A stretch of DNA of 64,000 bases. Source: Bacillota bacterium. Lineage in GTDB: Bacteria; Bacillota_I; Bacilli_A; RF39; UBA660. Position 1 is the stretch's first letter. Each line of letters opens with the position of its first letter. A program made the translations under genes and the position numbers. The stretch is from NCBI GenBank assembly GCA_015059335.1, contig SVAP01000001.1, positions 256,413-320,412 of the forward strand. Direction: 5' to 3'. A model generated the notes under the pieces. That model saw only the letters and a list, made by a program, of their open reading frames with translations. It did no database searches and had not been told where the DNA came from. Shown piece by piece: positions 1 to 64,000 of the stretch.

Positions 1-1
1 A

Positions 2-661
2 GATATGTCAGAATATATGGAATCACATTCTGTAGCGCGTTTAATCGGTTCTCCACCTGGTTATGTAGGTTATGATGACGGTGGACAACTAACAGAAGCT
101 GTTAGAAGAAATCCATATAGTATTGTATTATTTGATGAAATAGAAAAAGCACACAGAGACATATTTAATATTCTACTTCAAATTTTAGATGATGGTAGAA
201 TAACTGATGGACAAGGAAGAACTGTGGATTTTAAAAATACAATTATAATTATGACATCTAACCTTGGAAGTGAATATATTTTAAATAATAACGAAAATAG
301 TGAAGAACTAGTAATGAACGAATTAAAGAGAACTTTTAGACCAGAGTTTATAAACAGAATTGATGAAATAATTACCTTTAATTCACTAAATAATAATGTT
401 ATGTATAAAATATTAGACAAACTAATTGATGAAATTGAATTAAGACTTAAGGACAAAAACATCAAACTTACATTAACTGATAAAGCTAAAGAGTTTATAA
501 TAGAAAATGGTAGTGATAATATGTATGGTGCACGACCATTAAAAAGATTTGTAAGCAGAAATATAGAAACTTTATTAGCAAAAGAAATAATATTAGATAA
601 CATTAAATATGGGCAAAATATTAGTGTTGATATTAAAAATAATAACCTTATTTTAGAGTGA
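2..661 (+). CDS. clpC: ClpC/ClpB-type AAA+ unfoldase, C-terminal part (cut by window start)
   Basis: Only the last ~219 codons are in the window; the reading frame is open at the left edge. It covers the second AAA+ module and the D2-small domain. Visible landmarks are the pore-loop region GSPPGYVGYDDGGQLTEAV, Walker B IVLFDEIEKAH, sensor-1 TSNLGS, the arginine-finger region TFRPEFINRIDE and the sensor-2 motif GARPLKR. Family knowledge: Clp/Hsp100 hexamers unfold proteins in the cytoplasm, ClpC for the ClpP protease and ClpB for disaggregation. The wording around GYDDGGQLTEAVRR favours ClpC, but the N-terminal and middle domains that would separate ClpC from ClpB lie outside. The gene stops at TGA. 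Confidence 0.85.
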   Translation, partial: DMSEYMESHSVARLIGSPPGYVGYDDGGQLTEAVRRNPYSIVLFDEIEKAHRDIFNILLQILDDGRITDGQGRTVDFKNTIIIMTSNLGSEYILNNNENSEELVMNELKRTFRPEFINRIDEIITFNSLNNNVMYKILDKLIDEIELRLKDKNIKLTLTDKAKEFIIENGSDNMYGARPLKRFVSRNIETLLAKEIILDNIKYGQNISVDIKNNNLILE

Positions 662-662
662 T

Positions 663-691
663 TTTACAAATTATTAAAAATATGTTAAAAT
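663..691 (+). promoter_or_regulatory. Sigma-A-like promoter for the 718 gene
   Basis: TTTACA, 17-bp spacer, TAAAAT lies just after the clp stop codon and 27 bp ahead of the next start. Sequence pattern only; no transcript data. Confidence 0.45.
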
Positions 692-717
692 AATTAATCA
701 ATAAAGGGGGAAGTGCG

Positions 718-1455
718 ATGTTAGAACCAAATATATGGTTAATTCAAAAGGATAAACGAAAATTAAAAAAAGCACTTGATAATATCGATAAAAATAGTGT
801 AAACAATTATTTTTACACTAATTGTATATCTCATTTTAACTTTGAAGAAGTAAATATGAATTCTAAAAATTTTAATACGTTTTTATACTGTGAAGATACT
901 AATACATGTATAGTGTTTATGAAAGATAGTATAGATGAAATAAATTATACTAAAAAATATATGAATGAAAATAATATCCAATATCATGAAATATCATTTA
1001 AAAGTGAACATGATGACATCATAAATAGATTCCCACACTCACTTCATGATTATGAAAAAAATTCAAAAGAAATTTGGGTAATAAATAACGAAAAAGAATT
1101 AACAGAATTAATTGAAGAAGATTTGTATATACAAAGAAAAAAAATAACTTATTATCCACTTATTGATTCAAACATGATATTAAATTATTCAACTCATTCA
1201 GATAGTGAATGCGAAATAAAAAAATTTTTGTTTAATGGTGTAATTGTTACTAAAAATAAGATTATTTTAATACCAAAATCAACAAAAGATGCAGAAATTA
1301 TAAATTTTTTAGTTAAAACAACAATGAGAAATGTTGGTGCAAGATATGTAACAGTACACTTTAATAGACCAAAGTTTATAAATAATGAAGAAAAACGTAA
1401 TCAACAATATGAAAGTGAATATTTAGAAGAAAAACAATTATTATTTACGAAATAG
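718..1455 (+). CDS. Conserved-looking hypothetical protein, 245 aa
   Basis: I do not recognise this protein. The start is well supported: AAAGGGGGAAG sits 6-10 bases before the ATG, and a promoter-like sequence lies at 663-691. The product has no signal peptide or membrane helix, is rich in Asn, Lys and Glu, and looks cytoplasmic. Acidic stretches (residues ~135-145) and a short beta-rich region near the C-terminus (residues ~165-220, VIVTKNKIILIPKST... ARYVTVHFNRP) are the only visible structure. It sits alone between clpC and a converging flippase gene, and ends on a strong bidirectional hairpin. No function is proposed. Confidence 0.7.
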   Translation: MLEPNIWLIQKDKRKLKKALDNIDKNSVNNYFYTNCISHFNFEEVNMNSKNFNTFLYCEDTNTCIVFMKDSIDEINYTKKYMNENNIQYHEISFKSEHDDIINRFPHSLHDYEKNSKEIWVINNEKELTELIEEDLYIQRKKITYYPLIDSNMILNYSTHSDSECEIKKFLFNGVIVTKNKIILIPKSTKDAEIINFLVKTTMRNVGARYVTVHFNRPKFINNEEKRNQQYESEYLEEKQLLFTK

Positions 1456-1486
1456 CATTAAAAATTTAATGCTATTTTATTTTAGA
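1451..1486. terminator. Bidirectional rho-independent terminator
   Basis: A perfect 12-bp stem (AATAGCATTAAA / TTTAATGCTATT, 1451-1462 with 1465-1476) has T-rich sequence on both sides. It lies between the converging 718 gene and the flippase gene and overlaps the former's stop codon. Confidence 0.8.
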
Positions 1487-2781
1487 CTTTTTTTAACAAT
1501 TTTATATTGATTATATGTTACATAAATAATATTGAATATGTTAGCAATTATTAATGGATACATTCCAATTTTAAATAAACAGCATATAAATAAAATAATA
1601 CTTTTAAATATTATCCCACTAAATGATACTTTAAAAGCTTCTTTAGCTTTATTCATTGCTTGAAGTGCGGACGTCAAAGGGCCTTCTAAATAGAATATTA
1701 AAAAGAATGGAGCAAGTACCCTAAGATATGTTGTACCTTCAGTGGTATTGAAAAAAAGTTTTAAAAAGAAATTAGGAAATAGAAATATTATTAATGTTAT
1801 TATAAAACCAATTCCAAACGAAATTAAACATGCTTGTTTAATTTTTTTCTTTATATAACTTATTCTATTTCTTGCATATTCTTTACTAATAACAGGAATT
1901 AATGCTTGTGAAATAGCCATTGTAAAAAATGATGGCATTAATAACATTTGCATCGCATAGCCTGAAACTATTCCATATTCTCTAGTTATAAAACTATTAT
2001 TATAACCAACAAACATTAATGTTTGAGTTAAAATGATTGGCTCAAAAAAGTATCCAACTGATCCAATTAATCTAGAAGATGTAGTCGGTATTGATATAGC
2101 CATTACATCTTTTAACAAAGATTTATCAGGCTTAATTTCATCTTTACATAGTTTAAAGTTTTTAGGTAAGAAGAAATATAAAATAATTATAGATAATAAT
2201 TCACTAATAACATTGTATATGACTAATCCAGCAACTGCTACATTAATGCCATAATTAAGTAGTTTAGGAGTTATTATTATAATAATTATTAATCTTACTA
2301 TTTGTTCAAAAACATTTGATATAACATGTGGAAACATTTTTTGTTTACCAAAAAAATATCCTCTAGCAATACTTGAAATTCCAATAAAGGGTAGTGTAAA
2401 CCCAATACAGATAATTGGCAAATAAGTATTTGTGTTTTTGAGAAGAATATTAGAAAAAATAGGTGCTAGCAAGAATATTAAGAAAATTAAAACCGTATTA
2501 AACGCCAATGAAAATATAATAGTAGAAAATATTAATTTTTTATTGTTTTTTTTATCTTCACTAACAATTTTGCTTATTGCGATAGGAAATCCTAATTGTG
2601 ATAATGTTATAAATAAATTAAATGTTGGCATAATCATCATATATATTCCTATACCTTCAGTACCTACTATTCTAGTAGTAAATATTTTAATTACCATACC
2701 TAATATTTTTGTAATAGCGCCACCTAATACTAAAATTAGTGTAGATTTAATAAATATATTTGTTTTTATATTTCTACTCAT
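1477..2781 (-). CDS. spoVB: SpoVB/YtgP-type MOP-superfamily lipid flippase
   Basis: A 434-aa polytopic membrane protein with about 12-14 hydrophobic helices. The N-terminus (LVLGGAITKILGMVIKIF, then RIVGTEGIGIYMM) is typical of the SpoVB/MurJ-like polysaccharide-transport branch of the MOP superfamily. Family members move lipid-linked cell-wall or polysaccharide precursors across the membrane. The start ATG has AGGTGAT 4 bases upstream. It is divergent from comN and secDF, the same neighbours as B. subtilis spoVB, which supports the SpoVB name over other family members. Whether this organism sporulates cannot be told from the gene, since SpoVB-like flippases also occur in non-sporulating Bacilli. 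Confidence 0.8.
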   Translation of the reverse strand: MSRNIKTNIFIKSTLILVLGGAITKILGMVIKIFTTRIVGTEGIGIYMMIMPTFNLFITLSQLGFPIAISKIVSEDKKNNKKLIFSTIIFSLAFNTVLIFLIFLLAPIFSNILLKNTNTYLPIICIGFTLPFIGISSIARGYFFGKQKMFPHVISNVFEQIVRLIIIIIITPKLLNYGINVAVAGLVIYNVISELLSIIILYFFLPKNFKLCKDEIKPDKSLLKDVMAISIPTTSSRLIGSVGYFFEPIILTQTLMFVGYNNSFITREYGIVSGYAMQMLLMPSFFTMAISQALIPVISKEYARNRISYIKKKIKQACLISFGIGFIITLIIFLFPNFFLKLFFNTTEGTTYLRVLAPFFLIFYLEGPLTSALQAMNKAKEAFKVSFSGIIFKSIILFICCLFKIGMYPLIIANIFNIIYVTYNQYKIVKKSLK

Positions 2782-2785
2782 ATAA

Positions 2786-3017
2786 TCACCTAATCTATAT
2801 AAAATATATGTGATAAAACTACTAAAAATTATTAATTGTCATAGTTAATTAATAACAAAATTTATAGTATATAGATAGTTTGACACAGGGTTATAATAGA
2901 GTAAATAATAATTAAATTAGATAGAAATGATAATTTATTATTTTCTTTTCTTTTATTTCTTTAAAAATACTTGATAATCATATATAATATATTATATGAA
3001 AGGAAATATGTGGTAGT
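2786..3017. other. Intergenic region between spoVB and comN-secDF
   Basis: No gene. Promoter-like sequence TATATAAT (2982-2989) lies about 30 bases before comN; a TTGACA at 2880-2885 is present but has no suitable -10. Nothing else notable. Confidence 0.5.
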
Positions 3018-3275
3018 ATGCAGAAATTTCGAGACTTAAAAGATTTATATAATACAGTTTTACCCGCTTTAAAAGCTAGAGAACAAGAATTACACAGAGA
3101 AAAATTTATGATGATATCTAAAGATAGTGTTTGGAATTATTTGTTAGAACAAAAATGGATAATGGAAGATGATCTTGATTTAGCGTCTATTATAGATGAT
3201 ATTATGAATGCTGATGGATATAAAATCAGCAAATATATTGATAAAAACAGAATTGGAGGCACAGATTATGAGTAA
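3018..3275 (+). CDS. comN: ComN-like post-transcriptional regulator
   Basis: An 85-aa soluble protein. The pattern DSVWNYLLEQKW...LASIIDDIMN...YKISKYID matches what I know of the ComN/YrzD family (Post_transc_reg), in which a conserved 'VWxYLxxxKW' helix is followed by 'xIVxDIL'. In B. subtilis comN lies between spoVB and secDF, exactly the position here. The known B. subtilis role is positive post-transcriptional control of comE mRNA; a competence role is not shown for this organism, and no com operon is in the window. The start is chosen at the ATG after AGGAAATATGTGGTAGT. Its last 8 bases overlap the secDF start, implying translational coupling. Confidence 0.7.
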   Translation: MQKFRDLKDLYNTVLPALKAREQELHREKFMMISKDSVWNYLLEQKWIMEDDLDLASIIDDIMNADGYKISKYIDKNRIGGTDYE

Positions 3276-5577
3276 AAAGAAAAATAAAAAGACAAAACTT
3301 AGTATATTAATAATTACATTAGTTATAGTTGTAATTGGAATAATAGGTTCAATTATTCCGATATTTAACAGTATTAACTTTGGGTTAGATTTACAGGGTG
3401 GATTTGAAGTATTGTACAAGCTAGAAAGTTTAGATGGTGATAATGTAACATCCGATATGGCTAATGCCACATATAAAACCTTATCTAGAAGAGTTGATGT
3501 TCTAGGTGTTTCAGAACCTGAAATAGTTATTGAAGGTACTGACAAAATAAGAGTTAAACTTGCTGGAGTTAAAAATCCAGATGACGCAAGGGAAATTCTA
3601 GGTAAAGCCGCTAATTTAACTTTTAGGGATACATCTGATAACTTATTAATGAATTCAAGTGTATTAAAAAGTGGTGGTGCTAAAACTGGAAGAGATGAAA
3701 ATGGATTACCAGTTGTTAGTCTTAGTGTTAAAGATAAAGATGAATTTTATAAACAAACATTAAAAGTAAGCCAACAAACAGATAATAGAATTGTTATATG
3801 GTTAGATTTTGATGAAGAAGTAGATAGTTTTAAAAATGAACAAAATAAATGTGGTGATGGAAATTCTAGATGTTTATCAGCAGCGACAGTTAGTCAAGGA
3901 TTTGCGTCAGATGTAATAATACAAGGTAATTTTACAACTGATGAAGTAACTACATTAGTTGACTTAATTAACAGTGGTAGTATGCCAACAAAACTAACAG
4001 AAATTTCATCACGAACAGTTGATGCTTCATTTGGTGAAGGCTCACTATTTGCTACATTAACAGCAGGAGTAATTGGTATAATATTAATAATGGTATTAAT
4101 GACTATTGTATATAAAATAGCAGGTATTATTTCAAGTATAAGTATACTTGTATATACATTTTTAGTATTCTTAACATTCTATCTAATAGGTGGAGTATTA
4201 ACATTACCTGGAATTGCTGCTCTTGTATTAGGTATTGGTATGGCAATAGACTCAAATGTATTAACATTTGAAAGAATCAAAGAAGAACTTAGTGCAGGAA
4301 GAAATTTGAAGTCAGCATTTAATGAAGGAAGTAAAAGAAGTTTTACAACAATACTTGATTCAAATTTAACTACACTTTTAGTGGCAATAATCCTATTCAT
4401 ATTTGGTGAAAGTAGTGTTAAGGGATTTGCTACTATGTTAATAATAAGTATTATAGTAACAATTTTATCAATGGTATTTATTACAAAATGGATATTAAAG
4501 AAATTTATCGATACTGATAAATTTAATGATAAAACAAAATTGTTATTAGGATTTAAAAATAATAAAATAAAAGATATTTCTAAATCTAAAGATAAGAAAA
4601 TATTTGATACAAAAGTAAAAATAGACTTTGTTAAACCAAGAAAAAAAGTATTTATATTTTCATCATTAGTAATAATTGCTGGTGCAGTATTTACACTAAT
4701 TTATGGATTTAATTTAAGTATAGATTATAAAGGTGGATCATCTGTTACAATTTCTGGTGAAAAAGAATTAGATAAAAAACAAATAGATGAATATTTTAAA
4801 GGAAAAGAATACACAGTTAGTGATATTAGTTATATTAATGAAGAAAAAGGAATTTATTTAAAACTTGATGAAACATTAAGTCAAGAAGAAATAAAAACAA
4901 TTCAAGAAGAAGTAGATAATCTTGATACAAGCCAATCAATTAAAACTGATATTGGAGTAGTTTCTAATATTGTAAAAAAAGAACTTACTAAAAATGCTAT
5001 TTTATCAATAGTATTTGCATCAATAGGTATGGTTATATATATTGGAATAAGATACACATTTAGTTATGCAATATCAGCTATTATAGCGCTGTTACACGAC
5101 GCATTATTTGTAGTTGCATTATTCAGTATCTTTAGATTCGAAGTGTCAACAATATTTATAGCGGCTATTCTAGCTATAATAGGTTATTCAATAAATAATA
5201 CAATCGTTATATTTGATAGAATTAGAGAAAACATTAAAGATATTTATGAAGATAAAATCAAAACTAAAGAAGAATTATTTGATGTTATAAATACAAGTTT
5301 AAGACAAACATTTTATAGAAGTATAATGACAACATTAACAACATTATTACCAGTAATCACTTTATTATTGTTTGGTTCACATAGTATATTTGAATTTAAT
5401 ATTGCAATGTTTATAGGATTAGTAGTTGGAACTTACTCATCATTATTTATAGCATCACAAATTTGGTATGAAATAGAAAAAAGAAATATTGGTAAAAATA
5501 AAAAGGATAAAAAAAGATTTTTTGATGTTGAAGATGATGAATTAGATGAAAGAGTTATTATTGGTTTAAATAAATAA
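3268..5577 (+). CDS. secDF: Fused protein-export membrane protein SecDF
   Basis: SecD and SecF are joined in one 769-aa protein, as in Bacillus. The SecD half has the first membrane helix (residues ~11-32), the NFGLDLQGG motif, the large P1 extracellular domain, then a five-helix bundle containing GIGMAIDSNVLTFERIKEEL. The SecF half begins near residue 450 with another helix, then GFNLSIDYKGG and helices with YSINNTIVIFDRIRENI. Both D/N-V-L/V-x-F-[ED]-R signatures used for proton-driven pulling of exported chains are present. The start at 3268 is preferred over an upstream in-frame one because GGAGG (3255-3259) sits 8 bases before it. It overlaps comN by 8 bases. Confidence 0.95.
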   Translation: MSKKKNKKTKLSILIITLVIVVIGIIGSIIPIFNSINFGLDLQGGFEVLYKLESLDGDNVTSDMANATYKTLSRRVDVLGVSEPEIVIEGTDKIRVKLAGVKNPDDAREILGKAANLTFRDTSDNLLMNSSVLKSGGAKTGRDENGLPVVSLSVKDKDEFYKQTLKVSQQTDNRIVIWLDFDEEVDSFKNEQNKCGDGNSRCLSAATVSQGFASDVIIQGNFTTDEVTTLVDLINSGSMPTKLTEISSRTVDASFGEGSLFATLTAGVIGIILIMVLMTIVYKIAGIISSISILVYTFLVFLTFYLIGGVLTLPGIAALVLGIGMAIDSNVLTFERIKEELSAGRNLKSAFNEGSKRSFTTILDSNLTTLLVAIILFIFGESSVKGFATMLIISIIVTILSMVFITKWILKKFIDTDKFNDKTKLLLGFKNNKIKDISKSKDKKIFDTKVKIDFVKPRKKVFIFSSLVIIAGAVFTLIYGFNLSIDYKGGSSVTISGEKELDKKQIDEYFKGKEYTVSDISYINEEKGIYLKLDETLSQEEIKTIQEEVDNLDTSQSIKTDIGVVSNIVKKELTKNAILSIVFASIGMVIYIGIRYTFSYAISAIIALLHDALFVVALFSIFRFEVSTIFIAAILAIIGYSINNTIVIFDRIRENIKDIYEDKIKTKEELFDVINTSLRQTFYRSIMTTLTTLLPVITLLLFGSHSIFEFNIAMFIGLVVGTYSSLFIASQIWYEIEKRNIGKNKKDKKRFFDVEDDELDERVIIGLNK

Positions 5578-5599
5578 GTAAAAGAATAGAGGTGTTTTT

Positions 5600-7780
5600 A
5601 TGGCAAAAAATGTGTTATACACATATGAAGATTTAGAATGTGCGTTAAAAAAATATATTACTTTTGATGATGAATTAAATGTAATTAAAAAAGCTTATCA
5701 GTATGCATCTGATGCACACATGGGTATGTTAAGAAAAAGTGGGGAACCATATATTCAACACCCAATAAGTGTTGCGATGATTTTAACGGATATTTATGCA
5801 GATTATCAAACTATTTGTGCCGCCCTTTTACATGATACAGTAGAAGATACAAACACTACAATTGAAGAAATCGAAGAGAAATTTGGTAAAGAAATTGCTT
5901 TCCTTGTGGATGGAGTAACTAAAATTAATCAAATAAATTTCTCAACAGAAAGCGAAGCTACAATCGCATATCAAAGAAAAATATTCGTAGGTCTTTCTGA
6001 AGATGTTAGAGTTATTATTATTAAGTTGGCAGATAGACTTCATAACATGAGAACACTATGGGCACTATCAGAAGAAAGGCAAAAGAAAAACGCTAAAGAA
6101 ACTTTAGAAATTTTAACACCAATTGCGCACAGACTTGGTATTCATAAAATTAAAAGTGAATTAGAAGACTTGTCATTAAGATATTTAAAACCAGATGTTT
6201 TCTATTCCATAGTAGAAAGATTAAATCAAACTAAATTAGAACGTGATATGACAGTTCAAGATATGTTAAAAGAAGTCTCTGAACTATTAAATGCACACGA
6301 TATAAAACACGAAATTAAAGGTAGAGCTAAATCAATATATAGTATTTACAACAAATTAAATAAAGGTAGAAGTTGGGACGATATATTTGATTTACTCGCA
6401 CTTCGTATTTTAGTTAATACGGAACAAGAATGCTATATAGCACTTGGTTTAATACATTCAAAATATAGACCAATACCTAAGAGATTTAAAGACTATGTTT
6501 CAAGACCTAAAACTAATATGTATCAATCATTACACACAACAGTATTTGGAATAGATGGATTCCAATTTGAAATACAAATCAGAACTCACAACATGGATCA
6601 AATAGCAGAATACGGTATTGCATCTCACTGGTCATATAAAGAAAATAATGGTGGAAACAATTCTAATGCATCTAAAAGTATGCAAAATGATATGGAACAT
6701 AAATTACAATTTTTTAGAAGTATTATAGAATTACAAGATGAAGGAGCAACAGATGAAGAATTTGTTAATACTGTAAAAAGTGATATATTAAAGGCAAATA
6801 TTTATGTTTTTACTCCCAAAGGTGATGTAATAGAACTTCCAAATGGTGCAACCCCAATAGATTTTGCATATAAAGTGCATACCGAAGTAGGTAACAAAAT
6901 GGTAGGAGCGATTGTAAATAACTCAATAGTACCATTAGATTATGAATTAAAAAGTAATGATATAGTAAAAATTAATACTAATAAAACTTCTTTAGGTCCA
7001 AGTAAAGAATGGATTGATATTGCTAAAACAAATCAAGCTAAAACTAAAATTAAAGCATTCTTCTTCAAGAAAGATAAAACTGAATATATAGAAATTGGAG
7101 AAGAATTAGTAAAAAAAGAATTAAGAAAAAGAAAATTAAGTTTTAGTGAAGTATGGAATGATGAGAATATAAATAAAATTATATACGAATTAAAACTTAA
7201 GGATTTAGAAGATTTATATTTTAATGTTGGTTCAGGAAAATATACTGCAACACATATTATTAATATAATTAATGCACCAGAAAAATCTAAAGAAGATTAT
7301 GTAATGGATAAAGTAATATTAAAAGATCCTAAAAAACTAAACATTAAAAATGACATCATTGTTGAAGGTATAGACGATATTATGGTTAATCTTGCTAGTT
7401 GCTGTAAACCAATTAAAAATGATGAAATAATTGGGTTTATAACAAAAGGAAATGGTATAAGTATCCATAGAAAAAACTGTCATAATATAATTGATTTTTC
7501 AGAAAGATTATTACCAGTATATTGGAATTCTAATATAACAAAAAAATATCCAACTACAATAACAATTGAAGCTAATCTAGTTAAAAATCCATTATTAGAT
7601 ATAATAACTAAAGCAGCTAATAATGGTGTGAATATTGAAAATATTAATACAGTTAGTAGAAGTCAAGTTGTTGTATATGAAGTTACTATTTTAGTTTCAG
7701 ATACTACAGTATTAGATAAATTTATGAATGATTTATATAATTTGGACTTTATTAAAAAAGTGGAAAGGATTATAAAATAA
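5600..7780 (+). CDS. rel: Bifunctional (p)ppGpp synthetase/hydrolase Rel (RSH)
   Basis: A full-length 726-aa long RSH enzyme. The N-terminal hydrolase domain keeps the HD motif (HDTVEDT, residues ~78-84). The synthetase domain has [33 protein letters not shown] and [25 protein letters not shown] domain ([27 protein letters not shown]) begins near residue 401, and a zinc-finger/ACT region ends the protein. The RFKD motif, rather than the acidic version of RelA, together with an intact HD site predicts both making and breaking of (p)ppGpp. It is followed by dtd with a TAATG overlap, so the two are probably one transcript. B. subtilis has recJ and apt between secDF and rel; they are absent here. 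Confidence 0.95.
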
Positions 7781-8220
7781 TGAAAGTAGTAGTACAAAGA
7801 GTAGATAAGGCTTCTGTTAGTGTTGATGAAAAAATAGTCGGTAAAATTGATAAAGGCTTTATGTTACTAGTTGGATTTACACATGATGATGATATAAATG
7901 ACATAGAATATATGGTAAGAAAAGTAGTTAATCTAAGAGTTTTTGACGATGAAAATGGAGTTATGAATAAAAGTATATTAGATGTCGGTGGTAGTATATT
8001 ATCTATTTCTCAGTTCACACTATATGCAGATACGAAAAAAGGCAATAGACCTAGTTATGTAAAAGCTATGAAAGGAGAATTATCAACAGTTTTATATGAT
8101 AAATTCAATGAGCTTTTAAAGGAAAAAGTAAATGTTGAAACTGGTATATTTGGTAGTGAAATGAAAGTATCACTTATCAATGATGGTCCTATTACTATAA
8201 TACTTGATAGTAAGGAGTGA
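7780..8220 (+). CDS. dtd: D-aminoacyl-tRNA deacylase
   Basis: A 146-aa protein of normal length for Dtd. It hydrolyses D-amino acids (and mischarged Gly) from tRNA in the cytoplasm. Diagnostic motifs are [17 protein letters not shown] (residues ~77-93), which holds the SQFTL active-site loop, and [11 protein letters not shown] near the C-terminus, matching the cross-subunit NxGPVT motif. The start codon overlaps the rel stop by one base (TAATG), the same rel-dtd order as in Bacillus. Confidence 0.95.
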
Positions 8221-8224
8221 GTTT

Positions 8225-9277
8225 GTGTTGAATAAAAAAATAAATATTAAATTAATTAATTTAGTATTAATTGCAATTCTAGTTTGGATTTTAGTTGCGA
8301 CTAGTGACTTTTGGTTATGGTCACTAGATAAAATAATAGAAATTTTAATGCCATTTGTTATAGCGTTTTCAATTGCGTATGTATCATATCCGTTTTTGAA
8401 ATTCATGGAAAAAAAAGGGATTCCTAAATGGCTTGGTGTTGGAATAATTATAATTATATTAGTGGGGTTTGTAAGTTTAATAATATCTTTATTAATTCCG
8501 TTGGTATATGAACAAACAATAAGTTTATTATCTAACGCAATAAAATTTATCCAGGATATTTCTATTAAATATGAAATCAATTTAAATTATATACAAAGTG
8601 GTTTTTCAAATTTAAACAGTATACTTGTTGATTTAGGAAAATTTATTTCTGATAGTGCATTTCATATTATTAGTAAATCAATTGGTGTTATTACAAATAT
8701 AATTATTGCGTTTTTTACTGGAATTTATTTTCTTGCCGATATGGATTATATAAGAGAAGAGATAAAAGATTTTTTTAGAAGTAAAAGTAAAAAGACATAT
8801 AATTATATAAAAGCATTAGATATTGAAATGAAAAACTATTGTATAGGACTTGTTAAATATATATTTGTTCAATTAATTGAATATATTATTGTATTTTATT
8901 TGATTGGACATCCATATTTTCTAATTCTAGGAATTTTAGCCGCTTTTACAACAATAATTCCATACTTTGGTGGTATATTCACAAATATTATCGCATTAAT
9001 TACAGCGCTTGTTGTAAGTCCTAAACTATTTGTTTTAACTCTTATAGTTTCAATTGTTTTACCAAATATTGATGGTTATTTCTGGTCTCCAAGAATATAT
9101 GGTAAAACAAATAACATACATCCAATATTAAGTATATTTGGTGTATTTGCTGGTGGTGCATTATTTGGTGTAACTGGTATTATTATCGCACTTCCAGTGA
9201 CAATTATTTTGTCTCAAACATACAAATATTATCGTACTGATATAAAAAAATTAAAGAAAAAAAATCATAAAAAATGA
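8225..9277 (+). CDS. AI-2E family (PF01594-type) membrane permease
   Basis: A 350-aa protein with about seven or eight membrane helices. It shows the family pattern of an N-terminal helix pair, a soluble amphipathic stretch (residues ~95-140), then FFTGIYFLADMD and a C-terminal run of helices with PYFGGIFTNIIALITAL. The C-terminal repeat LSIFGVFAGGALFGVTGIIIALP is characteristic. Members have been linked to export of diverse small molecules or Na+/H+ exchange; the substrate here is unknown. The start is GTG at 8225, 7 bases after AAGGAG (8212-8217); TTG 8228 is possible. It follows dtd closely, and its stop lies in a terminator stem. Confidence 0.85.
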   Translation: MLNKKINIKLINLVLIAILVWILVATSDFWLWSLDKIIEILMPFVIAFSIAYVSYPFLKFMEKKGIPKWLGVGIIIIILVGFVSLIISLLIPLVYEQTISLLSNAIKFIQDISIKYEINLNYIQSGFSNLNSILVDLGKFISDSAFHIISKSIGVITNIIIAFFTGIYFLADMDYIREEIKDFFRSKSKKTYNYIKALDIEMKNYCIGLVKYIFVQLIEYIIVFYLIGHPYFLILGILAAFTTIIPYFGGIFTNIIALITALVVSPKLFVLTLIVSIVLPNIDGYFWSPRIYGKTNNIHPILSIFGVFAGGALFGVTGIIIALPVTIILSQTYKYYRTDIKKLKKKNHKK

Positions 9278-9298
9278 CAATTATATTGTCGTTTTTTA
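9273..9298 (+). terminator. Rho-independent terminator after the AI-2E permease
   Basis: A 9-bp stem (AATGACAAT / ATTGTCGTT, one T-G pair, 3-base loop) is followed by a T-run. It probably ends the secDF-rel-dtd-permease transcription unit. Confidence 0.75.
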
Positions 9299-9354
9299 TT
9301 GAAAAAATTTTTGTAGTATATTAAACTTATTTTAAGGGTAAGTAGGTAATAGTT

Positions 9355-10248
9355 ATGGAACAATATCTAAGTGAATTTTTAGAAAATATTGAATATCAAA
9401 GAGGATATTCAGAAAATACAATTATCAATTATGAAAATGATATTGAAGAATTTATATCGTTTTTAAAAAAAGATGGTATAAATAAATTAAAAGATGTTGA
9501 TTATGGAGTAGTAAGATTATATTTAAAAGAATTATACGACAAAAAATATTCTAGAAACTCTGTTTCTAGAAAATTAAGCTCGCTTAGAAGTTTCTTTAAA
9601 TATCTTCATACAAAGAAAAAAATTGAAATGAATCCATTTACTTTAGTATCATCACCTAAAAAAGAAAAAAGATTACCTAAATTCTTATACAACGAAGATA
9701 TTGAAAAAATTTTTGAAGTTCCAAATATTACAAATCCACTTGGTCAAAGAGACTCATTAATATTGGAACTTTTATATGATACAGGTATTCGTGTTGGTGA
9801 ACTAGTTAATATAAAATTAAAAGATATAGACTGTTCTAACAAAACAATAAGAATACTAGGTAAAGGGAATAAAGAAAGAATTGTTTTATTTGGTGTATAT
9901 CTAGATGATATTTTAAATCTATATATAAATGAGGGAAGAAAAGAATTATTAAAAAATAAAAATAGTGAGTATCTAATTTTAAATGCACAAGGCAATAATA
10001 TTACAACAAGAGGTGTAAGATTAATAGTAGAAAATATAATAAAAAAAGCATGTATTAATATTCATGTTACACCACATACATTAAGACATACTTTTGCAAC
10101 CCACTTGCTAGAAAATGGTGCAGATTTATTAACAGTTAAAGAATTGTTGGGACATTCATCATTAGGATCAACTCAAGTATATACTCATATAACAAATGAA
10201 AGATTAAGAAATGTATATCTTAATTCACACCCTAGAGCAAAGGAGTAA
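9355..10248 (+). CDS. xerD: Chromosome-dimer-type tyrosine recombinase XerC/XerD
   Basis: At 297 aa it has the usual Xer length. The N-terminal SAM-like core-binding domain (residues ~1-90) includes KYSRNSVSRKLSSLRSFFKYL. The catalytic domain has all six active residues: Arg146 (TGIRVGEL), Lys170 (LGKGNKER), His241 and Arg244 (HTLRHTFATHLLENGADL), His267 (LLGHSSLGSTQVYTHI) and the nucleophile Tyr276. It resolves chromosome dimers with FtsK. Whether it is the XerC or the XerD partner cannot be settled from one sequence. It is distinct from the mobile-element integrase at 52411. The gene is in line with the next two (gaps of 6 and 1 bases). Confidence 0.85.
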   Translation: MEQYLSEFLENIEYQRGYSENTIINYENDIEEFISFLKKDGINKLKDVDYGVVRLYLKELYDKKYSRNSVSRKLSSLRSFFKYLHTKKKIEMNPFTLVSSPKKEKRLPKFLYNEDIEKIFEVPNITNPLGQRDSLILELLYDTGIRVGELVNIKLKDIDCSNKTIRILGKGNKERIVLFGVYLDDILNLYINEGRKELLKNKNSEYLILNAQGNNITTRGVRLIVENIIKKACINIHVTPHTLRHTFATHLLENGADLLTVKELLGHSSLGSTQVYTHITNERLRNVYLNSHPRAKE

Positions 10249-10254
10249 TAAAAC

Positions 10255-10680
10255 ATGTATAAAGATGATATAAAAGAACTTTATTCACAAAAAAGAGAAT
10301 CTCTTACACTGTTTTTAGTTAATTCGTTCACAATATTATTAAAATTATATGTATTTATGCCAAAGAGTATAAAAGAAAGAGATAAACTTAGACAGATAAT
10401 AAAATCTTATATAAAGTATAATAATGAAGAAAAAGAAATTTTAAGGATTGTAAAGAAAAAATATGGTAGAAAAGAGTCTATAGATTCAATTGATTTAATA
10501 CTTAATGATTTAGATAAATTGTTTGTAACAATATATAATAATTATGAATGTATTATTGGTGATTTTGAAGATATGATTGTTACTAAAGATTTACATCGAA
10601 CAATTATTCCAAAAGATAAGATTCTAAATTTAACTTTAGAACAAAAAAGAAAATACATTAATGAGTTAGGTGGTAAATAA
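10255..10680 (+). CDS. Hypothetical protein, 141 aa, between xer and tdk
   Basis: I do not recognise it. It is a soluble, Lys/Ile-rich, mainly helical protein; residues ~20-35 are moderately hydrophobic (LFLVNSFTILLKLYVFM) but short and broken for a membrane helix. The start has AAAGGAG 8 bases upstream, inside the end of the xer gene. It is tightly packed between xer and tdk, so it is probably co-translated, but that context does not indicate a job. Confidence 0.75.
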   Translation: MYKDDIKELYSQKRESLTLFLVNSFTILLKLYVFMPKSIKERDKLRQIIKSYIKYNNEEKEILRIVKKKYGRKESIDSIDLILNDLDKLFVTIYNNYECIIGDFEDMIVTKDLHRTIIPKDKILNLTLEQKRKYINELGGK

Positions 10681-10681
10681 T

Positions 10682-11254
10682 ATGGCAAAATTATATTTTA
10701 AATATGGATCTATGAATTCTGGTAAAACAACAATGTTACTTCAAACAGCTTATAATTATGAAGAACAAGGAATGAAAGTAATAATAGTTAAACCAAAAAT
10801 TGATAAAAAAGGGGAAGAACATATTGTTGCAAGAATTGGTTTATCAAGAAAAGTAGATATATTGTTAGATGATAAAGATAATATATATGAAATTATCAAA
10901 AATAATCATAGAAATATTTCTTGTTTAATTGTAGATGAAGCACAATTTATTACATTTAAGCAAGCCGATGAATTATTAAAAATAGCATCACTTCTTGATA
11001 TAGCGGTTATATGTTATGGACTTAGAACAGATTTTATGATGAATGGTTTTATAGGGAGTAATAGATTACTACTTATAGCTGATAAATTAGAAGAAATTAA
11101 AACAATATGTAAGTGTGGTAAAAAAGCAACTATTAATGTTAGAAAACAAAATGGAAAATATGTGTTTAGTGGTAACCAAGTTGCGATTGATGGTATGAAT
11201 GATATAACGTATGAGAGTATGTGTCCAAAATGTTATTTTAATTTAAAAAATTAA
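10682..11254 (+). CDS. tdk: Thymidine kinase (type II, TK1-like)
   Basis: A 190-aa enzyme that phosphorylates thymidine in the salvage pathway. The P-loop KYGSMNSGKTTMLLQ is at residues ~7-21, the Walker B-like IVDEAQF near residue 85, the lasso-domain motif YGLRTDF near residue 114, and a zinc-binding pair CKCG...CPKC in the C-terminal part. The chosen start (10682) has AGGTGG 8 bases upstream; an in-frame GTG at 10670 overlaps the previous gene and is less likely. The final codons form half of a terminator hairpin. Confidence 0.95.
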   Translation: MAKLYFKYGSMNSGKTTMLLQTAYNYEEQGMKVIIVKPKIDKKGEEHIVARIGLSRKVDILLDDKDNIYEIIKNNHRNISCLIVDEAQFITFKQADELLKIASLLDIAVICYGLRTDFMMNGFIGSNRLLLIADKLEEIKTICKCGKKATINVRKQNGKYVFSGNQVAIDGMNDITYESMCPKCYFNLKN

Positions 11255-11269
11255 GATAACATTTTTTTT
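11228..11269 (+). terminator. Rho-independent terminator overlapping the tdk 3' end
   Basis: A near-perfect 15-bp stem (ATGTTATTTTAATTT with AAATTAAGATAACAT, one G-T pair) ends in eight T residues. The left arm encodes the last tdk codons. Confidence 0.8.
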
Positions 11270-11272
11270 CGT

Positions 11273-11301
11273 TTGACATAACAAGTAAAATATTATATAC
11301 T
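11273..11301 (+). promoter_or_regulatory. Sigma-A promoter of the surface cassette
   Basis: Perfect TTGACA (11273-11278), 17-bp spacer, TATACT (11296-11301). A 7-bp inverted repeat TACTCTT / AAGAGTA (about 11298-11320, 9-base spacer) covers the -10 element and the likely start site, where a repressor could bind. Confidence 0.65.
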
Positions 11302-11364
11302 CTTATAATATACAAGAGTAGAAATTTGTAGATAATATTAGTTGTTTTGAATGGAGGGTGATGC

Positions 11365-11880
11365 ATGGATATTTGTAAAGGTGATGCTTTAATAATATTT
11401 GAAGTTATAGGGAATATATTAACTATAATAAAAATTGCAGTACCAATATTATTAATAATAATGGGATCACTTGATTTAATGAAAGCTGTTATAGCTGGTA
11501 AAGAAGATGAAATAAAAAAATCACAAGGAACATTTGTAAAAAGGTCGATAGCTGCAGTGATTGTATTTTTTATACCTACCATTGTAGGATTAATATTATC
11601 AGTAATAAATGAAACAAAATCATCATGTCTAACTTGTGTATTAAATACTAGTACGTGTAATGTATCAAGTAATAGTAACAATAACAATGGCAATAATAAT
11701 AGTTCTAATAATAATGACTTACAAGAAGTAGAAAATGTAGAAAGCAATGTAATTGGTTATTGTTCACAGTTTAAAAGTAAAAAAGAGTGTAAAAATGATT
11801 GTATGTGGACAAATATGAGCAATTTTGGTGATCAATTTAATAATCCAGGTACAAACAATTATTTTTGTACATATAAATAG
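11365..11880 (+). CDS. Small two-helix membrane protein with Asn-rich linker and Cys-rich C-terminus
   Basis: A 171-aa protein not recognised as a named family. Residues ~8-35 and ~58-80 are membrane helices separated by a short charged loop (AGKEDEIKKSQGTFVKRS), a layout similar to TrbC/VirB2-type pilins or holin-like proteins; that is a resemblance only. A linker of nearly pure Asn/Ser (residues ~97-113) leads to an extracellular-looking tail with spaced cysteines (GYCSQFKSKKECKNDCMW...FCTYK) that could form disulfides. The ATG has GGAGGGTGATGC upstream and a strong promoter 65 bases away. It is followed after 14 bases by a single-helix protein and then a large secreted protein, so the three probably act together at the surface. 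Confidence 0.7.
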   Translation: MDICKGDALIIFEVIGNILTIIKIAVPILLIIMGSLDLMKAVIAGKEDEIKKSQGTFVKRSIAAVIVFFIPTIVGLILSVINETKSSCLTCVLNTSTCNVSSNSNNNNGNNNSSNNNDLQEVENVESNVIGYCSQFKSKKECKNDCMWTNMSNFGDQFNNPGTNNYFCTYK

Positions 11881-11894
11881 AGGAGATGTAAGAT

Positions 11895-12284
11895 ATGAAA
11901 AAGAAAATAATTATTGGAAGTGCAGTGGGTATACTTATAGTGATTATTAGTATATTTTGTTACGCCCAAATGAAAGTTAAAAATATATATATAGATATTG
12001 ATTATTCAAAATCTAATTATTACACAAGCATAATGCGTCCAGCACAAAGTGATTTGATTTTGGTGACACCTAATTCAAAAATTAAGATTACAAAGAAAAT
12101 TCGTGATAAAAAATTATTGAATGGTTATTTAAAATGTAAAAGTAGTAATAGTGATATTATTTCAGTTAAGAGTAATGATACTTTAGATATAAAGCAAGTT
12201 GGTGAAGCAAAAGTTTATTGTGAGTCTATTTTGGGAACAAAATCAAATTATATATTGTTTTCTGTGATTGAAGAGGAAGTGTAA
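11895..12284 (+). CDS. Membrane-anchored small extracellular protein with Ig-like repeat pattern
   Basis: A 129-aa protein with an N-terminal signal anchor (residues ~5-25, IIIGSAVGILIVIISIFCY). The outer part reads like a bacterial Ig-like (BIG2) fold: VTPNSKIKITKKI...CKSSNSDIISVKSNDTLDIKQVGEAKVYCES, the typical 'x-S-S-N-x-x-v-v-s-v...G-x-a-x-v' pattern. The function is unknown. AGAGGAG lies 8 bases before the ATG. It is the middle gene of the 11365-14093 cassette and is 3 bases from the next gene. Confidence 0.65.
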   Translation: MKKKIIIGSAVGILIVIISIFCYAQMKVKNIYIDIDYSKSNYYTSIMRPAQSDLILVTPNSKIKITKKIRDKKLLNGYLKCKSSNSDIISVKSNDTLDIKQVGEAKVYCESILGTKSNYILFSVIEEEV

Positions 12285-12287
12285 CAT

Positions 12288-14093
12288 ATGAAAAAAATGT
12301 TTTTGTTTATAGTAATGTTTTTTCTAGGAATAACTAGTGTTAATGCATATATAGTTATGGATAATATAGAAATATCAGAAGATAGAACAAAATATTATAT
12401 TTCTGGTTCAACTTTAACAAGGCCGTCTTTAGCAGATAAAGAAAAATTTGTTTTTGATGAACAAAATGTAGTGAATTATATTAATAAAATTGAAGATTTT
12501 ATAGAACCATATTATTCAAATGTTTTTTATGATGGTGGTATGGACGATGATGGAAAACTTTCAACAATATCATCATTAATACCAGCTGAATTATTATCAT
12601 CACATGTATTTGTTGGTGGTGGTAGTTCTGGAAGTTGTCGACTTGTAAATGGTGAAATTGATTGTAATAGTCGTGATAATCCTGTTAATTGGGATAGAGC
12701 ACAACAAATTAATTCTCGCTATTTGAGAGAAGCATATCCTATATTATTGGATGATTTAGTGTCAATTACACGACCAGATATTTATTCTCCAATTTCGTTC
12801 AATAATCTTTCGGGAACTTTACCTAATAGTATAATTTCTAATGGTACTTTAGATTCTGATGGACGTTGGGTGTCTAATAATCCAATTAAAATATATGAGA
12901 GTGAATATAAAAAAGGTAAAGTTGAATTACTAACAAGAGGAAATAATCCTTATGGTCTTTCGGGCTTGTATTTTTCGCGCGATGGATTTAAATATAGGGA
13001 AACTTCTTTAGATACTAAAAATGTTTATGAACGATTAACTGAAGAACAAATAGATGAAGCATGTTCAAAATATGAACAAACATATCAAAGTATTTGTAAA
13101 AGAGTTACCGGAAATATATTTATTGGCAGTTTAAATACTGTTCCAATAGACACAAAAAACAAAGTTATACATGGACTTTGGTTTACAACATTTTCAGGTT
13201 CAAATGAAAATATAAAAATTAATACCGCTCGACAAACATATGGTACAAGAGGATTTGGTGCAATATATGAATTTGAAATTCCAATTGAAGTAATTCCTGA
13301 TGTTGTAGAAGAAAAAAATGATGAAAAAGTACTAACAGGAATTCAAGAAAATAATGCAAAAATATATATAGATAATAAAGAAGTAAAGATTAAAAATCTA
13401 AAGGATTATGATTTAGGTAGAATATATGTTTCTTTAGAAGATGTTTGTAAAAATATTGATACTTGTAATATAGAAAAAAAACAAAATGAAAAAGGTAAAA
13501 CATTTTATAGAGTTACAAGAAAAATTTTAAACACTGAAATTGAATTTTCTTTAATTCATTACCCAGAAACAAAAACATTCGAAACAACTGTTTATAAAAA
13601 TAATGAAAGTTTAAATTTTGATATAATTTCACCAGCTTCTGGTTATATTGATGCAGAATCTAAAATCATTGATAATGTTCTTTATGTTCCTATTAGATTT
13701 TTACTTGAAGGATTAGGAGCAAATATTAGTTATGTTAGCTCTAAAGGAAATGAATATCCAGAAGAAGTTCATGTTTCATTTAATGATAATGGTGATATAA
13801 AAATAGAGTCTAATACTTTAGAAAAAGATAGTAACGATAAGTTTAAATACATTTCAAAAACAAATAAAAACTATATTAGTTTCATGTCATCTTTTGAAGG
13901 AACAAAGAGATTTTATGCATTTCAATTAGAAAAAAATAATGCACCTGTATCAAAAAGTGATATAGAAAAATATAGTAATATGATTGAATTTCCTGAAGAT
14001 GATACATATAAGTATTTAATAGTTAATAAAACAAGTAATAATGGTTCTGAATTTATGGCATATCAAATTTTTACTTTTGAATATAAAAAATAA
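12288..14093 (+). CDS. Large secreted protein with a stalk (copper-amine-oxidase N-terminal-like) domain
   Basis: A 601-aa exported protein. It begins with a clear signal peptide (FLFIVMFFLGITSVNA, likely cut after VNA). Residues ~20-330 match nothing I recognise and contain a Gly/Ser-rich stretch and a Cys pair (GSCRLVNGEIDC). Residues ~350-510 look like the stalk domain seen in many Firmicute surface proteins: AKIYIDNKEVKIKN, RIYVSLEDVCKNI, then NVLYVPIRFLLEGLGANISY, which fits the 'tlVPlRfiaEalGa' signature. There is no LPxTG or terminal membrane helix, so it may be released or held by the two smaller membrane proteins encoded just upstream. No enzyme motif is seen. Confidence 0.7.
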   Translation: MKKMFLFIVMFFLGITSVNAYIVMDNIEISEDRTKYYISGSTLTRPSLADKEKFVFDEQNVVNYINKIEDFIEPYYSNVFYDGGMDDDGKLSTISSLIPAELLSSHVFVGGGSSGSCRLVNGEIDCNSRDNPVNWDRAQQINSRYLREAYPILLDDLVSITRPDIYSPISFNNLSGTLPNSIISNGTLDSDGRWVSNNPIKIYESEYKKGKVELLTRGNNPYGLSGLYFSRDGFKYRETSLDTKNVYERLTEEQIDEACSKYEQTYQSICKRVTGNIFIGSLNTVPIDTKNKVIHGLWFTTFSGSNENIKINTARQTYGTRGFGAIYEFEIPIEVIPDVVEEKNDEKVLTGIQENNAKIYIDNKEVKIKNLKDYDLGRIYVSLEDVCKNIDTCNIEKKQNEKGKTFYRVTRKILNTEIEFSLIHYPETKTFETTVYKNNESLNFDIISPASGYIDAESKIIDNVLYVPIRFLLEGLGANISYVSSKGNEYPEEVHVSFNDNGDIKIESNTLEKDSNDKFKYISKTNKNYISFMSSFEGTKRFYAFQLEKNNAPVSKSDIEKYSNMIEFPEDDTYKYLIVNKTSNNGSEFMAYQIFTFEYKK

Positions 14094-14144
14094 AACCTTT
14101 TGTTAAATAGTGTTAACTATTAAAAATATATTGAAAAATAAGGA

Positions 14145-14182
14145 AAAACTGCACAAAATTCTTGTGTAGTTTTCTTTTTTTA
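14145..14182 (+). terminator. Terminator after the surface cassette, upstream of ppdK
   Basis: A 12-bp stem (AAAACTGCACAA with TTGTGTAGTTTT, one G-T pair, 5-base loop) is followed by a T-run. A possible ppdK promoter (TTGTGT, 18-bp spacer, TATTAT at 14186-14191) starts within the right arm, so the two signals overlap. Confidence 0.7.
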
Positions 14183-14221
14183 TGATATTATAGATATGTA
14201 TGACAAATAAGGAGGATTTTT

Positions 14222-16849
14222 ATGACAAAATATGTGTATTCCTTTAAAGAAGGAAACAAAGACATGAGAAACCTTCTTGGAGGTAAAGGTGCTAATCTTG
14301 CAGAAATGACAAGTATTGGATTACCTGTTCCAAGAGGATTTACTGTTACAACTGAAGCTTGTACAAAATACTATGAAGATGGAAAAATGATTTCAGAAGA
14401 TATTCAAAAAGAAATTTTTGAAAAATTAACTGAATTAGAAACTATCTCTGGTAAAAAAATGGGTGATAAAACAAATCCATTATTAGTATCAGTAAGAAGT
14501 GGTGCTAGAGCAAGTATGCCTGGTATGATGGATACTGTACTTAATCTAGGGTTAAATGATGAAGTTGCTGTTGGATTTGCAGAAGCAACTAATAATGCTA
14601 GATTCGTATATGATAGTTATAGAAGATTTATTCAAATGTTTGCAGATGTAGTTATGGGATTCCCTAAAAGCTCATTTGAAAGATTATTTGATAAAATTAA
14701 AGAAGAAAAAAATGTTGAATTTGATACTGAACTTACAGCAGAAGATTTAATGGAAGTTGTTGAAATTTACAAAGAAGAATATAAAAAACATGCAGGTGTA
14801 GATTTCCCACAAGATCCAAAAGAACAATTATTAGAAGCTGTAAAAGCTGTATTTAGAAGTTGGAATAATGATAGAGCAATCACTTATCGTAGATTAAATG
14901 ATATTCCAGCATCTTGGGGAACTGCAGTTAATGTTCAAGAAATGGTTTATGGTAACCGTGGAAATGACTGTGGTACTGGTGTAGCGTTTACAAGAAATCC
15001 AGCTACTGGAGAAAAGAAATTATACGGAGAATACTTAATGAATGCACAAGGTGAAGACGTTGTTGCAGGTATTCGTACACCACAACCAATTGATACTTTA
15101 AAAGAAGTTATGCCAGAATGTTATGATGAATTTGTAAGAATTTGTGGAATTCTTGAAGATCATTACAAAGATATGCAAGATATGGAATTTACTATTGAAA
15201 ATGGTAAACTATTTATGCTTCAAACTAGAAATGGTAAAAGAACTGCAGCTGCTGCACTTCAAATTGCTGTTGACCTAGTTAATGAAGGAATGATTTCTAA
15301 AGAAGAAGCTATATTAAAAGTTGAACCTAGACAATTAGATCAATTATTACATCCAAACTTTGATATGGCTAGTTTAAAAGCTGCAACAGTTGTTGCTAAA
15401 GGACTTGCTGCATCACCTGGTGCTGCAACAGGTAAAATCTATTTCACTGCTGAAGATGTAATCGAAGCAAGTAAAAATGGTGAAAAAGATTTATTATTAG
15501 TTAGACTTGAAACAAGTCCAGAAGATATTGAAGGTATGAATATCGCTCATGGTATATTAACTATCCGTGGGGGAATGACAAGCCATGCTGCTGTTGTTGC
15601 TCGTGGTATGGGTACTTGTTGTGTATGTGGTTGTGGAGAACTTAGAATTGATGAAGAAGCTAAGACTGTTACAACAAAAGATGGTAAAACATACAAAGAA
15701 GGAGATTGGATGAGTTTAGACGGTTCTACTGGTAATGTTTATGGTGAACAAGTTAAAACTGTTGAACCAGAAATCAGTGGAAACTTTGAAACATTCATGA
15801 ACTGGGCTGACGATGTTAGAAAGTTAAAAGTTAGAACTAACGCTGATACACCAAAAGATGCATTACAAGCTAGAAAATTTGGTGCTGAAGGTATTGGATT
15901 ATGTCGTACAGAACACATGTTCTTTGAAGCAGATAGAATCTTTAACTTCAGAAAAATGATAGCTGCAGAAACAGTTGAACAAAGAGAAGCTGCACTTGAA
16001 AAAATCTTACCTTATCAAAGAGAAGACTTTGAAGGTTTATTTAAAGCAATGGAAGGATATGGAGTTACAATTCGTTTCCTAGATCCACCTCTACATGAAT
16101 TCTTACCTCATACTGATGAAGAAATTAAACCACTTGCTGAAAGTTTAGGAGTAAGTTTTGAATCATTAAAATCAAGAGTTGAATCATTAAAAGAATTTAA
16201 CCCTATGATGGGACACAGAGGATGTAGATTAGCTGTAACTTATCCAGAAATAGCTAAAATGCAAACTAGAGCTGTTATTGAAGCTGCAATTAATGTTAAT
16301 AAAGAAGGTTTAAATGTAGTGCCTGAAATTATGATTCCGCTTGTTGGAGACATTAATGAATTAAAATATGTTAAAAATGTAGTATGTGAAACAGCAGATG
16401 CAATTATTAAAGAAAACAATGTAAATTTAGAATACCATGTTGGTACTATGATTGAAATTCCTAGAGCTGCACTTACTGCTGATAAAATAGCAGAAGAAGC
16501 TGAATTCTTCAGCTTTGGTACAAACGACTTAACTCAAATGACTTATGGATTCAGTCGTGATGATGCTGGTAAATTCTTAGATGAATATTATAAAAAAGGA
16601 ATTTTTGAATCAGATCCATTTGCTAAAGTTGACCAAGAAGGTGTTGGTTTACTTATGAAAATAGCAATTGAAAAAGGTAAAGCTGTTAGACCTGATATCA
16701 AATTAGGTATTTGTGGAGAACACGGTGGAGATCCTTCTACAGTTGAATTCTGTCATAGTTTAGGATTAACATATGTATCATGTTCACCATATCGTGTACC
16801 ACTAGCTCGTCTTGCTGCTGCACAAGCTGCTGTAAAAGAAAATATGTAA
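14222..16849 (+). CDS. ppdK: Pyruvate, phosphate dikinase
   Basis: An 875-aa enzyme of full family length that interconverts pyruvate + ATP + Pi with PEP + AMP + PPi, central to glycolysis or gluconeogenesis in many anaerobes. In order: the ATP-grasp nucleotide-binding domain from GGKGANLAEMTSIGLPVPRG (residues ~20-39) to SVRSGARASMPGMMDTVLNLG; the swivelling phosphohistidine domain with catalytic His in GGMTSHAAVVARGMG (residues ~450); and the C-terminal PEP/pyruvate barrel with GLCRTEHMFF, MMGHRGCRL, SFGTNDLTQMTYG and the catalytic Cys in LGICGEHGG. Codon choice is tidier (GCT, GGT, AAA) than in its neighbours, as expected for a highly expressed gene. It is preceded by AAGGAGG. With pyk at 25787, the cell has both PPDK and pyruvate kinase. 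Confidence 0.97.
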   Translation: MTKYVYSFKEGNKDMRNLLGGKGANLAEMTSIGLPVPRGFTVTTEACTKYYEDGKMISEDIQKEIFEKLTELETISGKKMGDKTNPLLVSVRSGARASMPGMMDTVLNLGLNDEVAVGFAEATNNARFVYDSYRRFIQMFADVVMGFPKSSFERLFDKIKEEKNVEFDTELTAEDLMEVVEIYKEEYKKHAGVDFPQDPKEQLLEAVKAVFRSWNNDRAITYRRLNDIPASWGTAVNVQEMVYGNRGNDCGTGVAFTRNPATGEKKLYGEYLMNAQGEDVVAGIRTPQPIDTLKEVMPECYDEFVRICGILEDHYKDMQDMEFTIENGKLFMLQTRNGKRTAAAALQIAVDLVNEGMISKEEAILKVEPRQLDQLLHPNFDMASLKAATVVAKGLAASPGAATGKIYFTAEDVIEASKNGEKDLLLVRLETSPEDIEGMNIAHGILTIRGGMTSHAAVVARGMGTCCVCGCGELRIDEEAKTVTTKDGKTYKEGDWMSLDGSTGNVYGEQVKTVEPEISGNFETFMNWADDVRKLKVRTNADTPKDALQARKFGAEGIGLCRTEHMFFEADRIFNFRKMIAAETVEQREAALEKILPYQREDFEGLFKAMEGYGVTIRFLDPPLHEFLPHTDEEIKPLAESLGVSFESLKSRVESLKEFNPMMGHRGCRLAVTYPEIAKMQTRAVIEAAINVNKEGLNVVPEIMIPLVGDINELKYVKNVVCETADAIIKENNVNLEYHVGTMIEIPRAALTADKIAEEAEFFSFGTNDLTQMTYGFSRDDAGKFLDEYYKKGIFESDPFAKVDQEGVGLLMKIAIEKGKAVRPDIKLGICGEHGGDPSTVEFCHSLGLTYVSCSPYRVPLARLAAAQAAVKENM

Positions 16850-16860
16850 TAACTAAATAA

Positions 16861-16967
16861 TTTGCCTGATATTTATAGACAATTTAATCGATAGGGTATG
16901 TTTCTAGTGGCAAAATAGAAATATACATGATGCGGAGATACTTATCATAAGATAAGTGTCTCTTTTT
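16861..16967 (+). ncRNA. Predicted structured RNA / attenuator with possible pseudoknot
   Basis: The spacer after ppdK folds strongly. An 11-bp stem (GTATGTTTCTA 16896-16906 with TAGAAATATAC 16916-16926, one G-T pair) has a 9-base loop containing GGCAAA, which is perfectly complementary to TTTGCC at 16861-16866, allowing a pseudoknot. It is followed at once by a 12-bp terminator hairpin (16935-16946 with 16951-16962) and TTTTTG. The element sits between ppdK and the ORF6N remnant. I could not match it to a known riboswitch class. It may be just the ppdK 3' end, a leader attenuator of the following cassette, or a free small RNA. Confidence 0.45.
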
Positions 16968-16988
16968 GTTTTTAAAGGAGAAAATAAA

Positions 16989-17129
16989 ATGAATGAAATA
17001 ATAGAAAAACAAGTAAATATAGAAAATATGATTTATGAAATAAGAGGAGTACAGGTTATGTTGGACAGTGAAATATCTGTAACCAAATGTCATTATTATA
17101 TTTATCACAAGATAATAAACACACTATGA
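16989..17129 (+). pseudogene. ORF6N-domain gene, 5' fragment (46 codons)
   Basis: AAAGGAG and an ATG open a short frame whose first ~28 residues read ...NIENMIYEIRGVQVMLDSE, the characteristic start of ORF6N-domain proteins (phage and mobile-element DNA-binding proteins). After LDSE the frame departs from the family and ends after 46 codons. The homologous continuation, S-D-I-A-(stop)-L-Y-Q-V-E-T-K-R-M-N-E, reappears at 18243, beyond the nuclease gene. I read this as one ORF6N gene split by an insertion whose left junction is near AGTGAAATA (17067-17075). A 46-residue peptide may still be made. Confidence 0.65.
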
Positions 17130-17198
17130 TATTGTCAAACCAATATCAGTATTAATTAATTGTGCAGAAAGTATTTGCACAATTTAGAAAGGAAAAAT

Positions 17199-18224
17199 AT
17201 GATAGAAAATATAGAAAAAACTGAAATTATAAAAACTATTGATAATATTAAGCAAGATGTGATTAATACTAGAAACAAAATAATGTATAATGCAAATAGA
17301 GAATTAATAAACATGTATTTTAGAATGGGTAAAAATATAAGTGAGAATGCTAAGTATGGAAGTAATTTTATAACAATATTATCAAAATCATTAAAGTTAG
17401 AATTTCCAGATGTAACAGGATTTTCAGAAAGAAATTTATGGAGAATGAAAGCTTTTTATGAAAAATATAAAGATTTATCAATTCTGCCACCAGTAGTGGC
17501 AGAATTACCATGGACTCATAATTATATACTATTAGAACAGGTTAAAGACAGGGATAAAAGACTTTGGTATGCAGAGGAATGTTTAAAAAATGGTTGGTCA
17601 AAAAATGTTCTTGTACATCAAATTGAATTAGAATTATATGAAAGAAAAAAACTACCTAATAAATTTACTAATTTTAATCAAAATATTGAATTAAAAAATA
17701 ATAGTGATTTAGCTAATGAAATAATAAAAGATCCTTATATTTTTGAATTAGAAGGATTAAAGAAAAATTATGTAGAAAAAGAATTAGAAAAACACATGAT
17801 TACAAAAATAAGAGATGTACTTTTAGAGTTAGGAAAAGGTTTTTGTTTCATAGGTAATCAATACAAGATAAGTACGGATAATCAGGATTATTATATTGAT
17901 ATGTTATTTTATCATTTAGATTTACGATGTTATATAGTGGTAGAATTAAAAGCAACTGAATTTAAACCAGAATATATAGGACAATTGGGATTTTATGTTA
18001 CAGCGGTAGATAAGACATTAAAAAAAGAACAAGATAATCAAACGATAGGATTGTTATTATGCAAAGAAAAAGATAAACTTTCGGTTGAGTGGGCACTTGA
18101 TTTCATAAATGTTCCAATAGGTGTATCATCTTATAATGTAATTAATAAAGTACAAAAAGATATATTAGATAAGTTACCCACAGAACAAGATATAAACATG
18201 TATATTGACATAAATAATGAATAG
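17199..18224 (+). CDS. YhcG-type DUF1016 protein with PDDEXK nuclease domain
   Basis: A 341-aa protein with the two-part layout of the YhcG family. The N-terminal DUF1016_N helical region has YFRMGKNISENAKYGSNFI and GFSERNLWRMKAFYEKY, then LPWTHNYILLE. The C-terminal PD-(D/E)xK domain has ELGKGFCFIGNQYKI, YYIDMLFYHLDLRCYIVVELK (D...ExK core) and EYIGQLGFYVTAVD. Related proteins are annotated as nucleases and turn up in defence and mobile regions; the target is unknown. The ATG at 17199 follows AGAAAGG. A 9-bp hairpin (AATTGTGCA / TGCACAATT, 17158-17184) sits right before the ribosome site. The gene lies between two halves of an ORF6N gene. Confidence 0.85.
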   Translation: MIENIEKTEIIKTIDNIKQDVINTRNKIMYNANRELINMYFRMGKNISENAKYGSNFITILSKSLKLEFPDVTGFSERNLWRMKAFYEKYKDLSILPPVVAELPWTHNYILLEQVKDRDKRLWYAEECLKNGWSKNVLVHQIELELYERKKLPNKFTNFNQNIELKNNSDLANEIIKDPYIFELEGLKKNYVEKELEKHMITKIRDVLLELGKGFCFIGNQYKISTDNQDYYIDMLFYHLDLRCYIVVELKATEFKPEYIGQLGFYVTAVDKTLKKEQDNQTIGLLLCKEKDKLSVEWALDFINVPIGVSSYNVINKVQKDILDKLPTEQDINMYIDINNE

Positions 18225-18242
18225 TGTCATTAGGTAGCTACA

Positions 18243-18550
18243 AGTGATATAGCATAATTATATCAAGTTGAAACAAAAAGAATGAATGAATTATTTGATA
18301 AATTCGATCCTAAAGATATAGTTAAAGACTATTTATTCTTTGAAGGCGATTTCTATGATTTCTATTCATTATTATTAGATGTTTTTAATAAAGTTAAACA
18401 AGAAATAATTATAATAGATAATTATGCGGGTAAAGAACTTTTAGATATATTAAGAAAAAATATGAAGGTCAATATGATAATGTTACATTTATCAATAATA
18501 ATTCATTTCATGATAGATTTATAATATTAGATAAAACTATAAAACTATAA
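18243..18550 (+). pseudogene. ORF6N-domain gene, 3' fragment with internal stop, deletion and frameshift
   Basis: Reading from AGTGATATA gives SDIA-stop-LYQVETKRMNE, the usual second part of an ORF6N domain (...LDSDIAELYQVETKR...) with one nonsense codon at 18255. The frame then jumps to LFDKFDPKDIVKDYLFFEG...YDFYSLLLDVF...IIIIDNYAGKELLDIL, the C-terminal part of such proteins, so the middle is deleted. A one-base loss in an A-run (about 18453-18458) shifts the frame; in the shifted frame the sequence goes on as FINNNSFHDRFIILDKTIKL to a stop at 18550, including the conserved HDRF motif. An open frame of 80 codons from ATG 18282 exists but is not a full protein. Confidence 0.7.
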
Positions 18551-18595
18551 CACACATAACTTTACAGATTACATAAACTAAATATAGGTGATTTG

Positions 18596-19516
18596 ATGAA
18601 TTGTGATTATAGTTTTGGAAATCAGTGTTATAACTATTATGGTGACACTGGTATAAAGAGTTTAAAATATGATATACTTGCTCCAGAGCAAGAACAACAT
18701 AAACAACCAGGAATGGAATACTTAATGACTCCAAGACCTATATTTGATAATCCTAATTACATAGGTAGTGGTAAATTAAAGAATAAAGTTGCAATCATAA
18801 CAGGGGCAGATAGTGGTCTTGGTAGGGCAGCAGCTGTTGCTTTTGTAAAAGAAGGTGCAAAAGTAGTCATTCCTTATTATGATGAACATAGGGATGCTAT
18901 GGAAACAAAAGAATATATAGAAATGCTTGGCGGAGAATGTGAATTATTATCTGGTGATATTAGTGACAAAAACTTCTGTAAACATATTGTAGATTTTACA
19001 CTTCAAAGATTTGGTAAAATAGATATACTTGTTAATAATGCAGGAGTACAGTATCAACAAGATACTTTAGAATGTATATCAGATGAACAATTTGATAGAA
19101 CTATGAAAGTAAATATATATGGTATGTTTTATTTAACTAGAGAAGTTTTACCACATTTAAAAAGTGGTGCATCGATAATAAACCTATCTTCAGTAACAAC
19201 TTTTTATGGTGAACCACAATTAATAGATTATGTTACAACAAAAGGTGCAATAGTGGGATTTACTAGATCACTTGCTAGAAATCTTGCTTTAAAAAATATA
19301 AGAGTAAATGCTATTGCGCCTGGTTTCTTCTGGACACCACTTCAACCTGCATGTTGGGTAAAAGAAAAAATACCATCTTTAGGCAGTGATGCAGCTATGG
19401 CAAGAGGTGCTATGCCATATGAACTTGCTCCTACATTTGTATTTTTAGCTAGTGATGATTCTAGTTATGTAACAGGGCAGGTAATACATAATAATGGTGG
19501 TCAAGTAATGGGATAA
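18596..19516 (+). CDS. Short-chain dehydrogenase/reductase, YdaD/GsiB-region 'general stress 39' type
   Basis: A 306-aa NAD(P)-dependent oxidoreductase. The ~60-residue N-terminal extension (HKQPGMEYLMTPRPIF, then NYIGSGKLKNKVAIITG) is typical of the extended SDR group that includes B. subtilis stress protein GS39. The Rossmann motif TGADSGLGRAAA, the NNAG motif (ILVNNAGVQYQ) and the catalytic SSVTTFYGEPQLIDYVTTK (Ser...YxxxK) are intact, as is the PG motif AIAPGFFWTPL. The substrate is not predictable. The start is ATG 18596, with AGGTG 5 bases upstream; an adjacent TTG is possible. It is followed by a clear terminator. Confidence 0.85.
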   Translation: MNCDYSFGNQCYNYYGDTGIKSLKYDILAPEQEQHKQPGMEYLMTPRPIFDNPNYIGSGKLKNKVAIITGADSGLGRAAAVAFVKEGAKVVIPYYDEHRDAMETKEYIEMLGGECELLSGDISDKNFCKHIVDFTLQRFGKIDILVNNAGVQYQQDTLECISDEQFDRTMKVNIYGMFYLTREVLPHLKSGASIINLSSVTTFYGEPQLIDYVTTKGAIVGFTRSLARNLALKNIRVNAIAPGFFWTPLQPACWVKEKIPSLGSDAAMARGAMPYELAPTFVFLASDDSSYVTGQVIHNNGGQVMG

Positions 19517-19543
19517 TGTATATTAAAGATAAAGAATAATATT

Positions 19544-19570
19544 AAGATTAGAGAAATCTAGTCTTTTTTT
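19544..19570 (+). terminator. Terminator after the SDR gene
   Basis: A stem AAGATTAGA / TCTAGTCTT (one G-T pair, GAAA loop) is followed by seven T residues. A TATAAT box for the next gene follows at 19573-19578. Confidence 0.8.
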
Positions 19571-19596
19571 GATATAATATATGCAGGTGATAAAAT

Positions 19597-20109
19597 ATGA
19601 AAACTAAACTTATAACTAATACTTATTTGAGGGATATTGATAAGTATCAAATAAAACTTTATTTAGACGAAGAAAATTATTATATTTCTGTAAAAAAATT
19701 AATACATGTTCGTGAAAAATTTATTATTAATAATGGTTTGTGTGTTATGGATGATGGATATTATATTTTCGAAGTTATACCTAAAAATGATAATTATGCA
19801 ATGAGATTATTTTTAAACTCCAATAAAGAGCCACTAGAGTATTATTTTGATATATGCAAAAATAATAGATTAGATTACTTATCTAAAATTCCATGTTATG
19901 ATGATTTGTATCTAGATATAACTTATTTAAATGGTTATATAAATATTTTAGATGAAGATGAGTTAATTACTGCATATGAATCTGGTGATATTACACAAGA
20001 AGATTATGAACTTGTTTATCAAATGAAGGATAGACTACTAAATGAAATTAATAATAAAACTAATGAAACCATGAATATAGATTATATGAAATATTTAAAT
20101 AACTTTTAG
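19597..20109 (+). CDS. DUF402 family protein, likely nucleoside-phosphate phosphatase
   Basis: A 170-aa cytoplasmic protein whose second half carries the DUF402 signature: EYYFDICKNN..., CYDDLYLDITYL, then ILDEDELITAYESGDITQEDYELVYQ. The acidic DDLYLD and DEDEL residues bind divalent metal in the characterised relatives (Ntdp of Staphylococcus, FomD), which hydrolyse nucleoside tri-/diphosphates or related phosphates. The exact substrate is unknown. A TATAAT at 19573-19578 puts the transcript start only about 10 bases before the ATG, so the leader is very short and mostly the AGGTGA ribosome site. Stand-alone gene. Confidence 0.75.
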   Translation: MKTKLITNTYLRDIDKYQIKLYLDEENYYISVKKLIHVREKFIINNGLCVMDDGYYIFEVIPKNDNYAMRLFLNSNKEPLEYYFDICKNNRLDYLSKIPCYDDLYLDITYLNGYINILDEDELITAYESGDITQEDYELVYQMKDRLLNEINNKTNETMNIDYMKYLNNF

Positions 20110-20142
20110 TAAATTGATTATAAAAAAATATTAAAATAGGAC

Positions 20143-20198
20143 GCTTTATCTCTTTTGCTTTATCTCTTTTTGACAAAATAATAGAATAGTGATATAAT
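20143..20198 (+). promoter_or_regulatory. Near-consensus promoter preceded by a perfect 14-bp tandem repeat
   Basis: TTGACA (20170-20175), 17-bp spacer, TATAAT (20193-20198). Immediately upstream GCTTTATCTCTTTT occurs twice with no spacer (20143-20156 and 20157-20170), the second copy sharing one T with the -35 box. Confidence 0.8.
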
Positions 20199-20220
20199 AG
20201 CAAGCCGATGAGGGGATAAT

Positions 20221-20712
20221 ATGAAAAGAATTATTGTTTTGAATTTTATTAAACATAAAGATGTAGTATATGGTATTAATAGATTTAATAAAAAATATGT
20301 GGATTTAAAATCAGATAAAAAGTCAACATTAGAAGGAATAACTGAAATTGTTAACAACAATCAAAATCTTTATATGAAAAGAAAAGAAAATGAATTTTAT
20401 ATTAGTTTTAAAGATTTTGAAATATTTATAAATATAGATAATAATGATAAATATTATGAAAAATTTAATAATTTATATACTTCACATAAAGCTATGCAAA
20501 AAAATAATGGAATTAAAAATATTAAATTTACAAAAAAAGCAATTTCAATTAGCGTAGCTGCATCTTTAATAACTGCAGGAATAGGTTATGCAGCATATAA
20601 AATTTTACCTAATATTGGTGATATACTTGATGATATGTATAATAATTTTAGTGCAGAAGATACAATAAATATGGAAAAACCAAAATCACTAGTAAAAAGT
20701 AAGAATGATTAA
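20221..20712 (+). CDS. Hypothetical single-helix membrane protein, 163 aa
   Basis: Not recognised. The first ~100 residues are polar and Lys/Asn-rich without a signal peptide. A hydrophobic helix follows (residues ~107-127, ISISVAASLITAGIGYAAYKIL) and then a short acidic tail. This suggests a tail-anchored or N-in/C-out membrane protein. The promoter in front is the strongest in its neighbourhood, and AGGGGAT lies 4 bases before the ATG, so it is likely well expressed. Its 3' end forms one arm of a terminator. Confidence 0.7.
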   Translation: MKRIIVLNFIKHKDVVYGINRFNKKYVDLKSDKKSTLEGITEIVNNNQNLYMKRKENEFYISFKDFEIFINIDNNDKYYEKFNNLYTSHKAMQKNNGIKNIKFTKKAISISVAASLITAGIGYAAYKILPNIGDILDDMYNNFSAEDTINMEKPKSLVKSKND

Positions 20713-20737
20713 ATAAGATTTATCATTCTTATTTTTA
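20701..20737 (+). terminator. Terminator after the 20221 gene
   Basis: AAGAATGAT (20701-20709) pairs with ATCATTCTT (20722-20730), followed by ATTTTTAT. It overlaps the gene's last codons. Confidence 0.65.
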
Positions 20738-20791
20738 TAAAATTGTTTTTTCTATAACATGATGATATACTTTAGAAGGTAGGTGATATTA

Positions 20792-22561
20792 ATGTTAAGA
20801 GATAAATTAAATCTTGTTCCAGAACTTCCTGGGTGTTATTTAATGCATGATAAAAAAGGAACGATAATATACGTTGGTAAAGCTAAAAAATTAAAGAGAA
20901 GATTATCTAGTTATTTTAATAGGGAACATACAGGAAAAACGAAAAAATTAGTAAGTGAAATAGTAGACTTTGAATATATAGTTACTAATTCTGAAACTGA
21001 AGCATTAGTATTAGAACTAAATCTAATAAAAAAATATGATCCTAAATATAATATACTACTTAGAGATGATAAAACATATCCTTACATAGAACTTACAAAT
21101 GAAAAGTATCCTAGACTATTAGTAGTAAGAAATATAAATAAAAAGAAAAATAAACATAAAAGAATATATGGACCATATCCAAATGTTTATGCGGCTCGTA
21201 AAACAGTTAATTTATTAAATAGAATTTATCCATTAAGAAAATGTGTAAATATGCCAAAAGATGTTTGTTTATATTATCATATTCATGAATGTTTAGGATA
21301 TTGTAAAAAAAGTATATCCACAGAAACTGTTGATAAAATTGTAAATGAAATAATTTATTTTTTAAATGGTAATTATGACAAAGTAATAAACAAAATTAAA
21401 GAAGAAATGGAAACTGCAAGCGAAGCATTGAATTTTGAAAAAGCAAAAGAATTAAAAGAATTGATAGATTATATAAACATTACTTTAATTAAACAAAAAG
21501 TAGATTTACATGATAATGTAGATAGAGATATATTTGGTTATTATGTTAATAATGGATATATATCTTTTCAAGTATTTTTCTTACGTGGTGGTAAGTTAGT
21601 AGAAAGAGATTCACATATTCATCCGATAGTAGGTGAAATAAATGAAGAATTAGAAGAATTTATATCTAGATTTTATGAGAAAGATAATTTAAAACCTAAA
21701 GAAATATTAGTACCAAATATATTAGAAGGTAGTATTGAGATATTAAAAAGTGTTTTAGAAATAAATGTATTAGTACCTAAAAAGGGTGAAAAGAAAAAAC
21801 TTTTAGATATGGCAATACAAAATGCAAAAATATCATTAGAGAAAAAGTTTCAATTAATAGAAAAAGATGAACAAAGAACTGTTCTTGCTAATGAAGAATT
21901 AGGTAATATTTTAAATATAGAAAATTTAAACAGAGTAGAGATATTTGATAATTCCAATATATTTGGTAACTTTAATGTAAGTGGTATGGTTGTATTTGAA
22001 AATGGTAAACCAAATAAAAATGAGTATAGAAAATTTAGTATTAGCGAACAAAAAAATGATGATTTTAATACAATGAAGGAAGTTATTTATAGAAGGTATT
22101 TTAGGCTATTAAAGGAAAGAAAAACTATGCCTGATTTAATAATAGTAGATGGTGGAAAAAATCAAATAACTGCAACTAAGGAAGTTATTAATGATTTGAA
22201 TATTAATATACCAATTTGTGGATTAGTAAAAAATAATAAACATAGAACAAGTGATTTGATGGATAATAATTATAATATTGTAAATATTGATAGAAATAGC
22301 AATGTATTTCATTTACTTACTAGAATGCAAGATGAAGTACATAAATACACAATTAATTATCATAGACAAATAAGAAGTAAGGGTTCACTAGAAAGTATAT
22401 TAGATAGTGTAGAAGGTATTGGTAATGTTAGAAAAAAACAACTTCTAAAAAAATATGGTTCATTAAAGAAAATTAAAGAGTTAAGTGTTGAACAATTAAA
22501 CGAGATACTACCTTTAGAAGTTGCAAAAAATCTTTGTTCATTATTAAAAACATTAAATTAA
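20792..22561 (+). CDS. uvrC: Excinuclease ABC subunit C
   Basis: A 589-aa protein, the incision subunit of nucleotide excision repair. The GIY-YIG nuclease (residues ~10-90) has LPGCYLMHDKKGTIIYVGKAKKL. A UVR UvrB-binding motif (NFEKAKELKELIDYI) is near residue 215. The RNase H-like second nuclease has VEIFDNSNIFG, FNTMKEVIYRRYFR and PDLIIVDGGKNQI, and the tandem helix-hairpin-helix has LDSVEGIGNVRKKQLLKKYG. The FDNSN form is normal for Bacillus-type UvrC. The start at 20792 is preferred because AAGGTAGGTGAT precedes it; an in-frame GTG 9 bases upstream lies inside that ribosome site. No LexA box is seen upstream, so it is not obviously SOS-induced. Confidence 0.96.
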   Translation: MLRDKLNLVPELPGCYLMHDKKGTIIYVGKAKKLKRRLSSYFNREHTGKTKKLVSEIVDFEYIVTNSETEALVLELNLIKKYDPKYNILLRDDKTYPYIELTNEKYPRLLVVRNINKKKNKHKRIYGPYPNVYAARKTVNLLNRIYPLRKCVNMPKDVCLYYHIHECLGYCKKSISTETVDKIVNEIIYFLNGNYDKVINKIKEEMETASEALNFEKAKELKELIDYINITLIKQKVDLHDNVDRDIFGYYVNNGYISFQVFFLRGGKLVERDSHIHPIVGEINEELEEFISRFYEKDNLKPKEILVPNILEGSIEILKSVLEINVLVPKKGEKKKLLDMAIQNAKISLEKKFQLIEKDEQRTVLANEELGNILNIENLNRVEIFDNSNIFGNFNVSGMVVFENGKPNKNEYRKFSISEQKNDDFNTMKEVIYRRYFRLLKERKTMPDLIIVDGGKNQITATKEVINDLNINIPICGLVKNNKHRTSDLMDNNYNIVNIDRNSNVFHLLTRMQDEVHKYTINYHRQIRSKGSLESILDSVEGIGNVRKKQLLKKYGSLKKIKELSVEQLNEILPLEVAKNLCSLLKTLN

Positions 22562-22587
22562 AAAAGTGGATTTTCCACTTTTTATTT
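22561..22587. terminator. Bidirectional terminator between uvrC and spoVS
   Basis: Stem AAAAAGTGGA / TCCACTTTTT with a 3-base loop; A-run and T-run on either side serve both strands. The same stem recurs at 22901-22931. Confidence 0.85.
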
Positions 22588-22842
22588 TGCTTCAACAATC
22601 AACTTTATAGCAGTACGTTCTTCACTGTCAATTACAATATCTGTAAATGCAGGAATACAAACTAAGTTTTTACCACTTGGTGCGACAAATCCTCTTGCGA
22701 TTGCAATTGCCTTAATTGCTTGATTTAATGCACCAGCTCCTATTGCTTGAATTTCAACTTCACCTTTATCTCTAAAAACGTTTGCTAAAGCACCTGCGAC
22801 AGAATTTGGATTTGATTTAGAACTAACTTTTAATGTTCCCAT
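22582..22842 (-). CDS. spoVS: Stage V sporulation protein S
   Basis: An 86-aa protein with the highly conserved SpoVS sequence (LKVSSKSNPNSVAGALANVF, then IGAGALNQAIKAIAIARGF and IVIDSEERTAIKL). SpoVS is an Alba-like small protein needed for spore coat assembly in Bacillus, but it is also present in non-spore-formers, where its role is unclear. AAGGAGG lies 8 bases upstream. It has its own transcription unit: a terminator separates it from serS. Confidence 0.95.
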   Translation of the reverse strand: MGTLKVSSKSNPNSVAGALANVFRDKGEVEIQAIGAGALNQAIKAIAIARGFVAPSGKNLVCIPAFTDIVIDSEERTAIKLIVEAK

Positions 22843-22900
22843 ATTTTTTCCTCCTTAAATATATTTACATTTAATAATATTCTTTTATATAAATTTTATG

Positions 22901-22931
22901 AAAATTAAAAAAAGTGGAAAATCCACTTTTT
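22901..22931 (-). terminator. Terminator of the DUF1653-serS operon
   Basis: On the minus strand AAAAGTGGA / TCCACTTTT is followed by a T-run. The right part overlaps the serS stop. Confidence 0.8.
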
Positions 22932-24216
22932 ATTTTTTTACTTCAATTCTTTCTTTACCACCCATATATGGTTGTAATACTTTAGGAATATTAATACTTC
23001 CATCCTCATTTAAATGATTTTCTAAAATTGAAATTAACATACGAGGTGGGGCAACAACTGTATTATTTAATGTGTGTGCATAATATTTACCATTTTCACC
23101 ATTAACTCTAATACCAAGTCTTCTAGCTTGTGCATCACCTAGAGTAGAACAAGATCCAACTTCAAAATATTTTTTTTGTCTTGGACTCCAAGCTTCTACA
23201 TCACAACTCTTAACTTTTAAATCAGCTAAATCACCACTACAACATTCTAATGTTCTAACAGGCACTTCCATACTAGTAAATAATTCTACTGTATAATTAA
23301 GCATCTTATTATACCAATTCATTGATTCTTCAGGATTACAAATAACAATCATTTCTTGTTTTTCAAATTGATGTATTCTATAAATTCCACGTTCTTCTAT
23401 ACCATGTGCACCTTTTTCTTTTCTAAAACATGGTGAATAACTTGTAAGAGTGATTGGTAATTTCTTTTCGTCTAAAATAGTATCAATATATCTACCAATC
23501 ATAGAATGTTCACTAGTACCAATTAGATATAAATCTTCACCTTCAATTTTATACATCATATTTTCCATTTCATCAAAACTCATAACACCATTAACTACAT
23601 TACTTCTAATCATAAATGGTGGGATTACATATGTAAAACCTTTATCAATCATAAAATCTCTTGCATAAGTTAAAACCGCTGAATGAAGTCTTGCAATATC
23701 TCCAGTTAAATAGTAGAATCCATTACCACTTGTTTTTCTTGCACTATCTAAATCAATACCGTCAACGCCTTCTAATATATCAACATGATATGGAACCTCA
23801 AAATTTGGAACCTTTGGTTCTAAGAAACGTTCGATTTCAACATTTTCACTATCATCTTTACCAACAGGAACAGATTCATCAATAATATTAGGTAATACCA
23901 TCATTATTCTTTTTACATCTGCACCTAATGTTTCTTCTTGCTTTTCTAATGTTTTAATTTCATTTAGAAGTAAGGTAACTTCTTCTTTTTTAGCTTCTGC
24001 TTCTTCTTTTTGACCATTTCTCATGCATTCACCAATTGAAGCAGAAATACTATTTCTTTTTGCTCTTAATTCATCTAGACTAGTTTTAACACTTCTATAA
24101 TTAATGTCTAATTCTAAAACTTTATCAACTAATTCTAATTTTTGATCTTGAAATTTCTTTCTAATATTTTCTTTAACTAATTCTGGGTTATTTCTAACTA
24201 AATTAATATCTAACAT
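22930..24216 (-). CDS. serS: Seryl-tRNA synthetase
   Basis: A 428-aa class II aminoacyl-tRNA synthetase. Residues ~28-100 form the long antiparallel coiled-coil arm that contacts the serine tRNA variable loop. The core has SEHSMIGRYIDTIL, motif 2 (FRKEKGAHGIEERGIYRIHQ) and motif 3 (HTLNNTVVAPPRMLISILEN). The ATG has AGGAGG upstream. It lies 1 base downstream of the DUF1653 gene and is under a T-box leader whose specifier reads UCU, a serine codon, so its expression should rise when uncharged tRNA-Ser accumulates. Confidence 0.97.
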   Translation of the reverse strand: MLDINLVRNNPELVKENIRKKFQDQKLELVDKVLELDINYRSVKTSLDELRAKRNSISASIGECMRNGQKEEAEAKKEEVTLLLNEIKTLEKQEETLGADVKRIMMVLPNIIDESVPVGKDDSENVEIERFLEPKVPNFEVPYHVDILEGVDGIDLDSARKTSGNGFYYLTGDIARLHSAVLTYARDFMIDKGFTYVIPPFMIRSNVVNGVMSFDEMENMMYKIEGEDLYLIGTSEHSMIGRYIDTILDEKKLPITLTSYSPCFRKEKGAHGIEERGIYRIHQFEKQEMIVICNPEESMNWYNKMLNYTVELFTSMEVPVRTLECCSGDLADLKVKSCDVEAWSPRQKKYFEVGSCSTLGDAQARRLGIRVNGENGKYYAHTLNNTVVAPPRMLISILENHLNEDGSINIPKVLQPYMGGKERIEVKK

Positions 24217-24217
24217 A

Positions 24218-24442
24218 TTATTCCTCCTCTAAATACTCAAATCTATATTTTTGACCAGTAATATTATCAGGTCTATTACTAACATCTTCTTTATCTAAAA
24301 ACATGGAGAGCGGTCTAGCCCAAACTTTATTATCATGTTCATATATGACCATATCTTCCAAAGTTTCTGAATGTTTTGCGACATTTAATATTGTAATAAC
24401 ATTTCCTTTAAAATGTTTGTATCTTTGTCCAATTTTTATCAT
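24218..24442 (-). CDS. DUF1653 family protein
   Basis: A 74-aa protein of the small DUF1653 family (IGQRYKHFKGNVITILNVAKH, VIYEHDNKVWARPLSMF). The family typically reads 'YrHyKGn.Y.vl.vA.hset.e.lVvY...y.....wvRp..mF', which this fits. The function is unknown; members are often next to unrelated metabolic genes. Here it is the first gene behind the serine T-box and directly precedes serS, so it is co-regulated with it. Confidence 0.85.
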   Translation of the reverse strand: MIKIGQRYKHFKGNVITILNVAKHSETLEDMVIYEHDNKVWARPLSMFLDKEDVSNRPDNITGQKYRFEYLEEE

Positions 24443-24466
24443 TAGTTTTTTCCTTTCTAAAATAAA

Positions 24467-24670
24467 AATTCACTCCAAAAAGGAGTGAATTAATTCACGG
24501 TACCATCCTTAGATTTACTCTAATAATTATAACGGATCTATCCGATAGCTGTTAACTATTGCCTAGAAAGTAGATTCACTTATAATATATTACTAGTTTA
24601 CACCAACCACTAGCTCTCTATATAACATTGATTATAGTTACTAGTCTTTCATAATCGCTTTCTTCTATAT
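24467..24670 (-). promoter_or_regulatory. T-box riboswitch (serine, UCU specifier) with terminator
   Basis: On the minus strand the leader shows a stem I with AGAAAG/CTTTCT base pairs (about 24657-24665 with 24564-24569), the conserved GAGAGCTAGTGG and TTGGTGTAAAC segments of the stem I head, and the specifier region AGTGAATCTAC, where TCT (complement of 24572-24574) is followed by A. The T-box core GATGGTACCGTG spans 24497-24508, and a terminator (GGAGTGAATT / AATTCACTCC, 24467-24491, then T-run) lies before the DUF1653 gene. UCU is a Ser codon, in line with serS. A possible promoter is TTGATT-17-TAAGAT just upstream. Confidence 0.9.
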
Positions 24671-24770
24671 CTTAACACCAACAACAAAAAAAATCAATAA
24701 TTACATATTATAAAATATAAAAACACTTGTTCTATTTTTAACTTTATAATATACTTGATATGGTGATAAT

Positions 24771-25715
24771 ATGATAAAAATTTATAAGAATGATGAAATT
24801 AATACAGATATAAGAGAAATTAATAATTTAGAGATTGATTCTTGGATTAATGTCACAACTCCAAATAGTGATGAAATAACAGAGTTATCTAAAAAATTAG
24901 ATATTGATGAAAAATATTTAATAAAGATACTAGATGAAGAAGAACAATCTAGAATTGATATTAAAGATGGTATTCAAACAATTATTATTGATGTACCAAC
25001 TGAAATTAAGAAAAATAAATATTCAGTTAATATTACTAATCCATTAATTATAATGCAAGTTAGAAATAAATATATAGTTACAATTTCTACTAAAAACAAT
25101 AATGTATTAGAGGAGTTTATTAGTGGAATAGTACCAGAGTTTTTTACTGGCAAAAAGAGTAGATTTACATTTCAAATATTGTATAAAGTCGCACTTACTT
25201 ATATTAAAGATTTAAAGCAAATTAATCAAAAAATAAATAAAGCTGAAGACTTAATGCAAAAATCAACACAAAATAAAGATTTACTAGATCTTATGCATTT
25301 AAGAAAAGCATTAATATATTTTAAAACATCATTAAAAGGTAATCAAATAGTACTAGATAGAATTATTCAAAATAATATTATTGATTTATATGAGGATGAT
25401 AAAACTCTACTAGAAAATACAATAATAGAATATCAACAAGCAATAGAAATGGCAGAAATATATAATGGATTACTAAATAGTACAATTGATGCTTATGGTA
25501 CTATTATTTCAAACAATTTAAATTCAGTTATGAAAGTTTTAGCTGCGTTTACTATAGTAATATCTATTCCAACAATGGTTGCGAGTTTTATGGGAATGAA
25601 TGTACCATTAGGAGTATTTTCACACAACCAATTTTCTTTTCTAATTATTGTGTTAATTTCCTTATTTTTAGCGCTCATTGTTGCATATATACTACGTAAT
25701 AAAAATATGTTATAA
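24771..25715 (+). CDS. corA: CorA-type Mg2+ (or Co2+/Ni2+) channel
   Basis: A 314-aa channel protein. The large N-terminal cytoplasmic domain (residues ~1-250) ends in a long helix. Two membrane helices follow, with the signature MVASFMGMNVPLG (the GMN selectivity motif) between them; the C-terminus is short and basic (LRNKNML). This is the normal CorA pentamer layout for divalent-cation uptake. The ATG follows GGTGATAAT. The gene is divergent from the T-box unit and ends with its own terminator. Confidence 0.92.
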   Translation: MIKIYKNDEINTDIREINNLEIDSWINVTTPNSDEITELSKKLDIDEKYLIKILDEEEQSRIDIKDGIQTIIIDVPTEIKKNKYSVNITNPLIIMQVRNKYIVTISTKNNNVLEEFISGIVPEFFTGKKSRFTFQILYKVALTYIKDLKQINQKINKAEDLMQKSTQNKDLLDLMHLRKALIYFKTSLKGNQIVLDRIIQNNIIDLYEDDKTLLENTIIEYQQAIEMAEIYNGLLNSTIDAYGTIISNNLNSVMKVLAAFTIVISIPTMVASFMGMNVPLGVFSHNQFSFLIIVLISLFLALIVAYILRNKNML

Positions 25716-25739
25716 AAAGGTGGACAAAACCTTTTTTTT
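25714..25739 (+). terminator. Terminator after corA
   Basis: Stem AAAAAGGT / ACCTTTTT with a 7-base loop and T-run. A TATAAT box for pyk follows at 25744-25749. Confidence 0.8.
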
Positions 25740-25786
25740 ATTGTATAATCAGAAAGCGCGTTTTTTTGTGGAAGGGGAAATATTGA

Positions 25787-27193
25787 ATGAAAAAGACAAA
25801 AATAATTGGAACAATTGGTCCAGTTAGTGAAAATTATAATATTTTAAAACAATTAGTACAAAACGGGTTAAATTGTATTCGTATAAATATGAGTCATGCA
25901 TATTATGAAGAGTGTATTAATAGAATTAATATTGTTAGAAAAGTTAGTAAAGAACTAAATTCTAATATTGGTATACTTATTGATACTAAAGGTCCTGAAC
26001 TTAGAACTGGTGATTTTAAAAATGGTGAAGTAACATTAACAAAGGATAGTATTGTTTATGTAACAAATGAAGAAATATTAGGAGACGAAAATAAATTTAC
26101 AATTAGATATCCTAATTTAATTAATGACATAAAAAAAGGAAATACTATATTATTAAATAATGGACTTGTTAAATTAAGTGTTGTTGAAGTAAATAAGACT
26201 GATATAAAATGTTTAGTTGAAAATACGGGAGTAATAAAAAATAAGAGAAGCGTTAATCTACCAGGAGTTAAACTTTCAATACCATTTTTATCGGAAAAAG
26301 ACATGGAAGATATTAATTTTGCAATTAAAAATGATGTAGATTTTATCGCACTTTCATTTGTATCATGTAAAGAGGATATATTAGAAGTAAAAGAAATTTT
26401 AAAGGAAAATAATAACGATCATATTCAATTAATTTCTAAAATCGAAAATCAAATGGCTGTAGACAATATTAATGATATTTTAGAAGTAAGTGATGGTATT
26501 ATGGTAGCTCGTGGTGATTTAGGTGTTGAAGTGCCTTTAGAACAGTTACCATCTATTCAAAAAAATCTAGTTAAACTTGCTAATGAAACAGGAAAAATAT
26601 GTATTGTTGCGACAGAAATGTTAGCTTCTATGGAATATTCACCAAGACCAACTAGAGCAGAAGTAAGTGATGTTGCTAATGCAATTATAGAAGGAACAGA
26701 TGCAATAATGTTAAGTGGTGAAACAGCTTCAGGTAATTTTCCTGTGGAAACAGTTACAATAATGTCTAAAATTGCGGAAGAAACTGAACAAAGATTCAAA
26801 AAAGATAAGTTAAGTTTTGATGGTGAAGAACATTCAGTTACAAAGGTAATCGCTAGTAGTGTAGTTGATGCATCATTAAAATTAAATTGTAGAAATATAG
26901 TAGCATGTACAACAAGTGGTTATACAGCGCGCATGGTAAGTAAATATAGACCAAATTGTATGGTAATTGCTACATCACAAAATGAAAAAACTGTTCGTTC
27001 ATTGGTTTTAAACTATGGTATATATCCAGTATTAGTACCAAACTTTACTAATACTGATGATATAGTTAGTAATGCAATAAAAATATCAAAAGAAACATGT
27101 TTATTAAACAAAGGAGATAAAATAATAATTACTGGTGGTTTCCCTAATAAACAAGTTAAACATACTAACTTTATGAAAATTGAACAAATGTAA
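25787..27193 (+). CDS. pyk: Pyruvate kinase
   Basis: A 468-aa glycolytic enzyme converting PEP + ADP to pyruvate + ATP. The N-terminal IGTIGPVSENYNILKQLV and INMSHA motifs, LIDTKGPELRTGDF, the active-site region ISKIENQMAVDNINDIL and MVARGDLGVEVPLEQLP are all present, and the C-terminal domain is complete. It lacks the extra PEP-utiliser-like C-terminal domain of Bacillus pyruvate kinase (about 585 aa) and so has the shorter length typical of other bacteria. Likely co-transcribed with the hypothetical gene 13 bases downstream. Confidence 0.97.
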   Translation: MKKTKIIGTIGPVSENYNILKQLVQNGLNCIRINMSHAYYEECINRINIVRKVSKELNSNIGILIDTKGPELRTGDFKNGEVTLTKDSIVYVTNEEILGDENKFTIRYPNLINDIKKGNTILLNNGLVKLSVVEVNKTDIKCLVENTGVIKNKRSVNLPGVKLSIPFLSEKDMEDINFAIKNDVDFIALSFVSCKEDILEVKEILKENNNDHIQLISKIENQMAVDNINDILEVSDGIMVARGDLGVEVPLEQLPSIQKNLVKLANETGKICIVATEMLASMEYSPRPTRAEVSDVANAIIEGTDAIMLSGETASGNFPVETVTIMSKIAEETEQRFKKDKLSFDGEEHSVTKVIASSVVDASLKLNCRNIVACTTSGYTARMVSKYRPNCMVIATSQNEKTVRSLVLNYGIYPVLVPNFTNTDDIVSNAIKISKETCLLNKGDKIIITGGFPNKQVKHTNFMKIEQM

Positions 27194-27206
27194 AGGAATG
27201 AATAAA

Positions 27207-27701
27207 ATGCAATTAATAAATATTACAGATAAAGATATAAAAGAATTAGATGTGATTTTAAATAAATTAAACTATAAAAGTTTATATTTATATTGGATAT
27301 TAAAAAGAACCACAAATATAAAAGAATTACAAATAATAAATGATAATATTAATCCAATTTTAGAACATTACAAAACACAAATATCAAAAATGTATATATT
27401 AAATATTATTGAACAGAATCTATTAAATAATAAAGATACACAATTAAATATGGTTATAGAACGTTTAAAAAATAAATTAGATACAAGAACAATGCTAGAC
27501 GAAGATATAATGAATTGTTTATGTTTATCAAATATTGATACTATCTTTAATAATATAGAAGATTATGAATTTGATTATAAATTAATATATAATAAAAATG
27601 ATGAAGTAATAAATAATAAATATTTAAACACAGCTATTATATATGCTAACTCAATTTGTACAAAAAGAAAAAACAAGAAAAAGATACTAAATATTATTTA
27701 A
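27207..27701 (+). CDS. Hypothetical protein, 164 aa
   Basis: Not recognised. A soluble, Asn/Ile/Lys-rich, mostly helical protein without signal or membrane segment; the C-terminus is basic (CTKRKNKKKIL). I chose ATG 27207, which is 9 bases after AAAGGA; ATG 27198 is in frame but touches that site. It lies between pyk and polC and ends in a terminator, so it is probably the second gene of a pyk operon. The context gives no clue to function. Confidence 0.65.
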   Translation: MQLINITDKDIKELDVILNKLNYKSLYLYWILKRTTNIKELQIINDNINPILEHYKTQISKMYILNIIEQNLLNNKDTQLNMVIERLKNKLDTRTMLDEDIMNCLCLSNIDTIFNNIEDYEFDYKLIYNKNDEVINNKYLNTAIIYANSICTKRKNKKKILNII

Positions 27702-27718
27702 TTGGTATCTTTTTTTTG
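27678..27718 (+). terminator. Terminator between the pyk unit and polC
   Basis: AAAAAGATAC (27678-27687) pairs with GTATCTTTTT (27705 on) and runs into a T-tract. Confidence 0.75.
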
Positions 27719-27751
27719 ATATAATTTTATTAGTGGGTAGAAGGTGTTAAT

Positions 27752-30700
27752 ATGGAAAATAAATTAGTTGAAATTTTAACTTCAATAGGACTAGATAAAG
27801 ATAAAATAAATTTATTTAATGATGCAAATATAAAAAAAATATTTATTAATAAAGAATCTAAGACATATAAATTAATTATTGAGTCAAATGATAATATAGA
27901 TACAAAAATAACAGAAGAAGTTATTGAATTAATGAAAAATAAATTTAAAAATATAAATGATATAAAAATAGAATATTATATAAAAAGCAACCCTTTGGAA
28001 CTTGAAACTAATGAAAATATAATAGAAAAAGAAGATGTTAAAGTATCTAAAGAAGAATCACAAATAACAAAAGATAATAGTTCTGATAATAATATATTAT
28101 ATGGAGAAGTAATAAATGGTAAAATAAGTAGAATAGATAATGTTGATACTGAAGCCAATAATATTATCATAGAAGGTAAACTTTTTGGAATTGATTTATT
28201 TGAATCAAGTAAAAGTGATTTTAAAATTATAACATTAAAGATAACAGATTATACTAATAGTATTTATTGTAAAGTATTTTTTAATAATTCTGAAGAATTT
28301 TCTGATATGAAATCTAAACTAAAAGAAGGTAATTGGTATAGATTAGAAGGATATACAAAAAATGATAATTATGCTAAAAGTTTAGTTTTAAATGTTAAAT
28401 CAATTATGAATATTGAATCAAAAGATGTTGTTAGAATTGATGATTCAGATGAAAAAAGAGTTGAATTACATGCACATACATTTATGAGTCAAATGGATGG
28501 ACTAATTAGTCCTAGTAAACTAATAAATAGGGCTAAAGAATGGGGACATAAAGCAATAGCTATTACAGATCATAATGCGGTACAAGCTTTTCCTGAGAGT
28601 TATAATAATTCTAAAGGTATAAAAGTAATATACGGTGTGGAACTAAACTTAATAGATGACAATGTCGATATGGTATTTAGAGAAAGTGATAATAAACTTT
28701 TAGAAAGTACTTATGTAGTATTTGACTTTGAAACTACAGGATTTAATGCTGGTGGTACAGATTCTATTATTGAAGTTGGTGCTGTTAAAATTTGTAATGG
28801 TGAAATAATTGATAGATTTGATGAATTAATTAATCCAGGTAAACCTTTATTAAATAAAATAACAGAATTAACTGGAATTACAGACGAAATGTTAAAAGAT
28901 AAAGATAATGAAGAAAATGCCATTAGAAGATTTGTTGAGTGGACTGGTGATTTACCAATGGTTGCTCATAATGCAAAGTTTGATATGTCATTTTTAGAAG
29001 CCGCATATAAAAAATATAATTTTGGTGAATTTACAAATACAGTAATAGATACATTAGAACTTTCTCGTGTTATGGATAGTAATTATAATAGACATAGTTT
29101 ATCTGCTTTAGTTAAAAGGTATGATATACCATTTGACGAAGATAATCATCATAGGGCAGATTATGATGCTGAAGCTACCGCATTAATTCTACATAAAATG
29201 TTAAAGAGACTAGAAGATCGTAATATAGAGAAAATAAGTGATATTAAAACAATTGTTGAAAGTGACGATATACATAAATTTGGTACCTTATATCATGTGA
29301 ATATATTAGTTAAAAATGCTGTTGGTCTACGTAATTTATTTAAATTAGTATCACTTGCTAATACTAAATATCTTCATAAGAATCCTAGAATATTGAGAAG
29401 TGAAATAGAAAAACATAGAGAAGGATTACTTATAGGTAGTGCTTGTGCAAATGGTGAGATTTTTATACAAGCTAAAAGTAAGAGTGATGAAGAACTTGCA
29501 AATTTAATGTCGTTTTATGATTATATTGAGGTTCAACCAATAAGTGTTTATAATCATTTAATTCAAACAAGTGACTTTTCAAATACTGTAGAATTAGAAG
29601 AAAATATTAAGAAGATTATACGTGTTGCTCGTGATAAAGGTAAACTAGTTGTCGCAACTGGGGATGTTCATCATCTAGATCCAGAGGATAAAATATATAG
29701 AGAAATTATTATAAATCAAAAAACACCTGGTATTGGTGGATTTCATCCGCTTTATAAACCAAGTGTAATCAAAAATATTCCTTCATTTCATATGATGACA
29801 ACAAAAGAAATGTTAGATAGTTTCTACTTTATAGATGCTGAAACAAGAAAAGAAATTGTAATAACTAATACTAACAAAATAGCAGATATGATTGAAGAAG
29901 TACAAATTATTAAAGATAAACTATATACTCCTAAAATGGAAAATAGTGATAGTGAAGTTAAAAGTATGGTTTATACTAAGGCAAAAGAAATATATGGAGA
30001 TCCACTACCACAAATAATAGAAGAAAGAATTGAAAAAGAATTACAAGGTATTATAGGTGGAGGATTTGATGTTATATATCTAATTGCTCAAAAATTAGTT
30101 AAAAAATCTAATGATGATGGATATATTGTAGGTAGTAGAGGAAGTGTTGGTAGTAGTTTTGTTGCCACTATGATGGGTATTACTGAAGTTAATCCATTAC
30201 CTGCACATTATGTTTGTCCTAATTGTAAAAAAAGTATATTTGAAGAAAATGGAATAAGTTTAGGTTCTAAATATTTCAGTGGATATGACTTACCAGATAG
30301 GGTATGTGAATGTGGAACTAACATGAAAAAAGAAGGTCAAGATATGCCTTTCGCAACATTTTTAGGATTTAACGCTGATAAAGTGCCAGATATAGATCTT
30401 AACTTTTCTGGTGAATATCAGTGGCAAGCTCATGACTTTACTAAAGTCATGTTTGGTGAACAAAATGTATTTAGAGCGGGTACAATTGGTACAGTAGCTG
30501 ACAGAACTGCTTATGGGTTTGTTAAAGGATATTGTGAATACAATAATATAGAAATGTCTCAAGCTGAGATAGAAAGACTTGCTAAAGGATGTGTTGGTGT
30601 TAAAAGAACTACTGGACAACATCCTGGTGGAATAATAGTTGTTCCAAAATATATGGATATATATGATTTTAGTCCTTTCCAATATCCAGCTGATGATTCA

Positions 30701-31828
30701 AATAGTAGATGGTACACAACACATTTTGATTTCCATGCAATTCATGATAATGTATTAAAACTTGATATACTCGGACACGACGATCCTACTGCATTAAGAA
30801 TGTTAAGTGACATTACCGGTGTTAAATTAGAAGATATACCGTTCGATGATCAAAATGTTTTAAGTATTTTTTCATCGCCTAAGATATTAGGAGTAAAACC
30901 AGAACAAATTATGTGTGAAACAGGAACACTAGGAGTACCTGAATTTGGTACAAAATTTGTTATAGAAATGTTAAAAGATACCAAACCTAAAACATTTGCT
31001 GAATTAGTAAAAATTTCTGGTTTGTCACACGGTACTAATGTATGGCTTGGTAACGCAAAAGATCTAATTACTAATAAAATATGTGAATTTAAAGATGTAA
31101 TTGGATGTCGTGATGATATCATGGTTTATTTGATGTATCATGGTTTAGAACCTATAGATGCATTTAAAATTATGGAATTTGTACGTAAGGGTAAAGCTAG
31201 CAAAGAAAAAGAACAATGGGATATATATGCTGAATTAATGAGACAAAAAGGAATTGATGAATGGTATATTGAAACATGTAGAAAAATCAAATATATGTTC
31301 CCTAAAGCACACGCTACTGCATATGTTATGATGGGATATAGAGTTGCATGGTTTAAAATATATTATCCAATTGAATATTATTCAACATATTTTAGTGTAA
31401 GAAGCTCAGATTATGATATTGAAACAATGATAGAAGGATATGAGGCTATAAAAAATAAAATATTTGAAATAAATAATAAAGGATATGAAGCAACTAATAA
31501 AGAAACTTCAATACTTGGGGAACTTGAAATGGCATTAGAAATGACAGCTAGAGGATTCAAGTTTGGACCAATCGATTTAAATAAATCTGATTCTGATAAG
31601 TTTATTATTGATGATGATAGAAAAACTCTAATTCCACCATTTAGAACAATAGATGGGCTAGGAGATACAGTTGCGAAAAAAATTATTGAAGAAAGAAATA
31701 TTAGACCTTTCTTAAGTATTGAAGATTTACAAGTTAGAGCTAAAATTTCATCTACAACAATTGCTAAAATGAAATTAATGGGAATTTTAGATAATATGGA
31801 TGAATCAAATCAACTAAGTTTATTTTAA
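27752..31828 (+). CDS. polC: DNA polymerase III alpha subunit, PolC type
   Basis: A 1358-aa replicative polymerase with its own proofreading exonuclease, the Bacilli/Clostridia hallmark. Domains in order: N-terminal domain; OB fold (residues ~120-225); PHP domain part 1 from RVELHAHTFMSQMDGL (~236); an inserted DEDD exonuclease (VVFDFETTGFN ~322, AHNAKFDMSFLEAAY, HRADYDAEATALIL ~466); PHP part 2; the polymerase core with GSRGSVGSSFVATMMG; a zinc site (CPNC...CECG ~821-850); catalytic PDIDLNF (~878); and PKAHATAYVMMGYRVAWFK near 1183. It is somewhat shorter than B. subtilis PolC (1437 aa). Stand-alone, with its own terminator. Confidence 0.97.
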   Translation: MENKLVEILTSIGLDKDKINLFNDANIKKIFINKESKTYKLIIESNDNIDTKITEEVIELMKNKFKNINDIKIEYYIKSNPLELETNENIIEKEDVKVSKEESQITKDNSSDNNILYGEVINGKISRIDNVDTEANNIIIEGKLFGIDLFESSKSDFKIITLKITDYTNSIYCKVFFNNSEEFSDMKSKLKEGNWYRLEGYTKNDNYAKSLVLNVKSIMNIESKDVVRIDDSDEKRVELHAHTFMSQMDGLISPSKLINRAKEWGHKAIAITDHNAVQAFPESYNNSKGIKVIYGVELNLIDDNVDMVFRESDNKLLESTYVVFDFETTGFNAGGTDSIIEVGAVKICNGEIIDRFDELINPGKPLLNKITELTGITDEMLKDKDNEENAIRRFVEWTGDLPMVAHNAKFDMSFLEAAYKKYNFGEFTNTVIDTLELSRVMDSNYNRHSLSALVKRYDIPFDEDNHHRADYDAEATALILHKMLKRLEDRNIEKISDIKTIVESDDIHKFGTLYHVNILVKNAVGLRNLFKLVSLANTKYLHKNPRILRSEIEKHREGLLIGSACANGEIFIQAKSKSDEELANLMSFYDYIEVQPISVYNHLIQTSDFSNTVELEENIKKIIRVARDKGKLVVATGDVHHLDPEDKIYREIIINQKTPGIGGFHPLYKPSVIKNIPSFHMMTTKEMLDSFYFIDAETRKEIVITNTNKIADMIEEVQIIKDKLYTPKMENSDSEVKSMVYTKAKEIYGDPLPQIIEERIEKELQGIIGGGFDVIYLIAQKLVKKSNDDGYIVGSRGSVGSSFVATMMGITEVNPLPAHYVCPNCKKSIFEENGISLGSKYFSGYDLPDRVCECGTNMKKEGQDMPFATFLGFNADKVPDIDLNFSGEYQWQAHDFTKVMFGEQNVFRAGTIGTVADRTAYGFVKGYCEYNNIEMSQAEIERLAKGCVGVKRTTGQHPGGIIVVPKYMDIYDFSPFQYPADDSNSRWYTTHFDFHAIHDNVLKLDILGHDDPTALRMLSDITGVKLEDIPFDDQNVLSIFSSPKILGVKPEQIMCETGTLGVPEFGTKFVIEMLKDTKPKTFAELVKISGLSHGTNVWLGNAKDLITNKICEFKDVIGCRDDIMVYLMYHGLEPIDAFKIMEFVRKGKASKEKEQWDIYAELMRQKGIDEWYIETCRKIKYMFPKAHATAYVMMGYRVAWFKIYYPIEYYSTYFSVRSSDYDIETMIEGYEAIKNKIFEINNKGYEATNKETSILGELEMALEMTARGFKFGPIDLNKSDSDKFIIDDDRKTLIPPFRTIDGLGDTVAKKIIEERNIRPFLSIEDLQVRAKISSTTIAKMKLMGILDNMDESNQLSLF

Positions 31829-31860
31829 GAATAATAATTAACTTTATTATTCTTTTTTTT
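31827..31860 (+). terminator. Terminator after polC
   Basis: Stem AAGAATAATAA / TTATTATTCTT (31827-31837 with 31844-31854) is followed by a T-run. It also lies at the end of the converging sod gene. Confidence 0.8.
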
Positions 31861-31871
31861 AATAATTAATA

Positions 31872-32486
31872 TTATCTTCTGTAATTAAATTCAAATATTT
31901 TATTTACTTCCTCTAAATTTAAAATGTCAAAAAAAGCATCAATATATTTGTCTTTATCATTTTCATAATTAATATAATATGCATGCTCCCACATATCAAT
32001 TATAATTATGGGAGTTAAATTATAAAATATTGGACTATCTTGGTTTTGCGTATTAATTATAAATATTTCATTATTTTCATTCATAACTAAACAAGTATAT
32101 CCTGAACCTTTTAGCTTTTTTGCGTACTTTTTAAATTCTTCTTTAAAATTATTATAATTACCATATTTTTGATTAATTATATTAATAAGAGGTAATTTAT
32201 CGTTTTTATTTTTATTTGGCGCAATAATTCTAAAATAAAGCTCATGATTTAAAACGCCACCAAGATTAAATAAAATATCTTCTATTGTGTTTTTATTAAA
32301 TTTATCTATATGTAAATGAAGTTGTTCGATAGGATAACTAAAATCATAATTATTATCAATTAATAATTTATTTAAATTGTTAAGATAATTTCTATAGTGT
32401 TTGTTATAGTGTAACCCCATTGTATGTGTATCAATATAAGGTTCTAAACTAGAATATCCATAGTATAATGGACTAATTTTATACAT
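31872..32486 (-). CDS. sodA: Superoxide dismutase, Fe/Mn family
   Basis: A 204-aa enzyme that disproportionates superoxide. Metal-ligand positions can be read as His in HTMGLHYNKHYRNYL, His in GGVLNHELYFR and Asp/His in DMWEHAYYINY. The N-terminal helical hairpin and C-terminal alpha/beta domain are complete. LYF replaces the more usual LFW after NHE, and LEPYIDTHTM replaces LEPYIDxxTM, so the protein is somewhat diverged. The start at 32486 is preferred over an upstream in-frame ATG (32540), because GGTGATAAT sits just before it and family proteins begin about there. Divergent from the tseB-like gene. Confidence 0.88.
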   Translation of the reverse strand: MYKISPLYYGYSSLEPYIDTHTMGLHYNKHYRNYLNNLNKLLIDNNYDFSYPIEQLHLHIDKFNKNTIEDILFNLGGVLNHELYFRIIAPNKNKNDKLPLINIINQKYGNYNNFKEEFKKYAKKLKGSGYTCLVMNENNEIFIINTQNQDSPIFYNLTPIIIIDMWEHAYYINYENDKDKYIDAFFDILNLEEVNKIFEFNYRR

Positions 32487-32576
32487 ATTATCACCAATAT
32501 AAATATATTCAACTATTATAGGAATATTAATTAAAAACATATTAATATTTGTGTTATAATGTTAATAGGTGATTAT

Positions 32577-33014
32577 ATGAAAAAGATTATTATTACAGTA
32601 GTATCTATTTTTTTAATAGCGTTAATTGCAATAATTATAACTACAAATTTAGGAAATAGTAAGCCACATACAGATATTAAAGCGGCAGAAAATGTTATTT
32701 TTATTAATTATAATGCAGAAAGTATAGACAAAATAGAAATATATTATGGAGAAGATACTTATTATATTTCGTATTATAATAAAGATAGTAAAAAACATGT
32801 GTGTGTATTAGATAAAGACTATAATTTAATTATGACAGTTGAAAATGAAAAATTAAAAACCATAGATGAAATTAAAAACGATGAATATAAAATAGGATAT
32901 AAATATGAAAAGTTAGTATATGAAATAAAAAAAGAAAATAAAGACGGATATACATATTCATATTATGATGTATTAACAGGAGAATTTATTAAAAAAATAA
33001 ATGTTGATAGATAG
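32577..33014 (+). CDS. TseB/YpmB-like membrane-anchored cell-wall protein
   Basis: A 145-aa protein with an N-terminal signal anchor (residues ~4-24) and two extracellular PepSY-like repeats: VDKIEIYYGEDTYYISYY-type and LVYEIKKENKDGYTYSYYDVLTGEFIKKI. The alignment with B. subtilis YpmB (now TseB, which interacts with PBP2A during elongation) is clear by eye across 'YYDVLTGEFIKKI', and the neighbours dnaD-nth-ponA-recU match the ypmB region. The start at 32577 follows AGGTGAT. A TATAAT lies at 32555-32560, giving a very short leader. Confidence 0.75.
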   Translation: MKKIIITVVSIFLIALIAIIITTNLGNSKPHTDIKAAENVIFINYNAESIDKIEIYYGEDTYYISYYNKDSKKHVCVLDKDYNLIMTVENEKLKTIDEIKNDEYKIGYKYEKLVYEIKKENKDGYTYSYYDVLTGEFIKKINVDR

Positions 33015-33024
33015 GGGGATTAAT

Positions 33025-33690
33025 ATGAGTGGGACAAACACTAGTAAATTATTAGAATTTATGAAAATGGGTAATATAACTATACCTAAATATATATTTC
33101 AAAATTATAAAAAACTTAATCTAACTTCTGAAGAATTTATTCTTATTATATATTTAATAAATAATAATGGACTATTGGTATTTAATCCTAAAATTATTTC
33201 AAAGGAAATGGATATTACATTAAAAAAAGTTTTAGAATTAGTAAATAGTTTAACTGAAAAACAAGTTATATCCATAGAATTAGTTAAAAATAAAGTAGGT
33301 GTAATGGAAGAATTTATTTCTTGTGAATTATTTTATAATAAAATTTCAATGCTTATGTTAGATGAAGTAAATGATTCTGATACTATTGATTCTAATTTAT
33401 TTCAAACTTTTGAAGATGAATTTGGAAGAACTTTATCGCCAATGGAATACGAAATTATTAATGGTTGGATTAAAGAAAAATTTAATAACGAAATAATAAT
33501 AGAGGCATTAAGAGAGGCTACTTTTAATGGTGTTAGTAGTCTTAGATATATTGATAAGATATTATATGAGTGGAAGAAAAAAGGTTATAAAAGTGTAAAT
33601 GATGTTAGAAAAAATAATATTAGGAGAAATAGAAAAGAAGAGAAAATAGAAATTTTTGATTATGACTGGCTAAACGGTGATGAAAAGTGA
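33025..33690 (+). CDS. dnaD: DNA replication protein DnaD
   Basis: A 221-aa primosome protein. The N-terminal winged-helix region (residues ~10-100, LLEFMKMGNITIPKYIFQNYKKLNLTSEEF) is the DDBH1 domain used for tetramerisation, and the C-terminal DDBH2 helical domain (FEDEFGRTLSPMEYEIINGWI ... LRYIDKILYEWKKKG) has the YxxxIxxxW-type motif that binds DNA. It acts with DnaB and DnaI to load helicase. The ATG follows AGGGGG. It overlaps nth by 4 bases (GTGA), so the genes are coupled as in Bacillus. Confidence 0.93.
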   Translation: MSGTNTSKLLEFMKMGNITIPKYIFQNYKKLNLTSEEFILIIYLINNNGLLVFNPKIISKEMDITLKKVLELVNSLTEKQVISIELVKNKVGVMEEFISCELFYNKISMLMLDEVNDSDTIDSNLFQTFEDEFGRTLSPMEYEIINGWIKEKFNNEIIIEALREATFNGVSSLRYIDKILYEWKKKGYKSVNDVRKNNIRRNRKEEKIEIFDYDWLNGDEK

Positions 33691-34310
33691 TTGATAAAAT
33701 CGAAAGTTATTTAGATGAACTTTTCCCAAATCCTAAATGTGAACTTAATTATAATAAAGATTATGAGTTGTTAATTGCAGTAGTATTAAGTGCACAAACG
33801 ACTGATAAAAGAGTTAACAACGTTACAGAAGTTTTATTTAAAAAATACACTACATTAGAAACTTTAAAGGAAGCTAATATAAATGATATTTCTAAAATAA
33901 TCAGGGAAATAGGCACATATAGAAAAAAAGCTGTCTTCGTTAAAGAAATTGCCCGTATTTTACACGAAGAATATAATGGGATTGTTCCAAATAATAGAAA
34001 AGCTTTGGAAAGTATGCCTGGGGTAGGTAGAAAAACATGTAATGTTGTGTTAAGTAATATTTACAATGTACCTGCAATAGCAGTAGATACTCATGTTTCT
34101 AGAGTAAGCAAAAGACTTGGATTAGTTTATAAAAAAGATGATGTTAATGTTATTGAAAAGAAACTTATGAGAAAAATTAAAAAAGAAAACTGGAGTAAAA
34201 GACATCATCAATTAGTTTTATTTGGTAGATATAAATGTAAGGCTCAAAAGCCGGAGTGTGATACTTGTAAACTATTTAATATATGTAAAGAAAAAAGACA
34301 TAAAGGTTAA
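33687..34310 (+). CDS. nth: Endonuclease III (Nth)
   Basis: A 207-aa base-excision glycosylase/lyase for oxidised pyrimidines. The helix-hairpin-helix and catalytic Lys/Asp region is LESMPGVGRKTCNVVLSN ... IAVDTHVSRVSKRLGL. The C-terminal 4Fe-4S cluster ligands have the standard C-x6-C-x2-C-x5-C spacing (CKAQKPECDTCKLFNIC). It starts with GTG inside the end of dnaD, with GGTGAT 5 bases upstream. Confidence 0.95.
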   Translation: MIDKIESYLDELFPNPKCELNYNKDYELLIAVVLSAQTTDKRVNNVTEVLFKKYTTLETLKEANINDISKIIREIGTYRKKAVFVKEIARILHEEYNGIVPNNRKALESMPGVGRKTCNVVLSNIYNVPAIAVDTHVSRVSKRLGLVYKKDDVNVIEKKLMRKIKKENWSKRHHQLVLFGRYKCKAQKPECDTCKLFNICKEKRHKG

Positions 34311-34324
34311 ATCTTTATGTCTTT
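34294..34324. terminator. Convergent terminator between nth and ponA
   Basis: Stem AAAGACATAAAG / CTTTATGTCTTT, perfect over 12 bp with a 7-base loop. The T-run is better on the minus strand, so it mainly serves ponA. Confidence 0.75.
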
Positions 34325-37178
34325 AATTATTATTAGTTAAAGGTGTATCAGTATTAGTAGGTTCATCAGTGTTTTCATTTGAATTACTATTATCAATAAC
34401 TTTAACTGTTCTAGTTAATTTTTTAGTTTGATCGTTATAACTAATTTTATAAGTTAATGTATATGTGCCAATAGAACTTGTATCAATTTCATCTGGTGTA
34501 ACTGTAACAGTTGCTTTACTAGTAACATCTTTATCTCCCTCTAATACTGTGATACCCGGGTCTACAAATTTTTCATTTAAATTTACACTAATTGTTTGTT
34601 TACCATTTAGACTAAATGTTACTTCATCTGTGTGTGATAAATCTATTATTGTACTTGCACCAGAACTTTCAATTCCATTTAAATTAGAATAACTTACTTT
34701 GATAGTAAATGTATATTTTTTTTGTTCTGTGATATTAATTGTGTAACTTGTTGTATCAGTATTTCCAATTATTTTATCATCTTGATATATTGTATAAGTA
34801 GGAAGCCCACTAGTATCTGGCATAACAGGCGCTGTCCATTTTAATTTAATTGTATCATTAGTAGAAGTAGCAATTAAATTTGAAACTTCTGGAATTTGAA
34901 TATATGACGTATCTGTATCAGTTGGTTCCATACCTTTTTTAAAGTATTCTTCAATCACCATATTTTCTGGTGTATATTCATTAGCAAGTACTAATGGATC
35001 AGAACCTTTAACAACTTTAACTTTTATAACACTATCTGGTGCTTCAAATTTTTTACCGGTTTTTTCAAATATACCGCTCGCAATAGAATTCCATAGTTTT
35101 GTTCTATCTGACCAGTTACTTTCAGTAAAGTGATAATTAGGATCTATATGTTCATAACCAAACCACATACCAATTGCATATTCTTGGTCAAAACCTACTT
35201 CCCATAAATCGTTTATTGCGTTAGAACGCAGTTTATTTGCTTCTTTTGTCGCATCGTCAAAGTTAGATGTACCAGTTTTAGCTGCATATTGTACACCACT
35301 AATTCTTCCACCACCTATGTATCCACTATTTATACCATAGTTTAACATATCAGTTATCATAAATGCTGTTGATTCGGACATAGCTCTTTTTTTATTTGGT
35401 GTAAATGTTACCTCACCACCATCAGCATCATAAACTATTTTTGTTACTGAGTATGGTTCTATATAATATCCACCATTACCAAACGCCGCATAGGCTGCTG
35501 CCATTTGAAGTGGATTTGAACCATTAAATGCTCCAAGTGCATGAGCTTCATGTATTGTACCATTACTAATTTCAGGTTCAAGACCTAATCCTTGAACAAA
35601 TTCAATTATTTTCTTTTTACTAACTTGTTGGAATGCCTTAACAGCAGGAATATTACGCGATCTAATTAGTGATTCTCTCATTGTTAAAGTACCTAAAAAT
35701 GAACCATCAGAATTTCTTATTGGTTTACCATCACTATATGAATATGGTTCATCAACAAATTTCATAGCAGGACTCCAATTATTGTATTCAATACCTGGAC
35801 CATAATCGAATAGTGGTTTTGCAGTAGAACCAATTTGTCTTTTTATCATAGTAGCATTATTATAAAATGTTTTAGCTGCACCTTTATTTCTTCCACCACC
35901 GATCGCAACTATCGCACCAGTATGGATATCTGTAACTGCTATACCAGTTTGAACTAAATCATCTTTAAATTTATAAACATCACCAGCTAATATTTTTTCT
36001 ACATAATCTTGCTTTTCAGGTTTTAAAGTTGTATATATTTGCATTGAAACATTGTATGGATTATTTCCTGTTTTATCTTCAACTTCTTTAATAACAACAT
36101 CTAAATAGCTTTGATATTTACTAGAAGAAGCCGTACCTTGTGAAATCATTTCTTCAATACTTATTGCCTCAGCTGCTTTTCTTTCTTCTTCTGTTATATA
36201 TCCATGTCTTTTCATTAAATATAAAACTGTAGAACGTCTTTCTTTTGTATTATCAGGATTAATTGTAGGATCATATGAACCAGGTGCTTGGAACATACCA
36301 GCTATCATAGCTGCTTCAGGTAGTGTTAAATCTTGAACGTCTTTATTAAAATAAACACGACTTGCTTGTTGAACACCATAAGCACCATTTCCTAAATATG
36401 GTATATTAACATAAAATTCAATTATTTCTTCTTTAGTGTATTGCTTTTCTAATTTAAATACTGCTAAATATATATCTGTAAACTTTCTAGTCAACGTTTG
36501 ATCTTTAGATGTAAATTGATTCTTTACAACTTGCATTGATAGAGTAGAGGCACCACCACCATCTTTTCCCATTAACTGCTTTATGGTTGCTACTGTAAAT
36601 CTACCAAAGTCAATACCATTATGTTTAAAAAAGTTTGAATCTTCTGTAGCAAGAATCGCATCGATAAGGACTTGAGGTAATTCATCATATGTAACTTTTT
36701 CACGTTTTTCAGTACCTAATTCAGCCCAAATATTTCCATTACTATCATAAACTACACTTTTTTCTTTAGAATATAATTTATCAACATCAAATTTTGGAGC
36801 ATTTGAAACAATATAACCTAAAAATATTCCAACTGCAATAAGTCCTAAACCAATAAGCAGAAGTATAAAAATCATAATATTGTTCCATAATCTTCTTTTT
36901 CTTTTGTTCTTATCTTTTACTTTTTTAGTAGTAGTTTTATTTTCACTAGTAGTAACTTTTACTTTTTTACCATTTCCCAACTTTATTCTTTTCATAATAT
37001 CATCTCCATATTCATAAATAACATATATAATCGCAATAAACAAAATAAGTATGAATGATTTAATAAATCCTATCACAAATATACCTATAATAAATATTAA
37101 AATGCTCAAAAATATAATAGGTAATATGTCATTATATTTTTTAATAAATTGTTTAATTTTTTTTATTATTTCTTTCAT
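34323..37178 (-). CDS. ponA: Class A penicillin-binding protein 1A (glycosyltransferase/transpeptidase)
   Basis: A 951-aa bifunctional wall synthase. Membrane helices at residues ~18-57 (two) and ~97-120 precede the glycosyltransferase domain (catalytic Glu in ATEDSNFFKHNGID ~175; GGASTLSMQVVKN; RKFTDIYLAVFKLEKQYTKEEI; YLGNGAYGVQ). The transpeptidase has GSTAKPLFDYG (SxxK, Ser ~448), SRN and KTGTSN (~632). The C-terminus carries a fibronectin III-like domain (PEVSNLIATSTNDTIKLKW) and a DUF5011/Ig-like domain, then a Thr/Asn-rich tail. Two starts have good ribosome sites: 37178 (GAGGTGAAAT) and in-frame 36995 (GGAGATGATATT), which would give an ordinary 890-aa form with one membrane helix. It follows recU with a 26-base overlap. 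Confidence 0.93.
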   Translation of the reverse strand: MKEIIKKIKQFIKKYNDILPIIFLSILIFIIGIFVIGFIKSFILILFIAIIYVIYEYGDDIMKRIKLGNGKKVKVTTSENKTTTKKVKDKNKRKRRLWNNIMIFILLLIGLGLIAVGIFLGYIVSNAPKFDVDKLYSKEKSVVYDSNGNIWAELGTEKREKVTYDELPQVLIDAILATEDSNFFKHNGIDFGRFTVATIKQLMGKDGGGASTLSMQVVKNQFTSKDQTLTRKFTDIYLAVFKLEKQYTKEEIIEFYVNIPYLGNGAYGVQQASRVYFNKDVQDLTLPEAAMIAGMFQAPGSYDPTINPDNTKERRSTVLYLMKRHGYITEEERKAAEAISIEEMISQGTASSSKYQSYLDVVIKEVEDKTGNNPYNVSMQIYTTLKPEKQDYVEKILAGDVYKFKDDLVQTGIAVTDIHTGAIVAIGGGRNKGAAKTFYNNATMIKRQIGSTAKPLFDYGPGIEYNNWSPAMKFVDEPYSYSDGKPIRNSDGSFLGTLTMRESLIRSRNIPAVKAFQQVSKKKIIEFVQGLGLEPEISNGTIHEAHALGAFNGSNPLQMAAAYAAFGNGGYYIEPYSVTKIVYDADGGEVTFTPNKKRAMSESTAFMITDMLNYGINSGYIGGGRISGVQYAAKTGTSNFDDATKEANKLRSNAINDLWEVGFDQEYAIGMWFGYEHIDPNYHFTESNWSDRTKLWNSIASGIFEKTGKKFEAPDSVIKVKVVKGSDPLVLANEYTPENMVIEEYFKKGMEPTDTDTSYIQIPEVSNLIATSTNDTIKLKWTAPVMPDTSGLPTYTIYQDDKIIGNTDTTSYTINITEQKKYTFTIKVSYSNLNGIESSGASTIIDLSHTDEVTFSLNGKQTISVNLNEKFVDPGITVLEGDKDVTSKATVTVTPDEIDTSSIGTYTLTYKISYNDQTKKLTRTVKVIDNSNSNENTDEPTNTDTPLTNNN

Positions 37179-37743
37179 ATTTCACCTCAACTAATTTATC
37201 AATTGCTTTTAAATAATCAATTCTAGGTTGAAATTTATATTCTAATAAAATACCTTTTTCTAAAAAATAGGAAAATGGAATAGACTTTCTTTCGTTGTTA
37301 TTAATAAACCAAATTAAATCATTACCATCTAGCAAAAATAATTTATTAACCGTAGTAAAACAAACGATTATAAAACTAACTCCACCATGTCTTATAACTG
37401 ATTCAATATGTTTAATTTGATGAGAATGTATGTTTGAAAGCGGGAAAGAAGTTTTATTTTTAGTTTCTTTAGCCTCAAAGTCTATATAAAAGCCTTTATA
37501 TACACCATTATAATCAGTGGTTGAAGGTGTTTTATAATGTGCTTCAGTAATCACTGCATCAATTCTTGATGGATAATCAACTTTATTAACCGTTATTGGA
37601 GTAGGCTTTTTATGTATTACTGCAATATCATTAATTAAATAATATTCATTAGTAATATTTATATCCTGTTCTAAATTCATTCCACGGTTACCATAATAAA
37701 TATTTTTATTTAAATTTCTCTTGGTACCTTTTGGATATTTCAT
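37153..37743 (-). CDS. recU: Holliday junction resolvase RecU
   Basis: A 196-aa PD-(D/E)xK resolvase of Gram-positive bacteria. The N-terminal GNRGMNLEQDINITNEYYL, the catalytic core YPSRIDAVITEAHYKTPSTTDY / GFYIDFEAKETKNKTSF and HSHQIKHIESVIRHGGVSFI are diagnostic. ATG 37743 is preferred, 6 bases after AGGTGA; an in-frame GTG at 37752 lies within that site. recU-ponA is one operon, convergent with dnaD-nth, as in Bacillus. Confidence 0.94.
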   Translation of the reverse strand: MKYPKGTKRNLNKNIYYGNRGMNLEQDINITNEYYLINDIAVIHKKPTPITVNKVDYPSRIDAVITEAHYKTPSTTDYNGVYKGFYIDFEAKETKNKTSFPLSNIHSHQIKHIESVIRHGGVSFIIVCFTTVNKLFLLDGNDLIWFINNNERKSIPFSYFLEKGILLEYKFQPRIDYLKAIDKLVEVKYERNNKKN

Positions 37744-37905
37744 CTTTCTCACCTAATAGATATTATACTACAAAACTAAATAAAGTTCTATAATTCTACA
37801 GTTAAAACTAATACTATAAAAGTCACTTGACGGTAATTGACAACATTTGTCGAAACTAATGAATCTAAATAATTTTTATGATACTATTCACTTGGAGATG
37901 ATAAC

Positions 37906-37998
37906 ATGAATACTATTTATATGGAAATGATTTTTAATGATTTATTAGAAAAAATTGATGATATTAGAATTAAGTCATATCAAATTAAAAATCAATGA
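37906..37998 (+). CDS. Possible 30-aa small protein
   Basis: A short open frame with a good ribosome site (GGAGATGATAAC before ATG) in the otherwise gene-free 410-bp gap between recU and rny. The product is an acidic amphipathic helix-like peptide (FNDLLEKIDDIRI). It could be a small protein or chance. Upstream there is TTGACAACATTTGTC, containing the perfect palindrome GACAA-CAT-TTGTC (37839-37851), but no good -10 at the right distance. Confidence 0.3.
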   Translation: MNTIYMEMIFNDLLEKIDDIRIKSYQIKNQ

Positions 37999-38043
37999 TA
38001 TTTTATGCAAATACACTATAATATTTAACTAACAAATAATATT

Positions 38044-38154
38044 TAAAAATTCCTCCTTGACTAATTAACATATTACATATAAAATAGAAATATACGTTAA
38101 ATTAATTTTTATAATTTATTAACATATATAAAATAGAGAATGGAGGAATTTTTA
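38044..38154 (+). promoter_or_regulatory. rny leader: promoter and SD-masking inverted repeat
   Basis: A 13-bp perfect inverted repeat pairs TAAAAATTCCTCC (38044-38056) with GGAGGAATTTTTA (38142-38154), the exact ribosome site and first base of the rny start codon. A promoter (TTGACT 38057-38062, 17-bp spacer, TAAAAT 38080-38085) begins right after the left arm. A second partial copy of its sequence (TTAACATAT...TATAAAATAGA) lies near 38119-38139. Only transcripts from upstream would contain both arms. Confidence 0.6.
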
Positions 38155-39707
38155 TGGATAATATTCTGTTCTCCATTTTACTTACTATTGTTGGTATATT
38201 TCTTGGATTTATTGTATCAATTATTATTAATAATATAAAGGAAAACAACGCTTCAAAAAGAGCTGAACAATTAATAGAAAAAGCTAAAAAAGAAGCTGAC
38301 AAATCTAAAAGAGATGCTATATTAGAAACTAAAGAAGAAATTTATAAACTTAAACAAGATGCAGAAAAAGAAGTAAAAGAAAGAAAATTAGAGGTTAAAG
38401 AAGCTGAAGATAGACTTTTGCAACGTGAAGAAAATATTGATAAAAGAGATTTAGCATTACAAAACAGGGAAAAACTTTTAGATGAAAGAGATAATAATTT
38501 ATTACAAAAACAAAAAGAACTCCAAGATAAGGAAGTAAATTTAGGAGAGTTAGAAAAACAACAATTAGAGGTACTTGAAAATATTTCTGGATTTTCAAAA
38601 GAAAAAGCAAAATCAGAAATAATGAAAAAAGTAGAATCAGCAATGAGTTTGGAAATAGCTGAATATATTAAAGAAAGAGAAACAGAAGCTAAACTAGAAG
38701 CTGATAGAAAAGCAAAAAATTTATTAGTTATGAGTATGCAAAAATATGCGTCAGATGTTACTAATGAACAAACAGTTACGGTTGTTAGTCTACCTAATGA
38801 CGAAATGAAGGGTAGAATAATTGGTAGAGAAGGTAGAAATATTAGAACTATTGAAGCTGTTACTGGTGTTGATTTAATTATAGATGATACTCCAGAAGCA
38901 ATAGTTTTATCAAGTTTTGATCCACTAAGACGTGAAATCGCTAGAGTAACTATTGAAACATTAATTAAAGATGGAAGAATACATCCAACTAGAATTGAAG
39001 AATTATATGATAAAACTTGTAAAGATATAAATACAAGAATAACTGAAATTGGTGAAGAAGCTTTATTTGAATTAGGAATAACTAAAGTTGATTCTGAATT
39101 GATTCATATTTTAGGTAAATTGCACTTTAGAACTAGTTATGGGCAAAACGCTTTAAAACATTCTATAGAAGTTGCTAACCTTACTGGTATTATGGCTGCT
39201 GAAATTGGTGAAAATGTATTACTAGCTAAAAGAGCAGGATTATTACATGATATTGGTAAAGCTATAGACTTCGAAATGGAAGGAAGTCATATAGAAATAG
39301 GATCAGATTTAGCTAAAAAATACGGTGAAGATGAAGTGGTTATTAATGCTATAGAATCACATCATGGAGATAGTGAACAAACTAGTATTATTTCATCACT
39401 TGTAATGATAGCAGATGCATTATCAGCAGCTAGACCTGGAGCACGAAATGATTCATTTGAAAATTATGTAAAAAGAGTTAAACAATTAGAAGAAATTGCT
39501 ACAGACATTGAAGGTGTTGATAAAAGTTATGCACTACAAGCTGGTAGAGAACTTAGAGTTATTGTTAAACCAGAACAAGTTGATGATTTAACAAGTTATA
39601 AAATAGCAAGGGATATAAAAGAAAAGATAGAAAAAGAAATGAAATATCCTGGTACTGTAAAAATAACTGTAGTTAGAGAAACTAGAGCAACAGAAGAAGC
39701 AAAGTAA
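38154..39707 (+). CDS. rny: Ribonuclease Y
   Basis: A 517-aa membrane-anchored endoribonuclease that starts mRNA decay. The N-terminal helix (residues ~3-27) is followed by a long charged coiled coil (~30-190), a KH domain ([21 protein letters not shown]) and an HD domain (catalytic [39 protein letters not shown]). Length and order are standard. The ribosome site GGAGG is exceptionally strong, directly adjacent, and fully complementary to an upstream sequence (see leader). A terminator overlaps the stop. Confidence 0.97.
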
Positions 39708-39738
39708 AGATTTAGAATTTTTTCTAAATCTTTTTATA
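39706..39738 (+). terminator. Terminator after rny
   Basis: AAAGATTTAGAA (39706-39717) pairs with TTCTAAATCTTT (39722-39733), then T-rich. A TATAAT for the next gene lies near 39765. Confidence 0.8.
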
Positions 39739-39803
39739 TTGTAGTAGAAAAAGAAAAAAAATATGTTATAATTAATACAGAATAAAGAAGAGTGGTGAAA
39801 AGC

Positions 39804-41672
39804 ATGAAGAAAATCTTAACAATGACAGTAAGAGAAATATATGCTGTTTTACTAATTATTTCAATGCTGTTATTTAGTTTAATATATACATCAATGGCAT
39901 TATTTCAAAAAACAGTAGAAAAAGTTGGGATTGCAACAATAATAGTTGGTGATATAAACTTTAATTTAATAACAGATGAGAGTGATTTTAATATAAACGA
40001 AAATAGCGGAACTATTACTGTATTAGCTGGAGAAACAAAAAGTTTTGATTTAACAATATTAAATTCAATGGCAAATAGTACTAGATATAAATTATATTAT
40101 AGATTTTCTAATGATGTAACTATTTTAAATGTAAATGTTGGAATATCTAGTAACAGTGAATATACTGATACAGATATTATAGACTTTGGTGCATCTAAAA
40201 CTGTTAAAATAGTTGTAGAAAATAATTCTGAACAATCTGCAACTATTGAAATTGGTGTTCAAGGAGGATATGCAACAAACGAAACAATTATTTTAAATAG
40301 TGGCAGAAATGAAATGCAAACAATTATTCAAGAATACAAAGATGAAAGTAGTGCAAACATTCCATTACTTTCAGAAGGAATGATACCAGTAATATATAAT
40401 GAAACAGACGATGTATGGGAGATTGCTGATACAAATACAGCATGGTATGATTACAACTCACAAATGTGGGCAAATGCAGTAACAACAAGTGTAGAAAGCC
40501 ATAGAGTAGCAGATCCTGGAACTCCAATACCAATTGAAGATATAAATAGTATGTGGGTATGGATACCTAGATATAGATACAAAATATCTAGTGGTATAGG
40601 AAGTAGTGTAGCTGTAACAAATCCACCACAAATAGATGTGATTTTTGAAACAGAAACCGAAACGAATGGAGTGACGGAAGCAGTATATAAAACAGGTATA
40701 TCAAATGATGGAACAAATGTAAATTATTATACACATCCTGCATTTAGAAATGCGGATAATATTGAATATGATAGTAGTACAACATCAAAAGGAGCATGGG
40801 ATGAAGAAATAACTGGATTTTGGGTTGGTAAGTTTGAAACAGGCGGAACTATTGATAACCCATTAATAAAACCAGATATCCCTTCATTATCAAATCTAAA
40901 TATAAACACACAATTTCTAACATCATTAAAATTTGCAGATGGTATAATGGATGCTACAACAGGAGAAATTACATTTAATTCTAATATAAATAATAAATAT
41001 GGACTTAATATAATCGCGAATACAACAGATACTCATATGATGAAAAATACAGAATGGGGAGCAGTAGCGATACTTTCTCAAAGTCAATATGGTAAAATGG
41101 GAAATAATAATTATGATGTAAATAATAAAGAAATATATATAAATGATAGTGCTTATACAGGAAGAAGTAGTGGTACAATACCAAATGATGGATATTCTAC
41201 TTATGGAACTTATTCATATAATAATAAAACGTGTCAATCCACAGCAGCAGAATGTATTGGAGAAAAAGTGCTTAATGCAGGTACTGGTGCAAGTACAACT
41301 GGAAATATATATGGTGTATATGATATGAGTGGGGGATTATACGAATATACAATGGGTAATTGGAATGGAAAATATGATAACTATGATGGATTCAATATAT
41401 TACCTAACAAGAAATATTATGACATATATGATGGGAACACATCAGATTCTATTATTAATAAAGTAATATTAGGGGATTTAATATATGAGACTATGCTTTG
41501 GTATTCTGATTCATATGGATTTGCTGATGAATATAACTATTGGTCTTTAAGAGGTGGTAGTTATCTAAATTCAACTGAAAGTGGTATTTTCTATTCACAA
41601 TTCGGTGGTAATACAAATAGCACACATAACTTCAATGAACAATATTCATTCCGTACAGTTTTAATCCCATAA
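39804..41672 (+). CDS. Large surface protein with C-terminal formylglycine-generating-enzyme-like domain
   Basis: A 622-aa exported protein. A basic N-terminus and one hydrophobic helix (residues ~13-36) act as signal or anchor. Residues ~45-165 form a beta-rich domain (ITVLAGETKSFDLTILNS ... KTVKIVVENNSEQSATIEIG), similar in style to TasA/camelysin-like or Ig modules. The remaining part resembles the FGE/sulfatase-modifying-factor fold used by many gut-bacterial surface proteins: MWVWIPRYRYKI, GFWVGKFETGG, MKNTEWGAVAILSQSQYG, GNIYGVYDMSGGLYEYTMGN, WSLRGGSYL and the closing FRTVLIP. No Cys pair suits catalysis, so a binding or structural role is more likely. Many Asn/Thr/Tyr residues fit a secreted protein. 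Start at 39804, GGTGA upstream. Confidence 0.75.
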   Translation: MKKILTMTVREIYAVLLIISMLLFSLIYTSMALFQKTVEKVGIATIIVGDINFNLITDESDFNINENSGTITVLAGETKSFDLTILNSMANSTRYKLYYRFSNDVTILNVNVGISSNSEYTDTDIIDFGASKTVKIVVENNSEQSATIEIGVQGGYATNETIILNSGRNEMQTIIQEYKDESSANIPLLSEGMIPVIYNETDDVWEIADTNTAWYDYNSQMWANAVTTSVESHRVADPGTPIPIEDINSMWVWIPRYRYKISSGIGSSVAVTNPPQIDVIFETETETNGVTEAVYKTGISNDGTNVNYYTHPAFRNADNIEYDSSTTSKGAWDEEITGFWVGKFETGGTIDNPLIKPDIPSLSNLNINTQFLTSLKFADGIMDATTGEITFNSNINNKYGLNIIANTTDTHMMKNTEWGAVAILSQSQYGKMGNNNYDVNNKEIYINDSAYTGRSSGTIPNDGYSTYGTYSYNNKTCQSTAAECIGEKVLNAGTGASTTGNIYGVYDMSGGLYEYTMGNWNGKYDNYDGFNILPNKKYYDIYDGNTSDSIINKVILGDLIYETMLWYSDSYGFADEYNYWSLRGGSYLNSTESGIFYSQFGGNTNSTHNFNEQYSFRTVLIP

Positions 41673-41683
41673 TATAAGAAATT

Positions 41684-41712
41684 AACCAACTAGTATACTA
41701 GTTGGTTTTTAA
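41684..41712 (+). terminator. Terminator after the surface protein
   Basis: Perfect 10-bp stem AACCAACTAG / CTAGTTGGTT with a 4-base loop and T-run. Confidence 0.85.
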
Positions 41713-41717
41713 TTATA

Positions 41718-41750
41718 AAAAAATCCAAACTTTTATTGTTTGGATTTTAA
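41718..41750 (-). terminator. Terminator of lexA
   Basis: AAAATCCAAAC (41720-41730) pairs with GTTTGGATTTT (41738-41748). Read on the minus strand it ends in seven T residues, 13 bases after the lexA stop. Confidence 0.8.
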
Positions 41751-41761
41751 TAATACATAAA

Positions 41762-42379
41762 TTAAAATTTTCTATATAATCCTATTGCTTTACCTAATAT
41801 AGTAACACTATCTAAAATAATTGGTTCAAGTGTATCATTTTCGGGTTGTAATCTAAAATATCCATTTTCTTTATAATATGTTTTTAGGGTAACTTCATTA
41901 TCAGTTGTCATCGCAACAACAATATCACCATTTCTAGCAGTGTTTTGTTTTTGAACAATAACTATATCCCCATCAAATATACCGGCATTAATCATACTTT
42001 CACCACTAACATCAAGAGTAAATACTTCTTTTTGTTTGGGTACTAAAAATGCAGGTAATGAGAAAAATTCATTAGGCCTTTCAATTGCTTCAATAGGACT
42101 ACCAGCTGTAACTTTACCAAGTAGAGGAACTTCTACAACATCTTCTGCTTTATTTTCATATTCATTTTCAACTAATAATTCAAGCGCACGATTTTTTGAA
42201 CTATCCTTTTTTATAAAACCTTTTGAAGCAAGATTATTTAAATGTGAATGAATAGTAGCAGGTGAGGATAATCCTAATGCTTTTCCAATTTCCCTAACAG
42301 TAGGAGGATATCCATTTGAAACTATAAATTCCTTAATAAAATTAAGTATCTCTGTTTGTCTTTCGGTTAATTCTTGCAT
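41762..42379 (-). CDS. lexA: SOS repressor LexA
   Basis: A 205-aa repressor. The N-terminal winged helix (LTERQTEILNFIKEFI ... YPPTVREIGKALGLSSPATI) binds SOS boxes. The C-terminal S24 protease domain has the self-cleavage site Ala92-Gly93 (KVTAGSPIEAIE), catalytic Ser128 (SGESMINAGIFDGD) and Lys166 (NEVTLKTYYK). The residue positions are one off those of B. subtilis LexA. Its promoter (complement of TTGACT-17-TAATAT, 42402-42430) is overlapped by a perfect LexA box, so it is autoregulated. Confidence 0.97.
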   Translation of the reverse strand: MQELTERQTEILNFIKEFIVSNGYPPTVREIGKALGLSSPATIHSHLNNLASKGFIKKDSSKNRALELLVENEYENKAEDVVEVPLLGKVTAGSPIEAIERPNEFFSLPAFLVPKQKEVFTLDVSGESMINAGIFDGDIVIVQKQNTARNGDIVVAMTTDNEVTLKTYYKENGYFRLQPENDTLEPIILDSVTILGKAIGLYRKF

Positions 42380-42401
42380 TAAACCAACTCCTTATATTTA
42401 C

Positions 42402-42478
42402 ATATTAACACAACTTTACAAAAAAGTCAAACAATTGTTCGAAAAACAATTGACACGAACAATTGTTTGTAGTAGAAT
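42402..42478. promoter_or_regulatory. Divergent SOS control region with two LexA boxes
   Basis: Box 1 CAAACAATTGTTCG (42428-42441) overlaps the -35 element of lexA (minus strand: TTGACT, 17 bp, TAATAT). Box 2 CGAACAATTGTTTG (42456-42469), its exact reverse complement, lies in the spacer of a rightward promoter (TTGACA 42450-42455, 17 bp, TAGAAT 42473-42478). Both match the Gram-positive LexA consensus CGAAC-N4-GTTCG at 13 of 14 palindrome positions. Confidence 0.9.
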
Positions 42479-42503
42479 TTAATTGTAGAAGGAAGTTGAT
42501 AGT

Positions 42504-42656
42504 ATGTTAAGTAATGTTTATGAAGAAAATAAAGGAATAATAATATTTTTATTAATGTTTGTTATATTTGCTTATGTTGCAGTAATTAGAGTAGACCATG
42601 TAGAAAAATCTAATTTTAACCATGAAATATCTAATCAAATAGTGTATAATAAATGA
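42504..42656 (+). CDS. SOS-induced 50-aa single-helix membrane protein (YneA-position)
   Basis: A short gene with a good ribosome site (GAAGGAAGTTGAT) directly behind a LexA-controlled promoter. The product has a short polar N-terminus, one membrane helix (residues ~11-28, GIIIFLLMFVIFAYVAVI) and a ~20-residue polar tail. In B. subtilis the gene divergent from lexA is yneA, a membrane-bound SOS division inhibitor, but YneA has a LysM domain and ~105 residues; here there is none. Small one-helix SOS division inhibitors without LysM are known in other bacteria (SidA of Caulobacter), so a division-inhibitor role is a reasonable inference, not shown. Its stop overlaps the next start (ATGA). Confidence 0.75.
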   Translation: MLSNVYEENKGIIIFLLMFVIFAYVAVIRVDHVEKSNFNHEISNQIVYNK

Positions 42657-42829
42657 AAGAAAACATTATTAATTTATTTGCTGGAAATATTTTGAAAAAT
42701 AAAGTAATGGTTAAAATGTGGGATGAAAGAAAACAAAAATGGTATTTTGAAATAATTGATGTTAAAAAGCAAGAAGCTAATTCAATTATTAGCTATAAGG
42801 AGTTAATAGATACCAAACACATTAAATAG
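42653..42829 (+). CDS. 58-aa SOS-operon protein, unknown
   Basis: Translationally coupled to the preceding gene (ATGA overlap) and followed 11 bases later by the OGG gene. It is a soluble, basic peptide. The stretch VMVKMWDERKQKWYFEIIDV resembles the beginning of BRO-N/antirepressor-type domains ('...vWdee.ekWyFsvvDV') but stops after one strand-turn-strand unit, so the likeness may be only a small beta-hairpin module. No function assigned. Confidence 0.65.
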   Translation: MKENIINLFAGNILKNKVMVKMWDERKQKWYFEIIDVKKQEANSIISYKELIDTKHIK

Positions 42830-42840
42830 TGGTGATTAAA

Positions 42841-43677
42841 ATGATAATTATTAAAAACACAGACATTAATTTAAATGACACAATAACATGTGGGCAATGT
42901 TTTAGATTTTATAAAATGGATGATAATAGTTTTACAATTGTTTTATCAGATAGAGTAATTAATATTAAACAAGATGATAAAAACTTAATTATTGAGTCTA
43001 ATAATGAAGATAATTTAGAACATATAATAAATGAATATTTTGATTTAAATAATGATTATAACATGATTAATAATGAAATATTAAAAAGTGATAAGACATT
43101 GAAAAACAATATAAAACTTTCAAAAGGTTTTAAAATACTAAAACAAGATCCTTTTGAAATGTTAATTTCTTATATAATATCTCAAAATAATAATGTTAAA
43201 AGAATAATGAAATCTGTAGAATTATTATCAATGAAATATGGTAAGAAAGTGATTTTTAAAAATAATGAATATTATTTGTTTCCTAATTTTGATGAACTAA
43301 AATCAATATCATTAGAAGATTTAAAAGATATTGGAATAGGTTTTAGAGATATTTATATAATTAATGCTTTAAAATTAATAGAAGATGGGACAATAAACCT
43401 AGATAAAATATATACTATGAACACAGAAGAGGCATTAAATTATTTAATGTTAATAAAAGGTGTAGGACCTAAAGTAGCATCATGTATTCTACTTTTTGCG
43501 TATAAAAAATATGATGTGTTTCCAGTTGACACATGGGTAATTCAAGCTATGAAAGAATTATATCCTAATATCAAACCCAATCAAAAAGAAATAATTAAAT
43601 TTGCGAAAGAAAAATATGGAAATTATTCGGGTATTGCGCTTCAATATATGTATCATACAATGAGAAATAAAAAGTAA
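42841..43677 (+). CDS. ogg: 8-oxoguanine DNA glycosylase/AP lyase (OGG1-type)
   Basis: A 278-aa base-excision enzyme of the OGG1 type found in Firmicutes. The N-terminal TBP-like domain (NLNDTITCGQCFRFYKMDD, CGQxFRF motif) is followed by QDPFEMLISYIISQNNNVKRI and the helix-hairpin-helix with catalytic Lys and Asp: LMLIKGVGPKVASCILLFAYKK ... VFPVDTWVIQAM. Start at ATG 42841, GGTGAT upstream. It is third in the LexA-controlled operon, so oxidised-guanine repair appears SOS-linked here, which is not the usual pattern. Confidence 0.92.
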   Translation: MIIIKNTDINLNDTITCGQCFRFYKMDDNSFTIVLSDRVINIKQDDKNLIIESNNEDNLEHIINEYFDLNNDYNMINNEILKSDKTLKNNIKLSKGFKILKQDPFEMLISYIISQNNNVKRIMKSVELLSMKYGKKVIFKNNEYYLFPNFDELKSISLEDLKDIGIGFRDIYIINALKLIEDGTINLDKIYTMNTEEALNYLMLIKGVGPKVASCILLFAYKKYDVFPVDTWVIQAMKELYPNIKPNQKEIIKFAKEKYGNYSGIALQYMYHTMRNKK

Positions 43678-43757
43678 ATCAAAAAGATTTATTTTTTTTA
43701 TTATTTTAAAGTCTTTCACATCAAAAAAGTTAAATATATAGGTGTGGAGGTTATAAT

Positions 43758-45866
43758 ATGAAAAAGAAAATACCAGTAATTAAACAAGAAGGCATAAAAG
43801 ATTGTGGTGCGGCATGTCTTCTTTCAATAATTAGGTATTATGGTGGAGATATTAGTCTAGAAAAACTAAGAGAGCTTACTAAAACTACAAAAATTGGTAC
43901 TACAGCTTATCACATAATACGTGCTTCAGAAAAACTAGAATTTTCATCAAAAGGTATAAAATGCAAATCTTTAAATGATTTAAAAAATAAAATAAATGTT
44001 CCTTTCATTGCGCATCTTGTCATAAATAAATCTTATAAACATTATGTAGTAGTGTATGATTTAAATTATAAAAAGAATATAGTTACTATTATGGATCCAA
44101 ATTCTGGTGTTAAAAAGCTAACATTTGATGAGTTTAATAAAATGTGGTCAAAAGTTATAATAACATTATATCCAACAAAAAAAATACCAATTTATAAGAC
44201 TAATAAGAGCGTGAATAATCTTATTAAATATTTGATATTAAATAATAAAAAGGTTTTTGTTGAAATTATTTTACTATCGTTATTTATAACTATGTTTAAT
44301 ATCATAAATTCATATTATTTTAAAATAATAGTAGATGATATTGTAGTAAGCTCTATAAACAATTTTTATATTATCTCATTTGTTTTTATAATACTTATCC
44401 TTTTAAAATCTTTGAGTGAATATTTTAGAAATCAATTAATATTATATTCAAACCAAAAAATAGACTTTCAATTATTCACTAAAACTTTTAATCATGTTAT
44501 AAATCTTCCATACGATTATTTCAAAAACAAAACAACTGGAGAAATACTATCAAGAATAAGCGATTTAAATCATATAAAAGATGCTATAAATAAAATTATA
44601 GTAACTATATTTGTTGATTTATTACTTATATTAATTTCTTCTACTATATTATTAACAATAAATAAAGATTTATTTTTAATCACGATTATTATATTTATCT
44701 TATATTTAATAGTTGCTTTAATATTTTCGCCAATATATAAAAATTTAATTAATTTAAGTCAAGAAAAAAATGCACAAATAAATTCCAAATTAATTGAATC
44801 AATAAACAGTTTTGAAACTATAAAGAGTATGAATCTACAAAATAATGTTATCAACAAAATAGAAAATCAATATGTTGACAATTTATATGTTGAAAACAAA
44901 GTTAATACATATCATAATATACAACAAACTATAAAAGATTTAATAGGCGGTATAGGTCTTTTTATGATATTATTTATTGGTTATTTAAAAGTAATGAATG
45001 GTGTGCTTTCAGTGGGTGATTTAATTACATATAATTCATTATTAATATATTTTTTAACCCCTATAAAAAATATATTAGAATTAGAACCACTAATACGATA
45101 TGCTTTATCTTCATTTAAAAGAATAAATGAGTTATATGAAATTGATAATGAAAAACTAGAAATAGATAATAAATATATAGAAAAAAGGATAATAGGAAAT
45201 ATTAAATATAAAGATTTTAATTATTCTATTAATGATAGAGATTTGATACTTAATAAAATTAATTTAAATATTGAAAAAGGAAATAAAGTAATGATAGTAG
45301 GTAATAGTGGATGTGGAAAATCAACATTATTAAAATCATTGTTAAAGTATTATAAAATAAAAAGAGATAAAATATTTATCGATGATAAAGATATAAATGA
45401 TTATAATACTAAACAATTACGAGAAAATATTACTTATGTTTCACAAAATGAAACAGTATTTACTGATTCAATATTTAATAATATAGTATTGAATAGAAAA
45501 ATAGATTATGATAAATTTTTAAAGTTTGTTAAAATAACAGAAGTGGATAAAATATGTAATGATAGATATTTAGGTTATGATACTTTATTAGAAGAAAATG
45601 GTTTTAATGTATCCGGTGGAGAAAGAAATAGAATAATATTATGCAGAGCATTAATCAATAGCGCAAATATAATCTTACTAGATGAAGCATTAAATGAAAT
45701 AGATGTAAATATGGAAAGAAGAATATTAAAAAGAATTTTTAAAGATATGAAAGATAAAACAATAATAGTAGTATCACACAGATTAGAAAACATGGATTTA
45801 TACGATAAAGTTATTAATGTAGAAAATGGTAGTATTAAAAATGTCATAGAAAGAAAAGATAAGTGA
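43758..45866 (+). CDS. Peptidase-containing bacteriocin ABC exporter (C39-TMD-NBD)
   Basis: A 702-aa PCAT transporter that cuts double-glycine leaders and exports the peptide. The N-terminal C39 peptidase has catalytic Cys16 (GIKDCGAACLLSII), His95 (KHYVVVYD) and Asp113 (IMDPNSG). Six membrane helices span residues ~165-430. The ATPase has Walker A GNSGCGKST (~515), the Q-loop YVSQNETVFTDSIFNNI, signature VSGGERNR and Walker B IILLDEALNEID, with the H-loop VVSHR. The Walker B carboxylate pair is D-E. It lies directly upstream of two double-glycine peptides and is 4 bases from the accessory gene. Confidence 0.95.
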   Translation: MKKKIPVIKQEGIKDCGAACLLSIIRYYGGDISLEKLRELTKTTKIGTTAYHIIRASEKLEFSSKGIKCKSLNDLKNKINVPFIAHLVINKSYKHYVVVYDLNYKKNIVTIMDPNSGVKKLTFDEFNKMWSKVIITLYPTKKIPIYKTNKSVNNLIKYLILNNKKVFVEIILLSLFITMFNIINSYYFKIIVDDIVVSSINNFYIISFVFIILILLKSLSEYFRNQLILYSNQKIDFQLFTKTFNHVINLPYDYFKNKTTGEILSRISDLNHIKDAINKIIVTIFVDLLLILISSTILLTINKDLFLITIIIFILYLIVALIFSPIYKNLINLSQEKNAQINSKLIESINSFETIKSMNLQNNVINKIENQYVDNLYVENKVNTYHNIQQTIKDLIGGIGLFMILFIGYLKVMNGVLSVGDLITYNSLLIYFLTPIKNILELEPLIRYALSSFKRINELYEIDNEKLEIDNKYIEKRIIGNIKYKDFNYSINDRDLILNKINLNIEKGNKVMIVGNSGCGKSTLLKSLLKYYKIKRDKIFIDDKDINDYNTKQLRENITYVSQNETVFTDSIFNNIVLNRKIDYDKFLKFVKITEVDKICNDRYLGYDTLLEENGFNVSGGERNRIILCRALINSANIILLDEALNEIDVNMERRILKRIFKDMKDKTIIVVSHRLENMDLYDKVINVENGSIKNVIERKDK

Positions 45867-45870
45867 TTTT

Positions 45871-46305
45871 ATGGATAATATAATAAATATAGAAGAATAT
45901 AGAAATCCAAAATTTTTGTTATCAAAAAAAATATATGGATTTACGTTAATCTTAATACTACTTATTATAGTTTTAATTTCATTATTATTCTTGAAGTATG
46001 ATTATCACTATAAAGGAATTGGAGTAGTTAGTGAATCAGATGTAATTCAAACTAAAATAAATTATACTGATTCATATAAATTATTGAATAGCAATAAACT
46101 TAATATTAATAAAAAAAATTTCTCTTACACAATAACTAATATTTCAATTCCAACAATAGAAAATAATATACCATATATAAATGTAGTAATAGATGTTAAT
46201 AATCTTAGAAAAATTAATAATTCAATTGTAGAATTTAAAATTAAATATGATAGTAAATATGGTTTTGAAATAGTCAAAGAATTAATTTTAGGAAAGGAGA
46301 AATAA
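45871..46305 (+). CDS. Short membrane accessory protein of the bacteriocin exporter
   Basis: A 144-aa protein with one membrane helix (residues ~20-42) after a cytoplasmic N-terminus, and an extracellular beta-rich part (FSYTITNISIPTIENNIPYINVVIDV ... NSIVEFKIKYDSKYGFEIVKELILGK). The topology and the closing 'G-x-x-x-x-x-x-L-x-x-G' style resemble the membrane-proximal end of HlyD-like accessory proteins such as those of lactococcin-type exporters, but without the long coiled coil and lipoyl-like middle (normal length ~450). It may be a minimal accessory protein or have another role. Starts 4 bases after the exporter gene. Confidence 0.65.
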   Translation: MDNIINIEEYRNPKFLLSKKIYGFTLILILLIIVLISLLFLKYDYHYKGIGVVSESDVIQTKINYTDSYKLLNSNKLNINKKNFSYTITNISIPTIENNIPYINVVIDVNNLRKINNSIVEFKIKYDSKYGFEIVKELILGKEK

Positions 46306-46306
46306 T

Positions 46307-46444
46307 TTGGAATTAACAAAAGCAGAATTAATGGAAATTAATGGTGGAATAGGTGCCTGGGGTGTAGTTGGAATAGTGGGCGCAGTTATATTTATAGTAG
46401 GAGTAATAGATGGTTATGTAAGACCACTTGCTTGCCCTAAATAG
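46307..46444 (+). CDS. Class II bacteriocin precursor 1 (double-glycine leader)
   Basis: A 45-aa peptide starting at TTG, 7 bases after AAAGGAG (46293-46299). Leader ELTKAELMEINGG is a canonical double-glycine leader (hydrophobic residues at -4, -7 and -12). The predicted mature 31-mer begins IGAWGVVGIVGAVIFIV, is Gly-rich and hydrophobic, and ends YVRPLACPK with a single Cys. No Ser/Thr/Cys pattern for lanthionines and no modification enzyme nearby, so an unmodified class II bacteriocin is most likely. It may work with precursor 2 as a two-peptide bacteriocin. Confidence 0.85.
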   Translation: MELTKAELMEINGGIGAWGVVGIVGAVIFIVGVIDGYVRPLACPK

Positions 46445-46459
46445 AAAGAAGGAGATAAA

Positions 46460-46630
46460 ATGAAAGAATTAAAAAAAGATGTTTTACTAGAAATAGAGGG
46501 TGGAATAAATATATCAGGAAATTTAATCTCTGCATTTACCAAAGCAATCAATTCTATATTAGAAGTTGGAAGAAGCTTAGGGACTGCAATTAGAAGAATA
46601 AATAGTGGACAAGTATGTTCTCTAGGATAA
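46460..46630 (+). CDS. Class II bacteriocin precursor 2 (double-glycine leader)
   Basis: A 56-aa peptide with AGAAGGAG upstream. Leader MKELKKDVLLEIEGG is cut after GG. The 41-residue core begins INISGNLISAFTKAI and continues ILEVGRSLGTAIRRI, an amphipathic, cationic helix with GxxxG-like spacing (GRSLG), then a short Cys-containing tail. GxxxG helices are typical of two-peptide class IIb bacteriocins. It lies 15 bases after precursor 1 and 1 base before the next small gene. Confidence 0.87.
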   Translation: MKELKKDVLLEIEGGINISGNLISAFTKAINSILEVGRSLGTAIRRINSGQVCSLG

Positions 46631-46631
46631 T

Positions 46632-46802
46632 ATGGAATATATTCAAAAATATAGGAAACCACTTTTTATTTTTTCTGTAATATTACTAAGTCCAATACTT
46701 TTAACAACATTAAATATAACTATAGATTTTATACTTAATTGTGGAAGAATATTTGGAACAACGTTCAGATTACTTCAAGAAGCATTACTTAGTATGTTAT
46801 AA
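46632..46802 (+). CDS. Small membrane peptide, candidate immunity protein resembling precursor 2
   Basis: A 56-aa peptide without a double-glycine leader. The N-terminal part is basic then hydrophobic (KYRKPLFIFSVILLSPILL), and residues ~30-47 read ITIDFILNCGRIFGTTFRLL. This lines up with precursor 2 (AINSILEVGRSLGTAIRRI): I-I-L-x-x-G-R-x-x-G-T-x-x-R are shared. Position after the peptide genes and membrane nature suggest immunity, perhaps by mimicking the bacteriocin helix; this is inference. There is no ribosome site separate from the end of precursor 2 (AGGATAAT), so it is probably translationally coupled. Confidence 0.7.
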   Translation: MEYIQKYRKPLFIFSVILLSPILLTTLNITIDFILNCGRIFGTTFRLLQEALLSML

Positions 46803-46827
46803 AAGAACAATATTTGTCCTTTTTTGT
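46801..46827 (+). terminator. Probable terminator of the bacteriocin operon
   Basis: AAAAGAACAA / TTGTCCTTTT with one mismatch, then a T-run. Confidence 0.5.
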
Positions 46828-46846
46828 ATTTTAATCTATTTTTTTC

Positions 46847-46875
46847 TTGTGGAAAATCAAGTGTTGTGTTATAAT
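46847..46875 (+). promoter_or_regulatory. rpsU promoter
   Basis: TTGTGG (46847-46852), 17-bp spacer, TATAAT (46870-46875), with the -10 preceded by TGT. Confidence 0.75.
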
Positions 46876-46907
46876 TGTTCATGAAAACAAGAAGGGAGGG
46901 AAATAAA

Positions 46908-47102
46908 ATGGTACATGTATCAGTTAAAAATGACAATGTCGATGGTGCACTTAAAATCTTTAAACAAAAATTTGCTAAAAGTGGAGTCCCTTCTGAAATC
47001 AAAAAAAGAAAACACTATGATAAACCAGGTGTAAAAAGAAGAATAGAAAAAAAAGAAGGAATCAAAAATTCTAGAAGAAATGCAAGAAGAAATAGAGACT
47101 AA
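46908..47102 (+). CDS. rpsU: 30S ribosomal protein S21 (bS21)
   Basis: A 64-aa, strongly basic protein of the small ribosomal subunit, close to the anti-Shine-Dalgarno end of 16S rRNA. Sequence signs: VSVKNDNVDGALKIFKQKF, SGVPSEIKKRKHYDKPG and the Arg/Lys-rich C-terminus (SRRNARRNRD). The ATG follows GGGAGGG at the usual spacing; the upstream in-frame TTG is not used. Flanked by its own promoter and terminator. Confidence 0.96.
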   Translation: MVHVSVKNDNVDGALKIFKQKFAKSGVPSEIKKRKHYDKPGVKRRIEKKEGIKNSRRNARRNRD

Positions 47103-47125
47103 TTATAAGTCTCTATTTTTTTTAT
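47090..47125 (+). terminator. rpsU terminator
   Basis: AAATAGAGACT / AGTCTCTATTT, perfect 11 bp with a 7-base loop, then a T-run; the left arm holds the last rpsU codons. Confidence 0.9.
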
Positions 47126-47130
47126 TTAAA

Positions 47131-47233
47131 CAAAAAAAGAAGGTTACACCCCCTGAGGGTAACCTTCAAAAAAGAATAAAAAGGGGTTGGCTAGTGTGAT
47201 ACTAGCACCAATTCGCCTAATTGGGAATTGGTG
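47131..47233 (-). ncRNA. Predicted small RNA upstream of recG (minus strand)
   Basis: On the minus strand a promoter (TTGACA at 47268-47263, 17-bp spacer, TAGTAT at 47245-47240) leads into a ~100-nt unit. It contains a 9-bp hairpin at the 5' end (CACCAATTC / GAATTGGTG, 47206-47233), a 5-bp hairpin (CTAGT / ACTAG, 47191-47205), an unpaired C-rich linker CCAACCCCTTTTT, and a 9-bp terminator hairpin (GAAGGTTAC / GTAACCTTC, 47139-47167) with TTTTTTTG. There is no open reading frame. The layout (5' hairpins, free CCCC, terminator) is that of trans-acting small RNAs that bind ribosome sites. The T-run exists only on the minus strand. Confidence 0.7.
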
Positions 47234-47356
47234 ATTCTTATACTAATTCATATTGAGTAATTTGTCAACAATTTTAAACATTTTTTTTAAATTTTTTTAA
47301 TTTTCTTTTGTTTATATTTAAAATTATATATAATTAAATTAGAAAGGGATGATAAT

Positions 47357-49354
47357 TTGGAACTTATTGAATTACCTGGTGTTGGACCTAAATCTTTAAA
47401 ATTATTAAACAAGCTAAATATATATACAATCAATGATTTATTAAATTATTATCCATTTAGATATGAAATAATAAAGTTGAATGATATAAATGAAATGAAT
47501 GATGGAGATAAAGTTTGTGTAGAAGGAATAATTGAAAAAATACCAACTCTAATTAGACTTAAAGGGAATATGAATAAAATGAGTTTTAGAATTGAAACTA
47601 ATAATACACTTGTTAATGTTGTGATTTTCAATAGAGGGTTTATGAAAAAACATTTTGAAATAGGTAAAACAATATTAATTATAGGTAAATGGGATAATAA
47701 AAAAAATACAATTGTTGCTTCAGATTTTAGATTTGAAAAAATAGATGGAACAAAAATCGAAAGTGTGTATAGAACTACTAATGGATTACCAAGGAAAAAT
47801 TTATCTAATTATATTGAAGAAGCAATAAAATTGAATATTAATGAATTAGAAGATTATATACCCAATTATTTGATTGAAAAATATAATTTTATGGATAAAG
47901 AAACCGCTGTAAAATTAGTACATAATCCTAGTGATATAAATGATATTAAACAAGCTCAAATCAGATTGAAATATGAAGAATTATTTACATTTATGTTAAA
48001 AATAAACTGTTTAAAATTAAAAAATCAAAATAATAATATTGGTTTAAAAAGAGATATAGATAATACAATGTTAACCGAGTTTATAAAATCTATACCGTTT
48101 GAATTAACAATTGATCAAATAAAAGCTGTGAATGATATTAAAACTGATATGATAGAACCTAGACGAATGAATAGACTGTTACAAGGTGATGTTGGTAGTG
48201 GAAAAACAATTGTTAGTATAATAGCATGTTATATAAACTATTTAAGTGGATATCAATCAGCGTTTATGGCACCAACTGAAATTTTAGCACGACAACATTA
48301 TGATAATATTAAAAGTTTATTTAATGGTTTAAATATTAAAATTGAGTTGCTTACAGGAAGTACTCCTAAAAAAGAAAAGAAAGAGATTTATAAAAAATTA
48401 AACAATAATGAAATTGATTTAATAATTGGTACTCACGCATTAATTCAAGATGAGGTTGAATATAATAATCTAGGATTGGTTATTACTGATGAACAACATA
48501 GATTTGGTGTTAATCAAAGATCCAATTTAAGAAATAAAGGTACTATGCCTGATATTTTATATATGAGTGCGACTCCTATTCCTAGAACATATGCTTTAAC
48601 TATATATGGTGACATGGATATATCAAGTATTAAAACTAGACCTACTGGTAGAAAAGATATTATAACTAAGGTTAAAACAAATAAAGAAATTATTGATGTA
48701 TTAAAATCAATTAAAATTGAATTAGATAACAATCATCAAGTATATGTCATTGCGCCATTAATTGAGGAAAGTGAAAAATCAGATATGGAAAATGTAATTA
48801 AACTAAAAGAAAAGTTTATAAAAGCATTTCCAAATCGAAATATAGAAATATTACATGGAAAAATGACGCCAATCGAGAAAGAAGAAATAATGAATAGTTT
48901 TTCTAAAAATGAAACAAATATTTTAATAAGTACTACTGTAATAGAAGTTGGTGTTGATGTTAAAAATGCTACTGTAATTACAATATTTGATGCTGATAGA
49001 TTTGGTTTATCAACATTACATCAATTAAGAGGTAGAGTAGGAAGAAATGATCTTCAATCATATTGTTTTTTAATTAGTGATAAATCTAAAGAGAGATTAC
49101 AAATATTAGAACATAGTAATGATGGATTTGAAATTAGTGAACAAGATTTTAAATTGAGGGGACAAGGAGATTTATTTGGCGTTAAACAAAGTGGTGATAT
49201 GAGTTTTAAAATCGCTAATATTAAGGATGATTTTAAAATACTTATGCAAGCAAAGCAAGATTCTTTAGAATTTTTAAATTCAAATTTAATTGACACACTT
49301 GACACAAATGGACATATAAAGAAAATCATTGAAAACATTGGGAATTTAAATTAG
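47357..49354 (+). CDS. recG: ATP-dependent DNA helicase RecG
   Basis: A 665-aa branch-migration helicase that remodels stalled forks and Holliday junctions. The N-terminal wedge/OB domain (ELPGVGPKSLKLLNKLNIYTINDLLNYYPFRYE) is followed by the helicase core: QGDVGSGKTIVSIIACY (Walker A), IIGTHALIQDEV, ITDEQHRFGVNQRS (DEQH box), MSATPIPRTYAL, ATVITIFDADRFGLSTLHQLRGRVGR (motif VI). It starts at TTG 47357 with AAAGGGATGAT upstream. It ends about 70 bases before a small-RNA promoter. Confidence 0.96.
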   Translation: MELIELPGVGPKSLKLLNKLNIYTINDLLNYYPFRYEIIKLNDINEMNDGDKVCVEGIIEKIPTLIRLKGNMNKMSFRIETNNTLVNVVIFNRGFMKKHFEIGKTILIIGKWDNKKNTIVASDFRFEKIDGTKIESVYRTTNGLPRKNLSNYIEEAIKLNINELEDYIPNYLIEKYNFMDKETAVKLVHNPSDINDIKQAQIRLKYEELFTFMLKINCLKLKNQNNNIGLKRDIDNTMLTEFIKSIPFELTIDQIKAVNDIKTDMIEPRRMNRLLQGDVGSGKTIVSIIACYINYLSGYQSAFMAPTEILARQHYDNIKSLFNGLNIKIELLTGSTPKKEKKEIYKKLNNNEIDLIIGTHALIQDEVEYNNLGLVITDEQHRFGVNQRSNLRNKGTMPDILYMSATPIPRTYALTIYGDMDISSIKTRPTGRKDIITKVKTNKEIIDVLKSIKIELDNNHQVYVIAPLIEESEKSDMENVIKLKEKFIKAFPNRNIEILHGKMTPIEKEEIMNSFSKNETNILISTTVIEVGVDVKNATVITIFDADRFGLSTLHQLRGRVGRNDLQSYCFLISDKSKERLQILEHSNDGFEISEQDFKLRGQGDLFGVKQSGDMSFKIANIKDDFKILMQAKQDSLEFLNSNLIDTLDTNGHIKKIIENIGNLN

Positions 49355-49390
49355 ACATTAAAATTTTAGAAAATATTAGTATAAATATTA

Positions 49391-49419
49391 TTGACATTTT
49401 TGTCATTTTCTAATATTAT
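49391..49419 (+). promoter_or_regulatory. Strong promoter of the downstream small RNA
   Basis: TTGACA (49391-49396), 17-bp spacer, TATTAT (49414-49419), right after recG; no gene follows on this strand within 1.4 kb. Confidence 0.75.
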
Positions 49420-49425
49420 GAATGT

Positions 49426-49524
49426 AGCGTGATAGTATAACACGCTCACTCTTACGATTCTATGTGAGAGTGTATTCAACCAAAACCCCCTGAGCCGTCC
49501 CTTAATTGGGGCGGTATTTTTTTT
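49426..49524 (+). ncRNA. Predicted small RNA downstream of recG (plus strand)
   Basis: A ~99-nt unit from a near-consensus promoter to a strong terminator. Elements in order: hairpin AGCGTG / CACGCT (49426-49446), hairpin CACTCT / AGAGTG (49447-49472), an unpaired C-rich linker CAACCAAAACCCCCTGA, and the GC-rich terminator CCGTCCC / GGGGCGG (49495-49514) followed by ATTTTTTTTG. This is the same architecture as the minus-strand RNA at 47131-47233. Both plus-strand sequences contain ACCCCCTGAG, so the two RNAs, made from opposite strands, are perfectly complementary over these 10 nt. There is no coding potential. Confidence 0.7.
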
Positions 49525-49688
49525 GCCCCAATTTATAAGGGTTTGTAGGGGATAGAATTCGTGATTTTTATTTTAGGTACGATTTGGGTACGATATTTTT
49601 GAATTAGATAAAATTATTTCTGAAAATTAAATCAAAAAAAATTCAGTGTGTATATCAAAAAATATATTTTCATTATAAAAAGAAGCGG
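49525..49688. other. Likely left border of the mobile element, integrase-type direct repeats
   Basis: No gene. GGTACGAT occurs twice, 11 bp apart (49576-49583 and 49587-49594), about one helical turn, as expected for arm-type binding sites of a tyrosine integrase. GCCCCAATT (49525-49533) can pair with AATTGGGGC (49504-49512) of the small-RNA terminator. The true attachment core is not identified, since the other end is not recognised in the window. Confidence 0.4.
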
Positions 49689-49702
49689 TTAAGCTTCTTT
49701 TC
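49676..49702 (-). terminator. Terminator of the 49689 membrane-protein gene
   Basis: Read on the minus strand, AAAAGAAGC / GCTTCTTTT with a 6-base loop containing the stop codon, then T-rich. Confidence 0.75.
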
Positions 49703-50642
49703 TAGAAAGTAACATTTCTAATATTATTGGAATAGTTATAGATGAAATAGTTAGTTCATAAATGGAAATTATTGGTTCTGAGAAAGTTTTAGAAAATAAA
49801 ATCGTAATATAAACAAAAAATAAACTTATTAATAAACTTATTTTTGACAAAGTGTAAAAAACATTATTCGACTCAACTGAAAAAGTTGTGTCTATAATAT
49901 TTAATATTACAGATAAAATAAATAAAAAAGTCCTAATTATAAAATTCATTATGATAAAAATAATGGACTGAAGAAAAAAATAAATTGTATATTTAAAAAG
50001 GTTTCTATTATTCCTTTTGAATAATTTATCTAAATTATCAATCCCATATTTTTTGTCAATTTTTAAAATATTTTCAACTATTGTCTTATTTAGATTTAAT
50101 AAATATAAAGAATTTAAATTTTTTAAAATATTATATATATTTAATATTACTAAATATAATATTAAGAAAGAAATAAGAAAAATAGAAAATATTACAGAAA
50201 TTTGAAAAATATTTTCGTTAGTAAATAAATTTGTTAAGTTTGTGTATTTTGATTTGTTTATAAAGTAAATAACTTCAGTTATTAAAAATGATGATATAAT
50301 AGTGCTATCATTTTTGAAATTATAACCTAATTTTATATTGAATAACGGACATATAATTATGATATACATTAAATATAAAGTATTTAATAATGAAAAAATT
50401 TTACTAATTATTCCTAATTGAAAAAATAATAATAAGACAGCTAATATTAAAAAAATAAATAAAGAAATTATCGAAGTGGTTTTTAATTTATCAATTACTG
50501 AACTTTTATTTTTATAAACATTTTTTTTAGCTAAATATTCATCTAAAAATACATTTGTTAAATGTAAAATTAATAATGGAAAAATTACATATGCTATTTT
50601 GCTATCATCTCCAATAAAAAAGTTTACTAAGTTTGAATTCAT
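49689..50642 (-). CDS. Polytopic membrane protein of unknown function, 317 aa
   Basis: Not recognised. Eight or nine hydrophobic segments, very rich in Ile, Leu, Phe and Asn, with one soluble basic loop in the middle (ILKIDKKYGIDNLDKLFKRNNRNLFK, residues ~190-220, split by a helix break). No transporter, kinase or protease motif is visible. AGGTGAT precedes the ATG, and a promoter (minus strand TTGTCT, 16 bp, TATAAT; 50661-50688) lies just upstream. It sits between the probable element border and the AlbA_2 gene, so it may be cargo of the mobile element. Confidence 0.65.
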   Translation of the reverse strand: MNSNLVNFFIGDDSKIAYVIFPLLILHLTNVFLDEYLAKKNVYKNKSSVIDKLKTTSIISLFIFLILAVLLLFFQLGIISKIFSLLNTLYLMYIIIICPLFNIKLGYNFKNDSTIISSFLITEVIYFINKSKYTNLTNLFTNENIFQISVIFSIFLISFLILYLVILNIYNILKNLNSLYLLNLNKTIVENILKIDKKYGIDNLDKLFKRNNRNLFKYTIYFFLQSIIFIIMNFIIRTFLFILSVILNIIDTTFSVESNNVFYTLSKISLLISLFFVYITILFSKTFSEPIISIYELTISSITIPIILEMLLSRKEA

Positions 50643-50848
50643 AAAATCACCTGGTTATTTATTATACAGAAATATAAAAAAAAGACAACTTTGTTATTGT
50701 CTAATAATAATGGTAGCAATTTTAAAAATTTATGAATATATATTTAATTTTCATAAATTTCTTTATGTATTAAATTTATTAATAAACAATGTAAAAATAA
50801 TATAAAACTTAGGAAAATGGTGTATAATATATAAAAGGAGATGATAAT

Positions 50849-52279
50849 ATGTTAGCTCAAATTCCAGAAAATCTTTTAAAGTTAATAAAGGAAGGAGAAT
50901 GTTCGACAGTAGAATTTAAAACCGCAAAAAAGAATCTTCCGGAAAATTTGTTTGAAACAATTTGCTCTATGCTGAATAGAAATGGTGGACATATATTTTT
51001 AGGGATACAAGATGATGGAGAAATTGTTGGCGTATTTAAGGATTATATTAAAGAAATGAAAAAGAATTTTGCAAATTTGTGTAATAATACAGAAAAAATA
51101 AGTCCAACGGTTCATCTTGAAATAAAAGAGTTTTTTTATGGTGAAAAAGAAATATTATATATATATGTATACGAGAGTTCAGACGTACATAAAACGGCAA
51201 ATAAAATATTTGATCGAAATGAAGACGGAGATTTTGAAATTACTGGTAATACATCTTTGATTTCACAATTATATATTAGGAAAAGCAGTACGTATATAGA
51301 AAACAAAATATATCCGTTTGCTACAATTGAAGATTTAAGAAAAGATTTGATTGATAAAGCTAGAAATATGGCTGTAAATAGAGTAGCAAATCATCCTTGG
51401 GCTAAAATGAATGATTTAGAAATGTTGAGAAGTGCATCATTATATGAAAAAAATTTACAAACTGGTGAAGAAGGAATTAATTTAGCAGGATTATTATTAT
51501 TTGGTAAAGATGATGTAATAGCTTCTGCACTTTCTTACTATAAAACAGATGCTATATTAAAAGTTGATAATATTGATAGATATGATGATAGAGATGATAT
51601 AAGAACAAATCTGATAGAAAGCTATGAAAGATTAATAAATTTTGTTAAAAAACATTTAAATGAAAAGTTTTATATGGATGGCAATCAAAGAATTAATATT
51701 AGAGATGTTATAGCGCGTGAGTTATGTGTAAATTTATTAATTCACAGAGAATATGCAAATCCAGTTCCAGCAAGATTAATAATAACAAAAGAATCGATAA
51801 TGACTGAAAACGCTAATAAACCTAGAAATATTGGTTATATTGATCTTAACAACTATTCTCCATATCCTAAAAATCCTAAAATAGCCAATTTTTTTAAAGA
51901 AATAGGATTAGCAGAAGAGTTGGGTTCTGGAATAAAGACTATAACGAAATATAATAAGATATATAGTGGCGGGATTCCAAGTTTTAAAGACGATGAAATA
52001 TTTACTGTCACAGTTCCGTTAGCTCAAAAAGTAACTGATATAGCATTAGATGTTATTGAGGAAATGGATGAACTTAAAATTAAATTGTTTGATTATATTA
52101 AAACTAATAATGGAGTAAGTCGTCAAGCTATTAATGATTATATGTATCCATTATTTGATACAACAGATGAAAATGAATTAAATAATAAAACAAGATATAT
52201 TATTAATTTCTTAAGAGAAAGAGATTTAATTTTTAATAAAGGCACTAAGAACAAACCAAAATGGATAGCAAAAAAATAA
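50849..52279 (+). CDS. AlbA_2 / RecG-like ATP-binding-domain regulator
   Basis: A 476-aa protein of the group often mis-named 'ATP-dependent DNA helicase RecG-like'. The N-terminal AlbA_2 (Schlafen-type) domain has STVEFKTAKKNLPENLFETI and GGHIFLGIQDDGEIVGV (residues ~18-62). The middle has GINLAGLLLFGKDD, then ELCVNLLIHREYANPVPARLII (~290) and EELGSGIKTITKYN (~355), an HATPase_c_4-like fold. A winged-helix C-terminus (~415-476) ends the protein. No helicase motifs. Members are thought to be transcription regulators or RNA/DNA-binding proteins and are frequent in mobile DNA. AAAGGAGATGATAAT precedes the ATG. It is followed by a 10-bp tandem repeat array. Confidence 0.85.
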   Translation: MLAQIPENLLKLIKEGECSTVEFKTAKKNLPENLFETICSMLNRNGGHIFLGIQDDGEIVGVFKDYIKEMKKNFANLCNNTEKISPTVHLEIKEFFYGEKEILYIYVYESSDVHKTANKIFDRNEDGDFEITGNTSLISQLYIRKSSTYIENKIYPFATIEDLRKDLIDKARNMAVNRVANHPWAKMNDLEMLRSASLYEKNLQTGEEGINLAGLLLFGKDDVIASALSYYKTDAILKVDNIDRYDDRDDIRTNLIESYERLINFVKKHLNEKFYMDGNQRINIRDVIARELCVNLLIHREYANPVPARLIITKESIMTENANKPRNIGYIDLNNYSPYPKNPKIANFFKEIGLAEELGSGIKTITKYNKIYSGGIPSFKDDEIFTVTVPLAQKVTDIALDVIEEMDELKIKLFDYIKTNNGVSRQAINDYMYPLFDTTDENELNNKTRYIINFLRERDLIFNKGTKNKPKWIAKK

Positions 52280-52345
52280 ATGTTAGCAGATGTTAATAAC
52301 TGTTAAAGAATGCAAACAACTGTAAATGATTGAAAATTAATAGAA

Positions 52346-52395
52346 CAACTGCAAACAACTGCAAACAACTGCAAACAACTGCAAACAACTGCAAA
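52346..52395 (+). repeat. Five perfect 10-bp tandem repeats (CAACTGCAAA)
   Basis: CAACTGCAAA is repeated five times with no interruption, and a sixth unit starts (CAAAA). Degenerate forms (GCAAACAACTGTAAA, GATTGAAAA) lie just upstream from 52311. The array fills the short gap between the AlbA_2 gene and the converging integrase gene. A 10-bp period puts each unit on the same face of the helix, as for a protein binding array. Slipped-strand expansion is also possible. Confidence 0.9.
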
Positions 52396-52410
52396 CAAAA
52401 AATAACTTGG

Positions 52411-53514
52411 TTATTCCAAGTTATCTATAACACTAACAACATTATCGAGGGCGGTACTAAACATATGAGAATATGTGTTTAGTGTTTCCTCGATTTTTGT
52501 ATGTCCTAAAAATTTAGCAACCAATGTAACATTAGCTCCATTGTTAATTAATAGAGATGCACATGAATGTCTAAAGTCATGTAATCTTATTGATTTTAAT
52601 CCAGCTTTGTTTGCTATTAAAGTTCTTCTGTCGTATATAGTGGTATCACTAATAGGTCTTGCGTCAGATACAACAAAGAAATCATCGTTAAAGTTACAAT
52701 ATTCCTTTTTAGACTGCTCATAGAGCATTTTAAGGTCGTTTAGAAGGACTTTTGTGATAGGAACAATACGATAACTATCTTTTGTCTTTGTATCCGAAAA
52801 TTCGAACTTTGTGCGGTTATTTAACTGGGTAATTTGTTTGTTAACGGATAACACCTTTTTATCGAAATAAATATCTTTCCAAGTTAAACCTTTTAATTCA
52901 CCTTTACGTAGTCCACAATAATAAAAAATTTCAAATACACATTTCCATCTAAGATCTTCTTCATAAGAAATAAACTTTTTAAATTCTTCGTAGTTATAGT
53001 AAGACATTTCTTTTCTTCTTTCATTAGGATCTTGGAACTTTGTCATTTTGTTGTAAACATTATTAAAATTAAATCCATGCCATTTAACACCAAAGTTAAG
53101 AATTGATCTAAGAAATTTGTAAATATCATTTTTATAACGTAAAGATATACCTGCTTTATTTATATCTCTTTTCCATTGCTCAAATTGCATAATATTAAAA
53201 TCTTTTATTTTTACAGGAAAGAAACATTCGATATATTTTTCTTTATAGCTATAACCACATAATGTAGTAGCTTTCATTATTTCGTCGTTATGCATTCTAA
53301 ATTCATCATATAGATCTTTAAATGTCATATTATTATCTTCAACTTTATCAGTAGAAGTAACCATAAACATTCTTTCAGCATCAACTGCTTCTTTTTTTGT
53401 AGCAAACTTTTTTGATTTATATTGATCGGGTTTACCAAATGCATCAGTATAATTTACTTTAAAATACCAACATCTACCATCTTTAGTAGCTTTTTTATCT
53501 TTATATATTGGCAC
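52411..53514 (-). CDS. int: Tyrosine integrase of the mobile element (Tn916/phage type)
   Basis: A 367-aa recombinase of the long, arm-binding type. Residues ~1-60 form an AP2-like arm-binding domain (KATKDGRCWYFKVNYTDAFG, SKKFATKKEAVDAERMF). A SAM-like core-binding domain follows (~65-170), then the catalytic domain with Arg in YYCGLRKGELKGLTW, His/Arg in LHDFRHSCASLL, His in FLGHTKIEETLNTYSHM and its Tyr. Start GTG 53514, with AAAGGA about 10 bases upstream; an 8-bp inverted repeat (ATTTACAC / GTGTAAAT) brackets this ribosome site. It reads leftward, towards the probable border at ~49.55 kb. It is clearly different from the chromosomal Xer at 9355. Confidence 0.93.
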   Translation of the reverse strand: MPIYKDKKATKDGRCWYFKVNYTDAFGKPDQYKSKKFATKKEAVDAERMFMVTSTDKVEDNNMTFKDLYDEFRMHNDEIMKATTLCGYSYKEKYIECFFPVKIKDFNIMQFEQWKRDINKAGISLRYKNDIYKFLRSILNFGVKWHGFNFNNVYNKMTKFQDPNERRKEMSYYNYEEFKKFISYEEDLRWKCVFEIFYYCGLRKGELKGLTWKDIYFDKKVLSVNKQITQLNNRTKFEFSDTKTKDSYRIVPITKVLLNDLKMLYEQSKKEYCNFNDDFFVVSDARPISDTTIYDRRTLIANKAGLKSIRLHDFRHSCASLLINNGANVTLVAKFLGHTKIEETLNTYSHMFSTALDNVVSVIDNLE

Positions 53515-53667
53515 AATTTACACGTCCTTTCTTGTGTAAATCCCCAATTAATGATATAATTATATACGAGAAATCTCCAAAATTATATTTATTATAATTA
53601 TTAAAGTTTACCAGACTTTTTAATTAGGGATTTTTCATTTTGATCACTGTTCCAGCAGTGGTCTTTT
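53515..53667. other. int leader and right-hand terminator, no gene
   Basis: Contains an inverted repeat AAATCCCCAATTAA / TTAATTAGGGATTT (about 53536-53549 with 53619-53632), one copy (53598-53617) of the 20-bp sequence also found inverted at 54833-54852, and a terminator hairpin GATCACTG / CAGTGGTC with T-run on the plus strand (53642-53670). Confidence 0.6.
53598..53617 (-). repeat. 20-bp inverted repeat, copy A (int leader)
   Basis: On the minus strand reads AGTCTGGTAAACTTTAATAA, identical over 20 of 20 bases to 54833-54852 on the plus strand. It lies about 84 bases upstream of the int start, in the direction of int transcription. Confidence 0.9.
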
Positions 53668-54354
53668 TTATATATATTTTCTTTTAACTTGTACAACATT
53701 ACCAATAATCATTAATGATTTATACTCTGGTGTGTCTTTTAAATAAGTTCTAGGTTGACAATTTTTATTTATATTAAGAGGCATAACCATTATTCCGTCA
53801 TTAATATTTATTAACTTTCTTATTATTGCGTAATCACTATCTTTTTCTAATACACAGTAGAAACCATCTTTATCCATTATTTGGTTTTCTCTAATAATTA
53901 AACAATCATCCTTATGAAATTCAGGATCCATAGAATTATCATTCATTATCATTCCAAAATATTTTTGATGATTCTTTATCCATTCTGGAGGTATTAACTC
54001 TTCATCAATTTTAAAGTCATAGTTTAGCGAAATAAAAGGTAAACCAGTTTCTGCAATAATCATGTGATATGTATTATCTAAGCTAACTTTTGAAAAAACA
54101 TCAATTTTAACTACATCATCATATAAAGCATCATCATCTTCATCTGTTATTTCTTCAATTAAATCAGACTTTTTAATATTAAAATAATCAGCAATTAAAT
54201 TTATTTTTTCAACACGTGGAAATATTCTACCTGTACACCAATCAGTTAGAGTAGTGTAAGGAATATTTAAACCTTCAGCAAGTTGTCTTCTTGAAACTTT
54301 TCTTTCTTTCATAATAGCTTTAAGGTTATTTATAAATATGTCTCTACTATTCAT
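53668..54354 (-). CDS. CI-like repressor with S24 (LexA-type) domain
   Basis: A 228-aa phage-type repressor. The N-terminal Xre helix-turn-helix (residues ~8-65) includes VSRRQLAEGLNIPYTTLTDW. A linker leads to the S24 peptidase-like domain with Ser141 (MNDNSMDPEFHKDD) and Lys180 (YAIIRKLI), the expected catalytic pair. No clear Ala-Gly cleavage site is visible ahead of the domain, so cleavage upon DNA damage is uncertain. It is divergent from a small Cro-like gene with shared operators between them. It probably keeps the element's replication and excision genes off. Confidence 0.9.
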   Translation of the reverse strand: MNSRDIFINNLKAIMKERKVSRRQLAEGLNIPYTTLTDWCTGRIFPRVEKINLIADYFNIKKSDLIEEITDEDDDALYDDVVKIDVFSKVSLDNTYHMIIAETGLPFISLNYDFKIDEELIPPEWIKNHQKYFGMIMNDNSMDPEFHKDDCLIIRENQIMDKDGFYCVLEKDSDYAIIRKLININDGIMVMPLNINKNCQPRTYLKDTPEYKSLMIIGNVVQVKRKYI

Positions 54355-54387
54355 ATCGTACCTCCTCTAATATAAGTATAACTTAAT

Positions 54388-54426
54388 TTACGAAAAGTTA
54401 CAAGCTAAATTATGAAACTTTCGTAA
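54388..54426. promoter_or_regulatory. Repressor operators in the CI/Cro divergent region
   Basis: Two similar half-palindromic sites in opposite orientation: TTACGAAAAGTTAC (54388-54401) and TGAAACTTTCGTAA (54413-54426; reverse TTACGAAAGTTTCA). A full palindrome of the same motif, TTACGAAAATATCGTAA, lies at 54810-54826 ahead of the excisionase-like gene. Confidence 0.65.
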
Positions 54427-54485
54427 TTTCTATTTACAATTAAAAATTTTTGTAATATTATTAAAATAGGAAGGAGGTTAAAATA

Positions 54486-54764
54486 GTGCAGGCTACGTTA
54501 AGAGCAATTCGTGTGCACTTAAATATGAGTATTGATGATGCAGCAAAGAAAATAGGCATACCAACAAGTAGACTAAGAGCAATAGAACAACATAAGACAA
54601 TGCCTAGAATTTCTTTAGTAAAAAAGATGATGCAAGTATATGATGTAGATATTGATAGCATCTTATTTAGCAATAAGGAAGATATAATTAAATGGCATCA
54701 ATCAAGAGCACGAAGAAAATTTAGATGTAGTAGTAAAGAAGTGAATGAAGTATGTAGTAAATAG
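54486..54764 (+). CDS. Cro-like small Xre helix-turn-helix protein
   Basis: A 92-aa DNA-binding protein starting at GTG, 7 bases after AGGAGG. Residues ~5-60 form an Xre fold (ATLRAIRVHLNMSIDDAAKKIGIPTSRLRAIEQHK), followed by VYDVDIDSILF and a basic tail with two Cys. Position opposite the CI-like repressor and the shared operators suggest the Cro role in the switch, or an activator of the replication genes downstream. Confidence 0.85.
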   Translation: MQATLRAIRVHLNMSIDDAAKKIGIPTSRLRAIEQHKTMPRISLVKKMMQVYDVDIDSILFSNKEDIIKWHQSRARRKFRCSSKEVNEVCSK

Positions 54765-54809
54765 AATTTTATATCATGCAGTATCGATATATTTTTTTAT
54801 AATTTTAAG

Positions 54810-54826
54810 TTACGAAAATATCGTAA
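54810..54826 (+). promoter_or_regulatory. Third operator, palindromic
   Basis: TTACGAAAATATCGTAA, palindromic in its arms (TTACGA / TCGTAA), same motif as the two sites in the CI/Cro region. It precedes the replication gene block. Confidence 0.6.
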
Positions 54827-54832
54827 TTGAAG

Positions 54833-54852
54833 AGTCTGGTAAACTTTAATAA
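54833..54852 (+). repeat. 20-bp inverted repeat, copy B (leader of the excisionase-like gene)
   Basis: AGTCTGGTAAACTTTAATAA, exact inverted copy of 53598-53617, located 22 bases upstream of the 54875 start and 6 bases after the third operator. Confidence 0.9.
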
Positions 54853-54874
54853 GAAAATAAAAGGAGATTTAAAA

Positions 54875-55138
54875 ATGAAAAGCAAAACAATAATTCAAGC
54901 AGATGAGATGCTGGAACTACTAAATAAGCAGTGGGCTACAATACAAGATATAATGAAAATAGGTGCGTTAGGTAGAAATAAAGCAAGAAACATAAAAAAC
55001 GAAATAGAAAGAAATATAATAGATCAAGGGTTAAAACTTCCTAATAATTTAGTTCCGATGGAAAAGGTAATTGAATACTTTAAAATTAATCTGGATTTTT
55101 TAGTAACAATTAATAAATCAAAAAATGGCGAAATATAA
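54875..55138 (+). CDS. Small excisionase-like (DUF3173-like) DNA-binding protein
   Basis: An 87-aa protein with AAAGGAG before the ATG. The sequence KQWATIQDIMKIGALGRNKARNIKNEI fits the helix-turn-helix of small excisionase-like/DUF3173 proteins ('...dlmklG.s...a..ii...k'), followed by NLVPMEKVIEYFKIN. Position just after the CI/Cro switch and ahead of the replication genes is typical. Excision control is an inference. It overlaps the next gene by 14 bases. Confidence 0.65.
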   Translation: MKSKTIIQADEMLELLNKQWATIQDIMKIGALGRNKARNIKNEIERNIIDQGLKLPNNLVPMEKVIEYFKINLDFLVTINKSKNGEI

Positions 55139-55937
55139 TAAAGAAAAATATTATTACTTTATGTTAAAATCTAATTTCTTTGATAGTGATGTAATAAGAT
55201 ATCTACAACAAAAACAAAATGGATATGAAATGATAATCTTATATTTTAAATTAATATTTAAAGCTATAAATAAAGATGGTAAATTAATTAAAAAAATAGG
55301 TAAGAAAAATATACCATATACAATAGAAGAATTATCAATTGAAACAGGACATTCCATAGATTCAATAAAAGAAAGTATTGATTACTTTTTAGATACAGAA
55401 ATGATAGAAAAAAGAGGTAATACATATTACATAGAAGATGCATTAGTATTAACAAATCAAACTACTGTAGGTGCAATGGAAATGAGAGAATATCGAGCTA
55501 AAAATAGTAGGGATAAATGTAATAAAAATTGTAAGCCAAAGGGTAAGGCAAATATAGATATAAACAATAATAAATTAGAACTTATAACTAATAAAAAAGA
55601 ATTAATAAAAATAGATGATAATAAATATCAAGAAATAATAGATTATTTTAATTTTAAAACAAACTCAAAATATGTATTAATAGATGAATATAAAAAATTA
55701 ATTAATAATATCTTAAATAAATATAAAATTGAAGATATAAAAATAGTAATAGATAAAAAAACTTCAGAATGGATTAATAATCCTAAAATGAGTTCATATC
55801 TTAGACCAGAAACATTATTGGGTTCTAAATTTGAAAGATATTTATATCAAAAAAACGAACCTAAAACAATAAAAGATATAACATTAGCAGATATTAAAAA
55901 AGCAAAAGAAATAAGGGATAATAAGAAAAATGGATAA
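55125..55937 (+). CDS. Phage replisome organiser / replication initiator
   Basis: A 270-aa protein. The N-terminal winged-helix Rep_Org domain reads KYYYFMLKSNFFDSDVIRYL, NGYEMIILYFKLIFKAINKDG, TIEELSIETGHSIDSIKESI. A basic Cys-containing linker (RDKCNKNCKPKGKA) follows, then the 'conserved phage C-terminal domain' (IIDYFNFKTNSKYVLID ... MSSYLRPETLLGSKFERYL). Such proteins bind a phage origin within their own gene and recruit helicase with the loader encoded next door. The middle of the gene (about 55540-55640) is very A-rich and may hold the origin, but I see no clean iterons. Confidence 0.88.
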   Translation: MAKYNKEKYYYFMLKSNFFDSDVIRYLQQKQNGYEMIILYFKLIFKAINKDGKLIKKIGKKNIPYTIEELSIETGHSIDSIKESIDYFLDTEMIEKRGNTYYIEDALVLTNQTTVGAMEMREYRAKNSRDKCNKNCKPKGKANIDINNNKLELITNKKELIKIDDNKYQEIIDYFNFKTNSKYVLIDEYKKLINNILNKYKIEDIKIVIDKKTSEWINNPKMSSYLRPETLLGSKFERYLYQKNEPKTIKDITLADIKKAKEIRDNKKNG

Positions 55938-56361
55938 ATTAGATTTTGCAGAAGGAATGAAAATACTTTATTCTTGTTATCATAAAGATTTAAATAATGA
56001 TGATTTTATTATATGGTATGAAATGTTAAAAGATATCAAACCAGATGTATTTAAAAAGACAATAATAGAAATATGTAAAGAAAAATCATTTATGCCCACA
56101 GTACACGATATATTAGATAAATCAAAAAATGTTAGTAATAGTTATTATTTATCTATAATTGATAAAATGTATGATGATGGTTATTTTAAAAAGGGATATC
56201 AAGAATTAACAGATGAACATGCAAATAGAAATTATGATAAAGCAATAAGATGGATAGAAAAGGGAATAATACCGCAATTCTTACTAGATGACATGAATGA
56301 ATATATAAAATCTAAAACTCAAATTAACAATAAAGAAACTTTAAGGATAGAAGCATGTTAA
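55930..56361 (+). CDS. Phage helicase-loader-like protein (G39P type)
   Basis: A 143-aa protein. Its N-terminal half (DDFIIWYEMLKDIKPDVFKKTIIEICKEKSFMPTVHDILD) has the layout of the G39P/helicase-loader domain: a W-x-E-x-L helix, then a K-F-x-P-(T/S)-x-x-(E/D)-I segment. The C-terminal half (NRNYDKAIRWIEKGIIPQFLLDDM) is family-like too. It overlaps the initiator by 8 bases and the HNH gene by 7, so all are translated together. Role: brings the host DnaC/DnaB helicase to the element's origin (inferred). Confidence 0.7.
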   Translation: MDKLDFAEGMKILYSCYHKDLNNDDFIIWYEMLKDIKPDVFKKTIIEICKEKSFMPTVHDILDKSKNVSNSYYLSIIDKMYDDGYFKKGYQELTDEHANRNYDKAIRWIEKGIIPQFLLDDMNEYIKSKTQINNKETLRIEAC

Positions 56362-56714
56362 GAACTTGTAACGTATGTGGTGGAATCCATCAAGAAGATA
56401 AAATGTGTAAAAGAAAATATCCAAGTAAAAAGAATAGTAAAGCCAATTCATTTAGAAATACTAATGATTGGATAACAAAAAGAGAACAAATAAAAAGAAG
56501 AGATAAGTATCTCTGCCAAGTATGTTTAATGAATAATATATATACATATAACAATTTACAAGTTCATCATATAATCCCGATAAATATTGATTATTCAAAA
56601 AGATTAGATAGCGATAATTTAATAACATTATGCACATATCATCACCATCATGCTGAAAAAGGATTAATAACTAAAGAACAATTATTAAAAATAGTAGATC
56701 CCCCCGGGGAGTAA
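56355..56714 (+). CDS. Phage HNH endonuclease
   Basis: A 119-aa nuclease of the type encoded next to terminase in tailed phages. Zinc-binding pairs CNVCGG and CQVCLMN flank the basic linker, and the HNH core is VHHIIPINID ... NLITLCTYHHHHAE. The last codons (DPPGE) come from the only GC-rich run in the region, CCCCCCGGGG (56701-56710), which is common at this spot in phage HNH genes and has been linked to cos sites; that link is inference here. No small or large terminase follows. Confidence 0.9.
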   Translation: MLRTCNVCGGIHQEDKMCKRKYPSKKNSKANSFRNTNDWITKREQIKRRDKYLCQVCLMNNIYTYNNLQVHHIIPINIDYSKRLDSDNLITLCTYHHHHAEKGLITKEQLLKIVDPPGE

Positions 56715-56807
56715 TTAATCAAAAATAATATTTTTTTCTACACCCACAGTCCACCTAAATTCACACAATTATAAGTTTTCCGTGAATTTTTTGGAAAATA
56801 TAGCAAA

Positions 56808-56848
56808 CAAAAGAGTATTAGAACAAACAACTAATACTCAATTTTTTT
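56808..56848. terminator. Bidirectional terminator
   Basis: GAGTATTAG (56813-56821) pairs with CTAATACTC (56831-56839). A T-run follows on the plus strand and TTTTGTTTG on the minus strand, where it ends the 56831 gene. Confidence 0.75.
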
Positions 56849-57154
56849 AAATTCCAAAGGATTTTCATTAACAATTAATAAAGCATATTTAACTCTTAAT
56901 AACTTATAAACTTCAGCTTTTACTTTTTCTTGATCCTCACCAAACATATTAATTAAATCCTTAGCAGAATTATAATGTTGTAAAAAAGAACCTTCATACA
57001 TGGCATTTCTATAATATGAATTAGCAATATAATAAGCAACAACTTCAGGCATTACATAACTTTCGATATACTCATCATAATTATCAAGGAAAGGTTTTAA
57101 TATTGCATTAAATTCTTCATCACTAATATCACCATTAGTAGTCTTTCTAATCAT
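56831..57154 (-). CDS. Hypothetical acidic protein, 107 aa
   Basis: Not recognised. A soluble, acidic, mainly helical protein (SDEEFNAILKPFLDNYDEYIESYVMPEVVAYYIANSYY is the best predicted helical region, given here in outline for residues ~12-48 of the product). The start at 57154 follows GGAGGTGTCT; an in-frame ATG 12 bases upstream lies ahead of that site. It is the only minus-strand gene between the phage-like block and the restriction block, so it may be an accessory gene, a regulator or an anti-restriction protein; nothing in the sequence decides this. Confidence 0.65.
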   Translation of the reverse strand: MIRKTTNGDISDEEFNAILKPFLDNYDEYIESYVMPEVVAYYIANSYYRNAMYEGSFLQHYNSAKDLINMFGEDQEKVKAEVYKLLRVKYALLIVNENPLEFKKIEY

Positions 57155-57306
57155 AGACACCTCCAATTTGTTGTATTAATCACTTAAATATTAAAAAAAT
57201 ACAAGTTTTATTTAACAAATTTTAAATTTTGTAGGCTTAATTAGGGGCAAAAAGTCAATTTTTGCCGAATTTATGTTATAATTATTTGTAGGTAGGTGGA
57301 AGTGTA

Positions 57307-58992
57307 ATGGAATATAAAACTATATCAATAAGAGAAGTTATAACAAAGATTAATAATAAGGAAATGTATTTGCCTGAAATCCAAAGAGGTTTTGTTTGGA
57401 AGGAAAAACAAGTTGAAAAACTTTTTGAATCAATTTTTGTAGGTTATCCTATTGGGACATTATTGTTTTGGAAGACTACAAAGAAGGATATAAATGATAA
57501 TGAACTCGTTTTATATGATTTTATTAAAGACTTTCACGAACGAGATAATAAAGATAATAAAAAAGCTTCTGAAATAGCTTCTAATTATGATAGTTATTAT
57601 ATTGTACTTGATGGACAACAAAGGTTATCTTCACTTTATATAGGATTGCAAGGGTCATTAGCTTATAAATTACCATATTTATGGTGGAGTTCAGATTCTG
57701 CTTTTCCTCAAAAAAAATTATTTTTTAACTTGGATGCACTAGGATTAGTTGATGATGAAGAAGATAATAAGATTCCATTATTTAAATTTTTTGATGTAAC
57801 GAAAGTACCGGAAGATAACTTATGGTTTGAAGTTTCAAAAGTTTTACAATTTGAAAAATTGTCGGAGATAATCAATTATTCAAATACTAATAAACTAACA
57901 GATAATCAAATAAATAATTTAACAAAATTCTGGGAAATGATTAATTTGGAGAATCCGCCAATTATTCATTATTTAACAATACAAGATACAGATTATGATG
58001 ATGTACTAAATATATTCGTAAGATTAAATTCAAGTGGAACACCATTATCTAAACCAGACTTGTTGTTTTCAACTATGTTATTAGACTGGAATGGTGGAAG
58101 AGAAGTAATTGAAAAGTTAATAAAGAAAATCAATAACAAAGGAGACAAATTTAATTTTTCCAAAGATTTCATAATGAGAACTTGTTTAGTGTTATCAGGT
58201 GCACCAGTGAATATGAAAGTAGAATCATTTAAAAAAGAAAAAATTGAATTTATTAGAGATAATTTTCAACAGATATCAGAATCAATCGAAAAGGCAGTTG
58301 ATTCTTTAGTAGAGCTAGGATATTCAAATGATAATATACTATCGTACAATGCCATTATTCCCTACATATACTATATTTATAAAGGCGGTTCTAATAAGAA
58401 AGATAGTGTTGATGGGTTAAGAATATACCTGGCAATATCGTTTTTGAAAAACATTTATGGTGTTGCATCTAATTCAGCATTAACCAATACAAGAGCTGCA
58501 ATTGATAAATTTAACTGTGCTAAGAAAACATTTAATACAAGTATTTTTGATGGTGTACATTTAGTAGGAGATAGAGAATTTAAAATAACAAAAGAGGACG
58601 TTACATCTTATATGGATCGTGAAAAAGGGCTTTATACATTTTATTTATTAACTTTATTGTATCCTGATTTAAAGTTAGGACAAATTAAATTCCATCAAGA
58701 TCATGTTCACCCTTATGTTAGTTTTGACGAATTAGACTCTACTAAATTAAGTGAAACACAAATTTCTAAATGGAAAGAAATGAGAAACACATTACCTAAT
58801 CTTCAATTGTTAGAGGGTAGTGAAAACGAATCAAAAAATCGTGTTCCATTAGCTGATTGGATAAAAGCAGGTAATAAAGTCTTATATAGTGACAAAAAAG
58901 AATCAACAGATTTGTATAATTTTGAAAAGTATTATGAAAAAAGAAAACAAAATATGATTTCAAAATTATTAGAAATCTTTAACTTAAAATAA
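57307..58992 (+). CDS. Fused DUF262-DUF1524 (GmrSD-type) nuclease
   Basis: A 561-aa protein. The N-terminal DUF262 (ParB/Srx-like NTPase, GmrS-type) has LPEIQRGFVWKEKQVEKLFESIFVGYPIG with DGQQRLSSLY (~101) and FVRLNSSGTPLSKPDLLFS (~238). The C-terminal DUF1524/His-Me nuclease part has FHQDHVHPYVSF (~465) and LPNLQLLEGSENESKN (~495), the H-x-x-x-P and N-x-x-L...N pattern of GmrD. GmrSD is a type IV restriction enzyme against modified phage DNA; related single-chain proteins occur in many defence islands. A TATAAT at 57276-57281 and an 8-bp hairpin (GGCAAAAA / TTTTTGCC) lie upstream. The gene is 14 bases from hsdM, so it is part of the type I operon. Confidence 0.9.
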   Translation: MEYKTISIREVITKINNKEMYLPEIQRGFVWKEKQVEKLFESIFVGYPIGTLLFWKTTKKDINDNELVLYDFIKDFHERDNKDNKKASEIASNYDSYYIVLDGQQRLSSLYIGLQGSLAYKLPYLWWSSDSAFPQKKLFFNLDALGLVDDEEDNKIPLFKFFDVTKVPEDNLWFEVSKVLQFEKLSEIINYSNTNKLTDNQINNLTKFWEMINLENPPIIHYLTIQDTDYDDVLNIFVRLNSSGTPLSKPDLLFSTMLLDWNGGREVIEKLIKKINNKGDKFNFSKDFIMRTCLVLSGAPVNMKVESFKKEKIEFIRDNFQQISESIEKAVDSLVELGYSNDNILSYNAIIPYIYYIYKGGSNKKDSVDGLRIYLAISFLKNIYGVASNSALTNTRAAIDKFNCAKKTFNTSIFDGVHLVGDREFKITKEDVTSYMDREKGLYTFYLLTLLYPDLKLGQIKFHQDHVHPYVSFDELDSTKLSETQISKWKEMRNTLPNLQLLEGSENESKNRVPLADWIKAGNKVLYSDKKESTDLYNFEKYYEKRKQNMISKLLEIFNLK

Positions 58993-59006
58993 AACGGAGG
59001 GACTAT

Positions 59007-60725
59007 ATGACAGATATAGAATTAAAAAAATTAAAGGATGATTTATGGCATTCTGCTGATATGCTACGTGCAAGTGCACATTTAGCAGCGAATAAATATG
59101 GACAACCAATACTTGGGTTAATATTTTTAAGATACGCTGATATCTTATATAAACAACATAAAGATGAAATAGAAAAAGAGTATAATTCTTTAAAAGGATC
59201 AAGAATGGAAAGATCCATTAAAGATATTGCAATAGAAAAATGTGGGTTCTATTTACCAGAAGTTGCTTATTATGATTTTTTAAATAATGCACCAGATGAT
59301 GCAAATAAAGCAAAATTAGTAAAAAATGCTATGAAAGCCATAGAAGAAAATAATAATAAAATGGAAGGTGTTTTACCCAAAGAAGTTTATGGTCAACTCG
59401 TACCTGAAGAAGAACCTGAATTATTATCAAATATAATTAGAATATTTATGGATATACCTGAAAATATTAGTGTAGATTTGTTTGGTGAAATATATGAATT
59501 CTTCTTGGGTAAATTTGCACTAGCTGAAGGTAAAGATGGTGGAACATTCTATACTCCTGCTTCAGTAGTTCAATATATGGTTGAGGTCTTAAATCCCGAA
59601 GCCGGTGATAAGAAATTCTTAGATCCTGCTTGTGGTTCTGGTGGTATGTTTGTGCAAGCAGCTAGATACATGCATAGACATAATGCAAAAGAAAATGAAA
59701 TGATGAAGTTTAGATGTTATGGTGTGGAAAAAGAACCAGATACTGTTAAATTAGCTAAAATGAATTTACTTTTAAATAATGTTAGAGGGGATATTACAGA
59801 AGCTAACTCATTTTATTCCGATCCGTATAACGCATATGGAAACTTCGATTATGTAATGGCTAATCCTCCTTTTAATGTTGATGAAGTCGTTTATGAAAAA
59901 GTTAAAGATGATAAACGCTTTAATACGTATGGTATACCAAAGAATAAAACAAATAGCGGTAAGAAAAAATCAGATAAAAAAGAAACGGTCCCTAATGCTA
60001 ATTACTTATGGATATCATATTTTGCAACGGCTTTAAATGAAACTGGGAAAGCAGCATTAGTTATGGCAAATTCAGCGTCTGATGCTAACAAAAGTGAATT
60101 AGAAATTAGAAAAAAAATGATTGATGAAGGAATTGTATCACAAATGGTTACTTTACCTTCTAATATGTTTACTTCGGTTACCTTACCTGCAACATTATGG
60201 TTCTTTGATAAAAATAAACCCAATACCAATAAAAAGAATGAGGTTTTGTTTATAGATGCAAGAAATGTTTTTACGCAAATAGATAGAGCTCATAGAAAAT
60301 TCAGCGAAGAACAAATAAAAAATTTATCTATTATAACAAAAATATACAATGGTGACGTAGATTCATATAATAAATTAATAGACGAATATAATGATAATTA
60401 TAATAAGTCTAAAGATAATAAGAAAGATTATTGGAAAAGTCAAATAGAATGGTTGTCAGAAAGATTTCCTGATGGAAAATATCAAGACGTTATAGGTTTA
60501 TGTAAGGTTGTTAGAATTGATGAAGAAGAAGGAATATCTGAACAAGATTATTCATTAAATCCTGGAAGATATGTGGGAGTAGTTATAGAAGACGATGGAT
60601 TAACAGATGAAGAATTCAAATCTGATTTAAAAGATATAAAAAAGGCTTATAAAAAGTTATCCGATGAATCAAATCAAGCATCTGATGAATTGGATAAAAT
60701 ATTTAATGAATTAATAGGTGAATAA
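59007..60725 (+). CDS. hsdM: Type I restriction-modification methyltransferase HsdM
   Basis: A 572-aa N6-adenine methyltransferase. The N-terminal HsdM_N helical domain (DDLWHSADMLRASAHLAANKYGQPILGLIFLRYADI) is followed by the catalytic Rossmann domain with motif I DPACGSGGMFVQA (~206) and motif IV NPPFNVD (~285). A long C-terminal helical region (to 572) binds HsdS. It methylates host DNA for protection together with HsdS. GGAGGG precedes the ATG. It is followed 1 base later by hsdS. Confidence 0.96.
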   Translation: MTDIELKKLKDDLWHSADMLRASAHLAANKYGQPILGLIFLRYADILYKQHKDEIEKEYNSLKGSRMERSIKDIAIEKCGFYLPEVAYYDFLNNAPDDANKAKLVKNAMKAIEENNNKMEGVLPKEVYGQLVPEEEPELLSNIIRIFMDIPENISVDLFGEIYEFFLGKFALAEGKDGGTFYTPASVVQYMVEVLNPEAGDKKFLDPACGSGGMFVQAARYMHRHNAKENEMMKFRCYGVEKEPDTVKLAKMNLLLNNVRGDITEANSFYSDPYNAYGNFDYVMANPPFNVDEVVYEKVKDDKRFNTYGIPKNKTNSGKKKSDKKETVPNANYLWISYFATALNETGKAALVMANSASDANKSELEIRKKMIDEGIVSQMVTLPSNMFTSVTLPATLWFFDKNKPNTNKKNEVLFIDARNVFTQIDRAHRKFSEEQIKNLSIITKIYNGDVDSYNKLIDEYNDNYNKSKDNKKDYWKSQIEWLSERFPDGKYQDVIGLCKVVRIDEEEGISEQDYSLNPGRYVGVVIEDDGLTDEEFKSDLKDIKKAYKKLSDESNQASDELDKIFNELIGE

Positions 60726-60726
60726 C

Positions 60727-61902
60727 ATGAAACTTAGAGATGTGTATGAATCAGCAAATACAGGATTAGATGCAATTAAAAGAGCCCCAATAGTTGATTA
60801 TGAGTCAGATATTAAATGTATTCGAATACAAGATATATCTCAAAATAAAAAATTCCATGAATGGGGAAATACAGAAGTAAACGAAAGTGATTATAATAAG
60901 TTTAAGTTAAAGAAAAATGATATTCTTGTTGCTAGAACAGGTGCTACAGTTGGTGTATCTTATATTGTTAAGGAAGATTGCAATGCTGTTTATAATAATG
61001 GGACTATCAGATTACGTCTTAAAGATAATGTTAATTGTGGGTTTATATATCAATTATTTCAAACAAGGGAATTTAGACAATATATAGATAATGTATCATG
61101 TGTATCAACACAACCAAATTTGAAAGTTGAAAATTTATTAAGATTTGATATACCTGATTATTCAAAACCTCAACAAGAAAAAATAGCTAAAATTTTAATG
61201 AAATATGATGAATTAATTTTGAAAAATGAAGAAAAAATAATGACTTTAGAAAAAATAATTAAAAAAACTTATATTAAATGGTTTATAAAAAACAATATTC
61301 CTAATTATGAAATTAAGAATAAAAAAAAGGTAAAACCATATGGATGGGTGCTTGGCAATGATAATGAGATGATGATTCCGTCGAAGTGGAAAATTGGAAA
61401 ACTTGAAGAAATAGGCAAATTTGTCAGAGGAAAGAATATTACTGCAGCTGAGATGGTTGAGGGGGATATTCCGGTTATTTCTGCGGGAATTAATCCTTCA
61501 GGATATCATAATGAATCAAATGTAAAAGAATTTAGTATTACTATGTCTGCTTCTGGTGCAAATGCCGGATACTTGAAATATAATTTGTGTGATATTTGGG
61601 CTGCAGATTGTTCGTATTATGCAAATAATAAGAATATATGGTTTGTTTATTCATCATTGGATTTTATATCTAAAGCGATTGACAATTTGCAAGTTGGTGC
61701 CGCACAACCACATGTATATCCTAAAAACATAAACAAATTAAATATAATTATTCCTGAAGAAGATTTGATTATAAAATATAACAATTTTGTAAACCCAATT
61801 TTTATGGAAATAAAAAATTTACTTGAACAAAATAAGAATTTATTGTGTCAGAAAAAGATGATGCTACCTAGATTGATGTCAGGAAAATTAGAAGTAGATT
61901 AG
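60727..61902 (+). CDS. hsdS: Type I restriction-modification specificity subunit HsdS
   Basis: A 391-aa protein with two target-recognition domains. TRD1 spans residues ~1-160 (IRIQDISQNKKFHEWGNT, DILVARTGATVGVSYIV) and ends with the first spacer helix QQEKIAKILMKYDELILKNEE. TRD2 spans ~205-365 (IPSKWKIGKLEEIGKFVRG, ITMSASGANAGYLKY) and ends with LLEQNKNLLCQKKMMLPRLMSGKLEV, a canonical HsdS C-terminus. Two different TRDs imply a split, asymmetric target. The start is ATG 60727 with AGGTGA upstream; a GTG 9 bases earlier is inside that site. No inverted second hsdS copy is seen in the window. Confidence 0.94.
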   Translation: MKLRDVYESANTGLDAIKRAPIVDYESDIKCIRIQDISQNKKFHEWGNTEVNESDYNKFKLKKNDILVARTGATVGVSYIVKEDCNAVYNNGTIRLRLKDNVNCGFIYQLFQTREFRQYIDNVSCVSTQPNLKVENLLRFDIPDYSKPQQEKIAKILMKYDELILKNEEKIMTLEKIIKKTYIKWFIKNNIPNYEIKNKKKVKPYGWVLGNDNEMMIPSKWKIGKLEEIGKFVRGKNITAAEMVEGDIPVISAGINPSGYHNESNVKEFSITMSASGANAGYLKYNLCDIWAADCSYYANNKNIWFVYSSLDFISKAIDNLQVGAAQPHVYPKNINKLNIIIPEEDLIIKYNNFVNPIFMEIKNLLEQNKNLLCQKKMMLPRLMSGKLEVD

Positions 61903-61912
61903 AGGTGAAAAA

Positions 61913-64000
61913 ATGTCTAAGTTTATAACAGAAGATGATATTGAACAATCTATAATAAAAAAATTAATTTCTGATGAGTTTAAATATAATAGTATAATAT
62001 GTGATTCTGATCCGTCTAAACAAGAAGACTTAAACGATGGAACTGGAAGAAGAAGTAAGAAAGATTGCATTTTACCTAATGTATTAGCTAAATCATTAGA
62101 AAAAATTAATCCAAATATTTCTCGTGAACAATTACAATTGGTAATTGATTCATTAGTTACAGACTTTTCGGATAATGATATTATTGATAAAAACTATGAA
62201 TTGTATAATAAAATACGAAATGGTGTAAAAATAAATACCATGCATGATGATGTAGAAGATTTTGAAATTGTAAAACTAATAGATTATGAAAATTCATATA
62301 ATAATGATTTTACTGTAGTTTCTCAAATGTGGATTCAAGGAAGATACTATTGGAAAAGACCTGATTTGTTAATTTTTGTTAATGGTTTGCCATTAGTATT
62401 TATTGAATTGAAAAATAGCATTATTAAGGTTAAGGAAGCTTATGATGTCAACCTTAAAAACTATATAAAAGATATTCCTAATTTGTTTGCATTTAATCAA
62501 ATATGTGTTTTATGTAATGGATTAAAAACAAAGGTTGGGGCATTCAATGCAAATTATGATTTTTTCTTTGAATGGTTAAAAAACTCCGAAAAAGAAAAGA
62601 TTGATAGGAAATATATTGAAGATGAGGGATTATCTGTTAATTATTTAATAGATGGATTATTAAAAAAGGAAACCTTATTAGACTATATTGAAAATTTTAT
62701 AATGTTCAATAATCAAAAAATTAAAGTAATAGCAAAAAACCATCAATTCTTAGGAGTTAATAACCTTATTGAAAGTGTTAAAAATCGGGAAGAACTAAAA
62801 GGAAAACTTGGAGTATTTTGGCATACACAAGGATCTGGAAAATCATATTCAATGGTTTTCTTCACAAGAAAAGTTAGAAGAAAAATAAATGGTAATTTTA
62901 CTTTTGTTATTATTACGGATAGAGCTGAGTTAGACACTCAAATTCATAAGACCTTTGTTAGAACCGAGGTTATTGGATCAAAAGAAGAATGTCAACCTAA
63001 AGATGGAAATCAATTGAGAGATTATCTAACAAAAAATAAAGGATTTATATTTACTCTAATTCAAAAATTTAGATATGATAAGGATAAAGAGTTTCCTATT
63101 TTATCAACTCGAAACGATATAATTGTTTTAGTTGATGAAGCTCATAGAACTCAATATAAAGATTTAGCAGAAAATATGAGAAAGTCAATGCCAAATGCGA
63201 ATTATATAGCATTTACAGGAACACCATTATTAGGGAAACATAGATTAACTAATCAATGGTTTGGTGATTATGTTTCAGAGTATAATTTTAATCAAGCTGT
63301 TGAGGATGGTTCAACTGTTCCATTATTTTATAGTAAAAGAGTACCTGATGTTGAGCTTGAAAACAATTATCTTGATGATGACATATTAGATATTATTGAA
63401 GACGAAAATTTAAATTCTGATGAAGAAAGAATACTTGAAAATTCTACTTCAAAAGTGTTGGAAGTAATAAAAAGAGATAGCAGAATTGATAAAGTAGCTA
63501 GAGATATTGCATATCACTTTCCTAGAAGAGGATTCTTGGGTAAAGGACTTGTAGTATCTGTTGATAAATATACTACAGTTAAAATGTATAATAAAGTTCA
63601 ATATTATTGGAATGAAGAACAAAAGAATCTTATTCAAGCAAGAAATATTGCAAAGACTGAAGAAGAGAGAAACAAAATAAATAAAATATTAGATTTTATG
63701 AACAATGTTGAAATGGCTGTAGTTGTTTCTGAAGAAGCAAATGAAAATGAAAAATTTGCTGAAAAAGGATTAGACATTGCATCTCATAGACAAAAGATGA
63801 AAGAATTAACTCCCGAAGGCTTAGATATAGAAGATAGATTTAAGGATCCTAACGATAAACTACAATTAGTTTTTGTATGTTCTATGTGGCTTACTGGATT
63901 TGACGTTCCAAGCTTGTCAACTTTATATTTAGACAAACCAATGAAATCGCATACATTAATGCAAGCTATAGCCAGAGTTAATAGAGTATATGAAGGAAAA
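61913..64000 (+). CDS. hsdR: Type I restriction endonuclease subunit HsdR (cut by window end)
   Basis: A 696-codon N-terminal part; the frame is open at the right edge (usual length about 1000-1050 aa). The PD-(D/E)xK nuclease domain has RPDLLIFVNGLPLVFIELKNS (~148-168, with the D and ExK residues). The SF2 motor has TQGSGKSYSMVFF (Walker A ~306), IITDRAELDTQI, VDEAHRTQYKDLA (DEAH ~407), FTGTPLL, and downstream LVFVCSMWLTGFDVPSLSTLYLDKP and MQAIARVNRVYEGK (motif VI). It follows hsdS with 10 bases between and AGAGGTGAAAA before the ATG. This is the order M-S-R in one operon with the DUF262 gene. Confidence 0.95.
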   Translation, partial: MSKFITEDDIEQSIIKKLISDEFKYNSIICDSDPSKQEDLNDGTGRRSKKDCILPNVLAKSLEKINPNISREQLQLVIDSLVTDFSDNDIIDKNYELYNKIRNGVKINTMHDDVEDFEIVKLIDYENSYNNDFTVVSQMWIQGRYYWKRPDLLIFVNGLPLVFIELKNSIIKVKEAYDVNLKNYIKDIPNLFAFNQICVLCNGLKTKVGAFNANYDFFFEWLKNSEKEKIDRKYIEDEGLSVNYLIDGLLKKETLLDYIENFIMFNNQKIKVIAKNHQFLGVNNLIESVKNREELKGKLGVFWHTQGSGKSYSMVFFTRKVRRKINGNFTFVIITDRAELDTQIHKTFVRTEVIGSKEECQPKDGNQLRDYLTKNKGFIFTLIQKFRYDKDKEFPILSTRNDIIVLVDEAHRTQYKDLAENMRKSMPNANYIAFTGTPLLGKHRLTNQWFGDYVSEYNFNQAVEDGSTVPLFYSKRVPDVELENNYLDDDILDIIEDENLNSDEERILENSTSKVLEVIKRDSRIDKVARDIAYHFPRRGFLGKGLVVSVDKYTTVKMYNKVQYYWNEEQKNLIQARNIAKTEEERNKINKILDFMNNVEMAVVVSEEANENEKFAEKGLDIASHRQKMKELTPEGLDIEDRFKDPNDKLQLVFVCSMWLTGFDVPSLSTLYLDKPMKSHTLMQAIARVNRVYEGK

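Follow-up and report, generated by a model that had tools for sequence, protein, structure and literature searches.

The window analysed here, a stretch of 64,000 nucleotides, contains recG (47357..49354, plus strand) flanked by two short intergenic units, which we refer to as sRNA1 and sRNA2. Each has its own promoter, a stable predicted fold and an intrinsic terminator, features by which trans-acting small RNAs are recognized. Both units had been proposed in a preliminary description of this DNA, and direct reading of the sequence confirmed the promoter, the two hairpins, the linker and the terminator of each, together with their coordinates.

sRNA1 occupies the gap between rpsU and recG and is read from the minus strand. 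Its promoter (47240..47268, minus strand) combines a -35 element, TTGACA (47268-47263), with a -10 element, TAGTAT (47245-47240), across a 17-nucleotide spacer, and upstream of sRNA1 in relatives a TTGAC sequence and a TAnnAT-type -10 element are kept. The predicted transcript of ~108 nt (47131..47238, minus strand, read from ~47238 to 47131) would consist of hairpin 1 (ACCAATTC..GAATTGGT), hairpin 2 (GCTAGTATCACACTAGC), the linker CCAACCCC and a terminator hairpin (47167-47139, minus strand) whose U-tract runs down to 47131. sRNA2 follows recG on the plus strand. Its promoter (49391..49419, plus strand) reads TTGACA (49391-49396), a spacer of 17 and TATTAT (49414-49419), and relatives carry a similar one. 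The predicted RNA of ~100 nt (49424..49524, plus strand) contains two covarying hairpins, a C-rich linker and a terminator that extends to 49524. The linker, which may act as a seed (UUCAACCAAAACCCCCUGAG / TTCAACCAAAACCCCCTGAG; 49475..49494, plus strand), is predicted to be single-stranded in the folded RNA.

Covariance searches of related genomes recovered both RNAs. sRNA1 is a family-specific, near-universal RNA: its model, R1, which matches the window at 47238-47163 with 98.5 bits, has matches in 256 of 291 genomes from the host's family, covering 143 of 150 genera. When genomes were drawn from the order, 108 of 117 matched, and all those listed belong to the host's family; a class-wide draw gave 17 of 18 family members versus none of 131 other genomes. 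The fold of sRNA1 (z -4.2) beats 200 of 200 shuffles. Hairpin 1 displays a few compensatory changes, and hairpin 2 is nearly without variation and is thus uninformative on structure. Hairpin 2 and CCAACCCCTTTTTATTC form a near-invariant core (47170..47205, minus strand), the columns of hairpin 2 and the linker (GCTAGTATCACACTAGCCAACCCCTTTTTATTC) having an identity of 99-100% over 68 copies. In rare variants the hairpin-2 loop is altered (L284 1460-1534, L286 1459-1534), hairpin 2 being otherwise invariant.

A search for targets of the sRNA1 linker with the pattern AAAAAGGRGTTGG returned matches beyond the sRNA1 gene itself in 20 of 145 genomes, with no gene in common. Because this almost invariant linker matches no recurrent target that was found, sRNA1 probably has a further function beyond that of carrying the decoy discussed below. 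Two other matches to sRNA1 were noted. Within rsmH of two genera (L278 ~1248, L279 ~280), the coding sequence is exactly complementary to the linker over a long stretch, AAAAAGAATAAAAAGGGGTTGGC, which may be a chance occurrence or a target. In three genera the leader of a gene encoding MKNYFFKPELENLSQGARLKFVRELRYMSK... (L267, L268, L283 ~1500) includes a sequence, AAAGAATAAAAAGGRGTTGGCTAGT, that is almost perfectly complementary to the sRNA1 core and ends in a hairpin and a U-tract. This gene is a putative mobile-element gene, and its leader is possibly a mobile-element sponge or an antisense relative of sRNA1.

For sRNA2, the covariance model (R2) matched 82 of 116 genera. The matches often adjoin recG, many lie ~2-5 kb away from sRNA1, and DNA searches revealed that the order sRNA1-recG-sRNA2 is held in many relatives. 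Those relatives that bear names are MAGs under the label Bacilli, Tenericutes or Bacillota. A search for missed copies in 26 genomes, most of them without a model match, yielded the linker in one (G063) and two chance matches; the genomes without a match possibly represent true absence or assembly gaps. The sRNA2 fold (z -4.7) beats 200 of 200 shuffles, and its structure is further borne out by covariation. Over 62 copies, 15 of 15 stem pairs have changes on both sides and 96.2% of cells are paired; the alignment behind these counts had been fitted to the model and is biased in its favour. Of 500 shuffles, 0 scored as high, and slid structures came nowhere near. Within the linker of the same 62 copies, CCCCCUGA is 98-100% and AACC 94-98% conserved.

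The RsaE/RoxS, LhrC and csRNA RNAs of Firmicutes are likewise short; their hairpins are joined by C-rich linkers that stay unpaired, and they end in a strong terminator. sRNA1 and sRNA2 resemble them in general plan, but the motif and the target class differ. Neither is a member of the families in Rfam, whose scope includes RsaE/RoxS and LhrC: no match to either RNA was obtained in the window at the gathering threshold, and a permissive search gave chance-level matches only. The two RNAs also share this general plan with each other. The suggestion in the preliminary description that they might be relatives is not supported, as their hairpins, linkers and covariance models all differ. Viral and phage collections produced only three contigs and no phage match, so that a phage RNA is not suggested, and the literature search turned up no paper that deals with small RNAs in RF39-type bacteria.

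The feature that joins the two RNAs is a complementarity between the terminator tip of sRNA1 and the linker of sRNA2. The anti-seed CUCAGGGGGU (47148..47157, minus strand, read 47157-47148) and ACCCCCUGAG (plus strand, 49485-49494) are perfect complements over 10 nt, as first described; in most relatives the match is 8-9 nt, not 10. The sRNA1 tip reads CAGGGGG in 61 of 73 copies, usually as (C/U)UCAGGGGG, though the terminator stem varies widely; it reads UAGGGGG in one copy and is unrelated (e.g. UUCG, AAAAG) in the remaining 11. Among the 46 genomes with both RNAs, 38 have a perfect match of at least 8 nt between the sRNA1 terminator region and the sRNA2 linker CCCCCUGA(A/G), a count that includes four genomes whose tip and linker were read directly. 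Shuffled terminators gave a mean of 0.9 and a maximum of 4, which places the match beyond chance. The G-run had been assigned to the terminator loop. It does sit at the terminator tip, where fold prediction has it partly paired rather than free. A constant tip on a variable stem is the trace that would be expected from selection on a loop-linker interaction, and it is also the sequence pattern of a sponge, in which the complement of the partner's seed is conserved and its surroundings are variable. The proposal of a small RNA with a sponge partner is well supported, since both RNAs and the motif through which they match are kept across the family. The sponge appears to be dispensable, because 11 of 73 sRNA1 copies are without the anti-seed and the sRNA2 linker is retained in these lineages where it was looked at.

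Bacterial RNA sponges such as those of Caulobacter and Vibrio (PMC12559287, PMC9732341) are RNAs that pair with a small RNA and inactivate it. The present case differs in that the putative decoy is the terminator tip of a free-standing RNA, sRNA1, and in that the partners flank a single gene, recG.

To find targets, the complement of the sRNA2 linker was searched for in relatives, and the sites fell into three classes. One was the antisense strand of sRNA2 and of terminator modules related to it, another was the tip of sRNA1, and the third comprised multicopy loci for tiny hydrophobic peptides. In this third class, UUCAGGGGGU (the motif is also given as UUCAGGGGG) lies 32-57 nt, mostly 32-43 nt, before the ATG of genes for hydrophobic peptides of 20-40 residues. 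The pattern TTCAGGGGGT..RGG..ATG, in which RGG is Shine-Dalgarno-like, gave 57 matches in 386 genomes versus 12 for the reversed pattern. Eleven of the 57 were sRNA2 antisense and were removed, and one locus per genome was read from the remainder. Nearly all of these loci lead hydrophobic ORFs of 20-40 residues, in 12 genera, the exceptions being G250, which is without such an ORF, and a doubtful one in G299. G022 adds a thirteenth genus, in which the site stands in the 3' UTR, immediately behind the stop codon of the seven copies that encode MKKDCQILFHYIIILLLLVIIIYLLNQQ or variants of it. The sites are often multicopy (G021, G031, G022, G106, G044, G202, G300) and the peptide loci dispersed (L310, L314, L316, L317, L318, L321, L322, L327, L328, L330, L334). 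A conserved, exposed seed is thus accompanied by conserved complementary sites in peptide leaders.

Examples of the peptides are MSKKDFLIGLLIIIIFILLVIILKLI, MGKKDFLILALLIIIFLLIILIFKLI, MNKLFILNILLILVIIVIVIFN and MKDFIISFLLIIIFILVLYVVGLI. Many of the peptides start with (S/N)KKD followed by a hydrophobic stretch. Comparison with Pfam and NCBIfam gave no meaningful match, a weak test at such short lengths. Between the copies in G031, 27 codon differences are synonymous and 35 non-synonymous, with the hydrophobic character kept, which is modest sequence evidence that the ORFs code. Found in 13 genera and mostly 20-40 residues long, the peptides fall within the bounds used for small hydrophobic peptides of type I systems (20-60 residues, structured leader).

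The predicted pairing often extends further than the core motif. It runs past CCCCCUGAA into CCAAAA in G021, G022, G092 and G076, and in G031, where sRNA2 reads GGGTCAACCAAAACCCCC, it reaches into CAACC. Predicted duplex energies are approximately -27 to -37 kcal/mol for most extended matches and approximately -21 for the shortest, values for which controls are weak since the sites were found through a motif search. In most of the peptide leaders, folding is predicted to occlude the Shine-Dalgarno region. A simple sigma-70 scan indicated a possible promoter for a convergent antisense RNA at several peptide loci; sRNA2 need not be their main antitoxin, because these loci may encode such an RNA of their own. 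At several loci the start of the leader and the convergent downstream strand are similar, forming an inverted repeat.

The window's own genome, which is 90% complete, yielded no peptide gene with a site. Both there and in a sister species, an amidase-like gene with a GTG start (VVIDAGHGG; L261 537-591, G000:C1:67537, and L262 minus strand ~542, G002:C18) has a Shine-Dalgarno that overlaps with TTCAGGGGG, making this gene a candidate direct target of sRNA2. The sites named earlier as possible targets, AAAGGGGG near position 718 and AGGGGG before dnaD, are without the UCAGGGGG needed by the conserved seed and are not supported; the supported sites are the peptide-gene leaders in relatives.

Sites of the amidase type raise the question of whether sRNA2 is a general C-rich small RNA that blocks the Shine-Dalgarno sites of many ordinary mRNAs in the style of RsaE, LhrC or csRNA, with the peptide genes as some of its targets and sRNA1 as a second such RNA with G-rich targets of its own. 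The single-copy sites that overlap a Shine-Dalgarno at the amidase-like gene (G000:C1:67537, G002:C18), at dnaB in G004 and at others speak for this, as does the almost invariant linker that sRNA1 possesses. However, among the sites read no single-copy target recurs across genera, the amidase-like target being common to two members of one genus only, whereas peptide leaders recur in 12. Pairing with a Shine-Dalgarno alone would also leave the conservation of CAACC and CCAAAA unexplained, and the search with the sRNA1 linker brought up no target that recurs. We consider this general role unlikely.

The roles could also be reversed, with sRNA1 as the effector and sRNA2 as its sponge, or with a duplex that controls only the stability of both RNAs. 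sRNA1 is indeed better conserved than sRNA2 and occurs more widely. Yet the recurrent target motif fits the exposed linker of sRNA2, the target-like sequence sits in the terminator tip of sRNA1 as it would in a decoy, and the sRNA2 linker is retained where the sRNA1 tip has been lost. Such a reversal seems to us very improbable.

We instead favour as probable a circuit with sRNA2 as repressor of the peptide mRNAs and sRNA1 as the carrier of a decoy that copies the target site. The two would be independent small RNAs, transcribed around recG in the core genome of the family and acting in trans. The sRNA2 linker (CAACCAAAACCCCCUGAA) would base-pair with UUCAGGGGGU(UUUGG) in the peptide leaders, or in the 3' UTR in one genus. 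A duplex formed at a standby-like site or immediately before the Shine-Dalgarno would keep the mRNA from being translated and leave it open to cleavage. The terminator tip of sRNA1, a copy of the target site (UCAGGGGG), would bind the same linker, and production of sRNA1 would then titrate or destabilise sRNA2 and release the putatively toxic peptides.

Elements of this scheme have precedents in E. coli. IstR-1/tisB, ohsC/shoB and Orz/zor are alike in that an RNA pairs in the leader of a small-hydrophobic-peptide mRNA, upstream of a sequestered start region. The peptide leaders described above recall tisB, where IstR-1 and ribosomes compete for a standby site (PMC4147584), and sRNA2 may act in a comparable way. 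The antitoxins of these three systems adjoin their toxins, whereas sRNA2 is a fixed core locus that matches many dispersed and differing peptide genes; here, in addition, a second RNA carries a decoy site. A trans-acting small RNA with a sponge is known already; here the arrangement would be applied to type-I-toxin-like mRNAs. The finding holds up more strongly than first put forward, and of the readings considered the sponge idea is the best supported.

The sRNA2 gene is also bordered by mobile DNA. An integrative element starts just after sRNA2 and extends from 49576 to beyond 64000 of the window (G000:C8 ~305988-322555). At its near end lies an arm-site-like repeat, GGTACGATTTGGGTACGAT (49576..49594, plus strand), and a similar repeat occurs ~16.5 kb on, at G000:C8 ~322535, followed by a second CAACCAAAACCCCCTGAAG-terminator module. 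The element encodes a tyrosine integrase (52411..53514, minus strand; Pfam Phage_integrase 7e-28, Arm-DNA-bind_4) and a protein with a Schlafen AlbA_2 domain (50849-52279). In G005 an integrase gene lies less than ~150 bases from the sRNA2 linker, with two more modules on the same contig, and in several sRNA2 matches the contig stops immediately 3' of the linker. By these signs the 3' end of sRNA2 resembles an attachment site used by tyrosine-integrase elements. A further locus at which such an element seems to have inserted at an sRNA2 3' end is L295 1-19101, and there is a second sRNA2-like module with a differing 5' part, GGCACTTTTGACCATAAAAGTACCAATCAACC (L227 2580-2700, G000:C8 ~322580-322700), that is near-identical to one in G042 (L148). 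The Islander report describes islands that integrate at the end of tRNA and tmRNA genes, the element resupplying that end (PMC4383910). The host gene here would instead be sRNA2 with its terminator, integration being deduced from sequence only.

A role as attachment core may account for part of the conservation of CCCCCTGAAG, and the match between the RNAs could then be mainly a DNA feature, with RNA complementarity secondary. In keeping with this, CCCCCTGAAG with its terminator recurs as a module in many genomes, behind 5' parts that have no relation to one another, in arrays with 2-16 kb between modules, and beside integrases and arm-like repeats, and the contig breaks just 3' of the linker point the same way. 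An attachment role nevertheless leaves the remainder of the linker unexplained, and likewise the tip of sRNA1 and the peptide leaders. It accounts neither for the CAACCAAAA half of the linker and the covarying hairpins nor for an anti-seed within the tip of the variable sRNA1 terminator, the complementarity in the peptide leaders extends past the attachment core, and an integrase exploits a site that is already conserved rather than producing one. We regard the match as a DNA feature in the main to be improbable.

Returning to the repressor and its decoy, a broader reading is that a core small RNA serves throughout the family as the shared, antitoxin-like repressor of many dispersed, sequence-diverse membrane peptide genes, that sRNA1 is its dedicated sponge and mimics the target site, and that the sRNA2 gene is a landing site for integrative elements. 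We advance this master switch tentatively, as a real possibility that falls somewhat short of an even chance. The two conserved RNA families are new to Rfam and come from a large, essentially uncultured lineage, and the predicted three-way circuit of repressor, decoy and peptide mRNAs can be tested in laboratory hosts. If true, a central antitoxin-like RNA would be an unusual means of silencing multicopy toxic peptides, and the landing of islands in the sRNA2 gene would tie mobile elements to control of the circuit.
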